Part shown: one piece after another, positions 1 through 56,349 of the stretch
Numbering within the stretch: position 1 is the first letter of the stretch
Layout: the number at the start of each line of letters is the position of its first letter
From: Methanobacteriota archaeon
GTDB taxonomy: Archaea > Thermoplasmatota > Thermoplasmata > Methanomassiliicoccales > UBA472
Direction: 5' to 3'
Assembly: GCA_012729095.1 (NCBI GenBank)
Contig: JAAYDU010000016.1
Coordinates: 1 to 56,349 of the forward strand
DNA length: 56,349 nt
Program-made: the position numbers and the translations under genes
Notes under the pieces: generated by a model
Seen by the model: only the letters and a program-made list of their open reading frames with translations
Told to the model about the DNA's origin: nothing
Database searches by the model: none

Positions 1-1082
1 CGTTCCACGAACCCGATGTCGGATCGGGCGAACGACTCGAAGGCACGGTTGCCTTCGATGGTCACCGTACCGTGACGGTAATTGTCCTCGATCAGTGATG
101 TCAGAGGGCCCAGCTTGCACACCTTGCAGCACCAGCGGAAGTCCTTGGCCGGAGGCCCGAAGGCCCCCACGTTGTCCCAGAAGGCGTTTCCGGCCTTGGC
201 GACCTTGAGGCGCTCCCCCCTGCTCCTGGCGAACGCGTGAACATACTGGACGGTCTCGGGGAACTCCAGCCCGGTGTCCACGAACATCAGGTCGAACTTC
301 CTTACCGCCTTCTTGACCAGACCGTAGCAGGCCAGCGAGTCCTTTCCGCCTGAGAAGGACAGCGTGATCGGCAGCGTGCTGTTGTTCACGAACGAACGAA
401 TGTCGCTTATGGCGCGGGACTCGATCTGCAGCAGATGCTTCCTGTTGGCCTTGACGAAGTCGTTCCAGTCCGCCGAGACCAGCGGGAAGGGCATGTCGGC
501 CTTGCAGACGCTGCGCAGGTGTATCACCTTCTGGCCTTCCTGCACCTTGTCAGAATCCGCGCGGGCCTCCCCGGCGGCGATGTTGTTGCCCATCACCACG
601 ACCACTGGGTCGCCGGCCTTGAACTCGCCCGATACATCCAGCACGTCCGCGCCGTCCAGCTTCTTTCCCTTCAGATGCCCTTGAGGACGTTTGGCCTTAA
701 CCACCCCTTTTCGGGCGGTCTTGGCCATCAGGGCTGCCCCTTCCGCCTTCAGCTCGAGGGTGAAATCGTCCTTCACCAGCTCGAAGCGGATGACCGCTAT
801 CACCCTCCCGTCCAATACGACCTCGTCGGTGCGGTCCTCGCCGGCCACCTTGTTGAGGAAGACGTTCCTGGTGCGCAGCAGACCCGATGTGCCGAAATGC
901 CTGTGGAACAGGTCAGCGACCGTTTCCACACCCTTTCCGAAGCAGGGGCGCATGTCCCCGGGGGCGGAGACCTCGAACTCCCGTCCGGGGCGGCCGCATA
1001 TCCCGCAGATATCCCCGAGGACCAGGGTGCCGCAGGAGTCGCACCATCGGAATACCACCTTACCGTGCTGGTAATGTCTCAT
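1..1082 (-). CDS. PAPS reductase-family protein with zinc ribbon, C-terminus cut off by the window edge
   Basis: The reverse strand is open from an ATG at 1082 down to base 1. The N-terminus (CDSCG, then CGICG) looks like a zinc ribbon. A middle region resembles a PUA-like RNA-binding fold. The nucleotide-binding PP-loop SFSGGKDS follows at about residue 240, then a Cys-rich stretch WCCKVCK. This is the layout of archaeal phosphoadenosine-phosphosulfate-reductase homologues, which belong to the adenylate-forming PP-loop ATPases. The substrate is not known: the PUA-like part suggests an RNA or thiolation role rather than sulfate assimilation, but that is inference. The frame stays open upstream of the ATG without a better start. 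It is divergent from the M50 protease. Confidence 0.8.
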   Translation of the reverse strand, partial: MRHYQHGKVVFRWCDSCGTLVLGDICGICGRPGREFEVSAPGDMRPCFGKGVETVADLFHRHFGTSGLLRTRNVFLNKVAGEDRTDEVVLDGRVIAVIRFELVKDDFTLELKAEGAALMAKTARKGVVKAKRPQGHLKGKKLDGADVLDVSGEFKAGDPVVVVMGNNIAAGEARADSDKVQEGQKVIHLRSVCKADMPFPLVSADWNDFVKANRKHLLQIESRAISDIRSFVNNSTLPITLSFSGGKDSLACYGLVKKAVRKFDLMFVDTGLEFPETVQYVHAFARSRGERLKVAKAGNAFWDNVGAFGPPAKDFRWCCKVCKLGPLTSLIEDNYRHGTVTIEGNRAFESFARSDIGFVE

Positions 1083-1140
1083 TTCCGCAAGCTATCGACC
1101 GCGGACGTACTTCAACCTTCTCCCACGGGTGAACGGGCAA

Positions 1141-1150
1141 CTTTTATAAA
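1141..1150 (+). promoter_or_regulatory. TATA box of the M50 protease gene
   Basis: CTTTTATAAA lies about 30 nt upstream of the ATG at 1176, the spacing expected for a nearly leaderless archaeal transcript. Confidence 0.55.
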
Positions 1151-1175
1151 CGAGGGGGTGCAGTGGACGTCCGAG

Positions 1176-1799
1176 ATGTACGATGAACATGGGAGTTTGA
1201 TCATCCCGCGTAACTTCGGCCGCTTCCACTTCGGCCGCCAGGAACTGATCCAGATAATGATCAGCGTGGCCGTTCTCACCGCCGCCTTCACCATAGTGAT
1301 GATCGGCAGCGTGCCCTGGTACTTGGCCTTCGGAGTGGCGGCGACGGTTTCCCTGACCGGGTTCCTGTTGCACGAACTGGGGCACAAGTTCGTGGCCCAG
1401 CGCTATGGGGCCTGGGCGGAATACCGCATGTACCCCACCGGGCTGTTCATGGCCTTGCTGTTCTCGTTCCTGGGATTCCTGTTCGCCGCCCCCGGGGCGG
1501 TGTACATTCAGGGGAGGATCAGCAAGAAGCAGAACGGGCTGATCTCCCTGGCCGGACCTGCAACCAACATCGTGTTCGGGACGACATTCGTAGTTCTCTG
1601 GCTGCTCTTCCCTTCCTACGGGATGTGGTCGGCGGCCTTCAATTGGATAGGCGTGCTATCGCTCTTCCTGGCCGGTTTCAACCTCATTCCCTTGGGACCG
1701 CTGGACGGGAAGAAGGTGCTGGCCTGGAGCCCAACCGCCTGGGCGCTGGCCCTGATCGCCACCGCCGTTCCGCTGGCCATTGGATGGGGGCTCATTTAG
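1176..1799 (+). CDS. Site-2 protease-type M50 membrane metallopeptidase
   Basis: 207 residues. The zinc-binding HELGH is at residues 66-70 inside a hydrophobic segment. AGPATNI is at 126-132, and the third ligand motif NLIPLGPLDG (Asp 177) is in a late membrane helix. These are the hallmarks of intramembrane-cleaving M50 peptidases, which cut membrane-bound regulators within the bilayer. About five to six membrane segments are visible and there is no PDZ or CBS domain, so this is a minimal archaeal form. A longer upstream reading frame exists, but it runs antisense to the neighbouring gene. The ATG at 1176 fits the TATA box. The 3' end overlaps the convergent GlcD-like gene by 8 bp. The substrate is unknown. 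Confidence 0.88.
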   Translation: MYDEHGSLIIPRNFGRFHFGRQELIQIMISVAVLTAAFTIVMIGSVPWYLAFGVAATVSLTGFLLHELGHKFVAQRYGAWAEYRMYPTGLFMALLFSFLGFLFAAPGAVYIQGRISKKQNGLISLAGPATNIVFGTTFVVLWLLFPSYGMWSAAFNWIGVLSLFLAGFNLIPLGPLDGKKVLAWSPTAWALALIATAVPLAIGWGLI

Positions 1800-3234
1800 A
1801 GCATAGGTCGCGGCAAGGATAGCGCAGATCGCGGATGATGCCGCCCTTCCACTGCATCAGCTTGCCCGGGTTGAGGATGCCTTTGGGGTCCATCGCCATC
1901 TTTATTGTAAGCATGGTCTGCCAGGCGTCCGGCCGCTCCCTCATCATGTAGGGCGCCTTGGAGATGCCCACGCCGTGCTCCCCGGTCACCGTTCCTCCCA
2001 GCGATATGACCGCGTCGAATATCTGCCCGACCGCCTTCTCACCCCTCTTCCATGAGTCCTCGGAGCAGGGGTCCAGCAGCATCTTGGTGTGCAGGTTGCC
2101 GTCCGCCGCGTGACCGTACGTGCCGACGATCACCTGGTTCTCCTCGGCGATGCGATGGAAGGCCACGACCGCCTCCGGTATCCGGGAAATGGGAACGGCC
2201 ATGTCGTCCGCCAGCGAGACCGACACGAGCTGGTCCCCCAGCCGGCTCAATGCGGACATTACCGACTTGCGGGCGCTGGTCCACCTGGCCATCTGCTTCC
2301 TGTCGTCCGACACCTGCACGCTGGAAGCACCGCTCCTGCGAGCCACTTCCTCCACCACCTTCAGTTCCTTGGCCACGATCTCCGGCTCCCCGTCCACCTC
2401 GATCATGCATATGGCCTGAACGTCCGGAAGGCCCGCCCCGACCGCTTTATTGACCGCACGGATGCAGATGTCGTCCATCAGCTCGGTGGCCGATGGGACC
2501 AGCGGAACGGAGATCACGTTCGAAACGCACTTCCCGGCGTCCTCCAGACGATCGAAGGCGGCCAGTACCATGGCGGCCTTCTTGGCCTTGGGGGAGATCT
2601 TCAGGATGACCTCGGTGATTATGCCCAGCGTTCCTTCGCTGCCCACGAACAGGCGTTCCAGCTGGTAGCCAGATGAGTTCTTGATAGTGTTGGTGCCGAC
2701 ATGGATCATAGAGCCGTCCGCGAGTACCACCTCCAGCCCGAGCACGTAGTCCCGGGTTGCCCCGTACTTCACGGCCCTCATGCCGGAGGCGTTGGTGGCC
2801 ACCATTCCGCCTATGGTGCATGCCTCCCCGCTGCCAGGCGTGGGAGGGAAGAAGAACTTGTGAGGCGCCAGCGCCTCGTTCAGACGGTCGTAGACGACTC
2901 CGGCCTCGGCCACGCAATAGAGGTCGTTCACCCTGACCTCCTTGATGGTGTTCATGCGGGTGAGGTCCATGACCATGCCGCCGTTTATGGGGACGGCGGC
3001 TCCGCACAGCCCGGTGCCACCGCCTCGGGGGACCACGGCAATGCCCTCCCTGGAGGCCAGCTTGACCAGTTCGGAAATCTCCGCAGCGGTCCTGGGACGC
3101 ACCACTATGTCCGGGGTGTGATGATGTATGGATGAATCGAAGCCGTACGTGTAAAGGTCCGCGATCCTGGTGGAGCAGTTGCCCTCCCCCACTATGGACG
3201 ATATCTCCTTGACCAGCACCTCGTCTAGAGTCAT
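1792..3234 (-). CDS. FAD-linked oxidase, GlcD / D-lactate dehydrogenase family
   Basis: 480 residues, the usual length for GlcD-type enzymes. The N-terminal half carries the PCMH FAD-binding fold, with the flavin loop PRGGGTGLCGAA near residue 70 and GGMVATNASGMRAVKYG near 145. The C-terminal half is the FAD_oxidase_C domain, ending in the conserved GTVTGEHGVG and LNPGK motifs. The family oxidises 2-hydroxy acids such as glycolate or D-lactate and passes electrons to a partner Fe-S protein. No GlcF-like partner is adjacent, so the acceptor and substrate are open. The start at 3234 lies about 26 nt from a TATA-like element shared with the divergent rhodanese gene. Confidence 0.9.
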   Translation of the reverse strand: MTLDEVLVKEISSIVGEGNCSTRIADLYTYGFDSSIHHHTPDIVVRPRTAAEISELVKLASREGIAVVPRGGGTGLCGAAVPINGGMVMDLTRMNTIKEVRVNDLYCVAEAGVVYDRLNEALAPHKFFFPPTPGSGEACTIGGMVATNASGMRAVKYGATRDYVLGLEVVLADGSMIHVGTNTIKNSSGYQLERLFVGSEGTLGIITEVILKISPKAKKAAMVLAAFDRLEDAGKCVSNVISVPLVPSATELMDDICIRAVNKAVGAGLPDVQAICMIEVDGEPEIVAKELKVVEEVARRSGASSVQVSDDRKQMARWTSARKSVMSALSRLGDQLVSVSLADDMAVPISRIPEAVVAFHRIAEENQVIVGTYGHAADGNLHTKMLLDPCSEDSWKRGEKAVGQIFDAVISLGGTVTGEHGVGISKAPYMMRERPDAWQTMLTIKMAMDPKGILNPGKLMQWKGGIIRDLRYPCRDLCSK

Positions 3235-3260
3235 TTCGGGCGAGATACGCAGCCGGTGAT

Positions 3261-3293
3261 AGATAATCGTTGCCCGAGACGAAACGATAATCT
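3261..3293. promoter_or_regulatory. Divergent promoter with near-perfect inverted repeat
   Basis: AGATAATCGTT (3261-3271) and AACGATAATCT (3283-3293) form an inverted repeat with one mismatch and an 11-nt spacer. Each arm sits about 25-30 nt before the ATG it faces: GlcD at 3234 on the minus strand and rhodanese at 3318 on the plus strand. The arms therefore probably contain the two TATA elements. Confidence 0.45.
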
Positions 3294-3317
3294 ACCCTGG
3301 AGGCGGGATACAGGGAC

Positions 3318-3650
3318 ATGGAACAGCCCGTCAATGAAAGGTTCAAGAAGGTGGCGCCTCATGAACTGGACCCGATGCTCCAAGTGGCGGAGGAGCTAGG
3401 ATTCCTGATGCTGGACGTTCGCAGTCCGGATGAATATCGGACCGAGAACGTGGTGGGGGCCAGGAACGTTCCGGTGGACCAGCTCAGGAACGACCTTAAG
3501 GACCTGGACCGGAACACGTCGCTGCTAATCTACTGCAAGGTCGGGAAGAGGTGCGTCCGGGCCGTGGACGAGCTGGAACAGATGGGTTTTCAGAAGATCA
3601 TGGTCCTGGACGGGGGGATAGAGGCCTTGAAGGCGCATCGCATGAAATGA
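3318..3650 (+). CDS. Single-domain rhodanese-like sulfurtransferase
   Basis: 110 residues covering one complete rhodanese domain. It has MLDVRSPDEY at 31-40, the active-site loop YCKVGKR with catalytic Cys 73, and the closing VLDGGIEALK. Such proteins carry sulfur as a persulfide on the loop cysteine. The loop charge (Lys, Lys, Arg) would suit thiosulfate or a phosphorylated donor, which is inference. It is divergent from the GlcD-like oxidase and is followed by a hairpin. Confidence 0.88.
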   Translation: MEQPVNERFKKVAPHELDPMLQVAEELGFLMLDVRSPDEYRTENVVGARNVPVDQLRNDLKDLDRNTSLLIYCKVGKRCVRAVDELEQMGFQKIMVLDGGIEALKAHRMK

Positions 3651-3652
3651 CC

Positions 3653-3670
3653 CGCGGCCTAGAGGCCGCG
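3653..3670 (+). terminator. Perfect inverted repeat after the rhodanese stop
   Basis: CGCGGCCT and AGGCCGCG flank a 2-nt centre just 2 nt after the stop codon. No U-run follows directly, so a terminator role is only plausible. Confidence 0.35.
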
Positions 3671-3720
3671 TGTGCATTGCGGCAGAACGCTTTCCCCCGC
3701 TTAGGCCACTAAAAAAGGTT

Positions 3721-3796
3721 TGCGCGCATTTTCTCGAAATGGAACCGGGCGCGCAATGGGCGACCCATGGGACATGGGTCGTTGCAGAGCGCCCAT
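3721..3796. other. Two abutting hairpins in an intergenic region
   Basis: Hairpin A pairs TGCGCGC (3721-3727) with GCGCGCA (3749-3755). Hairpin B starts at the next base: ATGGGCG (3756-3762) pairs with CGCCCAT (3790-3796), and inside it ACCCATG (3763-3769) pairs with CATGGGT (3773-3779). All arms are perfect. The element sits between the rhodanese hairpin and the TATA box of the zinc-ribbon gene at about 3813. It may be a small structured RNA, a terminator pair or a mobile-element relic. There is no direct evidence of transcription. Confidence 0.4.
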
Positions 3797-3851
3797 GGAG
3801 GAAAGGGGAAACGTTTATCTCGATAGTACGGCTGTTATCTGGACGACCGCC

Positions 3852-4049
3852 ATGGTAAAATGTTATAAGTGCGATTGGGAGGGGGAGGAGAGCGAGCTGG
3901 TGGAAAGGCCGGGTAACCTACAGTTCTACGATAACATCTTGAAACAGCAGACCACCGCCGAGATCACCAGAAAGGAATACGCCTGTCCCCGGTGCGGGGA
4001 GATGCTGAAGAGCAAACGTTTTGTTGACGGGATTGAGTTCAACCGTTGA
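3852..4049 (+). CDS. Small zinc-ribbon protein
   Basis: 65 residues with two CxxC pairs, YKCDW preceded by KCYKC at the N-terminus and ACPRCGE near residue 49, so it probably folds as one zinc ribbon. The TATA-like GTTTATC at 3813-3819 lies about 36 nt upstream of this ATG, supporting the short form over a longer in-frame start at 3720, which would cross the hairpin element. The function is unknown. Stand-alone zinc ribbons of this size in archaea often bind nucleic acid or protein partners. The 215 nt that follow, up to trpS, hold no gene I can support. Confidence 0.7.
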   Translation: MVKCYKCDWEGEESELVERPGNLQFYDNILKQQTTAEITRKEYACPRCGEMLKSKRFVDGIEFNR

Positions 4050-4264
4050 AACAGGACGTCGCCCGGACCCGCTCTGCATTGGCCGCGCATCGCCATCGGT
4101 GGACCTTGGAAGCGCTGCGCGCCTCCGCTTGCCGCCATCGGAAAGACAGGTCTCGCACCCGACTGGAGAACCGACCTGACCGGACATGGGACTGGCCAAT
4201 GTGTTGACGGCGGGATCTCAACAATCCTTTTGAACCAGTAAGCCGTTCCTGGCGACCGGGAAAG

Positions 4265-5386
4265 ATGAACGATGACTTCAAGGTCACCCCCTGGGAGGTA
4301 ACCGGGGAGATAGATTACGACCAGCTCATAACGCGCTTCGGAACCAAGAAGATGGACCAGGAGCTGCTGGACCGCTTGGCAGGGTACGGGGAACTGCACC
4401 CTATGCTCCGTCGCGGGGTGGTCTACTCCCACCGGGACTTCGATTGGCTGCTGGACCAGTACGACAAGGGCAATCGTTTCTTCCTGTACACCGGGCGCGG
4501 GCCTTCCGGAGGAACCCATCTCGGGCATCTCATGCCCTGGATGTTCAACCGCTACCTGCAGCGGCTGTTCAAGGTCAAAATGTACTTCCAGCTCACCGAT
4601 GATGAGAAGTTCCTTTTCAACGAGAACCTGAGCCTGGAGGACACGAGGAGGGTAGCTTACGAGAACGTGCTCGATTTCATAGCCCTGGGGTTCGAGCCCG
4701 AGGACACAAAGGTCATCATCGACACCAAGGACATAGGGCTCCTTTACCCGTTGGCCCTGGAGGTCTCGAAAAGGGTGACGTTCTCCACGGCCAAGGCCGT
4801 TTTTGGCTTCGAGAACAGCTACAACATCGGGCAGATATTCTACACGAGCATACAGGCCGCCCCCTGCTTCATTGAGTACGCGCTTTACGGTAAGAGAACG
4901 CCGTGCCTCATCCCCTGCGGGATCGACCAGGACGCGCACTTCAGGGTGGCCAGGGACGTGGCCCCGCTGCTGGGCCATCCGAAACCTACCCTGATCTACA
5001 ACAAGATGTTCCCCGGGCTGGCGGGAACGGACAAGATGTCCTCCTCCCAGCCGAACACCACCATATTCACCACCGACAAGCCGAAGGAGGTCAGGAAGAA
5101 GATCGGCAACGCCTTCACCGGCGGGCAGGTTTCGGTCGAGGAGCAGCGCAAGCTCGGGGGCCGTCCCGAGGTCTGCTCGGTGTTCAAGTACCAGTACTAC
5201 CTCTTCGAGAACGACGACAAGGCCCTGGACGAGCTGGCGGACAGGTGCCGCAAGGGAGAGATACTATGCGGAGAGTGCAAACAGCTGCTGACCCAGAGGA
5301 TAAACGAGTTCCTGGAAGAACATCAGAGGAAGAGGGAGGAGGCCAAGGAGCGCCTTCACGAGTTCCTGATACCCGATACCTGCTGA
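4265..5386 (+). CDS. trpS: Tryptophanyl-tRNA synthetase
   Basis: 373 residues, a class I aminoacyl-tRNA synthetase that charges tRNA-Trp. The HIGH-type motif is THLGH at residues 84-88 within GRGPSGGTHLGH. The signature KMSSS is at 257-261. PCGIDQDAHFR, between them, is typical of the archaeal/eukaryotic TrpRS type, as is the N-terminal segment before the Rossmann fold. Its stop overlaps the start region of the following tRNA methyltransferase (TrmO), suggesting translational coupling. Confidence 0.96.
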   Translation: MNDDFKVTPWEVTGEIDYDQLITRFGTKKMDQELLDRLAGYGELHPMLRRGVVYSHRDFDWLLDQYDKGNRFFLYTGRGPSGGTHLGHLMPWMFNRYLQRLFKVKMYFQLTDDEKFLFNENLSLEDTRRVAYENVLDFIALGFEPEDTKVIIDTKDIGLLYPLALEVSKRVTFSTAKAVFGFENSYNIGQIFYTSIQAAPCFIEYALYGKRTPCLIPCGIDQDAHFRVARDVAPLLGHPKPTLIYNKMFPGLAGTDKMSSSQPNTTIFTTDKPKEVRKKIGNAFTGGQVSVEEQRKLGGRPEVCSVFKYQYYLFENDDKALDELADRCRKGEILCGECKQLLTQRINEFLEEHQRKREEAKERLHEFLIPDTC

Positions 5387-5796
5387 GACCCATAGGATGG
5401 GTGACCTCCAAGGAGGGTGACGTGTCCACAGTGGAGATGCTCCCTGAGTTCGAGGAAGGGCTTTACCGCTTAGAGATGCTGAAGGAGCTAGACGTGATCT
5501 TCCTTCTGGACCGCAGCGAGGGCTTTGACCTGAAGCTCCATCCCCGCGGCGATCCCGACATCCCGTTGGCCGGGGTTTTCGGAACGAGAAGTCCAAGGCG
5601 GCCCAACCCACTGGGCCTTACCAGGGCGAAACTGCTGGAGGTGAAGGGGCTAACCATCAAAATGGAGGGGCTGGACGCGTTTCTGGACACCCCGATCATA
5701 GACATCAAGGGAGTGGTGGGGAAGGAGTTCTCCTGGAGCTCGCTGAAGAAGCCCTCTGGGGCGGGACGACCCGCCGTCCGCCAACCCCATAAGTAA
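5383..5796 (+). CDS. tRNA N6-threonylcarbamoyladenosine methyltransferase family protein (TsaA/TrmO-like)
   Basis: About 137 residues. The family core is clear: RPIGWV at the very N-terminus, then EEGLYRLE, and GVFGTRSPRRPNPLGLT followed by LDAFLDTPIIDIK. TrmO-type proteins use SAM to methylate t6A37 in tRNA, which fits the trpS neighbourhood. The start is odd. The conserved first strand (RPIG) can only be included if translation begins at a CTG at 5383 (or 5380), which overlaps the trpS stop as CTGA. The GTG at 5422 has a good Shine-Dalgarno sequence (AAGGAGG) but would delete the conserved strand. The function is fairly sure, the start is not. Confidence 0.8.
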   Translation: MRPIGWVTSKEGDVSTVEMLPEFEEGLYRLEMLKELDVIFLLDRSEGFDLKLHPRGDPDIPLAGVFGTRSPRRPNPLGLTRAKLLEVKGLTIKMEGLDAFLDTPIIDIKGVVGKEFSWSSLKKPSGAGRPAVRQPHK

Positions 5797-5804
5797 CTTA
5801 TATC
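5797..5804 (+). promoter_or_regulatory. TATA box of pheS
   Basis: CTTATATC is centred about 25 nt before the pheS ATG and begins immediately after the trmO-like stop codon. The transcript would be leaderless. Confidence 0.6.
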
Positions 5805-5825
5805 GATGACCAAATCTCCCAGGGC

Positions 5826-7346
5826 ATGAACGCCACCGAGGTGTTGGAAGGTCTCAGCCATTCCGAAAAGAAGGTCCTGGTGGCCCTGCAGAGATTGGAA
5901 GGCAGGGCATCTCCGGACAAGGTCTTCGAGGAGGGAGGGTTCCAGCAGCTGGTGGAGGTTATGAACGCCGCATCCTGGCTTCAGTCCAAGGGCGTGGTGG
6001 ACATAGAGGAGAGCGCGCGCAAGGCCTACGGCCTGAGGGACCGCTCCCTGCTGGAGAAGGGGGTGCCGGAAAGACGGGCCCTTGCCCTGATAGGAGAGAG
6101 GGGCGGTTCGCTGGGCGTTAAGGATTTGGAGGCGGCCATGGGAAAGGAGGAGTCCTCCATGGCCATCGGTTGGCTAATGAAGAAGAGGCTGGCCCGGCTC
6201 GACAAGTCCGGAGCGGAGCCGATGCTGCATCTCAGCGACGAGGGGATGAAGAACCTGGTGGCAGAGATGCCGGACGAGGCCCTGCTGAAAGAACTTGGCG
6301 CCAGCGAGATGTTCGAGGACCAGGCGGACAAGGACGCCCTGGGCCTCCTGAAGGCAAGGAAAGGGGTGCTGCAGGAGAAGCTGGTTGTCTCCAGGACGCT
6401 GAGCCTGAACCAGCTGGGCAGGGACATATTGGCCCAGGGAGTGGAGATCACCGACGAGGTGGCTCAGCTCACTCCCGAACTGCTGCAGACCGGCAAGTGG
6501 AAGGGAGCCTCCTTCCGAAGGTACGACATAAGGACGTTCGCCCCGTGCCAATATCCCGCTAAGAAGCACCCCATAACCAGGATCGCGGACGAGGTGCGCC
6601 GCATATTCATCGAGATGGGCTTCTCGGAGATCGACGACGAGTTCGTTCAGTCCGCGTTCTGGAACATGGACGCCCTGTTCACCCCCCAGGATCATCCTGC
6701 GCGGGAATTGCAGGACACCTTCTATCTGAAGAACCCTGACAGATTGTCGCTGGAGGACGAGGAGATCGTCCAGAGGGTCAAGGCGGTGCATGAGAACGGA
6801 GGTGACACCGGCTCACTGGGCTGGAGATACGCCTGGTCCAAGGAGGAGGCGGAACGGGCCTTGCTTCGTACCCATACCACCGTTAACACCATTCGATATC
6901 TGGCCAAGAATCCCGATCCCCCGGCCAAGGTCTTCTGCATCTCCCGCGTGTTCCGCAACGAGAGCATAGACATGACCCACCTTCCAGAGTTCCAGCAGAT
7001 AGAGGGGATAATCATGGAAGAGGGCGCGAGCTTCGACATGCTTGTCTGCACCCTGAAGGACTTCTACAACCGCATGGGCTTTGACAAGGTGAGGGTGCGC
7101 CCGGGCCCGTTCCCCTACACCGAGCCGTCGCTCGAGGTGGACGTCTACTACAACGGCTCGTGGATGGAGCTGGGCGGGGCCGGGGTGTTCAGACCCGAGG
7201 TCACCGGTCCCCTGGGCATCAAGCACCCTGTGCTAGCATGGGGATTGGGCTTTGAGCGGTTGGCAATGCTGAAATGGGGATTGAAGGACGTGCGAGAGCT
7301 GTACGTCACAGACCTGGACATGCTGAGGCAGAACCCTATATTCTAA
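5826..7346 (+). CDS. pheS: Phenylalanyl-tRNA synthetase alpha subunit
   Basis: 506 residues, the length of archaeal/eukaryotic alpha chains. The N-terminal 200 residues contain winged-helix tRNA/DNA-binding modules. The class II catalytic domain follows, with motif 2 RVFRNESIDMTHLPEFQQIEG and motif 3 GLGFERLAMLKWG near the C-terminus. FPYTEPSLEV lines the substrate pocket. Together with PheT it charges tRNA-Phe. No pheT is adjacent on either side, so the two subunits are encoded apart here. The 3' end overlaps the convergent winged-helix/TPR gene by 11 bp. Confidence 0.96.
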   Translation: MNATEVLEGLSHSEKKVLVALQRLEGRASPDKVFEEGGFQQLVEVMNAASWLQSKGVVDIEESARKAYGLRDRSLLEKGVPERRALALIGERGGSLGVKDLEAAMGKEESSMAIGWLMKKRLARLDKSGAEPMLHLSDEGMKNLVAEMPDEALLKELGASEMFEDQADKDALGLLKARKGVLQEKLVVSRTLSLNQLGRDILAQGVEITDEVAQLTPELLQTGKWKGASFRRYDIRTFAPCQYPAKKHPITRIADEVRRIFIEMGFSEIDDEFVQSAFWNMDALFTPQDHPARELQDTFYLKNPDRLSLEDEEIVQRVKAVHENGGDTGSLGWRYAWSKEEAERALLRTHTTVNTIRYLAKNPDPPAKVFCISRVFRNESIDMTHLPEFQQIEGIIMEEGASFDMLVCTLKDFYNRMGFDKVRVRPGPFPYTEPSLEVDVYYNGSWMELGGAGVFRPEVTGPLGIKHPVLAWGLGFERLAMLKWGLKDVRELYVTDLDMLRQNPIF

Positions 7347-8592
7347 GGGCCTTGCGGGAGTACTCCCGGGCCTTGTCCTCCATTCCCAACCTCTCGTAGC
7401 AGGACGCCATTGACCTGAATATTTCGCGCTTGTCGCCCGGCCTTGCCAGGCCCAGTGCCTTGCTGAAGTTGGCGATGGCGTCCTGATACCGGCCAATGGA
7501 CACAAGGACCTGGCCTTTACGGGAGTACACCTCCTCCAGCACGTCCGGGTCACCTATGCTTCCCCGCCGGCCTATGGATTCTATGGTCTGAAGCGCTTCA
7601 TCCCTTTTTCCGAGAAGGCCGTGGCATTGAGCTATGTCGCAATCCAGCAGAGGGGATGGCTTGGTCTTCCTGACCTCCAGAAGATCGTCCAGGGCCGGCT
7701 GGGCCTTGCCCTCGAGCAGAAGCACTCGGCCTCTAAGCTCCAGACCGTCGATCGCTTCCTCGGGGTCCCCGGTGAGCATCATCTCCTGGGCGACCTGAGA
7801 ACCGAACAGGATGTCGGCATTGCGCAGTGCCGCCTGCCCTTTTATGCGGCGCACTTCCCTGGCATACCGCGGAAGCGCGTCGCCCATTTCCTTCAGTGAC
7901 GAAAGCAGTTCCGGCCCGGCGGAACCGGCCATCTGCGATCCGCGGGTGGAGAGCAGCATCTGCGCCTCCAGACCGCGATTCGCCTGCAGCAGGTGGTGCA
8001 GCCTCTCTACGTAATCCCCTTCTTCGAGCCAGTAATCCGCGGCGAAGCTGTGCGCCTCCCTCAGGGCGTTCGGGGCGAGAAGGGCGGGAATGGAAGCGCG
8101 GAGGGCCTCGGGCATTTCAGCCATGCCGTCCTTGTCCTCCGGGAGCAGGCTCACCGTGCTCTGTGGGAGGGCCGCCCGTTTGAAGGGTTTGCGGAAAACC
8201 GCGGCCTTGGCCATGAGCGCACGGGAATCAGGGTTCAGCTGGGCCCACAGGTCCTCCCCCTTGCACTTCTTCAGATCTAGAAGCGGGGAGAGCTCGATGC
8301 CCTGGCGACTGGCGAAGTCCTTCAGGTTCCTTGCCTTGGTCTCGCCGGCCTCCGTGAGAAAGTAGACCTTGCGTTTTACCGGACCCGCCCTGATATGGGC
8401 GATGCGCTCGTTGACGGCTCCCGCTTCCTTCAGCTTCTTGAGCTCGATGGCAGCGTGTGCGCGTGAGATGCGCAAAGCCTCTCCGATCCCATCCTGGCTC
8501 ACCTCGAATGGGGCGTCGAAATCGTTCAGGTGCTTGGAATACTGGGCCAGATGCAGAACTATCCTTTCCCCTACCGTGATGGGCGTAGCCAT
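7336..8592 (-). CDS. Winged-helix protein with C-terminal TPR-like repeats
   Basis: 418 residues. Residues 1-75 look like a MarR-type winged helix (ITVGERIVLHL, then VSQDGIGEALRISRAHAAIELKKL as the recognition region and the wing KRKVYFLTEAG). The remainder is helical, with TPR-like units most obvious from about 290 onward (AEEA- and YQDAIANFSKALGLA-type segments). This resembles archaeal transcription regulators with a repeat-based sensor domain; ligand and target are unknown. The upstream region shares a TTACATGTA palindrome (8638-8646) with another intergenic region at 26.58 kb. Confidence 0.72.
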   Translation of the reverse strand: MATPITVGERIVLHLAQYSKHLNDFDAPFEVSQDGIGEALRISRAHAAIELKKLKEAGAVNERIAHIRAGPVKRKVYFLTEAGETKARNLKDFASRQGIELSPLLDLKKCKGEDLWAQLNPDSRALMAKAAVFRKPFKRAALPQSTVSLLPEDKDGMAEMPEALRASIPALLAPNALREAHSFAADYWLEEGDYVERLHHLLQANRGLEAQMLLSTRGSQMAGSAGPELLSSLKEMGDALPRYAREVRRIKGQAALRNADILFGSQVAQEMMLTGDPEEAIDGLELRGRVLLLEGKAQPALDDLLEVRKTKPSPLLDCDIAQCHGLLGKRDEALQTIESIGRRGSIGDPDVLEEVYSRKGQVLVSIGRYQDAIANFSKALGLARPGDKREIFRSMASCYERLGMEDKAREYSRKALRI

Positions 8593-8637
8593 ATCAATCC
8601 GGACATCGAAAGGACGGGGACATTAAACTGCATACGG

Positions 8638-8646
8638 TTACATGTA
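8638..8646. promoter_or_regulatory. TTACATGTA palindrome between divergent genes
   Basis: A 9-nt palindrome sits upstream of the winged-helix/TPR gene and of dtdA. A longer perfect version, ATTACATGTAAT, occurs at 26579-26590. It is a possible operator; the regulator is unknown. Confidence 0.3.
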
Positions 8647-8721
8647 GCGTTTTTGATAATCAGCGGCTCGGCCGTGGAAAGGCCCGTAACCGTAATATCC
8701 GCTGAGCAGGTTGGGGGTCCC

Positions 8722-9591
8722 ATGCGTTTGCTAGTGGCAAGCATCCCTGACACGGCCAGTGTGAACATTAGGGACCGCCTTCTGGAGGCTGCCGATTGGA
8801 CTGAGGAGGGAACGTACCAGGGCCGACCCTTCTACACGCTTCGGGACATGCTGATGGTCTCCATGGATCGATTGCATTTGCACCTTGACCATGTAGACCG
8901 CGTTTTGGGCCACGACCTGGAAAGGGATATCGATGAGGTGGTGTTCCTGTCCAAGCACCGGGCAGCTTCGGGAAAACCGACGCTGACCATGCACCCCATC
9001 GGCAACTTCGGCAAGGCCGATTACGGCGGAAAGGAAGGTGAGCTGGTGCCGGCCTCCCCGGCCTTCCTCAGCGGACTGCTGAGGTCCCTGTCTTCCAATG
9101 CCAGAGGGCTGCCGTTCGATGTGTCCTACGAGGTCACCCATCACGGGCCGTTCCTGGATGTGCCGACCACCTACGTGGAGATCGGCAGCGATGAGACCAA
9201 GTGGGGGAACGTGGAGGCGGCCAGGGCCATGGCGGACTCCCTGCTTAACATGGTCCCGGCCGAGGGGCCTGTCGTGATCGGGGTAGGAGGCGGGCATTAC
9301 GCCCCGCGATTCACCGAGGTGACCCTGTCAAAGAACGTTCGTTTTGGCCATATGATAGCCAAGCATGTGCTGGACGGTAAAGAGGACGAAGATGTCCTGG
9401 ACATGATCGAAAAGGCCATGAGGGCCAGCGGGACCAGCTCGGCCTACGTGCACAAGAAATCGTTTTCCCGGCCTGAGGCCAGGCGCCTCAGCGAACTGTT
9501 GAACGGAGCGGGGTACGAGGTACTGGAAGGGGCGGATCTGGAGAGCTCTCAGAGCCTGCCGCGTTCCCTCTCATCCGAGAGCAGGGCATAG
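8722..9591 (+). CDS. dtdA: D-aminoacyl-tRNA deacylase, archaeal/plant GEK1 type
   Basis: 289 residues. The motifs fit the DTD2/GEK1 family: VASIPDTASVNI at the N-terminus, VVFLSKHRAASGKPTLTMHPIGNFG, YEVTHHGP and VIGVGGGHYAPRFT. These enzymes hydrolyse D-amino acids from mischarged tRNA and are the usual archaeal proofreading deacylase. GTAATATCC at about 8692-8700 is a suitable TATA element for the ATG at 8722, so the longer frame back to 8530 is not used. The 3' end overlaps the convergent membrane/zinc-ribbon gene by 43 bp. Confidence 0.92.
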   Translation: MRLLVASIPDTASVNIRDRLLEAADWTEEGTYQGRPFYTLRDMLMVSMDRLHLHLDHVDRVLGHDLERDIDEVVFLSKHRAASGKPTLTMHPIGNFGKADYGGKEGELVPASPAFLSGLLRSLSSNARGLPFDVSYEVTHHGPFLDVPTTYVEIGSDETKWGNVEAARAMADSLLNMVPAEGPVVIGVGGGHYAPRFTEVTLSKNVRFGHMIAKHVLDGKEDEDVLDMIEKAMRASGTSSAYVHKKSFSRPEARRLSELLNGAGYEVLEGADLESSQSLPRSLSSESRA

Positions 9592-10190
9592 CCACAGTTC
9601 GGACAGGCCTTCCAATTGGGCCTGAGCTCCTCTCCGCATGAAGGGCAGGTGGGGGGCTTCACGGAACTCTCCGGGGGCTTCCATTCCTTCCTTCCTGCTG
9701 GCTGGGCGCTCCTTTCGGCCAAGGCCTTGAACCCGGTGGCCGCAGGCTTCCGGCGATGCCCGGACATGAGATGCGTCAGCATGGAGCCGGCCATGAGAAG
9801 TATGGCCCCTACCACGTCGGTGAAGGCGCCGGCGCCGTAAAGGGCGTCGGTCCCCTGATAATCCCTGCGGACCAGAAGGAAAGCGGTTATGACCAGGAGC
9901 GCACCGGCCATGGAGATCAGCGCCTGGACCAGCGGGAGGCGGTTAAGGGGCGCGGGGGTGACGAACACGCGGACCATGACCAGGGATGCCAGGCCCAGCA
10001 GCACCGCCCCTATCGCCGAGGACGCCGGTAGCGCCAGATACGCCACGTCGTGATCGAGCAGGTCAAGGAAGTCCAGCCTGTCCGTCCCATCCACCACCCA
10101 GGGGAGGATCATGGAGAGAAACATGAGAACCCCGCCGATGACTGTGAAAATGCCCCCGGCCAGTATGGCGTCGTGCTGCACCTGGGGCAT
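9549..10190 (-). CDS. Four-helix membrane protein with C-terminal zinc ribbon
   Basis: 213 residues from the ATG at 10190. Hydrophobic segments lie at about 10-30, 52-75, 85-105 and 120-140. They are followed by a basic linker and a C-terminal zinc ribbon CPSCGEELRPNWKACPNCG. The fold combination is common in archaea but has no assigned role. The reading frame continues upstream for 38 codons of Lys/Arg/Pro-rich sequence with no ATG, GTG or TTG, ending at an ATT that overlaps the pyrH stop, so the true N-terminus may be longer. It probably shares a transcript with pyrH. Confidence 0.65.
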   Translation of the reverse strand: MPQVQHDAILAGGIFTVIGGVLMFLSMILPWVVDGTDRLDFLDLLDHDVAYLALPASSAIGAVLLGLASLVMVRVFVTPAPLNRLPLVQALISMAGALLVITAFLLVRRDYQGTDALYGAGAFTDVVGAILLMAGSMLTHLMSGHRRKPAATGFKALAERSAQPAGRKEWKPPESSVKPPTCPSCGEELRPNWKACPNCGYALLSDERERGRL

Positions 10191-10299
10191 GGGGGACTGG
10201 GGCTTGAACCGGGGAGGAGCGGGCGGGGTTTTGCCCTCGACCTTCCTGGGAGGGCGGGCCGCCCTTCTCTCCTTGGGAGCGTCGTCCTTGATGCGCTTG

Positions 10300-10983
10300 C
10301 TAATCTGACACCACCGTCCCTTTCACGGGCTTTCCCTCGATGGCCGCCTTCATCTCATCGAGGTTGCGGCCGTTCACTATGAAGATGTCTATGTGATCGT
10401 CCATGGCTATCTGCGCCCCCAGGCGGTCGAAGACGTTTGAGGGCCCGGCGCCGTGCATTCCGACGTTCACGAGATCGTACAGCTGCTGATGGGTGATCCT
10501 GGACAGCCTCTCCGCGCCAGGGTCCTTGCGCGGGTCGGCGGTGTAGGCCGCGTCCACCGAGGTGCCGTTCACTATGCGTGCCGCCCTGACCTCCTTGGCC
10601 AGCATTGCCGATACGGCGTCCGTCGTATGCCCGGGCACCGTGCCGCCCATCACCACCACCTTGCCCTTCCTCTCCAGGCGGTGCGCTTCCATTATGTCCG
10701 TGGGCACTTTCCCGACGGACCGCTCTCCGAGCGAGTAGGCCACCAGGGCGGCGTTCATACGCGTCGACATGATGCCCATCCCATCCAGCTCTTGTTCCGA
10801 AAGGCCGAGGCCTCGCCCCACCTTGATGTAGTAACGGGCTACCTTGCCTCCCCCGCACACGAGGTATACCTGATGGTCCTCGCAGAGCGAGCATATCATC
10901 TCGGACAAACGCTTGAGGAACGCATCATCGCCGTCATCTGGCACTATGACCGAGCCGCCGAGGGAGACCACAACCTTATCCAT
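10300..10983 (-). CDS. pyrH: Uridylate kinase (UMP kinase), archaeal type
   Basis: 227 residues of the amino-acid-kinase fold. The phosphate-binding VVSLGGSVIVP is at 4-14, CGGGKVARYY at about 44-53, and GTVPGHTTDAVSAMLA and DPRKDPGAERLSRIT mark the nucleotide site. The enzyme phosphorylates UMP to UDP in pyrimidine synthesis. Length and motifs match archaeal PyrH, which lacks the GTP-regulated bacterial features. It is divergent from the aRF1 gene across a very short promoter region. Confidence 0.95.
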   Translation of the reverse strand: MDKVVVSLGGSVIVPDDGDDAFLKRLSEMICSLCEDHQVYLVCGGGKVARYYIKVGRGLGLSEQELDGMGIMSTRMNAALVAYSLGERSVGKVPTDIMEAHRLERKGKVVVMGGTVPGHTTDAVSAMLAKEVRAARIVNGTSVDAAYTADPRKDPGAERLSRITHQQLYDLVNVGMHGAGPSNVFDRLGAQIAMDDHIDIFIVNGRNLDEMKAAIEGKPVKGTVVSD

Positions 10984-10996
10984 TTGTATACCAACA

Positions 10997-11004
10997 GATA
11001 TAAG
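10997..11004. promoter_or_regulatory. Shared TATA element between pyrH and aRF1
   Basis: GATATAAG reads CTTATATC on the other strand. It is about 17 nt from the pyrH ATG (10983) and about 46 nt from the aRF1 ATG (11047), so it could serve aRF1 with a short leader and perhaps pyrH. A second candidate for pyrH, GTATAC, lies at about 10986-10991 but is too close to its start. Confidence 0.4.
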
Positions 11005-11046
11005 TGTGAACCGTTTTCACCTAAAAAAAGGATAGGTCGTTAAATA

Positions 11047-12294
11047 ATGGATGGAATAACCGGTGAGACCCTTACCGATCGTCAGAAGTACGATTTCAAG
11101 AGGTCTCTTGAGGAGATCAAGGAACTGAAGGGAAGGGGCACCGAGCTTATATCGGTCTACGTGCCGCCTAGCAAGCAGATCTCCGATGTGGCCGCCTATC
11201 TCAGAGAGGAGTTCTCTCAGTCCTCCAATATCAAGTCCCAGGGCACCAGGAAGAACGTGCAAGGGGCGATCCAATCCATCCTGGCCCGTCTGAAGTACTT
11301 CAAGACGCCCCCGGCGAACGGTGTGATATTCTTCGTGGGGGAGATATCCACCACCGGTGACCAGACCAAGATGGTGCAGTACGTGTTGGAACCTCCGGAC
11401 CCCATAACCACGTTCCTGTACAGATGCGACTCGGACTTCTTCCTAGAGCCCCTGCTGGACATGCTGGTGGACAAGAAGGTGTACGGCCTGGTGGTCATTG
11501 ACCGTTCCGAGGCCACCATCGGCATCCTGCGCGGTAAGCGCATCTCGGTCATTCGCAACTTACCATCCCTGGTGCCGTCCAAGCACCGAATGGGCGGACA
11601 GTCGGCACAGAGGTTCGAACGCTTGATCGAGATCTCCGCCAACGAGTACTACAAGAAGGTGGGCGACATCATGACCGAGTCGTTCCTGAACTTGGAGGGA
11701 CTTCAGGGCATCCTGGTGGGCGGTCCAGGCCCCTCCAAGGATTTCTTCGTCAAGGAGGGTTACCTCCACCACGAGCTGGCCAAGAAGGTAATAGAGACGT
11801 TCGATACCGGCTACACCGACGAGTACGGGCTGAAGGAGCTGATGGAGAAGGCCAAGGACAAGCTCTACGACCTGGACCTGATGAAGGAAAAGCGCTTCAT
11901 GCAGCAGTTCCTGAACGAGATCAGGAAGACGGAAGGAGGACTGTCCGTCTACGGCGAGGACCAGATCCGACATGCCATAATGATCGGAGCGGTGGATGTT
12001 CTTCTGATATCGGAGGGCCTGCGCAAGCGCAGGGTCTCCGTGGACTGCCCGAACTGCGGGACCCAGGAAATAACGATGGACAAGAGCCCGGAAGGCAACA
12101 ACATGGACTGCCCCAAGTGCGGGACCACGGGCACCGTCACCAAGGACGTGGACCTTGTCGACGACCTCTTCGATCAGGCCAGCCTCATGGGCACCAAGAT
12201 CGAGCTGATATCCCCTGAATCGGAGGAGGGGGATATGCTCCTCAAGGCGTTCGGAGGCCTGGCAGGACTTCTAAGATTCAGCATAGGTGTATAA
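11047..12294 (+). CDS. prf1: Peptide chain release factor aRF1
   Basis: 415 residues. The stop-codon recognition elements are intact: NIKS at 61-64 and YRCDSDF at 125-131. The peptidyl-transferase-contacting GGQ is at 183-185. A C-terminal zinc ribbon (CPNCG, then CPKCG) lies near 337-362. aRF1 releases the finished peptide at all three stop codons, so TAG is presumably read as stop; several genes in this window (for example the M50 protease and pyrH) do end in TAG. The gene abuts argS directly. Confidence 0.97.
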   Translation: MDGITGETLTDRQKYDFKRSLEEIKELKGRGTELISVYVPPSKQISDVAAYLREEFSQSSNIKSQGTRKNVQGAIQSILARLKYFKTPPANGVIFFVGEISTTGDQTKMVQYVLEPPDPITTFLYRCDSDFFLEPLLDMLVDKKVYGLVVIDRSEATIGILRGKRISVIRNLPSLVPSKHRMGGQSAQRFERLIEISANEYYKKVGDIMTESFLNLEGLQGILVGGPGPSKDFFVKEGYLHHELAKKVIETFDTGYTDEYGLKELMEKAKDKLYDLDLMKEKRFMQQFLNEIRKTEGGLSVYGEDQIRHAIMIGAVDVLLISEGLRKRRVSVDCPNCGTQEITMDKSPEGNNMDCPKCGTTGTVTKDVDLVDDLFDQASLMGTKIELISPESEEGDMLLKAFGGLAGLLRFSIGV

Positions 12295-14007
12295 ATGGAC
12301 GCCCTAGGTCACTTCGAAGAGCATATCAGGTCCAAGCTGGCCGCGGAGCTCGGCGCCATGGGATTCGATGGCCAGGTCACTCTGGAGAGGCCTGACCACG
12401 AGATGGCCGATCTGGCGCTGCCGTGCTTCCAGTTCGCCAAGCATCTGCGCAAGGCGCCGCCGATCATCGCGCAGGAACTTAGCGAGCGGGTATCCCCTGA
12501 CGATCACATTGGCAAGGTTTGGGCCGACCGGGGATACGTCAATTTCCGAGTCAACGAGACGCTGCTGAGCGCCCTGGTGATCAGGGACGCGCTGCAGAGC
12601 CGGGAGGAGTTCGGAAAGGGCGATCCCAGACCGGGCAAGGTCCTCCTGGAACACACCTCGGTGAACCCCACTGGACCCATACACGTGGGACGGGCGAGGA
12701 ACCCTCTGATAGGGGATACCCTGGCCAGGTGCCTGCGCATGTGCGGGCATGATGTCAGCACGGAGTACTACGTCAACGATGTCGGAAAGCAGGTGGTGCT
12801 CCTGACCTGGGCTTTGGCACATCTGACGGACAGGGATGTCGTCCCCTCGGAAAGGGATAAGGACGACCACCGCCTGGTCGGATACTACCAGGCCGCTACC
12901 AAGCTGATGGAGTCATCCACGGAGGTGGCCAATGATATCGCCACCATGACACAGAGGTTCGAAGCGGGCGATCCGGACATCATCGCGCAGGTGCGCCGTA
13001 CGGTAGATATGATGCTTGACGGGATCAAGGAGAGCCTGAGCGGCGTGAACGTGCTCCTGGACCGCTACACTTACGAATCCCAGTTCATCCTGGACGGTTC
13101 GGCCCGCGAGGTCGTCGACCGGCTCAAGGCGTCCAGCTATACCGAGATGGATGACGGCGCGTACTACCTCAACCTGGAGGAGTTCGGCGTTCATGGACGC
13201 GATACCCGATTCTTCTTCACCCGCAAGGATGGTACCACGCTATACACCACCCGCGACCTGGCGTATCACATGGACAAGTTCAAGCGGTCCGACGAGCTGA
13301 TGAACATACTGGGCGAGGATCAGAAGCTGGGACAGAAGCAGCTGGCCTCGGCGCTCAAGATACTGGGTTTCGAGAGGTCCCCGGAATGCATATACTACTC
13401 GTTCGTATCGCTGCCGGAGGGCCGGATGTCCACCAGGAAGGGTGTCGTGGTGTACCTGGACGACCTGCTGGAGGAGGCGGTGGAAAGAGCGTACCAGGAG
13501 GTTTGCTCGCGCCGCCCCGACCTGGAAGAGGAGAAGAAACGCGGCATCGCCAGGGAGATCGGCGTTGGCGCGGTGCGCTACAACATAATAAGGGTGCAGG
13601 CGGAGAAGCAGCTCGTGTTCAAGTGGGAGGATGCCCTGAACTTCGAGGGCAACAGCGCTCCGTTCGTTCAGTACGCGCATGCCCGTTGTTGCTCCATCCT
13701 TCGTAAGACGGGAGATTTTAATAAAAGCGCCGACGTATCGGTTCTGACAGACCCGTACGAGCGCAAGCTCGTGTGGATACTGGCGCAGTTCCCGGAAGTG
13801 GTTCGGCAGGCGGGGGACAAACGCCGCATACACATGCTCCCCACCTACGGTCACGAGCTGGCCTCGGCCCTGAACCAGTTCTATGGCGCGGTGCCTGTGC
13901 TCCGATCGGAGCATGAGGACGCCAGGCTGTGCCTGGTGGAAGCGGCCCGCTGGGCCCTGCGAAACACCTTGATCGTAATGGGAATAGCGGCCCCGGAGGA
14001 GATGTGA
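12295..14007 (+). CDS. argS: Arginyl-tRNA synthetase
   Basis: 570 residues. The N-terminal additional domain characteristic of ArgRS comes first. The class I signature GPIHVGRARN lies near 125-132 after the conserved TSVNPTGP, and GRMSTRKG stands in place of a canonical KMSKS, which is normal for ArgRS. The C-terminal helical DALR domain binds the anticodon (from about residue 450: NFEGNSAPFVQYAHARCCSI). The ATG follows the aRF1 stop with no gap, so the two are co-transcribed. Confidence 0.97.
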   Translation: MDALGHFEEHIRSKLAAELGAMGFDGQVTLERPDHEMADLALPCFQFAKHLRKAPPIIAQELSERVSPDDHIGKVWADRGYVNFRVNETLLSALVIRDALQSREEFGKGDPRPGKVLLEHTSVNPTGPIHVGRARNPLIGDTLARCLRMCGHDVSTEYYVNDVGKQVVLLTWALAHLTDRDVVPSERDKDDHRLVGYYQAATKLMESSTEVANDIATMTQRFEAGDPDIIAQVRRTVDMMLDGIKESLSGVNVLLDRYTYESQFILDGSAREVVDRLKASSYTEMDDGAYYLNLEEFGVHGRDTRFFFTRKDGTTLYTTRDLAYHMDKFKRSDELMNILGEDQKLGQKQLASALKILGFERSPECIYYSFVSLPEGRMSTRKGVVVYLDDLLEEAVERAYQEVCSRRPDLEEEKKRGIAREIGVGAVRYNIIRVQAEKQLVFKWEDALNFEGNSAPFVQYAHARCCSILRKTGDFNKSADVSVLTDPYERKLVWILAQFPEVVRQAGDKRRIHMLPTYGHELASALNQFYGAVPVLRSEHEDARLCLVEAARWALRNTLIVMGIAAPEEM

Positions 14008-14498
14008 TGGTGGAGATTAGGAAGCTCAAGGACAACGATAAACCGCAAGTGAGGACGCTGGAGCTGTTCTGCATCCGCGAATACCTGGAGGGTTCCCTGC
14101 AGAAGAACTGGGACGACCTGCCCCCCGATCTCATGGAGCAGTTGGGCGCCTCCACCAAGGATTCCTTCGATTTCTATCGCGAGGGAGGCATGAGCTATGT
14201 GGCCCTGGAAAAGGGACAGATAGTCGCCTTCCTGTTCTCCCAGATCATACGGCATGTCAACAATATAGAGAAGGTGCTGTGGGTGGAGAACATGGGTGTG
14301 CATCCCGATCACCGCCGCAAGGGAGTGGGGTTGAAATTGCTGCGCCGGGCCGCATCGGACGCAAAGAAGAAAGGGGCCAAGGCGGTGCAGAGCGTGGTCA
14401 TGCCCGACGCCAAGGACGCGGTCATGCTGCACAAGAAGGTCGGATTCTTCATGGACGGCAGGAAGTTCGCCTTCCTGGACCTTGAAAACTTCAAGTGA
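14007..14498 (+). CDS. GNAT-family N-acetyltransferase
   Basis: 163 residues. The acetyl-CoA pyrophosphate loop is visible as VHPDHRRKGVGLKLL, preceded by the strand VLWVENMGV and followed by the typical C-terminal HKKVGFFMDGRKFAFL. The start overlaps the argS stop as TGATG, so translation is probably coupled. The substrate is unknown; the operon with aRF1 and argS hints at a target in translation, perhaps a ribosomal protein N-terminus. That is inference. Confidence 0.85.
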   Translation: MVEIRKLKDNDKPQVRTLELFCIREYLEGSLQKNWDDLPPDLMEQLGASTKDSFDFYREGGMSYVALEKGQIVAFLFSQIIRHVNNIEKVLWVENMGVHPDHRRKGVGLKLLRRAASDAKKKGAKAVQSVVMPDAKDAVMLHKKVGFFMDGRKFAFLDLENFK

Positions 14499-15233
14499 TC
14501 AGAACTGGAGGATGTAATCCTCCTTTCCATATTTTCCCTCTATCAAGGCCTTTACCCTGCCTTTCTCCCTTTCGTTCACCGGTATGCAGACCGCCCTCTG
14601 TTCCAGCTCCTCCGAGAAGGCCCTCACCAGAGCGTCCTTGACCTCGTTCATGTCCGGCGAACCCCCCAGCTCCTGGCGCAGGCATGTCATCTGCTCCCTG
14701 GTCCGGGAGCGCTTGTCCTGCCGCGGCCTCAGAACCCGCATCATTCGGTCGAGGTCGGTGTCGATGAGCAGCGTGCCGTGCACCATGAGCATTCCCCTCT
14801 TGCGGGTCTGGGCGCTACCGGATATCTTCCTTCCTTTCACGACGATATCGTTGGGAGGCTTGTGCTCGGCACTTATCCCCAGAGAGCGCAGAGCTTTGAC
14901 CACCACCCCGCAGGTGAGGGCGTAGGCGTCTTCCGGCCTGGGTATGGCCCTCTGATCCATGGTCAGGGAGAAAACCAACTGACCGGGGTCGGTGAATATG
15001 GTGCTACCCCCGGACATCCTGCGCACCAGGAATACCTGCTCCTCCAGCAGCGCCTGCGGGTCAACGGCCGCCTCCACCTTCTCGAAATAACCTAGTGAGA
15101 CCGTGGGCCTGTCCCGGACATAGACGTGCAATGTGGGGGGCATGTGGCCCTCCGAACAGGATTCCAGTATGACTTCCTCCAGGGCGACGGAATACAGGGG
15201 GTGACAGAGACCCGAGTCGACAAGGCGCAGCAT
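14499..15233 (-). CDS. Lipoate/octanoate-protein ligase family protein
   Basis: 244 residues of the biotin/lipoate protein ligase fold. Diagnostic motifs are VRRMSGGSTIFTDPGQLVFS (about 70-90) and PNDIVVKGRKISGSAQ with the catalytic lysine region (about 128-143). Archaeal LplA-type enzymes attach lipoate or octanoate to 2-oxoacid dehydrogenase or GcvH proteins, and some need a separate C-terminal subunit (LplB). No such partner lies next to it. The T-rich stretch between it and the PKD gene probably ends the upstream transcript. Confidence 0.85.
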   Translation of the reverse strand: MLRLVDSGLCHPLYSVALEEVILESCSEGHMPPTLHVYVRDRPTVSLGYFEKVEAAVDPQALLEEQVFLVRRMSGGSTIFTDPGQLVFSLTMDQRAIPRPEDAYALTCGVVVKALRSLGISAEHKPPNDIVVKGRKISGSAQTRKRGMLMVHGTLLIDTDLDRMMRVLRPRQDKRSRTREQMTCLRQELGGSPDMNEVKDALVRAFSEELEQRAVCIPVNEREKGRVKALIEGKYGKEDYILQF

Positions 15234-15236
15234 TCA

Positions 15237-15262
15237 AAAAAATAAAAAGAAAAGGGATGGTA
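15237..15262 (-). terminator. T-rich terminator of the PKD surface-protein gene
   Basis: On the minus strand several T-runs (4, 5 and 7 long) follow the stop codon at 15274 within 40 nt, the pattern used for archaeal termination. Confidence 0.5.
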
Positions 15263-15273
15263 AAAGGTTTTGC

Positions 15274-18165
15274 TTACTTCTTCTTCGACGGCGGGGAGGG
15301 CCCCTTCTTCTTGCCGGACATCATGGGCAGCTTCTTCCTGAACAGGAAGAGGACCACCACGACGATGATGACGGCGAATATGCCGCCGTACAGCAGCCAG
15401 GCCTTCCAACCAGCCTCGTCCACCGTCAGGGAGACGGTGGCGGAGTTGTCGGTCATCTTGGAGGAGACCTCGTCGTTGGCGCTGACATTGACCTGCAGGG
15501 TGTAGTCACCCGTGGCGGAGAAGGAATGCTTCATGCGCAGCAAGCCGGACTGGCCAGCATCGAGCGAGTAGGCCTCGCTGTCGTTGACCAGCAGGACGCT
15601 GACATCGGTAAGCATGCTCCTGGAGCCGTCCAGGTTGACCTTCCACAGCTGGGCGTATATACCCTCGGCCTTGGCCGTGCCCACGTTGGTAACGTTGACG
15701 TAGATGAAACCGTCCTCGCCCTCGGTGAACTTGGTGGGATCGAAGGTAACCGAGCCGACACGGAGGTCCGGACGGGACGATGACTCGATCTTCAGGCTGT
15801 AGGTTGTGTTCGCCACGTTACCGGCGTTGTCCGTCAGGGTGAGCTTGACGGAGAACGTCTTTATGGACGAGTAGCTGTGCGTCGGTGAGGCCAGGGTGCT
15901 GTTGGTGCCATCGCCGAAGTCCCATAGGTAGCTGGCTATGCCGCTGGCGTCGCTGGAAGCGGAGGCATCGAAGGTCAGGGTCTGGTTCTCCTTGGCGCTG
16001 GTGACCACGGTGTCGTTCAACTTGACGGAGAACTTCACGGTGGGCTTCACGGTGTCCTTCACGGTGACGGTGACGTTCTTGCTGCTGGTGTGGTTGGCAA
16101 CGTCGGTCACGTTCAGGTACATGGTGAAGACACCAGCGTTGGCCCAGGTGTGCGACACGGTCTGGTTCTCGCCCATGAGAACGGTGGTGGTGTTGCCGTC
16201 GCCCCAAACCCACTTGTAGCTGGCTATGAGACCGGCCTCGGTCTCGTTCAGCATGTCGGCGGAATCGGCACTGTTAAAGGAGTACGCCTTGTTCTGATCG
16301 ACGTTGAGGGTCGCTCCGAGCGCTGTAACGTTCTCCATGGCGGCCACGGTCGGGTCGACACCGTCCACCTTCACGTCGAAGGAGCTGTAGGCCATCAGTC
16401 CGGCCTGGTCCTTCACGGTGAGGTTCACGGTGTACTGCTCGGCGATGGCGTAGGAGTGGATGCAGGTCAGGTTGGTGATCTCTCCGCTGCTGTTGCCGTC
16501 GCCGAAGTCCCATATGTACATCAGGGGGTTGCCGTTGGGGTCAACGGAGCCGGAGGCGGTGAACGTGACGTTCGCGTCCTGCGCCACGATGTAGTGCAGG
16601 AACTCGGACCCGTTCATCACCTTGTAGGCGTCCACGCCGGTCATTATGGCCGCGGCGGCGCTGGGGGCAACGGACTCGTGCACGCTAACGGTGGCGGTGG
16701 CCACGGAAGTGCCGGAGGTCACCACTATCTCGGCGTAACCGGTAACGGTCACCCCGGAACCGGACGGGGCGATGGTGGCGCTTCCAACCTTCTCATACAG
16801 GGAAGGGAAGGCCACCTTGTAGGTGTAGCTCATGTCGTCCAAGGTCTTCTGGGCGGTTACCGCGACGGGGTACGTCGGTGCCCCGTTGGTCACCTCATCG
16901 ATGGTGCTGTAGCCGGCGACCATCTGTACCTGGAAACCGCCAGTGTCGCTGACCATGCCCAGCAGGCCGGTGATGTTGTACGCGGGATCGGCGACGTCGG
17001 ATATCATGTTCACGCCGTTAACGGACAGCATGCCCACGGTGGTCACGTCTATTGGGCCGAACTCGACCATCTTGGCCTTGAAGGCATCCAGTTCAGAGGC
17101 GTTCACCTCACCATCGCCGTTCCCGAACACCAGGTCGATCTGCATCTTGGCGCTGGGAAGGTAGGCGTAATCCAGCCCGGGTACTGTATTGTCGTGGTCC
17201 AGTACCATGGTCTTGGTCAGAGTGGCCACGTTCCAGTCGTTGGCATCGAACGCGAAGGCGTTCTCCTCTGTCTGCGCGCTCTGCTTGGACAGGGCCACGG
17301 TCTTTAGCGGGTTGCTGGCATTGACGGTAACGGCCTCCACGGCGGCCAGGGCGCCATCGGCGTCGACCAGCAGGGTGAAGTTACCGACAAAGGCATCGAA
17401 GCTGAAGAAGGGCGAGGTTCCAGAGGCCTTTATGATCTTCCTGTCGGTCTCGACCAGGGGGTCATCTCCCACCAGGTAGGCCACTACCCCGGTGGCCGGG
17501 GCGCCGTCCATGGTGACCAGCCCGTTGAACTTGGCGGCGGCGGAAAGCGTGATGTCCTTGGTCACGTTCGCGCCGTTTATCACCACGTCGCTCTCCACGT
17601 CGGTAGCGTACGCGGCGTTAGAGCATACAATGGTGTAGGTACCGTTCGGCAGCTGCATCTGGGCAGTTCCGCCGGTCGCAATGTCACTTATGGAGGTGGT
17701 AGCGTTGTCGACCACCGTCTTTACGACCACTGAAGCACCATCAAGGGCGCCAGCGGTGCCGTTCACGTTAACGGTCAGAGCGTACCGGTCAGCGGACATC
17801 TTGCTCATGGGCACCGATATGGCGCTCGGCAGAAGGTCCGTGAAGCGTATGACGCTGTCGCTCTGGTAGGTGTAATAGTCATCACAAGTCACAGTCATCG
17901 TGTAGTATCCATCGTAAGGAGTGAACACGGCAAGTCCGTCCGACCCGGTCGTCTTGGGGGCGGGGCTTTGCTGGTGTACGCCTATCAGGGCGACCTTGGC
18001 ACCAACAACGGGATCGGCAGTGTTCTCATCATAAACGATAATTGATAGGTCGTTACCAGGAGTGGCAGCGCTGACCTCGTAGGGCACTATCGCCAAGAAA
18101 GGCGTGGCCAAGAGCATCAGGACCATCAATCCGGTCGCTAGCTTCCAGGTTCTGTTCAATTGCAT
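15274..18165 (-). CDS. Large surface protein with PKD domains and C-terminal membrane anchor
   Basis: 963 residues. A signal peptide occupies residues 1-33 (hydrophobic core LMVLMLLATPFLAIV, then a cleavage-like VSAA). Beta-sandwich modules of the carboxypeptidase-regulatory type follow. Three PKD domains lie roughly at 510-810, each with a W-(D/G)-(F/D)-GDG signature. A CARDB-like domain lies at about 815-905, then one membrane helix and a Lys-rich tail. Many NxT/NxS sites fit a glycosylated extracellular protein, perhaps an envelope or adhesion component. The Shine-Dalgarno GGGAGGG precedes the ATG in a leader of about 50 nt. This differs from the leaderless style of its neighbours and suggests strong expression. 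Confidence 0.85.
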   Translation of the reverse strand: MQLNRTWKLATGLMVLMLLATPFLAIVPYEVSAATPGNDLSIIVYDENTADPVVGAKVALIGVHQQSPAPKTTGSDGLAVFTPYDGYYTMTVTCDDYYTYQSDSVIRFTDLLPSAISVPMSKMSADRYALTVNVNGTAGALDGASVVVKTVVDNATTSISDIATGGTAQMQLPNGTYTIVCSNAAYATDVESDVVINGANVTKDITLSAAAKFNGLVTMDGAPATGVVAYLVGDDPLVETDRKIIKASGTSPFFSFDAFVGNFTLLVDADGALAAVEAVTVNASNPLKTVALSKQSAQTEENAFAFDANDWNVATLTKTMVLDHDNTVPGLDYAYLPSAKMQIDLVFGNGDGEVNASELDAFKAKMVEFGPIDVTTVGMLSVNGVNMISDVADPAYNITGLLGMVSDTGGFQVQMVAGYSTIDEVTNGAPTYPVAVTAQKTLDDMSYTYKVAFPSLYEKVGSATIAPSGSGVTVTGYAEIVVTSGTSVATATVSVHESVAPSAAAAIMTGVDAYKVMNGSEFLHYIVAQDANVTFTASGSVDPNGNPLMYIWDFGDGNSSGEITNLTCIHSYAIAEQYTVNLTVKDQAGLMAYSSFDVKVDGVDPTVAAMENVTALGATLNVDQNKAYSFNSADSADMLNETEAGLIASYKWVWGDGNTTTVLMGENQTVSHTWANAGVFTMYLNVTDVANHTSSKNVTVTVKDTVKPTVKFSVKLNDTVVTSAKENQTLTFDASASSDASGIASYLWDFGDGTNSTLASPTHSYSSIKTFSVKLTLTDNAGNVANTTYSLKIESSSRPDLRVGSVTFDPTKFTEGEDGFIYVNVTNVGTAKAEGIYAQLWKVNLDGSRSMLTDVSVLLVNDSEAYSLDAGQSGLLRMKHSFSATGDYTLQVNVSANDEVSSKMTDNSATVSLTVDEAGWKAWLLYGGIFAVIIVVVVLFLFRKKLPMMSGKKKGPSPPSKKK

Positions 18166-18237
18166 TATTTCCCTCCCTCACGATAGGCGCACCTAAAGTG
18201 CTGACTGAGTCTCGGGTTATCTCGGAATAGTGTTGCT

Positions 18238-18247
18238 CTTTATAAAG
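18238..18247 (-). promoter_or_regulatory. Palindromic TATA box of the PKD surface-protein gene
   Basis: CTTTATAAAG is a perfect palindrome and close to the archaeal consensus. The predicted start of transcription near 18217 gives a leader of about 50 nt containing GGGAGGG. Confidence 0.6.
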
Positions 18248-18296
18248 GTTATCCAAGCGAAAAAATAGTACTGGCCGCTGTAGGAAAGGGGATTGG

Positions 18297-18302
18297 AAAA
18301 AG
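18297..18302 (-). terminator. T-run downstream of purP
   Basis: A run of six T on the minus strand lies about 18 nt past the purP stop, after a weak GCGA/TCGC stem. It probably ends that transcript. Confidence 0.4.
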
Positions 18303-18319
18303 GGTTCGCGAAGCATCGC

Positions 18320-19480
18320 TCAGGTGACGATCTCCGCCAAGCGGTCCTGTTCTATGGCGCGCCTTATCTCCATCGCTAGGCGCCTTCCGGTGCTCACGCT
18401 GCGGCGCCACAGGGAGTTGGCGTACGGGTGGCCGACGGACATGTGCACGTTCGTCCCCCCGCCAATGCGCGGCGCCACGTCGTAGATGAAGAACTTCATG
18501 TCCTTGTCCACGCAGGTCTGCAGGCAGAAAGGACCGATCATGCCCGGGGCGAAGTGCTTTTCCGCCGCCTTGACGAACTTCTCCGCCAGGTCGAAAGCGC
18601 CGTCCAGCAGCGACTCGCGCATCGTGGAGGAATTATGACCGCAGACGGTGTACTCGGGTATGCGCTGTCTATCGTTCAACGCCAGCTGCTGCTCCGCCGG
18701 AAGCCGGACGAAGCCGTCGAGAGAGGATTCGAAGCGCCAGTCGATGCCCAGCAGCTCGATCTTCGAACCCTTTTCCTCCAGGGGAGAATAGAAGAAGTCC
18801 AGGTTGAAAACCGGGCCTATCACGTATTCCTCCATGCGGGCATCTCCCAGCGAGCCCTCCTCGATGACCTCGTCGCGTATCAGCTTGTTGGCCTTGTCCC
18901 AATACTCCTCCGGCGTGGAGGCGGTGAAGAAACCGCGTTCCAGCTTCTTCTGCTTGTGATGGAGCTTGACAATGGTGAGGGCGTTGATGTCCTCCGGCCT
19001 GTTGACCTTGCGCGGGGAGGGCATGCCAGCCTGTTCCAGCACCCAATAGTAATCTTTCTCGCCGCCGCGGTCCTCGCATCGCAGAAGGTTCCGGGAGCCG
19101 ACCAGGGGAACGGTGAAATCGTTCTCCACCGAGTCAATGCCGCAATAGGAGGTGAAGGAGCGGTTCGGGACGAACAGCACGTTGTCCTTCAGAAGACGGT
19201 CCATCACCGGTTTGCCGGTCGCTTCCTTGAACCTGTTGAGCATGATGGTCTCGTCGACTATGCCCCTTCTGAGGCTTCCGTCCTCCTCGCGGTATGCCTT
19301 GAAATATTTCGTGTACGCGGAATCGCGGCCCTTCTGGCACACGGCCAGGGTGCGGAAGCCTTCCTCCACCGCGCCATCGCAGACGTCCAGCGCGGAGTGC
19401 GACGCGAGCACCCCTATCTTGATCTTCTCCGGATCGTAAGCCTCCAAATTGCCCAGGATGGTATCCCTGTCGATCATCAT
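18320..19480 (-). CDS. purP: Formaminoimidazole-carboxamide ribonucleotide synthetase PurP
   Basis: 386 residues of an ATP-grasp enzyme. It has GVLASHSALDVCDGA near the N-terminus, PVMDRLL, the ATP-binding IVKLHHKQKKLERGFF, and the metal-binding C-terminal PFCLQTCVDKDMKFFIYDVAPRIGGGTN. PurP makes FAICAR from AICAR, formate and ATP, the archaeal replacement for PurH formylation. Two in-frame ATGs (19480 and 19477) follow GAGGGAG; the second has the better spacing, but the difference is one residue. A longer open frame to 19810 is antisense to nothing conserved and lacks the family sequence. It may be co-transcribed with the transporter upstream. Confidence 0.93.
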   Translation of the reverse strand: MMIDRDTILGNLEAYDPEKIKIGVLASHSALDVCDGAVEEGFRTLAVCQKGRDSAYTKYFKAYREEDGSLRRGIVDETIMLNRFKEATGKPVMDRLLKDNVLFVPNRSFTSYCGIDSVENDFTVPLVGSRNLLRCEDRGGEKDYYWVLEQAGMPSPRKVNRPEDINALTIVKLHHKQKKLERGFFTASTPEEYWDKANKLIRDEVIEEGSLGDARMEEYVIGPVFNLDFFYSPLEEKGSKIELLGIDWRFESSLDGFVRLPAEQQLALNDRQRIPEYTVCGHNSSTMRESLLDGAFDLAEKFVKAAEKHFAPGMIGPFCLQTCVDKDMKFFIYDVAPRIGGGTNVHMSVGHPYANSLWRRSVSTGRRLAMEIRRAIEQDRLAEIVT

Positions 19481-19533
19481 GCTCCCTCGGAAATAGTTAG
19501 GGAACGTCCCATAGCATATTAACTTGTTCCAAA

Positions 19534-20766
19534 TCAGACGGAAAGACCGAGCATGACTATGACAGCCATTAGTGCCAGCGAACCTATGAAATCGATGGCC
19601 GATGACGTCACGGGAATGCTGTGGTCGTCGGGGTCCAAAGAGAACATGAAGGTGGTCACCGCCACATAGTACGAGAGGAAGTTCAGAACGGTCACGGTCA
19701 CCAGCCCGGACACAAGGCCCAGGGTGATCATCGTCAACAGGCCGGGGGACGCCAGGCCGAGAGCGACGCACACGAAGTGTGTGGCGATGCTGACGAAGGT
19801 GAACGCCCACAGCGCGAAAATGTAGATAATGGCGAAGTTCTCGTAGCTGACCTTCCCTGGAACTTTCCCAGGCACCATGATACCCATGTGCAGGAGGGAG
19901 GACATGCGGGACGTCAGTATTCCCCCCAGGGCGTTGCAGTTCTGCAGGAACAGAGGGATCAGCACCAGGAGAGCGGGGAACGCCACCAGGTGGCTTATCT
20001 GGTCCTCGATGGTGAGCCCGGCGCCCAGGTCAAGGAGTATGCATATGATCAGGACAGGGGAGCTCTGCACGAATATGCGCTTGGCCTCCTCATCCCTTCG
20101 GTACAGCGCCTCATAGACCAGATAGACGGTGATCAGAAGGAACACCACCACCATGATGTCGTAGAAGGTGGCGGCGATGTCCCCGTTCCAGTTCAGCACC
20201 AGTATACCGGCCAGGAAGAGCATCGGCAGCGTCACGATATCGCCGGCGGCGGTGAGCAGCGGTGCGCTTATGTTGTCGATGTCCCAGTCGCGCCGGAAGC
20301 CTATATTGGCCACTACCACGTTCACAACCAAAAGGACCAGGCCGGCAAGCACCCCGCCGAACACCGAGATGAAGATGAACTGCTGCATGCTGATGCTGTC
20401 GATGCCCAGGGCGGTTGACACTATCTTGGCCAGGAACCCCATGAGGAAGGACACGACCATGGTCAGGATCAGGGATGCCTCCATGTTCTGCCGCAGTATG
20501 CTTCCCCTGCGCAGGGAGAGCTCGAACGTGCCCACGTGCATGGACGTTCCCAAACGGCTTCCCAACGCCCCGAATATGTTCCCCCTCATGCCTATGGCCG
20601 CCGGGATCAGTATCATCAGGCCGGGCAGAAGTTCGAGCGTGTCGGTCATGAAGCCCAGCGTCACGCCGGCCATGATGTCCCCGAGGGACGATATCAGCAG
20701 GGCGGTGAAACCCATGGTGAAGACCGCCCTGTTGTTGAAAAAGAAGGCCTTCACCGTACCGCTCAT
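19534..20766 (-). CDS. MgtE/SLC41-type divalent cation transporter
   Basis: 410 residues with about ten membrane helices arranged as two homologous halves. The first half has ILIPAAIGMRGNIFGALGSRLGT, the second LIPLFLQNCNALGGILTSRMSS, and DPDDHSIPVTSSAIDFIG lies near the end. These are the Mg2+-site motifs of MgtE/SLC41 integral domains. There is no cytosolic CBS or N domain, so gating must be by other means. The divergent PhoU-TrkA_C pair is a likely regulatory partner, as seen in other archaea. Mg2+ is the likely substrate; other divalent ions are possible. Confidence 0.85.
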   Translation of the reverse strand: MSGTVKAFFFNNRAVFTMGFTALLISSLGDIMAGVTLGFMTDTLELLPGLMILIPAAIGMRGNIFGALGSRLGTSMHVGTFELSLRRGSILRQNMEASLILTMVVSFLMGFLAKIVSTALGIDSISMQQFIFISVFGGVLAGLVLLVVNVVVANIGFRRDWDIDNISAPLLTAAGDIVTLPMLFLAGILVLNWNGDIAATFYDIMVVVFLLITVYLVYEALYRRDEEAKRIFVQSSPVLIICILLDLGAGLTIEDQISHLVAFPALLVLIPLFLQNCNALGGILTSRMSSLLHMGIMVPGKVPGKVSYENFAIIYIFALWAFTFVSIATHFVCVALGLASPGLLTMITLGLVSGLVTVTVLNFLSYYVAVTTFMFSLDPDDHSIPVTSSAIDFIGSLALMAVIVMLGLSV

Positions 20767-20800
20767 GCTAGCACCCGCCTAGAGGTAAGATTTGACCCTA

Positions 20801-20810
20801 TTAATATTAA
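20801..20810 (-). promoter_or_regulatory. TATA box of the MgtE-like gene
   Basis: TTAATATTAA, a perfect palindrome, is centred 40 nt before the ATG at 20766 and predicts a 14-nt leader. The transporter therefore does not carry the structured RNA found further right in this intergenic region. Confidence 0.5.
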
Positions 20811-20911
20811 GTCATCTGTACGACCAGACGGCCGTTCCAGTGAGCTGTTGGCAAGGTTTTCAGTCTCACGAATTCGCAACGATGATATATGGTTAACTTC
20901 ATAAGGAAAGG

Positions 20912-21042
20912 ATGCGAGCCCGCCAGGCCGTTAGCGGCTGGTGGTCCCGTGAGGCCAACTGAGATGTCACTAGCGATATCCATATCCCACCCCCGCAGCA
21001 GCTGGAGGTCCATCGCAGTGACACGGCGCAGGTGTTCTTTTT
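20912..21042 (+). ncRNA. Structured 5' leader upstream of the PhoU-TrkA_C genes (candidate cis-regulatory RNA)
   Basis: A TATA element (GATATATG, 20884-20891) places the transcript start near 20912, about 130 nt before the ATG. Hairpin 1 (20921-20943) has a bulged G and a UUAG loop. Hairpin 2 is long-range: TGTCACT-a-GCGAT (20965-20977) pairs with ATCGCAGTGACA (21012-21023) in 12 pairs with a single bulged A, enclosing about 34 nt that contain GGAGG. AGGTG at 21031-21035 is a Shine-Dalgarno sequence for the ATG at 21043. No known riboswitch class was recognised. The fold is seen in the sequence; the regulatory role is inference. Confidence 0.5.
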
Positions 21043-21693
21043 ATGTATGACCTTGGAAGGGAGCAACGTCTGGACAGGTACGACCTGGCTCATGCCACGG
21101 TCCGGGATATACTAACCGAGATGAAGGACATATCGGAGATCATGGTCGATCTGGCCTACGCGTCCATAATGTTCGACAGCGAGGAGATAGCCGAGGAGGT
21201 CAAGAACCTAGAGGAGGACATGGAGGAGCTTAGCAAGAGCATCCGCACCAAGGCGATGCTTTCCGCGCGCACCCACAAGGACGCGGCCAAGCTCTCGTCC
21301 TTGCTGGAAGTGGCCGCCGCCTCGAGGCGCATATCCAACGCCGCGGGGGACATCGTCAAGCTGATGGAGTGCGAGGTGGACAAGCGCCCATTCCTGACCT
21401 TCATTCTAAGGGAGGCGGAGGAGAAGATCAAGCGCCTGGTCCTTGAGGACGTTTCGGACATGGTCGGTCGCCAGATCGGTGAATTGGGCGTTGAATCGGA
21501 GACGGGGATGCGCATCATAGCCATCAAGCGCGGGAAACGCTGGATGTACGATCCCGAGGAAGAGAACAAGCTCAAGGCGGGGGACGTGCTGATCGTGCGA
21601 GGAACGGATGACGGATATGACGTGCTGCGCTCCTTCGCCAACGGCGACGAGAAGTGGCCGGAATACCCTGACGAAGACGAGGAGGAAGACTGA
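21043..21693 (+). CDS. PhoU-like / TrkA_C (RCK_C) regulatory protein, copy 1
   Basis: 216 residues. The N-terminal half is a helical PhoU-like domain (EMKDISEIMVDLAYASIMF, EEIAEEVKNLEEDMEELSKSI, AASRRISNAAGDIVKLME). The C-terminal 80 residues are a TrkA_C domain (IGELGVESETGMRIIAIKRGKRWMYDPEEENKLKAGDVLIVRGT), which binds small ligands or ions in transporter regulation. An acidic tail follows. It probably regulates the divergent MgtE-type transporter. Its stop overlaps the next start as TGATG. Confidence 0.85.
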   Translation: MYDLGREQRLDRYDLAHATVRDILTEMKDISEIMVDLAYASIMFDSEEIAEEVKNLEEDMEELSKSIRTKAMLSARTHKDAAKLSSLLEVAAASRRISNAAGDIVKLMECEVDKRPFLTFILREAEEKIKRLVLEDVSDMVGRQIGELGVESETGMRIIAIKRGKRWMYDPEEENKLKAGDVLIVRGTDDGYDVLRSFANGDEKWPEYPDEDEEED

Positions 21694-22268
21694 TGGACCA
21701 GCTGGACGAGATGCTACTGGAGCTGAAGGACTCCTCCGAACTGATGATAGACCTGGCATACTCATCCTTGCTGTACAACAACAAGGAGATAGCCGAGGAG
21801 GTCGTCCTTATGGAGGAGGTGCTGGACGAGCTGGCCAACGATATACAGAGACAGGCCATCGCCCGGGTCATGCGGGACAGGGACGAGGGGAAGGCCTTCA
21901 CGGTCATCAAGTTGGCCGCTGCCGTCGAGGAGATATCCGACGCGGCCATGCAGATCGCCATGGTCACCATAGACGATGATGAGCCGCACCCGGTCATCCG
22001 TCTGAGCATAAAGGACGCGGACACCACGATCACCCTTGCCGAGGTGAAACCGGGCTCGGACCTGATCGGGAAGAGCCTTGGGAAGATGCGGCTTGCCAGC
22101 CGAAGCGGCATGTGGGTGGTCGCCGTCAAAAGGGACCGCAAGTACCTGTACGGACCGGAGAAGGACGCCGTGATCGAAGAGGGGGACGTTGTGATCTCAC
22201 GAGGACCTCCGGACGCCGAGAAGTACTTTCAGGACCTGTGCTCAGGAGAGGAACGCCTGGAAGAGTGA
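21693..22268 (+). CDS. PhoU-like / TrkA_C (RCK_C) regulatory protein, copy 2
   Basis: 191 residues with the same two-domain layout as copy 1: ELKDSSELMIDLAYSSLLY, AAAVEEISDAAMQIAMV, then the TrkA_C part IGKSLGKMRLASRSGMWVVAVKRDRKYLYGPEKDAVIEEGDVVISRG. The two genes are clear tandem duplicates with diverged sequence and overlap by 1 nt. They may work as a heteromeric pair on the divergent transporter, which is inference from position. Confidence 0.85.
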   Translation: MDQLDEMLLELKDSSELMIDLAYSSLLYNNKEIAEEVVLMEEVLDELANDIQRQAIARVMRDRDEGKAFTVIKLAAAVEEISDAAMQIAMVTIDDDEPHPVIRLSIKDADTTITLAEVKPGSDLIGKSLGKMRLASRSGMWVVAVKRDRKYLYGPEKDAVIEEGDVVISRGPPDAEKYFQDLCSGEERLEE

Positions 22269-22280
22269 TGGGATAATAAG

Positions 22281-22353
22281 TAGCCCCGGGCAGATTCGAA
22301 CTGCCGTCGCAGGATCCAGAATCCCGCATGATTGACCGCTACACTACGGGGCT
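22281..22353 (-). tRNA. tRNA-Gln (anticodon CTG)
   Basis: 73 nt. The acceptor arm AGCCCCG pairs with CGGGGCT and the discriminator is A. The anticodon stem CGGGA/TCCTG encloses the loop TTCTGGA, giving CTG at 34-36. A T-arm with GTTCGAATC is present. The CCA end is not encoded. A TATA-like AATATTTA lies about 20 nt upstream on the minus strand. Confidence 0.93.
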
Positions 22354-22407
22354 GTGCGGGACGGTGGTAAATATTCCCTGCCTTTAACCTTTTCGCTGGA
22401 AGGTGGT

Positions 22408-23040
22408 TCAGGCGGCCTTCACGACCGCCGATATGCGCTTGTAGACGTCGTCTATCGGGCCCATGCCATCGACCGACCTCAGAACGCCCTTCTTGCGGTA
22501 GAACTCGGTCAGCGGCGCTGTACGCTCCGTGTAGGTGGCGAAGCGTTCCCTTACGACCTTCTCGGTGTCGTCGCTTCTCTGGTACAGCTCCCCGCCGCAC
22601 TTGTCGCACACGCCCGCCTTCTTCGGGGGGTTGAACTCCAGGTGGAACACTGCATTGCAGGCCCGGCAGGACCTTCTCTCGGTGAGGCGCTTGATCAAAG
22701 CCTCCTGGTCGACCTCCAGGTCCACGGCCATCTCCACGTTGAAGAACTGGTCGAGCGCCTGAGCCTGCTCCAGGGAGCGGGGGAAACCGTCCAGCAGCAC
22801 GCCGCCCTTCAGCCCCTTCAGCTTCTCCCTGATCAGCCCGACCACCAGGTCGTCGGGGACGAGCTTGCCGGCGTCCATGAAGGACTTTGCCTTGGTTCCC
22901 AGCTCCGTCCCGTTGCGTACCGCCTCGCGCAGCAGGTCCCCCGTGGATATCTTGGTGAAACCGAACTCGGCCACCAGCCTCTCGGTCTGCGTTCCCTTGC
23001 CCGATCCCGGAGGTCCCAAAAGGACGATCTTCAGGTCCAT
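22408..23040 (-). CDS. adk: Adenylate kinase
   Basis: 210 residues. The P-loop GPPGSGKGT is at 9-17, followed by STGDLLREA and LLDGFPRS. The lid domain binds zinc through Cys 125, 128, 145 and 148. This long, lid-containing bacterial-type enzyme interconverts AMP, ADP and ATP. The frame extends 19 codons upstream, but the family starts at MDLKIVLLGPPG. GATTTATC at about 23060-23067 sits 23 nt before the ATG at 23040, supporting the short, leaderless start. Confidence 0.95.
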   Translation of the reverse strand: MDLKIVLLGPPGSGKGTQTERLVAEFGFTKISTGDLLREAVRNGTELGTKAKSFMDAGKLVPDDLVVGLIREKLKGLKGGVLLDGFPRSLEQAQALDQFFNVEMAVDLEVDQEALIKRLTERRSCRACNAVFHLEFNPPKKAGVCDKCGGELYQRSDDTEKVVRERFATYTERTAPLTEFYRKKGVLRSVDGMGPIDDVYKRISAVVKAA

Positions 23041-23131
23041 GCCCGGCCATGCCACTCCCGATAAATCATCTTTGCGATTTATCCGTCCCGGCGACAATAG
23101 GATTATCTCCTAGCCTGGCGATCGAACCGGC

Positions 23132-23662
23132 ATGCTTAGTGGGAAATTGGTAGGACTGGTCCCGCTACAGACCACTGACGAGCTGTCGCTGTTCAAATGG
23201 CTGAACGATCCCCGGGTGCGCAAGGCAGCAGGGCGTCCCAACTGGAAGCCAGCGTACAGCCTGGAACAGGTGCAGGACCTGATCGGGGAGCGGTTGGCCA
23301 AGCCGACCCGGTTCGACCTGGTGGTCATGGAACTGAGCGCGGAAAGGCCGGTGGGGATGATCGAGCTGACGCACATAGACCCGATGAGCGATGCCGCGCA
23401 GGTCTCCCTGATGTGGGGGGAAAGAACGGAGGAGGACCTGATGAGGGAGGCCATGCTACTGGCCGTGCGATACGCCTTCGATTCGCAAGGGCTTCACAGG
23501 ATATGGACCAGGGTCCCTGTCATCGAGAAGGGGCTAACGGCTATGCTCCTGAAGATAGGCTTCAAGGAGGAGGGGGTGCTGAGGGAGGACCATTTCGCCG
23601 AGGGGGGCTGGAAGAGCTCGGTCCTCCTATCCCTGCTGTCGGCGGAGGCCGGACCATGCTGA
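23132..23662 (+). CDS. GNAT acetyltransferase, RimJ/RimL type, copy 1
   Basis: 176 residues. It starts MLSGKLVGLVPL and shows the family pattern LFKWLNDPRVRK, VGMIELTHID, LMREAMLLAVRYAFDSQGLHRIWTRV and GFKEEGVLREDHF. The consensus pyrophosphate loop (GxGxxx) is replaced by WGERTEEDLMREA, so acetyl-CoA binding may be weakened. It overlaps the next gene by 7 nt (ATGCTGA) and is a tandem relative of it. Confidence 0.82.
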   Translation: MLSGKLVGLVPLQTTDELSLFKWLNDPRVRKAAGRPNWKPAYSLEQVQDLIGERLAKPTRFDLVVMELSAERPVGMIELTHIDPMSDAAQVSLMWGERTEEDLMREAMLLAVRYAFDSQGLHRIWTRVPVIEKGLTAMLLKIGFKEEGVLREDHFAEGGWKSSVLLSLLSAEAGPC

Positions 23663-24201
23663 GCGGCGAGCGGGTGGACCTGGTGGCGGCGGAGCGCGCC
23701 TACGTGCCCATTTACACCAAATGGATAAACGACCCCGAGGTCACGCAGTGGCTGAAGGCCGATCCCCCCTTCAGCACGGAGATGGAACATGGATGGGTTG
23801 ACAGGTTGCGCCGAGAGGGGAAGACCACTTTCACCATACTCACCAAGGAAGGCAGGCCTATCGGCAACATAGGCATGGAGGAGATAGCCTGGAAGTACCG
23901 CAGGGTCACCATCGGCATCATGATCGGGGAGAAGGATTGCTGGGGGAAGGGTTACGGCAGCGATGCCATCACCACGCTGCTGCGATACTGCTTCGAGGAG
24001 ATGGGGATGAGAAGGGTCGACCTGATAACGGATTCAGAGAACCTCAGGGCGCAGCAGGCCTACAGGAAATGCGGCTTCCAGGTAGAGGGGACGATGAGAC
24101 AGTACCGCACAAAGAACGGACGCGTCATAGACGGCGTGATGATGGCGATGCTGGCGACGGAATGGTTCGCCAAGCATCCCCCCAAATCGGCCGGAGAGTA
24201 A
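23656..24201 (+). CDS. GNAT acetyltransferase, RimJ/RimL type, copy 2
   Basis: 181 residues. It starts MLSGERVDLVAAE, very like copy 1, and continues with KWINDPEVTQWLK, GNIGMEEIAWKYRRVTIGIMIGEKDCWGKGYGSDAI (an intact acetyl-CoA loop), MRRVDLITDSENLRAQQAYRKCGFQVEGTMRQ. This copy should be catalytically competent. RimJ/RimL relatives acetylate protein N-termini or small amines; the substrate here is unknown. It is followed directly by the tRNA-Leu gene. Confidence 0.87.
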   Translation: MLSGERVDLVAAERAYVPIYTKWINDPEVTQWLKADPPFSTEMEHGWVDRLRREGKTTFTILTKEGRPIGNIGMEEIAWKYRRVTIGIMIGEKDCWGKGYGSDAITTLLRYCFEEMGMRRVDLITDSENLRAQQAYRKCGFQVEGTMRQYRTKNGRVIDGVMMAMLATEWFAKHPPKSAGE

Positions 24202-24237
24202 GATATTAGTACAATCATATCATTCGCCAAACCCTAG

Positions 24238-24324
24238 GCAGGGGTAGCCAAGCCTGGCCAACGGCGCTAGATTCAGGGTCTAGTCCTTAGTGGTCCGAGG
24301 GTTCAAATCCCTTCCCCTGCACCA
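24238..24324 (+). tRNA. tRNA-Leu (anticodon CAG)
   Basis: The acceptor arm GCAGGGG/CCCCTGC has discriminator A and an encoded CCA (24322-24324). The anticodon stem CTAGA/TCTAG encloses TTCAGGG, giving CAG. The long variable arm (TCCTTAGTGGTC region) is typical of class II tRNA-Leu. AATCATAT at about 24213 lies at the promoter distance. Confidence 0.95.
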
Positions 24325-24335
24325 CCCTTATACCA

Positions 24336-24800
24336 TTATCCTTTCAACGCCCTGTCCGGTCCTATGCTGAAGACCTCTAACTCGGGATGCCTTTCCGCCT
24401 CCTCGATCATCGGCCCTCTGACCAGCAAGGACAGCCCCGCATAACTTCCTCTGACGGCCAAGATCTTGTCGCCGGGCCTAACGCCGAAGGTTCTAAGGGT
24501 TTCAGGAGGCAGGACGAGCTGGCCACGGCCGTCGATGGTGGTCCAACAGACCTCTCTCTTCCCTGACGTGAACGCGCGGCCCTCCTCAGCACGGAAATCG
24601 GCCAGACCGGGGACGGTATCGATCGCGAAGAACAGCACCGTCCCAGAGATGACGGGGCGCCTGGCGATGATGAAACCGCCAGATGTCCTGCTGGCGGTCA
24701 GCAGGAATACCCTTTCTCCAGGAAGGAACCCATATTCTTCCAGTGCCGCGCTGGGAATGCGAAATCTCCCTTGTTGGTCGATCGGAGACCACCCGAACAC
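24336..24800 (-). CDS. Tandem AbrB/SpoVT-type swapped-hairpin protein
   Basis: 154 residues with two AbrB-like modules. The first is GWSPIDQQGRFRIPSAALEEYGFLPGERVFLL (residues 3-34). The second is CWTTIDGRGQLVLPPETLRTFGVRPGDKILAV (about 83-114). Each shows the D-x-x-G-R-x-x-(I/L)-P pattern of the DNA-binding swapped hairpin, so one chain can form what is normally a dimer. I chose the GTG at 24800 because GGGAGG lies 7 nt upstream; a TTG at 24821 is the alternative. It is probably a transcription regulator, target unknown. It lies convergent to tRNA-Leu. Confidence 0.68.
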   Translation of the reverse strand: MFGWSPIDQQGRFRIPSAALEEYGFLPGERVFLLTASRTSGGFIIARRPVISGTVLFFAIDTVPGLADFRAEEGRAFTSGKREVCWTTIDGRGQLVLPPETLRTFGVRPGDKILAVRGSYAGLSLLVRGPMIEEAERHPELEVFSIGPDRALKG

Positions 24801-24912
24801 GTGCTTTCCTCCCTTTACCAATTGAGGCGTGCTCTACACCACCTGATCCCGTTTGCATAGGTGGTTCGCGTCAATAAAACGGTGCATGGCCTTGCTCGAT
24901 GGTCATTATGAT

Positions 24913-24931
24913 CGCCCCGGGTACCGGGGCG
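24913..24931 (-). terminator. Strong hairpin after the LRR surface-protein gene
   Basis: CGCCCCGG and CCGGGGCG form a perfect 8-bp stem with a 3-nt loop, 16 nt past the stop codon of the minus-strand LRR gene. Confidence 0.5.
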
Positions 24932-24946
24932 CGTCCCGATACCCGC

Positions 24947-26482
24947 TCATGGCCCGCCCTGTCCCTTGCGGACCAGAAGCACCATCAGCAACGCGATGAC
25001 CGCCAGCAGCACCGCCATGATCAACAGAAGCACGGTGGTGTGATCGCCATCTTCTTCCGCGGTCCCAGGGTCGGCCGTTCCCACGTTGGGTCCCATCGTC
25101 AGCCCGTAGAAGGTGCTTCCGGGAACGGGGAAGTTGGAGTCGGGGTCGGCGTGGCCGAGCAGCAGCATTGGATTGGTGCCGCCCACCCACTCGTACCCCA
25201 CCACCTCCGGTGACCTGAGGCCGAGGAACGTGATATTGGCCAGGGACAGGCAGCCATGGAACGCAAGGTCACCTATCTTGTTTACCGCGGAAGGTATCAC
25301 CACAGAACCCAGCGACAAGCAGCTGGCGAAGGCCGCACGGCCGATGACCACGACCCCGGCGCCAAGCGTCACCTCCGTAAGGTTGTAGCATTCAAGGAAG
25401 GAGTGCTCGCCGATGGTCGTCACACCGGCCTCCATGGAGACCGCTGTGATCCCGTTGTTCGTGGCGAACGCGCCCTCCCCTATCTCCGTAACGCTGGCGG
25501 GCACCTCGAAAGAGCCGGACCTTGCGGAAGGGCATTGGATGAGCAGGCTGGCGTTCCTGTTGTAAAGAACGCCGTCGATGCTAGAGTAGTTGAGGTTGCC
25601 TTCCGACACGTCCATAGCGGTCAGGTTGGAGCAGCGATAGAAGGCGTTCCTGGCGATCGACGTCACGCTGGCAGGGATGCTGACATTGACCATCGAAACG
25701 CATCCTTGGAAGGCGCTGCTGCCGATGGTGAGAAGGCCTTCGGGCAGTTCCACCGATAACAGCGAGGTGCAAAGAGAGAAAGCCTGGGTACCTATGGAGC
25801 CGAGTTCTATTCCCGGGGAGAAGGCCAGGGTCTCCAGGGACCTGCACCCTTCGAAAGCGTAACCGTCAATGATCGCTATCCCGCTTCCGATGGTCAGGTG
25901 CTGCAGGGACCAGCAATGGTCGAAGGCTCTCCATACCATCGAGGTCACGCTGTCCGGGATGATCACCTCGCCAGCCTTGGCTGCCGGGCACTTTATAAGC
26001 GTGGTGAGGTTCTTGTCGTACAGCACGCCGTCGATGCTGCTGTACATTGTATTGGCGCCCTTCACGGTGATGGATCCCAGAGAATAGCAGTTGTGGAAGG
26101 CCTGCTCCCCGATGAACGTCACCCCGCTGCTTATGGATACCGAGGCCAGCAGGTCGCAGTTGGCGAAGGCGTAGTTCTCCACTGTGAGCACGCTGCTGGG
26201 GAGCAGAACGGATGTCACGAGGTCCCCGTGCGCGTTGTTGAACGAGTCATGGCCGACGATCGCGGTCGGATATCCGCCCAAGGTGGAGGGCACGTTCACC
26301 GCCCCCCCGGCGCCGATGTACTTGGTGATCTTCGCCACCGGCGGATCGCCGGTCAGCTCGTACTCGAAATCCCCCTCCTGCAGGGCGGAGGCGCCTTCCG
26401 GCACCAGTACCAGAATGGGCGCGGAGATCAACATGAGAACGATCGATATCGTCAGAACGAAGTGCGGTGAACGAGCGCTCAT
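24947..26482 (-). CDS. BspA-like leucine-rich-repeat surface protein
   Basis: 511 residues from the ATG at 26482. The signal peptide is followed by roughly a dozen BspA/LRR_5 repeats of the type AFxxCxxLxxVxIxxxVxxIGxxAF. They are interrupted twice by a longer SSIDGVLY(D/N)-(K/R)-N segment (near 120 and 270). The protein ends in a membrane helix with a short basic tail, so it is displayed outside the cell. BspA-type repeats bind host or partner surfaces in known bacteria and protists; the ligand here is unknown. An upstream ATG at 26512 precedes the transcript start predicted from the TATA element (26528-26536), while AGGGGG supports 26482. Confidence 0.85.
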   Translation of the reverse strand: MSARSPHFVLTISIVLMLISAPILVLVPEGASALQEGDFEYELTGDPPVAKITKYIGAGGAVNVPSTLGGYPTAIVGHDSFNNAHGDLVTSVLLPSSVLTVENYAFANCDLLASVSISSGVTFIGEQAFHNCYSLGSITVKGANTMYSSIDGVLYDKNLTTLIKCPAAKAGEVIIPDSVTSMVWRAFDHCWSLQHLTIGSGIAIIDGYAFEGCRSLETLAFSPGIELGSIGTQAFSLCTSLLSVELPEGLLTIGSSAFQGCVSMVNVSIPASVTSIARNAFYRCSNLTAMDVSEGNLNYSSIDGVLYNRNASLLIQCPSARSGSFEVPASVTEIGEGAFATNNGITAVSMEAGVTTIGEHSFLECYNLTEVTLGAGVVVIGRAAFASCLSLGSVVIPSAVNKIGDLAFHGCLSLANITFLGLRSPEVVGYEWVGGTNPMLLLGHADPDSNFPVPGSTFYGLTMGPNVGTADPGTAEEDGDHTTVLLLIMAVLLAVIALLMVLLVRKGQGGP

Positions 26483-26578
26483 GATAACGTGCCCCCTTCG
26501 AATGGCTATCATTAGGGCCTTTGAGGGGATTTAAGCAGTTCGCAGCCGGACGGTCGCCTTGTATCATAACATACAAAT

Positions 26579-26590
26579 ATTACATGTAAT
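26579..26590. promoter_or_regulatory. ATTACATGTAAT perfect palindrome
   Basis: A 12-nt palindrome lies upstream of both the LRR gene (minus) and the small membrane-protein gene (plus). Its core TTACATGTA recurs at 8638-8646. It is a possible operator. Confidence 0.35.
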
Positions 26591-26614
26591 CATATGGTGA
26601 TATTGGTGATATAG

Positions 26615-26923
26615 GTGAGAATCACACCGGCCAAGTGGGACGCGGAATACGCGTGGCTGAGGAACGAGCAAGGGGTCAGGGCGCTGCAGGCCGAGCCGAA
26701 GGTGAGGACCGGGAAGGGACCACGGCCGAGCGGAGCCGTTAAGACCGGCCGCCCAACCGTGGTGGGAATTGCCCTCCAGGTGCTGGGAGCAGTGCTCCTG
26801 GGAGCCCTGGCGATCAACGGGCACCCGATAATGCTACTGCCCCTGACGGCGCTGATAGGGGGAGAGGTCATTTTTATTTCCTCCTGGGAGCATAAGGGGA
26901 AGCGTTCAGCGGGAGATAATTGA
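26615..26923 (+). CDS. Small membrane protein, function unknown
   Basis: 102 residues from a GTG start. The N-terminal 45 residues are hydrophilic and basic. Two hydrophobic stretches follow (VVGIALQVLGAVLLGALAI and IMLLPLTALIGGEVIFISS). No family was recognised. CATATGG at about 26591 is a possible TATA element for a leaderless GTG. It is separated by 1 nt from the next gene, so the two form an operon. Confidence 0.5.
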   Translation: MRITPAKWDAEYAWLRNEQGVRALQAEPKVRTGKGPRPSGAVKTGRPTVVGIALQVLGAVLLGALAINGHPIMLLPLTALIGGEVIFISSWEHKGKRSAGDN

Positions 26924-26924
26924 G

Positions 26925-27305
26925 ATGACCAACGTGACCATAAGGGGCATCGACGACCAGACATACTTGAGGTTCTCCGCCCAGGCCACCCTTGAAGGCG
27001 TGCCGATCGGAGAGCTGGCCACCCGGGCCATGAGGGAATACCTGGAGAAGGGCGCGGGACCTGTGTACCGCATAGGCAACATGGAGGACATCTCCATAAA
27101 CCGCAACGACCTGGAATCCCTGGACGGGGTGGTCGCCTTCCAGAACCTGGAGATGTTGACACTGGATGATGATCTGGACTGGGGACTGGTCAAGGACCGC
27201 ATCCTGTCCATAGAGAACGTGGAGAGGCTGGTGATCCCCAAGGGGATATCAAAGTTCCAGATACTCACGAAGGCCCGCAACGTTGAAAGCATCCTTTCCA
27301 AATGA
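26925..27305 (+). CDS. Ribbon-helix-helix-like protein
   Basis: 126 residues. The first 45 (NVTIRGIDDQTYLRFSAQATLEGVPIGELATRAMREYL) match an Arc/CopG-type ribbon-helix-helix DNA-binding domain. The rest (EDISINRNDLESLDGVVAFQNLEMLTLDDDLDWGLVKDRI, VERLVIPKGISKFQILTKA) is an unassigned alpha/beta region. No toxin is beside it, so an antitoxin role is not supported. It is probably a regulator, co-transcribed with the small membrane protein. Confidence 0.62.
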   Translation: MTNVTIRGIDDQTYLRFSAQATLEGVPIGELATRAMREYLEKGAGPVYRIGNMEDISINRNDLESLDGVVAFQNLEMLTLDDDLDWGLVKDRILSIENVERLVIPKGISKFQILTKARNVESILSK

Positions 27306-27348
27306 GCCGCCCGGCATCCCTTAATATCGTTCAAGCGCATGCACGGTC

Positions 27349-27753
27349 ATGGTCGCGCTCAACACTGAGATGCAAGAGCTTTTCAAAGGAACCAAGTACT
27401 TCGCAATAGCCACCGCTTCCAAGGCGGGGGACCCGAACGTCGTGCCCATCGGAATGGCCTTCCTGATGGACCCCGAGACCGTTTGGATCGGGAACCAGTT
27501 CTTCGATCGGACCCTCAGGAACCTGAAGGAGAACCCCCGGATCTCGTTGCTGGTGTGGACCGCAGGTGTGCCCGGATGCCTCAAGCTGAAGGGCGACGCA
27601 ACCGTTCTGGACGAGGGAGCGGACTACGAGAAGATGTACAAGATGGTGAAGGAGAGGAAGCCCGCCCTGGAATGCAAGGGATTGGTGGTCATGAAGGTGA
27701 CCGAGGTCTTCGACTGCCGCTCAGGGGCCGAGGCGGGGAAGAGGCTGCTCTGA
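27349..27753 (+). CDS. Pyridoxamine 5'-phosphate oxidase-like flavin-binding protein
   Basis: 134 residues forming a split beta-barrel. MQELFKGTKYFAIATASKAGDPNVVPIGMAF at the N-terminus, TVWIGNQFFDRTLRNLKENPRISLLVW in the middle and a final VTEVFDC strand are typical of the PNPOx-like/FMN-binding family. The family includes F420- or FMN-dependent reductases; the cofactor cannot be told here. CTTAATATC (27320-27328) lies 25 nt before the ATG. The 3' end overlaps the convergent glycosyltransferase gene by 33 bp. Confidence 0.82.
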   Translation: MVALNTEMQELFKGTKYFAIATASKAGDPNVVPIGMAFLMDPETVWIGNQFFDRTLRNLKENPRISLLVWTAGVPGCLKLKGDATVLDEGADYEKMYKMVKERKPALECKGLVVMKVTEVFDCRSGAEAGKRLL

Positions 27754-28956
27754 ACCCTCCACCGTACGGTCGGTGAAAGGCGCCTGCCGCAGGGCCAGGC
27801 GCGTGGCGTCTATGAACATCAGCAGGCCGACCAGGGCTAGGAAGAAGCCTAGCAGCCAGCTTCCGTAGAACTCCACCGGCGGGGCCGTGCCCTCCCCTTC
27901 CGCCAACATCGTGGCCAGTATCATCGGGACGAAGGCGAGGAAGGACCTGGCCCATATCCGGCGGTCCTGCACCGCCCACGCGGACAGCAGCGCCACCAGC
28001 ATGATCCAGTACCCGCCGTGCACCTTGGGATAGAAGGTGAAGAAGACCATGAGCATCAGGGTGGCGCTCTGCCATGCCGGCATCTTCTTGTAATAAGGGT
28101 AGAGGTAGGCGAAGGCCATGGCCCCGCCGAGGAGGGCCAGCTGCATCACGCTGGGCAGGCTCCATCCTCCCATCCACAGGAAATGCCATATGGAATGCCC
28201 GCCGGTCGGCCTTCCTTCATCCCCGAGGAAGTAGAAGTTCAGGAAGAAGGAGAAGTCGTCCCAGCACATGACCACGAACGGCAGGGCGATCAGCCCGGTG
28301 GCCAGAGCCAGGAACAGAACGGATCGGATCCGCCCTCTCCGATCGCGCTGCTGCAGGAAGTGCACCGGGAACAGCAGTATTGGGAACATCTTGGTCCAAA
28401 CGCCAACTCCGATGGCGGCGGAGGCGGCGCTGTGACGTTTGAGAAGCATGAGTATCACCGCGGCCATGAACAGGAACGCCACTATCGACTCGTCCTCCCC
28501 GGTACCGGATTCCACGATGGTGAACGGGGAGAGCAGGACCAGCATGCCGGCCAGGAAGGCCTTGTTCTCGTCCAGGTGGCGCAGGCCCAGGTACATCATC
28601 GCCGAAAGCAGGAAGGCGAACAGCGAGAAGTAAGCGCTCCACACCCAGTCATGGTCCGCCCCACCCATGACCTGGGCGGGAACCAGCAGGTAGTTTATGA
28701 TGGGCGGGGTCTCGGTGTGCACGTCCCGGTACAGAAGCCCGCCGTCCAGTATGGTCTGCGTTCTCGCCCGATACACGTCCATGTCCGGATGCGATAGGTC
28801 GGGGTCTATGGCCGCCATCAGAAAGGCGTTGTCGACCACTATCATTGTGCCGTACACCAGCAGGGTGATGGTGGCGTAAAGGACCAGTTTGCGCCCGGGA
28901 GATAGGGCGCATACCCTGGTCCAAAGCCCTTCACAACGCTTTCCCATGCTGGACAT
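27721..28956 (-). CDS. GT-C-type membrane glycosyltransferase
   Basis: 411 residues with about ten membrane helices. The first extracytoplasmic loop carries the acidic catalytic-type segment DPDLSHPDMDVYRARTQTILDGGLLYRDVHTETPP, typical of polyprenyl-phosphate-sugar-dependent GT-C enzymes (DUF2029/GT87-like). It would transfer a sugar from a lipid carrier on the outer face. It is last in a three-gene cluster with a flippase-like protein and a GT2 enzyme, so it probably decorates envelope glycans or glycoproteins such as the PKD and LRR proteins. That link is inference. Confidence 0.75.
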   Translation of the reverse strand: MSSMGKRCEGLWTRVCALSPGRKLVLYATITLLVYGTMIVVDNAFLMAAIDPDLSHPDMDVYRARTQTILDGGLLYRDVHTETPPIINYLLVPAQVMGGADHDWVWSAYFSLFAFLLSAMMYLGLRHLDENKAFLAGMLVLLSPFTIVESGTGEDESIVAFLFMAAVILMLLKRHSAASAAIGVGVWTKMFPILLFPVHFLQQRDRRGRIRSVLFLALATGLIALPFVVMCWDDFSFFLNFYFLGDEGRPTGGHSIWHFLWMGGWSLPSVMQLALLGGAMAFAYLYPYYKKMPAWQSATLMLMVFFTFYPKVHGGYWIMLVALLSAWAVQDRRIWARSFLAFVPMILATMLAEGEGTAPPVEFYGSWLLGFFLALVGLLMFIDATRLALRQAPFTDRTVEGSEQPLPRLGP

Positions 28957-28965
28957 GCCCCCCTC

Positions 28966-29688
28966 CTAGCCTTTTCGGCGGAGGGCGGCAATCTCTTCCC
29001 TGTGGTCCTTCTTGAACTTGGAGAAGTCGCGGAGGGTGATGAAGGGGACGGTATAGAACTTGATGTACGAGCTTCCGGAGGGGCGGTCGTAATGGACTAT
29101 GGGCACCTCGGCTATCTTCATGCCCTTCAGGGCGGCCAAAGGCAAAATGAAACGGTGCAGTCCCTGATACCCCTCCGGATCGAAGCCCATGGACACGGCC
29201 TTGTCCCTCCGGAACGCCTTGAAGCCGCTGTTCTGGTCCTTGATGTGCAGCCTGAACTTGCTCCGTATTATGAAGCGGTTGTATGTGCGGGATATGAAGC
29301 GGCGTATGAAGGTGTCAGTGCGCTCCTTCCTCCAGCCGGTGACCACGTCGTACCCCTCGTCGATAGTTGACAGGAACAGAGGTATCTGCTTCGGTTCGTA
29401 CTGCCTGTCAGCGTCCATGATGATGACCACGTCGCCCTTGGCCTGCTGGAAGCCGGTGCGGATGGCGTAAGAGCGCCCCAGGTTCTTCTCGTGATGCACC
29501 ACGCGGACATTGGGAAGGTCCTTGGCCAGCTGGTCGCATATCTCCCTGGAGCGGTCGGTGCTGCCGTCGTCGACGAGCAGGACCTCGCCTTCGATGCCCC
29601 TCTCATCGTAGACGGCCAGGATGTCCTTGGTGAGCGGCTCCAGGTTCCCTTCCTCGTTCTTGAGCATCAAGACGGTGGTGCATTTCAG
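28966..29688 (-). CDS. GT2 glycosyltransferase, dolichol-phosphate-mannose synthase-like
   Basis: 240 residues from a CTG at 29688, or 233 from the ATG at 29667. The GT-A fold is clear: LLVDDGSTDRS, RSYAIRTGFQQAKGDVVIIMDADRQYEPKQIP (DAD metal site) and KDQNSGFKAFRRD. Such enzymes load a sugar onto polyprenyl phosphate at the cytosolic face. The usual first beta strand (KCTTVLMLKNEEGN) is only complete if translation starts at the CTG. That CTG overlaps the upstream stop as CTGA and is preceded by AGGGGAT at good spacing. It acts with the GT-C and flippase-like neighbours. Confidence 0.88.
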   Translation of the reverse strand: MKCTTVLMLKNEEGNLEPLTKDILAVYDERGIEGEVLLVDDGSTDRSREICDQLAKDLPNVRVVHHEKNLGRSYAIRTGFQQAKGDVVIIMDADRQYEPKQIPLFLSTIDEGYDVVTGWRKERTDTFIRRFISRTYNRFIIRSKFRLHIKDQNSGFKAFRRDKAVSMGFDPEGYQGLHRFILPLAALKGMKIAEVPIVHYDRPSGSSYIKFYTVPFITLRDFSKFKKDHREEIAALRRKG

Positions 29689-30713
29689 TTGAATCCCCTC
29701 TGGTCATTATCGGCCTCCTTGCGGTCAAAGACCGGGGCAGACCGGGCGCGCTGGTCGACAACCATGGCAAGCAGGCTGACCGGCACGGATAGCCAGATAG
29801 AGGTAATCGCACTTAAAAGCCCTGCGGTCGCCGCCACGTGGGGGTTCAGACCGCTGGCGGTGAACACCGCCGAGGACATGACCACGTTCCCGCTGCCGGC
29901 CGTGAGCACTATTGTGCTGAGAGATGCCAGGCTGGCGGAGGCGATGACCGCCACTATGGATACGCTCACGCCCAATGCCTCTATGATAAGGTACAGTCGG
30001 ACTATCTCGTTGGCCCATATGAAGGCGGTGATCAGGGATGGCCAGACAAGCCTTTTCCAGTTTCCCCTGAACACCAGGGCCTCGTTGAAGGAGGCGACCG
30101 TCTCCATCACCTTGGCCGAGACCTTGGTGCCCTTCTCCCCCTTGACGACCTTGGAGGCCATCCTGGCGCCCCAGCCCCCTATCCTGAGCAGTAGCTTGGG
30201 GCGGGCCAACAGATAGATGAAAAATATGTTGGCCAGGACCATGAGGGCCACCAACAGCATGAGCAGACCGCGGAACTCCTCTACTATGGAAGCAAGCAAA
30301 AGGAACAGGCTGGTCACGGTCAGTATGGTCAGCACCGCGAAGTCCATGATGCGTTCGGTCACCACCGAGGCCAGGCCCTTGCCCACGGCCACGCCCTTGC
30401 GGGTGTTCATCTCTATGATGCGGGAGGTCTCCCCCACGACCCTTCCGGGTATGAGGTTGTTGATGGCTTGGGAGAGCGAGAAAGCGGCGAATATGGTGCG
30501 GAAGGAGATGCTGTACCCGGCGTGCTTCATCAGAACGCCCCAGCGATAGGCCTTGAACACAAGATTTATCAGGTACAGGACCACCACCAGTGAGATCAGC
30601 CTGTAGTCGATGCCCTTAAGGACCGTCCAGACCTCCTCCGGATTGGAGGCCAGAACTACCAGTATGATTAGGGCAATGGAAATGCCCAGCCTGATCTTGG
30701 TGCCAAGGCTCAT
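29685..30713 (-). CDS. Flippase-like membrane protein (AglD C-terminal / UPF0104 family)
   Basis: 342 residues with about eight membrane helices. Family motifs include YRWGVLMKHAGYSISFRTIFAAFSLSQAINNLIPGRVVGETSRI near residue 60-100, ERIMDF near 120, and the later TAGSGNVVMSSAVF. The family, also called lysylphosphatidylglycerol synthase-like TM domain, occurs fused to glycosyltransferases in AglD and is thought to act in lipid-linked sugar handling. Here it stands alone and overlaps the GT2 gene by 4 nt, matching that partnership. Confidence 0.82.
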   Translation of the reverse strand: MSLGTKIRLGISIALIILVVLASNPEEVWTVLKGIDYRLISLVVVLYLINLVFKAYRWGVLMKHAGYSISFRTIFAAFSLSQAINNLIPGRVVGETSRIIEMNTRKGVAVGKGLASVVTERIMDFAVLTILTVTSLFLLLASIVEEFRGLLMLLVALMVLANIFFIYLLARPKLLLRIGGWGARMASKVVKGEKGTKVSAKVMETVASFNEALVFRGNWKRLVWPSLITAFIWANEIVRLYLIIEALGVSVSIVAVIASASLASLSTIVLTAGSGNVVMSSAVFTASGLNPHVAATAGLLSAITSIWLSVPVSLLAMVVDQRARSAPVFDRKEADNDQRGFN

Positions 30714-30800
30714 TCTTCCCGTGGTCCATCCCCTTCCCCGACCAGAACGGACCAGTCCGTCTGCACGACGATCGGACCCGTTGGCTGTTTGATGACCAGG

Positions 30801-30817
30801 ATTTCATTATTTGAAAT
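30801..30817. promoter_or_regulatory. Inverted repeat upstream of the flavodoxin gene
   Basis: ATTTCA and TGAAAT flank TTATT, a perfect 6-bp repeat in an AT-rich stretch about 75-90 nt before the flavodoxin ATG and just upstream of the divergent flippase-like gene. It is a possible operator. Confidence 0.3.
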
Positions 30818-30893
30818 TTTGCTAATTGGAGGTTGGTTCGGCAGGAACGCAGCAAGTAATGTAAGCAAGGGCGTCAATGACCTGCATGATAGG

Positions 30894-31331
30894 ATGCGGA
30901 CCCTGGTCGTGTACGAAACAAAGTTCGGGAACACCGAGAGGATAGCCCGGCTCGTAGCCGGAGAGCTGAGCGAGGCTGGACACGAGGTCTCTTGCCTCGG
31001 ACAGTCCGCCTCGGGAGAGGACGACTTCATCGGCGTTCCGCTGTGGGTCATCGGCTCCCCGACCCACTGGGGACGCGCTCCCTTCCGCTTCAATACACTG
31101 CTGCGCAACGCTGCGAAGGACGCGGGCAGCGACCACGACTTCGTGGTCTTCGACACTCGTTACGAGAATATGCATTCGGGTGCCGCCGACCGCATCCACC
31201 GCGACCTGGCCAGGCAAGGGCTGCGCCCCCTTCTTCCTCCCCAAAGTTTCGTGGTGGACGGGGATGGGCTGCGTTCCGGCCAGGAGGAGAAGGCCGCGGA
31301 GCTGGGCCGCCTCATCGCCTCCCTGCTCTGA
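30894..31331 (+). CDS. Flavodoxin-like FMN protein
   Basis: 145 residues. The FMN phosphate-binding loop YETKFGNTERIA is at 7-18, VIGSPTHWGRAPFRF near 50-65 and VVFDTRYENMHSGAADRI near 85-105. It serves as an electron carrier or a small flavin oxidoreductase. The frame extends upstream to 30789, but only the ATG at 30894 gives the normal flavodoxin N-terminus (MRTLVVYETKFGNT). Confidence 0.9.
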   Translation: MRTLVVYETKFGNTERIARLVAGELSEAGHEVSCLGQSASGEDDFIGVPLWVIGSPTHWGRAPFRFNTLLRNAAKDAGSDHDFVVFDTRYENMHSGAADRIHRDLARQGLRPLLPPQSFVVDGDGLRSGQEEKAAELGRLIASLL

Positions 31332-31333
31332 CC

Positions 31334-32659
31334 TCAGGAAACGACGGCCTCGTCATCCTCTACGATGTCCGCGTCGACCTTTATGACCATGAGCAGGACT
31401 ATGGACACCAGGACGAAAACGGCAGAGATCATGAACAGGGACAGGTAGCCGAAGTACTGCGCCACCATCCCCCCCATGAGAGAACCGACTATGGTGGCGA
31501 TGCCGCGCACGGAGTTGTACAGGCCCATGGACTGGCTGCGGAACCGCCTCAAGGACATTTCGGCCACCAGGGCGTCCCCGGCCACGATGAGAAGGGCCCA
31601 GCATATCCCGGACAGGCCATTGAGCACGCACATGAACAGGAACAGCGCATTGTGGCCCATGGGGACCATTGTCACCAGGAAGAAGAGCGGGAACAGCACC
31701 ATCCTGAGACCGAAGGCCAGCCCCTGCACTCGGCGCCCTCCGAAGCGGTTCACCAGCTTGCCGGTGTAGGCGTAGAACACCATGGACATGAAAGAGCTGG
31801 CAAGGTACACGGCGAACACCTGGGAGCTGTTGAGCCCCACGTAATGGTTGAGGTATATTGGCAACGCCACGTAAAAGCTCAGGAACCCTGTGAACGCAAG
31901 GAACACCACGGCGCAGTACCTCTTCAGGTTCCTGGTGAAATTTACCGGGCTCATGTTCTTGCCGGACAGTTCCACTATGTAGAGAAGGCGGTGGGGCATG
32001 TAGCGCAACTTCTCCATCAGGTAGTTGGGGACGCGGTACAGGTCGAACTGGGGCAACTCCTTCCTGAACACGCTCCGGGACGGCTCCCTCATATAATACC
32101 ATCCGAGGAACACGGACAGGAAACCCAGACCTCCGGCCAGCATGAAAAGAGCGCGCATCTGCGCGCTTTGGTCCTGGCCGGGGAACAGCGTTAGCCATGC
32201 CGTTCCTAGGATCAGGCCGAGCACCCAGCCCAGCCCGCCCACCCGGCTGAAATCGCCCAGCCTCTTGGACCACTGCTGGCGCGGAAAGCATTCCAACACC
32301 ATGACCGTGCCCACCGGTGCGATGGAAGCCCCCATGAAACCGAACATAAGGTTGGCCAGGTAGTATTCGGTCATGCTGTTGGCGAACCCCATCAGAAGAA
32401 GGGAGAATGCCACCCCCAGGAATCCCAGGAGAACGAACGGCACCCTCTTGCGGGTGGTATCGGAGAGGTTGCCCCACAGTATGGCCCCCGGGACCGAGGC
32501 CAGGGATATTGCCGCGTTGACTATGCCCACCTGGGCCACGGTGCCCTTGAGACCTTCGGTTATGAAAAGCGGCACCAGGGCATTGGTGCTTCCGGCCGAT
32601 ACGTTGTAGGGAAGGAAGGAGTAGTACCACTTTTCCTCCTTGTCTCTCACCTTGGCCAT
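31334..32659 (-). CDS. Major facilitator superfamily transporter
   Basis: 441 residues with about twelve membrane helices in two halves. The loop between helices 2 and 3 is GNLSDTTRKRVPFVLLG, the MFS signature A. A charged central loop of about 50 residues (EPSRSVFRKELPQFDLYRVPN) separates the halves, and KLVNRFGGRRVQG is the equivalent loop in the second half. The substrate is unknown. It is convergent with flavodoxin, 2 nt apart. Confidence 0.85.
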   Translation of the reverse strand: MAKVRDKEEKWYYSFLPYNVSAGSTNALVPLFITEGLKGTVAQVGIVNAAISLASVPGAILWGNLSDTTRKRVPFVLLGFLGVAFSLLLMGFANSMTEYYLANLMFGFMGASIAPVGTVMVLECFPRQQWSKRLGDFSRVGGLGWVLGLILGTAWLTLFPGQDQSAQMRALFMLAGGLGFLSVFLGWYYMREPSRSVFRKELPQFDLYRVPNYLMEKLRYMPHRLLYIVELSGKNMSPVNFTRNLKRYCAVVFLAFTGFLSFYVALPIYLNHYVGLNSSQVFAVYLASSFMSMVFYAYTGKLVNRFGGRRVQGLAFGLRMVLFPLFFLVTMVPMGHNALFLFMCVLNGLSGICWALLIVAGDALVAEMSLRRFRSQSMGLYNSVRGIATIVGSLMGGMVAQYFGYLSLFMISAVFVLVSIVLLMVIKVDADIVEDDEAVVS

Positions 32660-32718
32660 TGTCCATCGGGATTGTAGGCCGACATGGATATACTATGCGG
32701 TCCCACAAATGACGAACA

Positions 32719-33057
32719 TCAGGCCGCACCGAGCAGGACGGCCACCGTCACCATGAGCAGCACCGCGAAAGACACCATTATGAACTTACGGTCTCTCTCC
32801 CTGATGAAAACGCACAGGGAACCGAACACCCTGGCCAGGGGAGTGGCGATCAACAGGACTATCCCCAGGGTTAGGAACGCGGACGGGTCCAGTTCAAGAA
32901 GCTGGGAGGGGATCTCATCCAGCGGGACCACGGAACCCTCCTCGCTACCGGTGATTATGCCCAGAACAAGCCCGAAGAACATGAGGACCAGGCTGAGCAC
33001 CATGCCCCAGCGCAGTATGGGCTGCACCACGTCGCACAGGGTGGTCTGGGGAGGCAT
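32719..33057 (-). CDS. DUF1634 membrane protein
   Basis: 112 residues with three membrane segments (MVLSLVLMFFGLVLGIITG, FLTLGIVLLIATPLARVFGSLCVF, FIMVSFAVLLMVTVAVLLG) and the conserved TPLARV. This is the DUF1634 family, which is nearly always encoded next to TauE/SafE permeases. The start overlaps the stop of that gene as TGATG. It is probably an accessory subunit of the permease. Confidence 0.82.
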   Translation of the reverse strand: MPPQTTLCDVVQPILRWGMVLSLVLMFFGLVLGIITGSEEGSVVPLDEIPSQLLELDPSAFLTLGIVLLIATPLARVFGSLCVFIRERDRKFIMVSFAVLLMVTVAVLLGAA

Positions 33058-33929
33058 CAGGCACCACCCCACAGGCCGAACGCTTTCATCACCATGGTCA
33101 CGGCCACCACGAACAGCAGCAGCGAGAACCACTTGCGCAGGTCGCTGGACGAGTAGCGGGCCATCAATATGGTGCCTATGTACGCCCCGGCGAAGGTGCC
33201 CAGGGCCACCGCCCCGCATAGATATGCGTTCAACAGCCCGTGCCCGTAGAATATGATCGCACCGGTGAGCGCCGTCACCCCGATCATGAAGTTGCTGGTG
33301 GCCGCGGCGGCCTTGAGCGGCACGCACATGCACACGCTCATCACCGGCACCTTGACAAGCCCCCCACCGACCCCCAGGAGGCCGGACAGCATGCCGGCCA
33401 CGCTGCTGTAGGCCAGCCCTTTGTTCAGTCCCTTGACGCCATAGCTCACCTCGCAGCTGTTCCGGGGATCGACGTACCGGCAGGAGAGGTCGACCATCTG
33501 CCCCTCCGCCTCGGCCTGCTCCGGGGTGAACGTCACCTCGGAGCGGCGGAGCATGGTATATCCCGCGTACACCAGCAAAGCGGAGAAAAGGAGGAACAGC
33601 AGGGTCTGGTTCGTGTAAACGGCTATGAGCGCGCCAACGATGGAGCCGAGGGTGGTGGACATCTCCAGGAACAGCGCGAGGCGGACATTGGTGAGACCTT
33701 GCTTAACGTACTTGGTGGCCGCCCCGGTGGAGGTGGCGATGACGCCTATCAGACTGGCACCGATGGCCTCCTGCATGGGGATGTTGAAACCAAGGGTGAG
33801 CAGTGGAATGATGATGAGCCCTCCGCCTATGCCCATGAGCGCCCCGATGGCTCCGGCGCTCATGCACAGCAGCGCTATCAGCATCAGGACCAGCGGTTCC
33901 ATTGAGCGGCGATGGCTTGGATAAGACAT
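33057..33929 (-). CDS. TauE/SafE-family anion permease
   Basis: 290 residues with about eight membrane helices in two repeats, each with a GxGGG-type motif: SAGAIGALMGIGGGLIIIPLL near 20-45 and GMLSGLLGVGGGLVKVPVM near 175-195. The family exports or imports sulfite, sulfonates or other organosulfur anions; the exact substrate is not visible. A cysteine-containing loop (LSCRYVDPRNSCEVS) sits in the middle. The ATG at 33929 is 23 nt from a TATA box shared with the divergent gene, so the transcript is leaderless. Confidence 0.85.
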   Translation of the reverse strand: MSYPSHRRSMEPLVLMLIALLCMSAGAIGALMGIGGGLIIIPLLTLGFNIPMQEAIGASLIGVIATSTGAATKYVKQGLTNVRLALFLEMSTTLGSIVGALIAVYTNQTLLFLLFSALLVYAGYTMLRRSEVTFTPEQAEAEGQMVDLSCRYVDPRNSCEVSYGVKGLNKGLAYSSVAGMLSGLLGVGGGLVKVPVMSVCMCVPLKAAAATSNFMIGVTALTGAIIFYGHGLLNAYLCGAVALGTFAGAYIGTILMARYSSSDLRKWFSLLLFVVAVTMVMKAFGLWGGA

Positions 33930-33946
33930 AATGATAACGGGAGAAT

Positions 33947-33957
33947 GGTTTATAACC
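33947..33957. promoter_or_regulatory. Bidirectional TATA box
   Basis: GGTTTATAACC is almost self-complementary. Its centre is 23 nt from the TauE ATG (33929, minus) and 26 nt from the ThiI-like ATG (33978, plus), so one element can serve two leaderless transcripts. Confidence 0.6.
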
Positions 33958-33977
33958 CAGGGCTACATGGAAGGGAT

Positions 33978-34829
33978 ATGGGCCTGCTGCTGGTCAGGTA
34001 TGCGGAGATGGGTCTCAAGAGCCGGGGAGTGCGCCGTTACTTCGAGAAGGTGCTCACCCACAACATGATGGCCGCCCTGGCCCAGGAGAGGATGGAGGCC
34101 TTCGTGGAGAGCCAATACGGCCGTTTGTTCGTCACGACCGACAGGCCGGAAGAGGCCGCCTTGGTCCTCAGGCGGGTCTTCGGCATATCATCACTGAGCC
34201 ACGTGCAGGAATGCACATCGGACATGGGGGAGATCAGGAGCCTTGCGCTGCGGACGGCCGACCCCCTGCTCGAGGACGGTCACACGTTCCGGGTGGAGGC
34301 CCGCCGGAACGGCGTCCATCCTTACACCAGCATGCAGCTCGCCGCCGAGGCGGGCGAGGAGATATTCGAGGCCCACAAGCACCGGGGGGTGAGAGTGGAC
34401 CTGCACCATCCGGACCTTACCGTCTACGTGGAGGTCCGGGACCGCCGGGCTTACGTGTTCAGCGAGTACCTGGAAGGCCCGGGGGGGCTCCCCATGGGGA
34501 GCCAGGGAAAGGTGGTGGCGGTCATAGGGAACGAGAGGGACGCCCTGGCCGCCTGGATGATGATGAAGAGGGGCTGCCGCGCCCTGTTCATGGTCGAGGA
34601 TGAGAGCGCCATGCGCATACTGGAACGCTGGGACCCTGAGCCCCGGAAGGTTCAGGGGCCCTTGGACAAGGCGGTGCGGTCCGGCAGGGCTTTCGGCGTG
34701 GTGGTGGGTTGGTCCCTGAACGAGCTTGAAGGCCTTCGAACGTTGAACGTCGATGTCCCGGTGTACCATCCGCTGATCGGCATGGGAAATGAAGAAGTGG
34801 AAAGGCGTTTGAAAGAGATCAAAGGGTAG
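33978..34829 (+). CDS. ThiI-like THUMP protein with degenerate PP-loop
   Basis: 283 residues. It has the ThiI N-terminal ferredoxin-like domain (LLVRYAEMGLKSRGVRRYFEKVL) and the THUMP RNA-binding domain (TFRVEARRNGVHPYTSMQLAAEAGEEIFEAH, VDLHHPDLTVYVEVRDRRAYVFSE). The linker GGLPMGSQGKVVAV leads into the PP-loop. There the ATP-pyrophosphatase motif SGGxDSPVA is replaced by GNERDALA, although the following AAWMMMKRGC is conserved. The C-terminal domain is short. Adenylation activity is probably lost, so a tRNA-binding or partner-dependent role is likely. The domain assignment is firm; the role is inferred. Confidence 0.82.
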   Translation: MGLLLVRYAEMGLKSRGVRRYFEKVLTHNMMAALAQERMEAFVESQYGRLFVTTDRPEEAALVLRRVFGISSLSHVQECTSDMGEIRSLALRTADPLLEDGHTFRVEARRNGVHPYTSMQLAAEAGEEIFEAHKHRGVRVDLHHPDLTVYVEVRDRRAYVFSEYLEGPGGLPMGSQGKVVAVIGNERDALAAWMMMKRGCRALFMVEDESAMRILERWDPEPRKVQGPLDKAVRSGRAFGVVVGWSLNELEGLRTLNVDVPVYHPLIGMGNEEVERRLKEIKG

Positions 34830-34838
34830 GCGTGACGC

Positions 34839-35477
34839 CTACTTTATCTGCCTGCCGTGGGCCTTGACGGACGGGCGCGCCTTTTCCGCGCCCTTGCCCT
34901 TCCAGTGCAGGCCGCGACCCTTGCGCCCGGCGGAGGTCTTGCCGCGATACACCCGGTTCTTGTTGGCGTTGTCGCACAGCCAGTTCAGGTTCTTGTCCGC
35001 CTTGATCGAGGGGTGGTGCTTGTCCACCAGGATGACCTCGTACCATACCTTCTTGCCATCCTCGCCGACCCAGTAGGAGTTGAGCACCTCGAGGTTCGGA
35101 TAGCGCTTGGCCGCCCTCTCCTCGGCAATGCGCTTCAGGCTCTTGCCCATGGTGATCTTCTTCATACCCTCGCGCTTGGCCCGGCGTCCCTTGTAGCCCA
35201 TGCGCTTGTGAAGGCCGCCCTTGCGGACCTTGGCGCGCACAACGATTATCCCCTGCTTGGCCTTGTAGCCAAGGGCGCGGGCGCGGTCCAGACGGGTAGG
35301 CCTCTCCAGACGGGAGAAGTTGGGCTCCCGCCTCCAGACGATGAGCCTCTCCCACATGAGGTCCTTCACGTAAGAAGCGTCGGGACGGTCCCAGGCATCG
35401 GAGATGTAAGAGTACATGCTCTTTCCGTTCACTGGCCTGGGCCCTTCCTCGTTGTCGTCGATCTTGTTATCTGCCAT
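34839..35477 (-). CDS. rpl15e: Ribosomal protein L15e
   Basis: 212 residues of a basic large-subunit protein: [75 protein letters not shown], then a GLHWKGKG tail. I chose the ATG at 35477 because GGTGAT, an excellent Shine-Dalgarno sequence, lies 4 nt before it; the alternative GTG at 35486 is inside that element. Its leader is about 85-100 nt and contains three hairpins, unlike most genes here. Confidence 0.95.
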
Positions 35478-35590
35478 TTGTATCACCAGTGCCGCCGTTG
35501 GCGGCGCTTCGGGATTCGCCCCTTGCGGGGTACATGTCCGGCGAGACGTGTCTCGCTACGAAGGCCACAGATAATGTAGCCCTATTTAAC
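35478..35590 (-). promoter_or_regulatory. L15e promoter and hairpin-rich 5' leader
   Basis: A TATA-like GTTAAATAGG lies at about 35581-35590 on the minus strand. Downstream are three perfect hairpins: GCGAGAC/GTCTCGC (35541-35556), CCCC/GGGG with a 4-nt loop (35519-35530), and GCCGCC/GGCGGC with a 3-nt loop (35491-35505). The Shine-Dalgarno GGTGAT follows. The rest of the gap, up to the polB stop at 35729, shows nothing else I can support. Confidence 0.45.
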
Positions 35591-35728
35591 GATATGCTGC
35601 GATGCAGTACCGGTGATCGGGCCCAAGCACCGTTGGCCTGGCAGCGACATCGCGGCGACCTAAGCCCGGTCATCGCACCTTGCACGGCGGTATGCATGCG
35701 CGATCGGGGACCGGTCATCGAACGGGCC

Positions 35729-38164
35729 TCACATGAAATCGTCCAGTGACAGTTTCTTGTCGGTCCTCTTGACCTGCTCCAGCTTCACCTTGGGGCGCTC
35801 CTCCGCGGGGGCGTAGTCGAACAGGCTGGCCTGCTGGTTGCCGTTCAGGAGGTCCTTCTCTCCCCATCCGAAGACCTCAGTGGCGCGCGACAGCGTTTGG
35901 GCCAGCCGTTCAGCGTAATAACGGTAATCGGGAGTGTAGGTGAACTCCTGCCCTGATATGTAGGGCTGCACCTCCTGAGGCTTCTTGCGGAAGTTGGTGA
36001 CTATCCATGACACCTTCATTCCCGGAACGAACTCGTACCCCATCTCCATGAGCTTCTTGGCCGTCTGCACCGTGGCCTGGGCGTCGGGGTTGGCGTATTC
36101 CTTGAAGTTCCGGCATCCCTTCGATATGATGAGCTTCTCCAAAGGCACATTACCAGCCAGTGTGTCTTGGACGTAGGAGCGGGCGACCTTCACCGCCTCG
36201 TCCGTGTTCCCGTCCATGATGAACTCGAACATGGTCATGAGCGATTCGGACTGCAGGTCGAAGGAGTCCGTGCGTCGAACTTCGTACCCGCGGATGACCA
36301 GCTCCTCCTTGGGCCATACCATTCGGCCGACGTAGCGCTTCTTCTTGCCATGGGAGAACAGAGGTTCCATGATCTTCTCGAACTCCAGGGAACCGCCTTC
36401 CTTGGAGAAGCGGGCGGCCAGTCCGTTCCCGAACTCCAGCGAGCCTTCCAGGTTGTCATGCGGTGATTGAACGAACACCGAGTCCGTGTCGGAATAGATC
36501 ACGTTGATGCCCTCGTCGGTGAGGGACTTGATTATGCCCTTTGTGGTCTCCCTGGCGAAGGCGGTTATGCTGCCGCCGATGGAGCGATCGGTGAACCTGT
36601 AGAAAGAGGAGGCGAACACCCCATAGAAGGAGTTCATGAGTATCTTGATCGCGCCCTGCAGCCCGTCGTAGTAATGCGCCTCCTCGGGGTCCTTGGCCTT
36701 TTTGGCCAGTAACTTGGTCTCATCCCTCCGGCGCATCAGGTCGGCCAGGATGGACGGCAGGATGCCGGGCTGCTGCTCCTTGCTCAGGAAGTGAACGCCG
36801 AGCGGCGATATCTCCGTTCCGCGCTCGTCGCGGGTGGTGAAGCAGATGTTCCTGGCTATGATCAGGCTTGGGTACATGGACTTGAAGTCCAGCACGCATA
36901 CCCAGTGGTACACCCCCGGGGATATCTCGTGCACGTAGCCGCCCTCGATGGCGTTCTCCTCGCTGTCATCGTATCTGCCGGTGAGAGGCACCGCCACCTG
37001 CGGCGAGTGACGGTCGGCGGCGCGGATCATTATGGCGTCTATGAGCTGCGAGGAACCGGAGTTCAGCACGTCGTCCACGGGCATGCGGGACACCGCCGCC
37101 AGGTCCATGCCCTTGCGGATACGGCCTACCTTGCCCAGAATCTTGAGCGCGAGCTCGGCGTCCCGCGTGCAGTAAGCAAGCACCTTATCGCGGTTGTTCA
37201 CCCACTCCTTGTCGATTGCCCGGGGATCGTAGTCCTCCCCGACCTTCATCTTCATGTCCACGTCCAGTTTTTCCTCGCCCAGTAACAGCTTTGAGACGGC
37301 GTTCAGCGTCTCCTGCTTGGGCTTGACCTCGATCTTGACCGCCCACCAGGCGTCCGCTATCAATCGGCCGGTGCAGCGCCAGAAGCGGTTCATCACCCTC
37401 CGGGGGTTCGAGAGGTCCCTGCCCCATCTCAGCTCTTCGATGCCGAACTTCTTGGCCCTCTCCATTATGAACGGTATGTCATAGCCGTCGATGTTGTAGC
37501 CGGTGATGACATCGGGGTCCTCCATCTGGATGACCTCCGTGAAGCGCTCTATCATCTCCTTCTCGGTGCCGGTCAGAGGCTCCCCGGCCCTTATTCCCCC
37601 TTCGTCCTTCATGACGTAGCAGATGGTGTATATCGTCTCGTCCGTGATGGAGTTCTCGATGTCGAAGCTCATCACCTTCAGCTTCGGCGTGAACGGCGGT
37701 ATCTCGGTGAAACCGCGCAGGTTGACGACGATATCGGTGGTGTAATCGCCCTTGATCTCCTCGCCGCGGGCGGTGAAGCAGGCCGGGAGATCGTTATCGT
37801 AGATGAAGCGGTGATGGAAGGGGATGTCGGCCGCGAACACCTCCATGCCCTGCCGCTTGAGCTCGTTGCGGTACCCCGGGACGGCCCAGGGGAACTTGAT
37901 GATGACCTTGGAGCATTTCTCCACCCGGCCCTTGTTGATCAGGAATAGGTCCACCGGCTCGACGCCCAGGAAATCGTCCTTGCCTTGGACGTAAGGCAGA
38001 ACGTCCTCGGGAGGGGCAGCAACGTGGAAGTACGGCCGGAAACCGGTCTTGCGCAGGGTTATCGAGCGCCCGTCCCGCGTCTTGCCGAACAGCTCCACCA
38101 CTATGCCGTCGTTGTCCCCTTTCGAATAGGAGGCTGTTAGAAGCCGCACGTCCCATTCGCCCAT
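35729..38164 (-). CDS. polB: Family B DNA polymerase
   Basis: 811 residues. The proofreading exonuclease motifs are FDIE (167-170), YNIDGYD (223-229) and YCTRDAE (331-337). The polymerase motifs are A DFKSMYPSL (from Asp 426), B KILMNSFYG (507-515) and C YSDTDS (557-562), so both activities look intact. The C-terminus has QQASLFDY and a final KKLSLDDFM, either of which could be a PCNA-binding PIP box. It is a replicative or repair polymerase; Thermoplasmatota also use polymerase D. It starts 2 nt after ychF and heads toward rpl15e. Confidence 0.97.
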   Translation of the reverse strand: MGEWDVRLLTASYSKGDNDGIVVELFGKTRDGRSITLRKTGFRPYFHVAAPPEDVLPYVQGKDDFLGVEPVDLFLINKGRVEKCSKVIIKFPWAVPGYRNELKRQGMEVFAADIPFHHRFIYDNDLPACFTARGEEIKGDYTTDIVVNLRGFTEIPPFTPKLKVMSFDIENSITDETIYTICYVMKDEGGIRAGEPLTGTEKEMIERFTEVIQMEDPDVITGYNIDGYDIPFIMERAKKFGIEELRWGRDLSNPRRVMNRFWRCTGRLIADAWWAVKIEVKPKQETLNAVSKLLLGEEKLDVDMKMKVGEDYDPRAIDKEWVNNRDKVLAYCTRDAELALKILGKVGRIRKGMDLAAVSRMPVDDVLNSGSSQLIDAIMIRAADRHSPQVAVPLTGRYDDSEENAIEGGYVHEISPGVYHWVCVLDFKSMYPSLIIARNICFTTRDERGTEISPLGVHFLSKEQQPGILPSILADLMRRRDETKLLAKKAKDPEEAHYYDGLQGAIKILMNSFYGVFASSFYRFTDRSIGGSITAFARETTKGIIKSLTDEGINVIYSDTDSVFVQSPHDNLEGSLEFGNGLAARFSKEGGSLEFEKIMEPLFSHGKKKRYVGRMVWPKEELVIRGYEVRRTDSFDLQSESLMTMFEFIMDGNTDEAVKVARSYVQDTLAGNVPLEKLIISKGCRNFKEYANPDAQATVQTAKKLMEMGYEFVPGMKVSWIVTNFRKKPQEVQPYISGQEFTYTPDYRYYAERLAQTLSRATEVFGWGEKDLLNGNQQASLFDYAPAEERPKVKLEQVKRTDKKLSLDDFM

Positions 38165-38166
38165 GT

Positions 38167-39357
38167 CTACCTCTTGGCCACTATGGTCATGACGTCCTCG
38201 TTCTCAAGCAGGTGGTCATGGCCCACGACGCGATGCGTGCGGGCGTTGATCGCTCGAATGAAATTGTCCCCCAGGTCCGTGTGCACCTTGTAGGCCAGGT
38301 CCCTGGCGTTGCTTCCCTTGCGAAGCAGGAAGGCGTCCGGGAGCACACGGCCATCGTGGTCAGTAAGGTGCGTTTCGTCCTCGACCGGGTACACCACGAT
38401 CTGCTCCAGCAATTTGTACGTCACCGTCTCCAGGCACTTCTGCACCCCGGTGCCGTCGTACCTTGACATGACCTGGGACATGAAATCCAATGCCTTCCTC
38501 TGATTGGCATTGAGCTTGGCCGGGTCGTTGATCTTGAACTCCTTGTCCCCGGGCACGTACGTCACCAGGCCGGCCTTGGCCGCCCGGCGCAACGCCAGCT
38601 CAGTCTCGGCGCATGTCGGAACGGCCAGGTATCCCTCCAGCTCGCTAAGCCGCCTGATGAGGTCTGGATCGGCGGCGTCCGCCTTGTTCAGCGCTATCAT
38701 CATCGGCTTGCTCAGCTTTCTTATGTTGGCGGCCAACCGGTAAAGGTCCTCGTCCTTCCAGTCTATGATCTTGGCCGGCATGTTCGAGGAACGCAGGGCC
38801 GAGGAGACCTGCAGCTCGGTCACGCCCAACCCGGTGAGCCTTTCGTGGATGACGATCTCGATCTTCTGCCCTTCCAGGTGGGCGCCCCTGGCCAGCTTGT
38901 CGAACCCCTTGAGCATGATCCCCTTGATCCACTGATTGATCTCCCTCTCCAGGAACTGCAGGTCCTCCACCGGGTCGTGGCTTCCCGGCTTCACGGCGTT
39001 GCCTTCGCAATCGGTTGAACCGCTGGCGTCGATTATGTGGATGAAGGCGTCCGCCTGCCGCAGATCGTCCAGGAACTGGTTCCCGAGTCCCTTTCCCTGG
39101 CAGGCGTCCGGGACCAGACCAGCCACGTCCAGCAGCTCTATTGGCACCAATCGCACCCCGTTCTCGCAGGCCGAGTTCCGGGGATTGCACTTGACGTTGA
39201 AGTCCAGGTGCGGGCACTTGGCACGCACGTAGCCCATGCCCTTGTTTGGCTTGATGGTGGTGAATGGGTAGTTCGCTATCTCCGCGGTGGCCAGGGTGGC
39301 TGCGGAGAAGAATGTGGACTTTCCCACGTTGGGTTTACCGACTATCCCGATCAGCAT
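38167..39357 (-). CDS. YchF/Obg-type translation-associated GTPase
   Basis: 396 residues. The P-loop GKPNVGKST is at 7-15, the switch region PFTTIKPNKGMGYVRAKC follows, then DVAGLVPDACQGKGLGNQFL and NKADAADPD (the base-recognition motif as NKAD), with a C-terminal TGS domain ending in HTDLGDNF and VVGHDHLLENEDVMTIV. This is the archaeal YchF branch, a ribosome-associated GTPase/ATPase. A longer frame to 39486 is not family sequence. CATTTTAAC at about 39385 fits a leaderless ATG at 39357. Confidence 0.94.
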   Translation of the reverse strand: MLIGIVGKPNVGKSTFFSAATLATAEIANYPFTTIKPNKGMGYVRAKCPHLDFNVKCNPRNSACENGVRLVPIELLDVAGLVPDACQGKGLGNQFLDDLRQADAFIHIIDASGSTDCEGNAVKPGSHDPVEDLQFLEREINQWIKGIMLKGFDKLARGAHLEGQKIEIVIHERLTGLGVTELQVSSALRSSNMPAKIIDWKDEDLYRLAANIRKLSKPMMIALNKADAADPDLIRRLSELEGYLAVPTCAETELALRRAAKAGLVTYVPGDKEFKINDPAKLNANQRKALDFMSQVMSRYDGTGVQKCLETVTYKLLEQIVVYPVEDETHLTDHDGRVLPDAFLLRKGSNARDLAYKVHTDLGDNFIRAINARTHRVVGHDHLLENEDVMTIVAKR

Positions 39358-39424
39358 GTTCTCTCCGGACCTCCATAAGGTGGCCGAAGTTAAAATGATT
39401 GCCCGGGGGCCATCGAGCGTCGCC

Positions 39425-40198
39425 TCAACGACCGTCGGGGAAGGCCACCTGGGGACGCTTGGAGAGGAAGGACGCCGGGACATCATCGGCCATCCTTCGG
39501 GCGTCCTTGACCTTCAATCCCAGGGACATCAGGTTCGGCGGCATCCAGCTGTTGCCGGTGGGGTCCACCGGGCCTACTATCAGGGCCTGGTCCGGGCAAT
39601 TGGAGGCCAGACCGGCAGGATAGGTCAGGAACGAGGCGCAGCTTGGCCCCCAGGGGACGCTGGTGGAGGTGAAAGCGTCCGGAGTTCCGAAATGGTGCAG
39701 GGCGAGCAGGTTCCTGAGCTGCTCCCCTTCTGCGAACAGCAGTATCGACCTCGGCGCGCCGTCGCCTTCCCCGTACCTTTCGCATGGCGTCACGCACAGA
39801 TAGCCTTCCGGCGGACGGACCCTGCCGACGAAGGTCTTGCTGCGCATCACCATGTCCGGGTCCCTCTTGAGGTGCTCCGCCTCCCCGTGGCGGAAGGAGG
39901 GGAACCCGGTGGATATGAAGTGCCTCAGCCCCTCCGCCATCTCGGTCAGCCCCAGCCAGTGCTGTCCGCCCGGGCATACGCCGGAGCGGGCGTCCTGCCC
40001 TATGTAAAGAAGAGGTTCTTGCCCCTCGGCGCACATGAGCACTCCCTTGGCGACGCACCTGTCCGCCTCGCCGAACGGTCTTCCTCGTTCAGGGCGTTCC
40101 CCGCTCTCGTAGACGCACAATGGCTCGAGCCTCAGATGCCCGGCCTTCTTCAGCGCCCTTCCGATCTCAGGAACGTTGACCATCTCACCGCCCTTCAT
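39425..40198 (-). CDS. DUF169 family protein
   Basis: 257 residues with the conserved cysteine-containing pattern of DUF169. It has MCAEGQEPLLYIGQD, CPGGQHWLGLTEMAEGLRHFISTG, YLCVTPCERYGEGDGAPRSILLFAEGEQLRNLLALHHFG and the later PWGPSCASFLTYPAGLASNCPDQALIVGPVDPTGN. DUF169 has no established biochemistry; it is frequent in methanogens and anaerobes, and the Cys pattern suggests metal or Fe-S binding (inference). AGGGGAG precedes the ATG at 40198; an internal ATG at 40183 is possible. Confidence 0.78.
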   Translation of the reverse strand: MKGGEMVNVPEIGRALKKAGHLRLEPLCVYESGERPERGRPFGEADRCVAKGVLMCAEGQEPLLYIGQDARSGVCPGGQHWLGLTEMAEGLRHFISTGFPSFRHGEAEHLKRDPDMVMRSKTFVGRVRPPEGYLCVTPCERYGEGDGAPRSILLFAEGEQLRNLLALHHFGTPDAFTSTSVPWGPSCASFLTYPAGLASNCPDQALIVGPVDPTGNSWMPPNLMSLGLKVKDARRMADDVPASFLSKRPQVAFPDGR

Positions 40199-40231
40199 AT
40201 TCTCCCCTAGAGGAGTACCGGCCGGAAGGAT

Positions 40232-40239
40232 AAAAAAAA
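40232..40239 (-). terminator. T8 run ending the pus10-ksgA operon
   Basis: Eight consecutive T on the minus strand begin 5 nt past the ksgA stop. This is a typical archaeal terminator, placed just before the DUF169 gene. Confidence 0.55.
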
Positions 40240-40244
40240 TTCCC

Positions 40245-41033
40245 TCAGCGTTGGGCGGTCAGGGCGTCCGAAAGCTCGGCGATCTGCGCCGGGGCGAGCC
40301 GCTCCACCCTCTCGTCCAGGTATGGTATGCCGGACCGGTCATCGGGCAACAAGCGCTTCTGTTTGAGCACCGTCCCTATCTTCTTTCTCCTCTGCTGGAA
40401 GAGCAGGTCCACCAGCCTGAGGAACATCGCCTCGTCCCGCACCGTGTAGGGTGCGCGGCGAGGGGTCAGCAGAACCACGGTGGAGTCCACCTCCGGCTCC
40501 GGCCAGAAACGGGAGCGGGGGACGTTCTCCAGCAGCTTGCACTCGGCGCGATGGAACACGTTGACCGAGAGGCGCGAGTACTCCCTGTCCCCGGCGGGAG
40601 CGGCCATGCGCTCGGCGAACTCCCTCTGGACCATGATCACCGCCCTCCTGAAGTCCATGTCCAGCAGGTGGAAGAGCAGCGGAGAGGATATGCTGTACGG
40701 TACGTTAGAAATGAACAGGTCGAACTTCGGCGGTTCCATTTCCAGAAAGTCTCCCTGAAGGACCTCCAACTGCGGGTAAGTGTCGCGAAGATAGCGGACC
40801 GCCCCCTCCTCTATCTCGATGGCGGTGAGCTTGGACGCTCGCTCCAGCAGGGCGTGTGTGAGTATCCCAAAACCGGGCCCCACCTCAAGAACGCGGTCGT
40901 CCTTCCCTATCTCCAGGTACTCGACCTCGCGCTCCGCCACGCGGCGATCGATCAGATAGTTCTGCCCTTTGGACTTCGATGGGCGCACGCCGTAACTTTC
41001 CAGAAGGGAGCGCAGCTCCCCGACGCTTATCAT
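40245..41033 (-). CDS. ksgA: 16S rRNA dimethyladenosine transferase KsgA/Dim1
   Basis: 262 residues. SKGQNYLID, the SAM-binding EVGPGFGILTHALL and the catalytic NVPYSISSPL are all present, followed by the C-terminal helical domain. The enzyme dimethylates two adjacent adenosines near the 3' end of 16S rRNA during small-subunit maturation. It is the last gene of the pus10-rpl21e-rpoF-DUF655-ksgA operon, an order conserved across many archaea, with a 1-nt gap from DUF655. Confidence 0.96.
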   Translation of the reverse strand: MISVGELRSLLESYGVRPSKSKGQNYLIDRRVAEREVEYLEIGKDDRVLEVGPGFGILTHALLERASKLTAIEIEEGAVRYLRDTYPQLEVLQGDFLEMEPPKFDLFISNVPYSISSPLLFHLLDMDFRRAVIMVQREFAERMAAPAGDREYSRLSVNVFHRAECKLLENVPRSRFWPEPEVDSTVVLLTPRRAPYTVRDEAMFLRLVDLLFQQRRKKIGTVLKQKRLLPDDRSGIPYLDERVERLAPAQIAELSDALTAQR

Positions 41034-41034
41034 T

Positions 41035-41583
41035 TCAGCGGGAGACGAACACGCGGTACTTCTGAGATGGATCGGCCAGCTCGAGCTCTATGCGCTTGGC
41101 GACGACCTTCTCGGGGTGCTTGAAGCTGGGCAGCCGGGTGGCGATGTCGGCGAAGGACTTGAAAGGTCCCTTCTTCCGCTCGTCCAGGATGGCGAGCATG
41201 GTCTTCTTTCCCAGTCCAGGAAGCAGCTCCAGCACGTGGTAGCGGGTGGTTATGGCCTCCGACTCGTTGAAGAACTTGACGTAATGCTCCTCGTTCTCCC
41301 TCACCACCTCCAGAATGACGAAGGGAAGCTCGTTCTGAGAACCGGCGTTGAGCTCCTCGAAGCCGACGCGGCGCTTCACGTGAAGTACCTTGTCCCTCTT
41401 GTCCATGTCCTTGCCGATGTACACCACTTCCCCGGGGGAAATGATCGCTCCCGGCTTGGGCACGAGCTCGAACAGTTTCAGCTCGGTGCTGCCCAGGGCA
41501 TACGCTACCGGTTCTTTCCTGAAGCCCCTCTCCGTAGGCAATCCCTGCGGTAGATAATCTAGAATATGAGCGTAGTCCTCCAA
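41035..41583 (-). CDS. DUF655 RNA-binding-type protein
   Basis: 182 residues. The N-terminal half is an OB/S1-like fold (IISPGEVVYIGKDMDKRDKVLHVKRRVGFEEL). The C-terminal half contains helix-hairpin-helix motifs (HVLELLPGLGKKTMLAILDERKKGPFKSFADIATRL). DUF655 is an archaeal protein conserved in this operon and presumed to bind nucleic acid in ribosome biogenesis or transcription. The role is inferred from its neighbours. Confidence 0.9.
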   Translation of the reverse strand: MEDYAHILDYLPQGLPTERGFRKEPVAYALGSTELKLFELVPKPGAIISPGEVVYIGKDMDKRDKVLHVKRRVGFEELNAGSQNELPFVILEVVRENEEHYVKFFNESEAITTRYHVLELLPGLGKKTMLAILDERKKGPFKSFADIATRLPSFKHPEKVVAKRIELELADPSQKYRVFVSR

Positions 41584-41595
41584 AGCAACACCAGC

Positions 41596-41928
41596 CTAAA
41601 GGTATTCGTTCACCAGGTTAATAATCTCCTCGCCCTGCTTCTTGTCGATGACCCGCCTCTCCTTTTGATAGATGAGGCGCACATCGTCGAAGTGGGTGGG
41701 TATGATGTCGGTGATCTTGACCGCCACCGCCTCCGCGTTGTTGAGATCGCGCACGAACTCCAGTTCGAGCAGCTTTCCCTTCAGCTCCCGGGCCTGCTCG
41801 GCGCTGAGCTTGGCGGTTCTGGCGTGCTCCAAGGCCAGCTTCTGCTCGGGGGTGAACTCCCGGGACTCGGCCTCGGCCTCCAGCATCTCCTTGACCTCGG
41901 CCAGGGTGACGTAGCGATCCTTTGTCAT
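41596..41928 (-). CDS. rpoF: DNA-directed RNA polymerase subunit F (Rpb4-like)
   Basis: 110 residues. VTLAEVKEMLEAE at the N-terminus and the HRDC-like helical C-terminus (NNAEAVAVKITDIIPTHFDDVRLIYQKERRVIDKKQGEEIINLVNEYL) match archaeal RpoF. With RpoE it forms the stalk of RNA polymerase. Its place directly after rpl21e is the conserved one. Confidence 0.94.
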   Translation of the reverse strand: MTKDRYVTLAEVKEMLEAEAESREFTPEQKLALEHARTAKLSAEQARELKGKLLELEFVRDLNNAEAVAVKITDIIPTHFDDVRLIYQKERRVIDKKQGEEIINLVNEYL

Positions 41929-41940
41929 TTCCGATCACCG

Positions 41941-42237
41941 TCAGTTCTTGACCTTGCGCATGTGCTCGGGCCGGGACACGACGGTCTTGTACTTGTCGCC
42001 GTCCCTGACGGACAGCACATAGGCGCGTCCCTGGGCGGCCTTGATCGTCCCGGTCTTGCCATGGAAGCGTAAGTGCGGCGCGCCCTTCACGATGCTGGGG
42101 TCCAAATGGATGTGGGCCTGCTCCCCTACCTCGAACTGAACGAACTCATGGGTGATGGGGGAGAGACCGCGTTCCCTAGGGTTCCTCCTGAGGATGTTCC
42201 TGCCTCTCCGCCTCAATCCGTGCGTTGCTTTGACCAT
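41941..42237 (-). CDS. rpl21e: Ribosomal protein L21e
   Basis: 98 residues. It starts MVKATHGLRRRGRNILRRNPRERGLSP, which is diagnostic, and continues with GEQAHIHLDPSIVKGAPHLRFHGKTGTIKAAQGRAYVLSV. It is a component of the large subunit, separated from pus10 by 2 nt. Confidence 0.96.
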   Translation of the reverse strand: MVKATHGLRRRGRNILRRNPRERGLSPITHEFVQFEVGEQAHIHLDPSIVKGAPHLRFHGKTGTIKAAQGRAYVLSVRDGDKYKTVVSRPEHMRKVKN

Positions 42238-42239
42238 AT

Positions 42240-43475
42240 CTATACCTCGCTGCTGTCGATGATCCCGATGACGTCCAAGGAGTCCACGGTGCAGGGCACT
42301 CCCAGCATCTCCGAGAGATTGGGTTCCGTTCGGCCCTCGTCGCCGTGCACGAACTCCTTCACATACGTGCCGGACTCGGTGCGCAGGCGCAGCGTCATCC
42401 GTTCATCCTGGATATCCTCCAGGACCACGTAGACGATGTACCTTTCGCGTTTCAGGTCCGCACGCCTGTGAGACACCCTAACGGGCGTCCGCTGGACTAT
42501 GCGGGTTCTGTTGAACGTGCGAAGGACCTCATCGACTTTACCCTTATTAACTTTGCCATGAATGGATACCTGCACGCGGTACTCCTTGTCCGGGGCGGCG
42601 TCCTTGATCTGGCGGACCTCCTCGCGGGTGGATGAGCGAAGATGCCCCACCTCCACCAGGCCCTTGCCCCTCTCGTTGATCTCCCCCTGCAGAGCATCAA
42701 GGTCCAGGGTCCTGATCACCGGGGATGATATCTCCAGGACGAAGGGGCGACCAGTGCCCAGCATGAGGGCGTCGATGTCCTCCCTCCCCATGCCGTGGAA
42801 GAAGTGCTCCTTGCCCTTGGCGTAGGGGAGAATCACATCGCCTATCTGCTCCTGCACGCTGGTCTGGTACATCTTGCCGGTGTTCCCGCAGCGCTGGCAC
42901 CCTTTGCCCTGGCACACCCGGCAAGGCCACTTGGTCTGCGGGATCTCCCGGGACAGCTTGCGATAGCGGCCGTACACGAACAGCGGCGCCACATCGAGCT
43001 CCACATGGGCGAAGCGGGTGTCCACCAGCGCCACCACCTGCGGGTTCTTGAACTCCACTTCCTTTCCGTTCAGGGCGAACACCGCCTTCCCGATCTCGCG
43101 GTTCAGCTCGGACTTGATAGGTTCGGCATGCTCCTGTCCCACCAGGGACCAGAGCTCCTCCTCCCTTGCCTGCAGCACCGGGTCCACCCTTGTCCCGATA
43201 AGGAAGTTGTCGAACTGCACCTCTTGCAGCTTGAGGTCCACCGCCTCCGCGAAGCGGGGGACCTGCTCAAATACCTCGTCGCACAGCCAGCATCTCTCGT
43301 GCTGCATCGGCCCGAGCCCGCGTGAGGCCCGGTCCTGGTCGATAAGAGCCCGGACCTCCTTTCCCCGTTCACCATTGGTGGTGCCAGTGCCCACGTGGGC
43401 GAAGAGGCGGCCCAGGCAATGGTCGCACAGGTCGCGGTCCTGGACGTTCAAGGCTCGCTCTAGGACTTCCTTCAT
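42240..43475 (-). CDS. pus10: tRNA pseudouridine synthase Pus10
   Basis: 411 residues. The N-terminal accessory region has CDHCLGRLF and CWLCDEVF zinc-binding pairs and a THUMP-like part. Between them and the catalytic domain is a Cys cluster CRVCQGKGCQRCGNTG. The catalytic region includes GREDIDALMLGTGRPFVLEISSP with the active-site Asp. It ends with LRTESGTYVKEFVHGDEGRTEPNLSEMLG. Pus10 makes pseudouridine 54 and/or 55 in archaeal tRNA. It is the first gene of the conserved operon running to ksgA. Confidence 0.95.
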   Translation of the reverse strand: MKEVLERALNVQDRDLCDHCLGRLFAHVGTGTTNGERGKEVRALIDQDRASRGLGPMQHERCWLCDEVFEQVPRFAEAVDLKLQEVQFDNFLIGTRVDPVLQAREEELWSLVGQEHAEPIKSELNREIGKAVFALNGKEVEFKNPQVVALVDTRFAHVELDVAPLFVYGRYRKLSREIPQTKWPCRVCQGKGCQRCGNTGKMYQTSVQEQIGDVILPYAKGKEHFFHGMGREDIDALMLGTGRPFVLEISSPVIRTLDLDALQGEINERGKGLVEVGHLRSSTREEVRQIKDAAPDKEYRVQVSIHGKVNKGKVDEVLRTFNRTRIVQRTPVRVSHRRADLKRERYIVYVVLEDIQDERMTLRLRTESGTYVKEFVHGDEGRTEPNLSEMLGVPCTVDSLDVIGIIDSSEV

Positions 43476-43572
43476 GATCGCCCGGCCTACCGTTTCCGGA
43501 TAATTAAATTATCGTGTGCTGACAGGAAAAGTGCTTAATCCCCTGCCGGGCATGCCGTTCCGAAAGGGGCTT

Positions 43573-44517
43573 ATGACAGAGAACGGGGACATGTTCAAAT
43601 CGATACGGGAACGGGGATACGACGCCAGGTCCCTGTCCGTCTCCCACCTGGACGCGGTGAAGGAGGATGTGGAAGGCCTGTACAGGAAGGGATCTCTGGC
43701 CGAAGAGCTGTACCGGGAGTACCTTTTTCGATTCAAGTACTTCGTGCCGGAGTCCTTCCCCGAGGCAAAGAGCCTTATCGTCGTTTCCGTGCCTCAGCCC
43801 ACCTGCGAGGTCAGCTTCAACGTGAGGGGGCGGCGGTTCCGGACCATAGTACCTCCGACCTACGCCAAGGCGGTGGACGTGGACATGGAGATCATGGACG
43901 CCCTGGAAAGGGGAGACGGGGACGGGGTGAGGTTGATGAGGGCGATACTCCCCCACAAGACCCTGGCGGCCCGCACCGGGCTGGTGAGGTACGGGCGGAA
44001 CAACATCACATACGCTCCCGGTTGCGGGTCCTTCCATAGGCTGACCAGCTTCTTCACAGACCGGGAACTGCCGGATGACTGGCAGGAGGCCAGGATGATG
44101 GACCTATGCTCGGACTGCGACGCCTGCGTGAGGGCCTGCCCGACCAGGGCCATAGACGAGGACAGGTTCCTGATGCACGCGGAGAGGTGCATCACCTTCC
44201 ACAACGAGATGCCCAGCGAGAGGGGCTTCCCCGATTACGTGCTGGAAGGCATGCACAACGCGGTGGTGGGCTGCATGATATGCCAGAAGGTGTGCCCCGC
44301 CAACGCCAAGCTGGACAATTGGATGGTGCACTGCACCGAGTTCGATGAGGACGATACCTCGTATCTGATGAAGGGGGATTTCTCCGGACCCAGGGCCAAG
44401 AGGATGGCCGCGATGCTGGAGCCGCTGGGGCTGGAGCTGCAGTTCTTCCCCAGGAACCTGGTGGCCCTGATGGAGAGGGCGCAACGGAGCTACGGGGAAA
44501 CCTTTGAGCACCAGTAA
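43573..44517 (+). CDS. QueG-like 4Fe-4S protein
   Basis: 314 residues from the ATG at 43573, chosen for the preceding AAGGGG; an ATG at 43552 and a GTG at 43516 are alternatives. The two 4Fe-4S clusters are read from CSDCDACVRACP and GCMICQKVCP, spaced as in epoxyqueuosine reductase, and RCITFHNE between them matches the QueG pattern. The N-terminal half resembles the QueG/reductive-dehalogenase cobalamin-binding region only weakly. Archaea generally make archaeosine rather than queuosine, so the true substrate is unlikely to be epoxyqueuosine. It lies in an operon with a radical SAM enzyme 16 nt downstream. Confidence 0.75.
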   Translation: MTENGDMFKSIRERGYDARSLSVSHLDAVKEDVEGLYRKGSLAEELYREYLFRFKYFVPESFPEAKSLIVVSVPQPTCEVSFNVRGRRFRTIVPPTYAKAVDVDMEIMDALERGDGDGVRLMRAILPHKTLAARTGLVRYGRNNITYAPGCGSFHRLTSFFTDRELPDDWQEARMMDLCSDCDACVRACPTRAIDEDRFLMHAERCITFHNEMPSERGFPDYVLEGMHNAVVGCMICQKVCPANAKLDNWMVHCTEFDEDDTSYLMKGDFSGPRAKRMAAMLEPLGLELQFFPRNLVALMERAQRSYGETFEHQ

Positions 44518-44533
44518 GTGATGTTCACCCTGG

Positions 44534-45391
44534 ATGGCAGAGACCAGACGAATACCTTTCATCACCTTGTCCGAGTACGCCCCCCGCATCTGGATAACCA
44601 TGTCCGGGTGCAACCTTCGCTGTCGGGGCTGCTTCTCCATAGCCAGGGAGGAAGTGGGGGACCCCATGACCGTGCAGCAGCTGGTAGATCTGGTGGACGT
44701 TTCCGCCCGGGAACATTTCGGCAGGGGCTTGCAGGAAGTGGTCATCACCGGAGGGGAGCCCGCTCTCGACAGGGACTACCTGGTAAGACTGATGTGGGCC
44801 CTGCGAAGGACCTCCCGGGAAGTTGTGCTGCAGAGCAACGCCACCCTGCTGGTACCGCGGCTGCTCGATGATCTGCTGGCCACCGGCATGGACCGCCTCG
44901 TGGTCGACCTCAAGGCCTTGGACGATGAAAGGCACTCGTGGTACACTGGTCTTTCTAACAGGGTGCTGCTGGACAATCTCGCCTACGCCGCTCCGCGGGT
45001 GCCCATGGTGGTCAACACCCTGCTGATACCGGGGTTCGTGGATGGTGACGAGATCGTCCGCATGGCCAGGCTGATCAGGTCCTTCGACCCGCTGGACCTG
45101 GAGTTCAGGATCAACCCGTTCAGGGCCGATCTGTCCCCCGTGCAGATGTCCCGCACCCCCTCGGACCAGGAGCTGGAGGACCTGGCGGAGCGTTGCCGCG
45201 GGGAGTACCCGAGAACGGTGAGCAGCCGCAGCTGCCTGCGGGAGAGCAGGGGAGGGCCGCGCAAGACCTGGATCACCGTGTATCCCGACGGGAGCACTGC
45301 TCGCAGGGGGCTGCAGGACTATCGGCGCAAGAACCTTGAGATGTTCAAGGGGGACGCGGAAAGTGCCGGCCCGTCCCCCCCGACGCGGTAG
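44534..45391 (+). CDS. Radical SAM protein, glycyl-radical-activase-like
   Basis: 285 residues. The cluster-binding CNLRCRGC (Cx3Cx2C) is at 26-33. It is followed by EVVITGGEPALDRDYLVRL (SAM-contacting GGEP) and RLVVDLKALDDERHSWYTG, the pattern of pyruvate-formate-lyase-activase relatives. There are no extra ferredoxin-type clusters. No glycyl radical enzyme is nearby, so activase is only a family label. The pairing with the QueG-like Fe-S protein suggests they work together on a modification or a cofactor. Confidence 0.82.
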   Translation: MAETRRIPFITLSEYAPRIWITMSGCNLRCRGCFSIAREEVGDPMTVQQLVDLVDVSAREHFGRGLQEVVITGGEPALDRDYLVRLMWALRRTSREVVLQSNATLLVPRLLDDLLATGMDRLVVDLKALDDERHSWYTGLSNRVLLDNLAYAAPRVPMVVNTLLIPGFVDGDEIVRMARLIRSFDPLDLEFRINPFRADLSPVQMSRTPSDQELEDLAERCRGEYPRTVSSRSCLRESRGGPRKTWITVYPDGSTARRGLQDYRRKNLEMFKGDAESAGPSPPTR

Positions 45392-45403
45392 TTCTTCTCG
45401 ACA

Positions 45404-45439
45404 CGTATTAATAAGAATTTCATAATCGTGTTACTTGAA
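45404..45439 (+). promoter_or_regulatory. Promoter/operator region of the ABC ATPase gene
   Basis: CGTATTAATAA (45404-45414, contains the TATA element) and CGTGTTACTTGAA (45427-45439, at the predicted transcript start) are two copies of a CGTRTTAMY-like motif. The same motif occurs before the permease and between the binding-protein and methyltransferase genes. Confidence 0.45.
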
Positions 45440-45495
45440 CGCGCCGGATGCCGAGACAGTTTCGCCCAGGGGATCGTCGCGTTCGGGGATGGCAA

Positions 45496-46353
45496 ATGTT
45501 GGACGTTGATGGCATAGAATTCTCATACGATGAGAACCGGGTCATAGAGGGGCTATCGTTCCAGACGATGGAGAACGAGGTGATATCCATACTAGGGCCC
45601 AACGGGGTGGGCAAGACCACGCTGCTGAAATGCCTGTGCAACTTCCACCGGCCGCAGAAGGGGCGCATCAGCATCGACGGCAAGGACGTCTCGAGCATAT
45701 CGAGCCGAGAGCTGGCCAGGCATATAGGGTATGTTCCGCAGCGCAATTACCCGAACCGCTCCACCGTGTTCGATTCGGTACTGATCGGCCGCCGGCCTTA
45801 CATCGAGCTGTCGGCCACCAAGAGGGACCTGGAGATCACCTGGAGCGCCTTGGACGCCCTTGGACTGGACGACCTGGCTCTGAAGTACGCGGATGAGATA
45901 AGCGGGGGAGAGCTTCAGAAGGTGCAGATAGCCCGGGCCATGGTACAGGAGCCACGCATCCTGATCCTGGACGAACCGACCAACAACCTGGACATCGCCA
46001 ACCAGCACGTCACCATGCACAACATCATCGACGCCGTGCGCTCCAAGGGCATGTGCACGATAATGACCATGCACGACATCAACCTGGCCGTGCACTACTC
46101 CGATCGCCTGATGTTCATGAAGGGAGGGCGCATACGGGCCTTTGGCGGGCCGGAGATGATCGACGAGGAGCTGATCAAGGACGTCTACGGCATAGATTCC
46201 GACGTGATCATGCACAAGGGAGTGCCCTTCGTGATCCCCCACACGGTGAAGAACGGCGGCCCGTGCTACTCCCATAGACATTCTCACGTCATAGACCACG
46301 ACCCAGCGGACCATGTGCACGAGGCCTTCGACTCCATCGGCAGCGATACCTGA
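45496..46353 (+). CDS. FecE/BtuD-type ABC transporter ATPase with His-rich tail
   Basis: 285 residues from the ATG at 45496; the earlier ATG at 45448 adds a basic stretch with no homology to the family. Walker A GPNGVGKTT (33-41), signature SGGELQKVQIARAM, Walker B ILILDEPTNN and the switch His TMHDINLAVH are intact. The C-terminal 30 residues contain six His within 17 positions (SHRHSHVIDHDPADHVH), a likely metal-binding tail. It energises the FecCD permease encoded nearby on the other strand, importing an iron chelate, corrinoid or similar cofactor. Confidence 0.9.
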   Translation: MLDVDGIEFSYDENRVIEGLSFQTMENEVISILGPNGVGKTTLLKCLCNFHRPQKGRISIDGKDVSSISSRELARHIGYVPQRNYPNRSTVFDSVLIGRRPYIELSATKRDLEITWSALDALGLDDLALKYADEISGGELQKVQIARAMVQEPRILILDEPTNNLDIANQHVTMHNIIDAVRSKGMCTIMTMHDINLAVHYSDRLMFMKGGRIRAFGGPEMIDEELIKDVYGIDSDVIMHKGVPFVIPHTVKNGGPCYSHRHSHVIDHDPADHVHEAFDSIGSDT

Positions 46354-46354
46354 T

Positions 46355-47146
46355 CTACACGTCCCATACGAGCAGCCTCATACTGTTGTGGCTGCGATAA
46401 CGGAACTCCCCTCCTTTTGCCAGGGGTTCCAGTACCTTGCGCACGAACGGTTCTGCCTCAAGCCCCCTTCCGAAGGCCGAGAAATCGCGCACGAACTCCG
46501 ATACCGCCCGCTCCAGGGGCATGACATGCTCCATCTCCGCGCTGAACCCCGTGATCTCTGGCTCTCGCCCCATGGACCGCAGGTTCCTGGCTGCCAGGTC
46601 GGACCCCCTGGCCTCGAAGGAATAGTCCTTCCCCATCTCGTTCCAGACCTTTGCGTGCAGGTCGTCCCAGCCGTTCGATGTCCACGTGATGTGCGCACAA
46701 TGGTCCTTGGCGCAGGATTCCATCCTGCGCAGCCCATCGACGGAAGCGGTACCGGGACAGAGGGACGCCATCACCACCGAGCTCCTTTCCTCAGGGACGT
46801 GCTCGGCGAAGTCGGCCATCACCACCCTGATGTTTGTCAGCCCCAGCTCCCCGGCTGAGAAGAGAAGGCGGTCAAGCATGGACTTCGAGGTGTCCAGGCA
46901 TGCCATGGACCTCACCAGGGGAGCGACCCTGAGGCTGTACGTCCCGGGCCCGCATCCCAGTTCCAGGACCGTGGCTTCCCCGTGCAGGACTCCGGTACGA
47001 TGCAGGTGTTCGACCACCTCATCGACCATGGGCCCCTGCTGGGCACCGGAATACCATGACGCGATGCCGTCCCAGAAGCGCAAAGCCCTCTCCCGGTCGA
47101 AACCCTCGCCTATGAAAGGATGCACGCCGGGACAGCGGCCTTTCAT
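46355..47146 (-). CDS. Class I SAM methyltransferase coupled to the FecCD permease
   Basis: 263 residues. Motif I is VLELGCGPGTYSLRV near residue 60, followed by the acidic loop CLDTSKSMLDRL and the motif IV-like VVMASLCPGTAS. The C-terminal part (from about 165) is family-specific. The ATG overlaps the permease stop as ATGA, so production is tied to the transporter. Architecture and motif spacing resemble the methyltransferase at 49.8 kb, suggesting paralogues. It may modify the imported ligand; that is inference. A longer open frame to 48022 on this strand is a shadow of the permease. Confidence 0.82.
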   Translation of the reverse strand: MKGRCPGVHPFIGEGFDRERALRFWDGIASWYSGAQQGPMVDEVVEHLHRTGVLHGEATVLELGCGPGTYSLRVAPLVRSMACLDTSKSMLDRLLFSAGELGLTNIRVVMADFAEHVPEERSSVVMASLCPGTASVDGLRRMESCAKDHCAHITWTSNGWDDLHAKVWNEMGKDYSFEARGSDLAARNLRSMGREPEITGFSAEMEHVMPLERAVSEFVRDFSAFGRGLEAEPFVRKVLEPLAKGGEFRYRSHNSMRLLVWDV

Positions 47147-48228
47147 CTCGTCGCCTTCTTCTTGGTGTTCTTGATCAGCAGGTACAGGAACATCGGGCCC
47201 CCCAGGAAGGAAGTTATTATCCCCACCGGCAGGGTGTACACCAACAGGTTCTGCCCCACGCAATCGGAGATGAGAAGTATGATGGCGCCAAGAATCATGG
47301 AGCCGGGGAGCACGTACTTGTGATCGTTCCCCAGGAACATCCTCACCATGTGCGGGCCGAGCAGCCCCACGAAGGCGATTATACCCATGAAGGAGACCAC
47401 TATGGACGTCATTAGGGCGGAGAGGAACAGGGACTCGATCCTCAACCGGCCTACGTTTATACCTAGCGACATGGCCACGTCGTCGCCGGAGTCCAATGCG
47501 TTGAAGTCCCACCTGCGCCACAGGAAATAGGCCGTCACGGTAATGGAGACAATGGCCACCAGGGTCAGCTCGCTCCAGGACGCCTTTCCCAGGGAGCCGA
47601 ACTGCCAGAACACAATGGCCGAGAGGGCATAATCGTTGTAGATGTACTGCAGCATGCTTATGCCCGCGGAGAATATCGAGCTCAGGGCCACGCCCGCCAG
47701 GACCATGGTCTCCGCGCTGACCTTGGTGACCTTCACCAGCAGGACGATCACCACCGTTGCTATTAGCGCCCAGGTGAAAGCGCTGCCCGATACCAGGTAG
47801 GGGTTGTCTATCAGTATGGATGCGTAGCTCTGACCCACGACCAGACCTCCCCCCAGCACCAGTATGCCCAGGGAGGCCCCGAAGGCGGCGGCGTTGGAAA
47901 TGCCCAGGGTGTAAGGCGAGGCGATGGGGTTGCGGAGAACGCATTGCATGACCGTTCCCGCCACGCCCAAAGCGAGCCCGGCCAGCAGCCCGGATGCTAT
48001 TCGGGGAAGATACAGGTTCCATATCAGGATCACATCCACCCTGGAGTTCAGCTCATTGTCCCTGTCGAATATGACGCGGAATATCTCCCCGAAGGACAGG
48101 GACCCCAGGTCTATCTTGAGAACGATGAGGGTGGTGGCGATCAGGACCGCCAGCAGGGCGACCAGGAAGAGCTGCTTACGCCTGGAATGTGCCAGATAGC
48201 CCTCGATCCCTTTACCGTCGACCTTCAT
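47143..48228 (-). CDS. FecCD-family ABC transporter permease
   Basis: 361 residues with about ten membrane helices. Family motifs include YLPRIASGLLAGLALGVAGTVMQCVLRNPIASPYTLGISNAAAFGASLGI (residues 75-125), WQFGSLGKASWSEL and GIIAFVGLLGPHMVRMFLGNDHKYVLPGSMILGA, which holds the loop contacting the ATPase. It imports iron-siderophore, haem or cobalamin-type ligands. It lies between the binding protein (upstream on the same strand) and a methyltransferase that overlaps its end. Confidence 0.93.
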   Translation of the reverse strand: MKVDGKGIEGYLAHSRRKQLFLVALLAVLIATTLIVLKIDLGSLSFGEIFRVIFDRDNELNSRVDVILIWNLYLPRIASGLLAGLALGVAGTVMQCVLRNPIASPYTLGISNAAAFGASLGILVLGGGLVVGQSYASILIDNPYLVSGSAFTWALIATVVIVLLVKVTKVSAETMVLAGVALSSIFSAGISMLQYIYNDYALSAIVFWQFGSLGKASWSELTLVAIVSITVTAYFLWRRWDFNALDSGDDVAMSLGINVGRLRIESLFLSALMTSIVVSFMGIIAFVGLLGPHMVRMFLGNDHKYVLPGSMILGAIILLISDCVGQNLLVYTLPVGIITSFLGGPMFLYLLIKNTKKKATR

Positions 48229-48258
48229 GGATACCTACCTCACCGAATGCTCTGTTCG

Positions 48259-48269
48259 CGTATTAATAA
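48259..48269 (-). promoter_or_regulatory. Promoter element of the permease-methyltransferase unit
   Basis: TTATTAATACG on the minus strand (CGTATTAATAA on plus) is identical over 11 nt to the element before the ABC ATPase gene. It lies 31-41 nt before the permease ATG and contains the TATA sequence. Confidence 0.45.
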
Positions 48270-48304
48270 AAAGTAGTGCGCTGGCCGAAGCCAGTGGTGG
48301 TCGG

Positions 48305-49579
48305 TCACAGCATCGCGCTGAAGGTCATGGTCCCCTCCTCGGAGATGATTATCCCCCCATAAACGGGATTGCCCCGGCGCTCCACGTACATCGTGTTCAT
48401 GTCCTCGTATATGGAAGTGGGGCTCGATGGCGCTGGTATGTTGTTGGCCGCGATGTCCCGGTTGGACATGTGGGCCCCGAGGAACGCGTCGTACACCGCG
48501 TTGACCTTCTCCTCGAGCTGGTCCTCGGTGAGCAGCCCGTGGGCATCCTTGAGCACCTGATAAGCGGATATCAGCACGTTCTCGAAGTTCATGCCGGTCC
48601 AGATGTATGGGAAGGCCACGTACGCATCGTGGCCTACGAACATCTGGAGTATGCCCTTGGCCGTGTTGTCCGTGCTCATGTACAGCCCGGTGCCGTCTAG
48701 GAACAGAAGGACCTCGTCCCCTGCCGCCTCGGCGGCCTGTACCCCTTCCTTGATCTTGGTCGCCGAGAAGGTGCTGACCCCCGAGCCGTTCAGGTCCATG
48801 TCCTCGTTGGCCATGATGTTCTTCACCCCGGCCAGGGCGAAGGGCATGTAGTAGGCCATGGACGAGTCCGGTCCGTGCGCGCCATTGTAGGCCAGGGACC
48901 CGATGTAGGCGCTGACGTTGGTGCTGGCCTGGGCCGCGATGGCCCTGATGTCCTGGACGGTGTTCTCGATGGCGTTCAGCAACTCCGCGCCCCTCTCCTC
49001 CATGTTCAGCACGTTGGAGAGAAGGTTTATCTGGGCCTTCAGGTCGCCCACGACCTCAAAGGACCCCGGCTCCAGGAACGTGTAGATGTTGGCTATGGCA
49101 ACCACGTTCAAACCTCCATCCAGCAGGGAGCGGTACTCGTTGGCGTGGTCGGTCTTGAAGTAGAACGGAACCACTACCAAGGACGGTTCCACCGTCAATA
49201 TGTTCGCCACATCATCGACGGTGATGCCGCAGTTGGTGTGCGAGAAATCGTTGGCATCGGACTCGTTGACATCGGCAAGGGCCCGCCCGTGGTACATGAA
49301 GGACTTGCCCATGAAGTTCGTCCTGTCGTTGATGTCGATCATCACGCACCTGTCGGCAAGGCCGAAGTACGTCATCCAGCGGAAGGAGTCCTGACCTATG
49401 GCTACTATGCCGCCGTTCAGGTCGGTGACGGCCTGTATCTCCCTTCCTGCGAAATCCGTGTCCTCCCCGACCACCGGTTCGTTCGCATCATTGCCGCCCC
49501 CCAGCAGCATGACCCCGCCTATAGCCGCGATCACAACTATCGCCACAGCGACGATCGCGAACAAGACCTTGTTCTCCAT
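48305..49579 (-). CDS. Membrane-anchored periplasmic-type binding protein of the ABC uptake system
   Basis: 424 residues. An uncleaved-looking N-terminal helix (VLFAIVAVAIVVIAAIGGVMLLGG) anchors it; there is no lipobox Cys. The class III binding-protein halves follow, with GGIVAIGQDSFRWMTYFGLADRCVMID, NCGITVDDVANILTVEPSLVVVPFYF in the first lobe and AYIGSLAYNGAHG, GDEVLLFLDGTGLYMS, YVAFPYIWTGMNFENVLISAYQVL in the second. It captures the ligand for the FecCD permease. The ATG at 49579 is 28 nt from GTATATC, supporting a leaderless start; the longer frame to 49639 crosses the promoter. Confidence 0.88.
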   Translation of the reverse strand: MENKVLFAIVAVAIVVIAAIGGVMLLGGGNDANEPVVGEDTDFAGREIQAVTDLNGGIVAIGQDSFRWMTYFGLADRCVMIDINDRTNFMGKSFMYHGRALADVNESDANDFSHTNCGITVDDVANILTVEPSLVVVPFYFKTDHANEYRSLLDGGLNVVAIANIYTFLEPGSFEVVGDLKAQINLLSNVLNMEERGAELLNAIENTVQDIRAIAAQASTNVSAYIGSLAYNGAHGPDSSMAYYMPFALAGVKNIMANEDMDLNGSGVSTFSATKIKEGVQAAEAAGDEVLLFLDGTGLYMSTDNTAKGILQMFVGHDAYVAFPYIWTGMNFENVLISAYQVLKDAHGLLTEDQLEEKVNAVYDAFLGAHMSNRDIAANNIPAPSSPTSIYEDMNTMYVERRGNPVYGGIIISEEGTMTFSAML

Positions 49580-49603
49580 GCGGGGCCGATTCGATTCGAT
49601 ATT

Positions 49604-49662
49604 GATATACTTTTCTTGAATTCGTGTTACTAAGTGCATACCAAATTTATATCCGTATTACC
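49604..49662. promoter_or_regulatory. Divergent promoter and operator region of the binding-protein and methyltransferase genes
   Basis: The minus-strand TATA GTATATC is at 49604-49610 and a plus-strand TATA-like TTTATATCC at about 49646-49654. CGTGTTACTAAG (49623-49634) and CGTATTACC (49654-49662) match the motif upstream of the ABC ATPase and permease genes. Confidence 0.45.
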
Positions 49663-49760
49663 AATCACCTCCGAGGAGAAGAAGGGCGCGCGGAGAACGG
49701 GCGTTTTCGCGACCGGCGCCTGGACCTTGACGCGGTACACGCGGGAAACGATGGTATACC

Positions 49761-50585
49761 ATGATCGACTGGGATTCCGAGTGGTCAAAGGCCCATGAGC
49801 GTTCACCACTTAAGGTGACCAGGGATAACGAAGGACGTTGGAGAGAGTTCTGGAGCATGGATGCCGATTACTATCTGGAGGAGGTCCGGTCGGAGGCCGG
49901 CTTCTACGGATCGGTGGTCGATCGCCTTTGCAGGGAGAACTGGCTCAGGAAGGACGACCGGGTGCTGGACATCGGCTGCGGACCTGGGACCCTGAGCATT
50001 CCGCTGTCCGAAAAGGCGAGGTCCGTTACCGCCCTGGACGAGGCGGAAGGCATGCTGAACACCCTGCGCGGGGAGATCGGGGCGAGAGGGATCGAAAACA
50101 TCGTGACGCATCGCTCATCTTGGATGGAGGCTGGCTATGAAGATGATTTCGACCTGGTCCTGGCCTCCCTCAGCCCGGCCATACGGAGCGGCAGAGACAT
50201 GTTGGCAATGGAAAGGGCCAGCCGGGACCGCTGCTGCCTCATCACGGCGTGCCCGAGCGAGTGGATGACGGTGCGCAACGAGCTCTGGGAGAAGGTCGTG
50301 GGGAGTTTCACGCCCAGCGACGCACATTCCATCAGATACCCCATGAACGTGCTCCTGGACAGGAAACGGGCCCCGGAGCTCTTTCAGGTCCGTGCCAGAA
50401 CCGTGGTCGGACACCCTTCCTCGGAGGTCGTGGAACATTATCTCAGGTACTTCGGGATATTCACGACAGTGGACGAGGAGAGGGCGAGGACGATAGAGGA
50501 GCATGTTATGTCCCGTTCGAAGGACGGCTTCTTCGAGCGTCGGGGAGAGAAATGCCTTTACCTGCTCTGCTGGAGAAAGGGATGA
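49761..50585 (+). CDS. Class I SAM methyltransferase of the ABC uptake locus, second copy
   Basis: 274 residues. Motif I is VLDIGCGPGTLSIPL near 75, then TALDEAEGMLNTLRGEI, LVLASLSPAIRSGRDMLAMERAS and a C-terminal part ending in KCLYLLCWRKG, parallel to the RLLVWDV end of the first methyltransferase. The predicted transcript start near 49675 leaves a leader of about 85 nt. The gene is divergent from the binding protein and shares its operator-like motifs. The methyl acceptor is unknown. Confidence 0.82.
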   Translation: MIDWDSEWSKAHERSPLKVTRDNEGRWREFWSMDADYYLEEVRSEAGFYGSVVDRLCRENWLRKDDRVLDIGCGPGTLSIPLSEKARSVTALDEAEGMLNTLRGEIGARGIENIVTHRSSWMEAGYEDDFDLVLASLSPAIRSGRDMLAMERASRDRCCLITACPSEWMTVRNELWEKVVGSFTPSDAHSIRYPMNVLLDRKRAPELFQVRARTVVGHPSSEVVEHYLRYFGIFTTVDEERARTIEEHVMSRSKDGFFERRGEKCLYLLCWRKG

Positions 50586-50648
50586 GCCTTTCCTGAACGC
50601 TGCGAATATGGTGGCAATGCCATCGGAGTGGCCGCGTTCGCAGGAACG

Positions 50649-51194
50649 TTATAGCTCGAAGCCCATCTCGGCTATGTGCAGCTCGGGGCGCTTCCTTTCC
50701 AAGTACCTGTACACAGTAGCGTGCTCGCTGCCGCTGAGCAGCATGTCCACGGCGGTTCGCGCCACCGGCATCTGCACGGAGTTGCCGATTATGCCCACGG
50801 TGTCGCCGTATACGGATATGTGAACGCCAACCAGGTCCTCGATTATGCGGCGGGTCTTTCCCCCGGACCCGATCACCCTGGCCCGCACGCGGACCAGCTG
50901 GTTGTTGCTCTTGCCGACGTAATCATCGATGTCCATTATCTCCAGGTACTCGTCGTCGTCGAGCAGCCTGAAAGCCTTGTGCGGGGCGAAGCCCCTTCCT
51001 ATGGCCTTGATTATGTCCATCACCTTCAGCGGGAGCAGGGGGTCCTCGGTCTTCGTCTCGTCGAAGGAGACCTCGCCCTCCTCGGTGTCGATATCGATCG
51101 TCAGGCCGGTCCTCTCCTGCAGGAACCTTTTCGTCTCGCCGCCTTGGCCGATGAGCGCGCCCACGCGCTCCTTGGGAATTTTGACTATCTTCAT
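50649..51194 (-). CDS. KH-domain RNA-binding protein (Pno1/Dim2-like)
   Basis: 181 residues with two KH modules. The first is VKIPKERVGALIGQGGETKRFLQERTGLTIDIDTEEGEV (residues 3-41). The second is VRVRARVIGSGGKTRRIIEDLVGVHISVYGDTVGIIG (about 101-137). The order aIF1A-rio1-KH is conserved in archaea, and the eukaryotic counterpart Dim2/Pno1 works with Rio1 and Dim1 in small-subunit maturation. The ATG overlaps the rio1 stop as ATGA. Confidence 0.92.
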   Translation of the reverse strand: MKIVKIPKERVGALIGQGGETKRFLQERTGLTIDIDTEEGEVSFDETKTEDPLLPLKVMDIIKAIGRGFAPHKAFRLLDDDEYLEIMDIDDYVGKSNNQLVRVRARVIGSGGKTRRIIEDLVGVHISVYGDTVGIIGNSVQMPVARTAVDMLLSGSEHATVYRYLERKRPELHIAEMGFEL

Positions 51195-51982
51195 TTTTCT
51201 CTGACCCCCTGCACGTATCTCAGGACGGTCTCGTCGCTCCAGACCTTGACATCGATGCTGCGGAAGTAGCGGTTGACGTTCTTCACATCCCGCTTCAGGA
51301 AATCGATGGCGTTGGGGTGGTCGGTCAATATTGCCTGGCCGCAGTCGATGATGTATGGCGCCCCCTCGTGAACGAGGATATTGTACTCGCTGAGGTCGCC
51401 GTGCACGAGCTTGGCCTTCTGGAACGCCCGTTTCATGAAACGGACTATCTCCCTGTACACCTTCTGCGGCCCATCGAGGCGGACGGAGCGCAGTTGCGGG
51501 GCGGCCATCACCCCATCGCCTATGTAATCCATTACTATGACGTTCTTAAGGAACCGCCTGGGATGTGGAACGCGAACCCCCGCCTGTTCCAGGCGATTGA
51601 GGTTCTTGAACTCCTTGGTGCACCAGGCATAGATAAGCTTTCTCGGATTTCCGGTAAGCCCCTTGAAGCGGGTGTCGCCCTCGATGTACTTGGCGATGTT
51701 CTTGAAGGTCGCGTTGGAGGTTCGGTATATCTTCAGCGCCACGAACGTCCCATCAGGCGCCGTGGCCCGGAACACGTTGCCCTCCTTGCCGGTGGACACC
51801 GGAAAATCGACGCTGGAGATGCGCTTCTCGCAGGTCAACTTGAAGATGGCGCCGAGGGTGAGGTTATCGAAGACCTCGTCCATGACCTTGCGCCCTTCCT
51901 GAGAGCTCTCGAACGAGCGGGTGAGGCGGAGCTTTTCCACCTTGCGGTCCAGTGTGAGGATGTGGCTGTCCTCTTTTGGCAT
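51191..51982 (-). CDS. rio1: RIO1-type serine/threonine kinase
   Basis: 263 residues. The ATP loop is STGKEGNVFRA (about 64-74) with the catalytic Lys in FVALKIYR, the catalytic loop LVHGDLSEYNILVHEG and the metal-binding IIDCGQAI. Rio1 acts as a kinase/ATPase in late 30S maturation. It starts 7 nt after the aIF1A stop. Confidence 0.96.
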   Translation of the reverse strand: MPKEDSHILTLDRKVEKLRLTRSFESSQEGRKVMDEVFDNLTLGAIFKLTCEKRISSVDFPVSTGKEGNVFRATAPDGTFVALKIYRTSNATFKNIAKYIEGDTRFKGLTGNPRKLIYAWCTKEFKNLNRLEQAGVRVPHPRRFLKNVIVMDYIGDGVMAAPQLRSVRLDGPQKVYREIVRFMKRAFQKAKLVHGDLSEYNILVHEGAPYIIDCGQAILTDHPNAIDFLKRDVKNVNRYFRSIDVKVWSDETVLRYVQGVREK

Positions 51983-51989
51983 ATATCCC

Positions 51990-52331
51990 TCAGAATAGGT
52001 CCAAGTTCTTCGGCAGAACCTTCTTGCGGCTCAGATGGCTCGCTTGGGTCTTGGTATAACGGTAACGTACGTCGCACTTGTCATCCTGGAAGTCCCAGGG
52101 GCGGAGTATGACCAGGTCGCCCTCGCGTATCCACATCCTCTTCTTGATCTTCCCGGGGATGCGCCCCATGCGGGCCTTTCCATCGGCGCACATTATTTTT
52201 ATGTGGGATGCGCCCAGCAGCTGATCCGCTATCCCGAACATCTCGCCCTCCTTCATGTTCGGATACCGGATGCGAAGGATCTCTTCGCTCTCAGTGCCTT
52301 GATCTCCATGGGTGCGATATTGGTTGCTCAA
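51990..52331 (-). CDS. Translation initiation factor aIF1A
   Basis: 113 residues of the S1/OB fold: GIADQLLGASHIKIMCADGKARMGRIPGKIKKRMWIREGDLVILRPWDFQDDKCDVRYRYT, the diagnostic core of eIF1A. The start is a TTG at 52331: GGAGG lies 6 nt before it, and the protein then begins (M)SNQYRTHGDQG. The longer frame to 52409 runs through the TATA element (GTTATATAGA, 52371-52380) and is rejected. It is the first gene of the aIF1A-rio1-KH operon. Confidence 0.95.
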   Translation of the reverse strand: MSNQYRTHGDQGTESEEILRIRYPNMKEGEMFGIADQLLGASHIKIMCADGKARMGRIPGKIKKRMWIREGDLVILRPWDFQDDKCDVRYRYTKTQASHLSRKKVLPKNLDLF

Positions 52332-52431
52332 TGGAATCCTCCAATGGTAAGTTTCCTTTAAAACTGTTCGTCTATATAACATTGGTGTAAACGGGGGAGG
52401 GGGCTTCAATTGCTGGGGAAGGTGAACGCCA

Positions 52432-53262
52432 TCAGTCGAGGGCGCGTTGGATTATCTTGGTCATGTCCTCTATGTTGTACGCCGTGCCGCAGTAGGAGCA
52501 GAACTTGAGGCCTTCCTTCTTGGAGTCCTTGTCTATGGTGATGGTCGCCCCGCAGGAAGAGCACCTGTAGGGTATGGCCAGCCCCTTCGTTCCCACCTGG
52601 TCGATCAGCTCGTTCATGTCCACCGTTATATGCTTCACGATCTTCTGGTCGTCCAGGCGGCGCATGCGCCCCGCCTCCTCCCAGAACTGGTACTTCTCCA
52701 TGATGACCGCGGCCTTCTCGTAGTTCCCTGCCTTTTCCATGTTGCGTGCCATCAACAGATCGTCCATCATGGATTCGTCCGGCAGCTTGTTGATGTTATC
52801 CTGCTTCCAGGACCTGATGAGCCTGCCGAGCCAGGGGTCGCCGTTCTCCAGACCCTCGATCTTGGACTGGTAGGCATAGGCCTGCGCTTCCTGTTCGGCT
52901 CGGGCCATCTCGGCCGCCTCGGCCTGTTCCCTGGCGATCGTGCCCTGGCATTCCTTGCAAGCCAGGACGGCGCCCTTCTTATACCTCTTCTCTATGGCGG
53001 GATATATGCCGGCCATGATGATGGGCATGCCGATGATCAGGCAGATGAACGAGATGATTATGTACTCCCAGCTGAAGGGCATGATGGGGTCCAGGAAGGA
53101 CAGCTGTTCCCTAAGCCAATCATCGCCCGTGACCAGCAGGTTCAAGAAGAACATGGCGAAGAAGTAGACGGCGAACATAGCGGCGAGCGCTTTGGTGATT
53201 ATCAGATCGAAGAACGGTTTTCCGCACTTGGAACAGGAGACTGTGCTCTTCTTCGCGGCCAC
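52432..53262 (-). CDS. Zinc-ribbon membrane protein, function unknown
   Basis: 276 residues. A zinc-binding pair SCSKCGKPF at the N-terminus is followed by two membrane helices (about 22-45 and 67-90). A CKECQG pair precedes an Ala/Glu-rich helical region with a short TPR-like MEKAGNYEKAAVIMEKYQFWEEAGRM. The C-terminal zinc ribbon is YRCSSCGATITIDKDSKKEGLKFCSYCG. It combines several zinc-ribbon and membrane parts seen in archaeal hypothetical proteins. GGATTTAATTATC upstream (about 53288-53300) holds its promoter. Confidence 0.7.
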   Translation of the reverse strand: MAAKKSTVSCSKCGKPFFDLIITKALAAMFAVYFFAMFFLNLLVTGDDWLREQLSFLDPIMPFSWEYIIISFICLIIGMPIIMAGIYPAIEKRYKKGAVLACKECQGTIAREQAEAAEMARAEQEAQAYAYQSKIEGLENGDPWLGRLIRSWKQDNINKLPDESMMDDLLMARNMEKAGNYEKAAVIMEKYQFWEEAGRMRRLDDQKIVKHITVDMNELIDQVGTKGLAIPYRCSSCGATITIDKDSKKEGLKFCSYCGTAYNIEDMTKIIQRALD

Positions 53263-53430
53263 GAAATCAGGAAAGCGATTTGGTGATAATTAAATCCTAT
53301 CTAGAGAGGTTCAAAGGGTGCGACAGTACAGGTCGATCGTTGGGGACGCGGGCGAGCGTTAGGGCGTTGATGGCAGATCTCTTTCCTCACTAATGTTTAA
53401 GTAATTAGTCAAATATCAAGCGCCATCCAC

Positions 53431-53530
53431 GCTCCCGTAGTGTAGTCCGGCCAATCATTCCGCCCTTTCGACATCGCTGCAAAGCGGTGGAAGGTAGGCG
53501 AAGACCCGGGTTCGAATCCCGGCGGGAGCA
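53431..53530 (+). tRNA. tRNA-Glu (anticodon TTC) with a 25-nt intron
   Basis: The acceptor GCTCCCG/CGGGAGC has discriminator A, and the T-arm is CCGGG/CCCGG with TTCGAAT. Exon 1 is 53431-53470, ending in the loop CTTTCG (anticodon TTC). The intron is 53471-53495 and exon 2 is 53496-53530. The intron lies at 37/38. Its stem ATCGCT/AGCGGT is closed by a GCAA loop, and CCTTTC pairs with GGAAGG, compatible with a bulge-helix-bulge splice site. The anticodon stem CCGCC/GGCGA has one mismatched outer pair. A run of six T follows the gene. Confidence 0.88.
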
Positions 53531-53578
53531 CTTTTTTACCGTCAAAAAATTGATATAGCCAGACGTGTTTTTCCTATC

Positions 53579-54175
53579 ATGGAAGGCCTGAAAAAATCGT
53601 CAGACAAACCGTCGGACAAGAGGGCTTCCGGCCGCCCTAATCAGGGCAAGACGGAGACGATCAGGCAGCGGAAAATTGATGTTTATTTGCCTTCGGTGGA
53701 GCTCATGCAGCAGTGGAAGCGGGCTGCGGAGGCCTCGGGCATGCCCCTTTCGAAATACATCCTGGAAGTGGTGGAGCAGCACCGCATGGGCGCGGTGAGG
53801 GTCACCATGCCCCCGGCGTTGCTGGAGGAGAAGGCTAACAAGCTGGAGAAGGAGCTGGCAGCGTTGCAGATGCGCTTCGATACGCTCAACCTGGCGTTCC
53901 ACAACCAGGAGGTCGAGCTTTCCCGGTTGTCCAGCGCCTATCAGAGCGCCAAGGGCGGAAGCGTGGACGTCACCATGGTCAGGAGTTTGATCCAGGTATT
54001 TCAGAGAGGTCCTAAGGGTGGCATGCACATAATCGACCTGATGGAATCGATGCAGTTCGACAAGAACGACAACGACATGATCAATAAATGGAGCGACGGC
54101 CTGAACTTCCTTCTGGACGTAGGACTGGTTGTGAAGGATGCACATGGGAATATGCGGTGGAAGGATGCGCGCTGA
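53579..54175 (+). CDS. Ribbon-helix-helix / coiled-coil DNA-binding protein of a putative integrated element
   Basis: 198 residues. A basic N-terminus is followed by KIDVYLPSVELMQQWKRAAEASGMPLSKYILEVVEQH (about 32-68), a CopG-like ribbon-helix-helix. Next is a coiled coil (LLEEKANKLEKELAALQMRFDTLNLAFHNQEVELSRL), and then a C-terminal winged-helix-like part (IQVFQRGPKGGMHIIDLMESMQF, LNFLLDVGLVVKDAHGNMRWKDA). GATATAGCC at about 53552 gives a leaderless start. It overlaps the integrase and may control excision or integrase expression (inference). Confidence 0.7.
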   Translation: MEGLKKSSDKPSDKRASGRPNQGKTETIRQRKIDVYLPSVELMQQWKRAAEASGMPLSKYILEVVEQHRMGAVRVTMPPALLEEKANKLEKELAALQMRFDTLNLAFHNQEVELSRLSSAYQSAKGGSVDVTMVRSLIQVFQRGPKGGMHIIDLMESMQFDKNDNDMINKWSDGLNFLLDVGLVVKDAHGNMRWKDAR

Positions 54176-55160
54176 AGTGAGTGAAAAGCGGGAGATGATG
54201 AGCAGCGTCCTTCTCGACCCGAACATGTTCGACCTGCTGGACAAGTTCAAGATCGAGTGCAATCTGCAGGGCATGAGCAAGAGCTCAACAACGAGTTACG
54301 TTTCGTCGATGCGCATCTTCATGTTCTTCCTGATGTCCAAGCGCAAGACGGTCTTCGAGGTGGATAAGGACATTCTGAAGTCATACATCGACTACCTGAT
54401 CAACCAGCGGAAGATCGCCTACCGGACGCTGAGCTATAACTTTTCTGCTTTGGCAGCGTTCTACGAATGGCTGCTGTTCGAGAACAAGATCAAGGAGAAC
54501 CCGGTACAGGCAGTTCGGAAACGGTATCTGAAACGCTACAAGAACGGGGAAGGGATGCAGCAGGAGGGCAGAAAGCTGATCTCCGTGGAGGAGATGGCCA
54601 TGCTAGTAAGGTCGATCGTCAGTTTGCTCGACCGGGCGATTGTGGTCACACTGGCCAAGACCGGGGTGAGAAGAGGTGAGCTCATCAGTCTGGACGTGGA
54701 CGACATCGATTGGCAGAAGATGTCCATCAAGCTCAAGCCCACGGCCAAGAGGAGCAACCGGTTGGTGTTCTTTGACGAGGAGACGAAGCAGGTGCTGATG
54801 GAATGGATGAACATGCGCCGCCTCTATGCCCGCACCGATTCCAAGGCCCTTTTCATCAGCCAGAGCGGTGGAAGGCTGAACAAGAACCATGTCTACGATA
54901 TCGTCGTCCTGCATGCCGGGTTGGTCGGCCTGCATGATGCGAGCTCGGACAAGCTAGATGAGCATTTCACACCGCACTGCTGCCGTCACTGGTTTACTAC
55001 TCATCTGAGAAGGGCGGGGATGCAGCGTGAGCACATACAGGAGCTGCGGGGAGATTCTCGTCCGGACGCCATTGATATCTACTACCATATCGACCCGGAG
55101 GATCTGCGGTTGGCGTATCTGGCGTTCATACCGAAGTTGGGACTGGGTTCAACAAGGTAA
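54165..55160 (+). CDS. Tyrosine recombinase / integrase
   Basis: 331 residues from the ATG at 54165, which overlaps the preceding gene; an ATG at 54195 is an alternative. There is an N-terminal SAM-like core-binding domain (SSTTSYVSSMRIFMFFL, YRTLSYNFSALAAFYEWLL). The catalytic domain shows Arg in TGVRRGEL (about 169), Lys in KPTAKRSNR, HCCR (271-274) and the Tyr nucleophile in DIYYHID (306/307). The usual GH before the Tyr is GD here. Its position beside tRNA-Glu is typical of integrated plasmids or viruses. No second att copy lies in the window. Confidence 0.9.
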   Translation: MRAEVSEKREMMSSVLLDPNMFDLLDKFKIECNLQGMSKSSTTSYVSSMRIFMFFLMSKRKTVFEVDKDILKSYIDYLINQRKIAYRTLSYNFSALAAFYEWLLFENKIKENPVQAVRKRYLKRYKNGEGMQQEGRKLISVEEMAMLVRSIVSLLDRAIVVTLAKTGVRRGELISLDVDDIDWQKMSIKLKPTAKRSNRLVFFDEETKQVLMEWMNMRRLYARTDSKALFISQSGGRLNKNHVYDIVVLHAGLVGLHDASSDKLDEHFTPHCCRHWFTTHLRRAGMQREHIQELRGDSRPDAIDIYYHIDPEDLRLAYLAFIPKLGLGSTR

Positions 55161-55430
55161 TATCGTGGACAAGAGCCGGAATGGGAAGAAAGCGAATGTT
55201 GTTCCAGAGTACGTTGAGACCGGTAGATTTCGTTGCTATCGAATAATATGATGTTCAAGCGCTTGAGAGAATTTAACTTAGCGAATTCGGGGACCTGGAA
55301 GAGACTGGGGCTAAGCGTTACTGGATGAAATTCTCGGATGAGTTGAAGGTAGGGGTGCCGATCGCGTCCCTTTTTATATCGTAGGTTTTTAGCCAGTAAG
55401 TACTGAAAAATAAAAAGGTGTACCCGGGGC
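55161..55430. other. AT-rich intergenic stretch, no gene supported
   Basis: 270 nt between the integrase and the transposase remnant. Only short stop-rich frames occur. It contains TTTTTATATCG near 55370-55382 and a GGGG/CCCC hairpin near 55425-55437. Confidence 0.5.
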
Positions 55431-55439
55431 CGGTCCCCG

Positions 55440-56245
55440 ACCCGGCCGTGCCCCACCGGACGGTGGGGCGGGTGCTGGCGCTGGGCGCATGCACCCGCAC
55501 CCTGGTCATGGACCGTGGTTTCGGGTCCGCGGCCACCTCCATCTGATGATTGACGTGGGATGCCTTTCGTCATTTCCGGGAGGAGTGGAACGAGATGCGT
55601 CAAGACCCTCGTGTCGTCCCTCATCCGCGTGAGGGATTAGCAGAAACGGGTCCGCATACACGACGTCGTCTACGCAGTCATCGAGGCCGACGTGGCAATG
55701 GTCGCCAAGCGTAGGAAGAGTGAGGAGGGGTATGACAGTAACGACACCACCGAGCTGAGCAGGTGCTAGGGGATGATCCTTGCTTCGCGGACCTCCCTGC
55801 GGAGCGACGCATTAAGGCTTTGCCTGCTACGACGCCAGCAAGGCGGCGGAGGACCGCCGCCTGCAGCTTGCCCTGGCGGGCATCGAGGGGCGGTTTCAAA
55901 CGATGAAGCCGCGGGCGGCGGTACGCGAACAAAAAAAGGTCGGCCGGGCTGTACGCCAAGTACTTGGAGTGCCGCGTCAAGGACGATGCGCTTGCGATTG
56001 CACGCAAGCGCAACGCGCTGACCTTCGCAGTGAACCGCGAGGGCATGTTCGTCATGCTCGCCCACGGCGTAGACGATTGGGAGGCCATGATGTCCTGCTA
56101 TGACTGAGGACGTACGTGGAGAAGGCCTTCGGCGCATTGAAGAACGAACTGGACGGGAATCAGTGGCGCACGGGGACCCGCAGGCTGCCAGGGGCTGCCG
56201 GTTCGCCAAGTTCGTCTTGCTACCTGACCTCGACACTTGATCATA
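55440..56245 (+). pseudogene. Decayed IS4-type DDE transposase, left-truncated
   Basis: Pieces of one transposase appear in successive frames. LVMDRGFGSAATSI (ends 55546) holds the second catalytic Asp. MPFVISGRSGTRCVKTLVSS starts at 55560, followed by an in-frame TAG at 55638 and VRIHDVVYAVIEADVAMV. A second TAG is at 55767. Then come CYDASKAAEDRRLQLALAGI, and ALAIARKRNALTFAVNREGM continuing to MMSCYD, ending at 56104. After a one-base deletion RTYVEKAFGALKNELDG follows. Restoring that base gives Y-x2-R-x3-E-x6-K, the IS4-family signature with the third acidic residue. The first Asp region is missing on the left. Several frameshifts and stops make it inactive. Confidence 0.78.
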
Positions 56246-56279
56246 TCGAAATTGGGAAGAGTTCATTGATGCATTAATG

Positions 56280-56299
56280 CTGGGCGCTCTTGCGCCCAG
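56280..56299. terminator. Strong hairpin beyond the transposase remnant
   Basis: CTGGGCGC and GCGCCCAG form a perfect 8-bp stem with a TCTT loop, directly after the palindrome GCATTAATGC (56271-56280). It could be a terminator or part of an element end. The last 50 nt of the window show no gene. Confidence 0.4.
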
Positions 56300-56349
56300 G
56301 TGAACTAGTAGAAATTAAAGGTGTCCTCAACCTTTACTGGATTTGTGAG

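Follow-up and report, generated by a model that had tools for sequence, protein, structure and literature searches.

The leader upstream of two PhoU-TrkA_C genes in a Methanomassiliicoccales archaeon probably serves as the opening cistron of a coupled operon, in that a short ORF behind a 5' hairpin is translationally coupled to the genes that follow. The window, by which we mean the whole stretch of DNA analyzed, comprises 56,349 nt of contig JAAYDU010000016.1 (GCA_012729095.1; Methanobacteriota archaeon, Methanomassiliicoccales, UBA472), and all positions refer to it. An earlier reading, the original prediction, had seen in this leader a structured RNA, possibly sensing a metal or binding a protein, and had overlooked the ORF at 20964-21050. 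In the related loci compared here, what is found again and again across the order is a coupled leader ORF; the RNA structure is not.

Genomic context and distribution

The leader sits between a divergent gene for an MgtE-type transporter (19534-20766, minus strand; Pfam PF01769, two MgtE domains) and two PhoU-TrkA_C genes on the plus strand, the first at 21043-21693 (start ATG 21043; Pfam PF01895 and PF02080) and the second at 21693-22268, whose start overlaps the stop of the first as TGATG (21691-21695). Pfam bore out the original gene calls, with PhoU and TrkA_C domains in each of the two regulator genes and MgtE on the opposite strand, and matched no N-terminal regulatory domain in the transporter. 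A tRNA-Gln (CTG) lies on the minus strand at 22280-22353, 11 nt downstream of the second PhoU-TrkA_C gene. On the promoter side, a TTCGCAACGATGATATATGG-like stretch at 20876-20894 (plus strand) is near-invariant among nine members of the genus and holds a TATA-like box, GATATAT near 20885-20891, conserved across genus members; a transcript start near 20912 is predicted from the position of this box. The leader had been assigned to the regulator genes, an assignment that holds, and it is also conserved in the genus: the same leader was recovered from eight further genomes, seven through a DNA search and one (G015) through its protein only, and the named records among these relatives are Methanomassiliicoccaceae or Methanomassiliicoccales MAGs.

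PhoU-TrkA_C orthologues occur in 91 of the 147 genomes of the order, and upstream regions were compared for 88 loci within the order and 20 outside it. The regulator gene is divergent from mgtE in nearly all loci fetched from the order; in sister families of the class it follows mgtE immediately on the same strand, the two genes having close or overlapping ends. Judging from this sister-family gene order, a leader ORF may have replaced mgtE in the upstream role at loci where the two genes diverge. Loci outside the order in which mgtE is followed by PhoU-TrkA_C on the same strand were L118, L119, L125, L127-L129, L132 and L134-L137, and in family f21, also outside the order, the regulator gene follows a TATA-like box at leaderless distance. 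The PhoU-TrkA_C gene was absent, at the threshold used, from all listed genomes of genus g25 of family f6 (G094-G116 among others), where it seems to have been lost.

The leader ORF in the window and its genus

The leader ORF (20964-21050, plus strand; 28 codons, MSLAISISHPRSSWRSIAVTRRRCSFYV) is preceded by a GAGG ribosome site at 20951-20954, 9 nt before its ATG at 20964, and its TGA (21048-21050) overlaps the PhoU-TrkA_C start ATG 21043 by 8 nt as ATGTATGA. The AGGTG that had been noted just after a long helix is present at 21030-21034, before ATG 21043; this ribosome site of the first PhoU-TrkA_C gene lies inside the leader ORF, and both it and the GAGG are invariant in the nine genus members. 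All nine members that have the locus retain an ORF which begins at this same start and finishes on the main start. In eight of them, the window included, the ATG, the length and the stop position are identical and the ribosome site is shared too, and in the ninth, G018, one inserted nucleotide changes the frame, but the ORF still ends as ATGA at the main start. G015 has a different sequence in the middle of the leader and has lost half of the long helix, but its ORF still has 28 codons, ending CRCPFYV. The strongly conserved stretches of the leader, GAGGCCAAC and AGATGTCAC, correspond to the ORF's ribosome site and opening codons. An in-frame GTG at 20949 was considered as the start and rejected: G016 has ATG there, and ATG 20964 is preferred because G015 has GAG at 20949 yet retains GAGG and the later ATG. 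Pairwise differences among the genus ORFs are most numerous at third codon positions (303), followed by first (234) and second positions (181), and the codon signal within this genus alone is modest (p 0.007 for the whole ORF, 0.07 minus the last codons).

Recurrence across the order

Across loci, we counted ribosome-site-led ORFs of 18-40 codons whose stop falls between -8 and +14 relative to the main start. Such an ORF is found in 54 of the 88 order loci, which are related and not independent, as compared to a mean of 5.9 and a maximum of 14 in 300 sets of shuffled leaders; at the window itself the ORF has its ribosome site and its stop over the next start, and the class to which it belongs exceeds shuffled expectation. 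Separate families nevertheless show the ORF each in their own loci. By group, the counts were 9/9 in the window's genus, 7/8 in family f5 except genus g13, 8/8 in genera g26, g29 and g19 of family f6, 28/45 in the remaining f6 loci and 2/5 in families f2-f4, and none of the seven loci from other genera of the window's own family has a coupled leader ORF. In genus g13 of f5 an ORF lacking a clear ribosome site occupies the same place in 6/6 loci (2.1 expected). The background in the window's own genome (about 270 kb plus the window) was low, with a similar ORF before 7 of 148 genes that have an upstream gap; this locus itself and the terminus of an ordinary gene account for two of the seven. 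Rejected as a leader ORF was an own-genome match of 22 codons, very acidic, immediately before a gene with RNA polymerase Rpb1 domain 5; this match is read as the tail of the polymerase gene ahead of it.

Column permutation in eight groups gave a codon structure in the ORF frame that was positive or nearly so in each (p 0.007-0.06), with a combined p of about 5e-7 in a test that is mildly biased, upstream control stretches giving p 0.02; the other two frames of the eight groups gave p 0.07 and 0.81. Peptide sequence varies between families, and position and overlap stay.

Proposed coupling of the leader ORF to the regulator genes

From the ORF with its ribosome site and overlap, its recurrence, its codon structure and the hairpin before it, all read directly in the DNA, we infer translation, reinitiation and any regulatory signal. 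Ribosomes would load at the GAGG just past the 5' hairpin and read the 28 codons of the ORF, and their passage would sweep open the AGGTG within the ORF and whatever pairing the long helix P2 (described below) forms. After terminating at the UGA, they would reinitiate at the PhoU-TrkA_C AUG that it overlaps. As the two regulator genes overlap by TGATG, the chain of coupling would extend to the second one in like manner, and translation of the leader ORF would in this way set the regulator dose. Overlaps of the ATGA and TGATG kinds couple translation in Haloferax and Escherichia coli, in 13 of 14 pairs tested (PMC6728339). Against this explanation stand the modest codon signal within the window's genus, the mild bias of the permutation test and the lack of the ORF in other genera of the window's family. 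In addition, the 8-nt overlap of the window differs from the classical ATGA or TGATG, and constrained folding for an SD-unmasking switch revealed no consistent change in AGGTG accessibility and no sign that a ribosome on the ORF frees this site.

The ORF could also be a plain ribosome-loading cistron, whose peptide sequence is irrelevant and which merely brings ribosomes to a weak start. That families differ in peptide but share position and overlap would fit such a role, as would the tolerated frameshift of G018, and bacterial leader genes have been proposed to raise expression by reinitiation (PMC4833913). However, several families share an acidic motif that is also conserved within them, and the codon structure is selected, both of which exceed what loading would need; the main gene also owns a good AGGTG. 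We regard this plain role as possible but somewhat doubtful. The confidence given to the coupled leader ORF, to the loading cistron and to the Mg2+ sensing considered next overlaps, since the latter two are special cases of the first.

Acidic peptides and possible Mg2+ sensing

In most lineages the peptide opens with an acidic stretch, with 3-5 Asp/Glu in residues 2-16 against about 1 expected; SINSDDPEG, NSDSDDPG and TSDCDDDSD are examples. Peptides of this kind might act in the manner of mgtQ or mgtL, where an acidic N-terminus, with Pro, would destabilize the ribosome at low Mg2+, translation would abort and the expression of the coupled regulators would change. In bacteria and eukaryotes, acidic N-termini make ribosomes unstable, an effect that is sensitive to Mg2+ (PMC9718836), Salmonella mgtQ acts thus before a Mg2+ transporter (PMC8092293), and the leader adjoins an MgtE-type transporter in the order. 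We nevertheless consider this reading unlikely. The peptides of the window's genus have 0 Asp/Glu in residues 2-16 and a mean of 2.3 Pro, an N-terminus classed as neither acidic nor Pro-rich, and those of genus g13 of f5 and genus g22 of f6 show no acidic enrichment in the same residues. Moreover, the target would be the regulator pair and not the transporter, and the literature searched on archaeal Mg2+ leader peptides, or on PhoU-TrkA_C with MgtE, held no case of an archaeal ribosome responding in this way and no direct precedent. Mg2+ sensing is speculative in the window's genus, because the acidic residues are missing there. By analogy, there is a small chance that a leader peptide found across the order, and acidic in most of its families, detects Mg2+ because its nascent chain destabilizes the ribosome, and that by coupling it adjusts the regulators of the MgtE-type transporter, which would make it an independent archaeal counterpart of mgtQ/mgtL.

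RNA structure of the leader

Both structures described in the original prediction, a hairpin with a bulged G and a long helix, are present. The hairpin, P1 (20914-20950, plus strand), stands directly before the ORF ribosome site; its inner part (20920-20944) has 7+3 pairs with the bulged G20927, and outer pairs extend it to 20914-20950. It folds in 9/9 genus members despite an altered stem, with U-A, C-G and G-C alternatives at corresponding places, and its stability is z = -2.1 in the window and -1.5 to -3.1 in the relatives. On the strength of these compensatory changes we regard P1 as a genuine RNA element and as the only well-supported structure of the leader.

The long helix, P2 (20965-21023, plus strand), with 12 pairs and a single bulged A (20972) between arms 20965-20977 and 21012-21023, lies inside the leader ORF, its 5' arm beginning in the start codon and its 3' arm covering codons 17-20, and is doubtful as a conserved structure. 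Pairs 20966-20971 are kept in 8-9 of the nine genus members, and no member other than the window and two close relatives has all five inner pairs. Stem conservation and compensatory change, which had been proposed as a check, were seen within the genus for the 5' hairpin; only half of P2 was kept, with covariation measures in the genus alignment that were not significant (reached by 45-83 of 500 shuffles). Excess stability is confined to the 5' hairpin: for the P2 half of the leader, z is -0.9 in the window and near 0 in most relatives. The whole leader is not unusually stable either (z = -0.71; 45 of 200 shuffles fold as well), and its significance therefore has to come from comparison. Since the 5' hairpins cannot be matched up by sequence, RNAalifold gave a weak consensus for the genus alignment (-12.5 kcal/mol, covariation term 0.25). 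Rfam returned no match to E = 1 in 15 kb besides two tRNAs, and a covariance model (R1) matched only genus members, one copy per genome (22 family genomes, 52 loci).

A structured RNA sensor, be it a riboswitch or a protein-binding leader with the ORF incidental, is very unlikely: the compensatory changes of P1, a P2 register that pairs better than slid versions (82% vs. at most 52%) and the strong conservation of GAGGCCAAC and AGATGTCAC would suit it, but Rfam has no match, R1 is limited to single copies in the genus, 45 of 500 shuffles reach the P2 covariation, relatives show no unusual stability of the P2 half, and the conserved stretches coincide with the ribosome site and first codons of the ORF. 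What stands of the earlier interpretation is a real leader, owned by the regulator genes and conserved in the genus, with a compensatory 5' hairpin; its metal-sensing, riboswitch-type part finds no counterpart in Rfam or outside the genus, and its long helix lies in the ORF.

Other hairpins were seen in the order. In genus g22 of f6 (L077, L079, L090-L094) the leader ORF contains, ahead of the PhoU-TrkA_C start, a recurring hairpin of the form TTCGGCCTTAACGAAGGCCCCCGGA, with a stem that varies on both sides (GGCCTT/AAGGCC, GGCTC/GAGCC, GGTCTT/AAGACC), apparently covarying. In genus g24 of f6 (L063, L066, L073, L085, L095-L101) a small hairpin of the form CGGANNAGTTCCG lies between the promoter and the AGGTG of the leader ORF, and hairpins just before the leader ORF ribosome site are frequent in other genera also.

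Relation to known systems and significance

M-box and other bacterial Mg2+ leaders are structured leaders before Mg2+-transport genes, from which the present leader differs in having no Rfam match. Among leader ORFs, mgtL precedes mgtA. The mgtQ leader ORF sits between mgtC and mgtB of Salmonella and acts at the level of translation (PMC8092293). With both, the leader described here shares a short ORF with a ribosome site in a Mg2+-transport leader, overlapping RNA stems, and with mgtQ it shares acidic residues in most families. Unlike them, it has no sequence homology to either, is archaeal, precedes regulators and not a transporter, has a stop that overlaps the next start, is non-acidic in the window's genus, and any Mg2+ response of it is conjectural. 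The stop/start overlap and the ribosome site inside the upstream ORF are features of archaeal termination-reinitiation coupling (PMC6728339), from whose pairs our loci differ in an upstream ORF of only 18-33 codons behind a 5' hairpin and, in the window, in the 8-nt overlap ATGTATGA. Small ORFs in 5'UTRs of Methanosarcina mazei have been seen by Ribo-seq (PMC11456600). Those are translated small ORFs in archaeal leaders, mapped experimentally and described without an order-wide conservation analysis of the present locus, whereas the ORF described here is known from its sequence.

To our knowledge, conserved leader ORFs have rarely been described in archaea. The present one can be followed across the majority of families in the order, before regulators that adjoin a Mg2+ transporter, and is acidic in most of them. 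An apparent archaeal riboswitch candidate can thus be an overlooked small gene, and the locus offers a concrete place to ask whether an acidic nascent chain makes archaeal ribosomes, too, abort translation when Mg2+ is low, and whether cells exploit such an effect for regulation.
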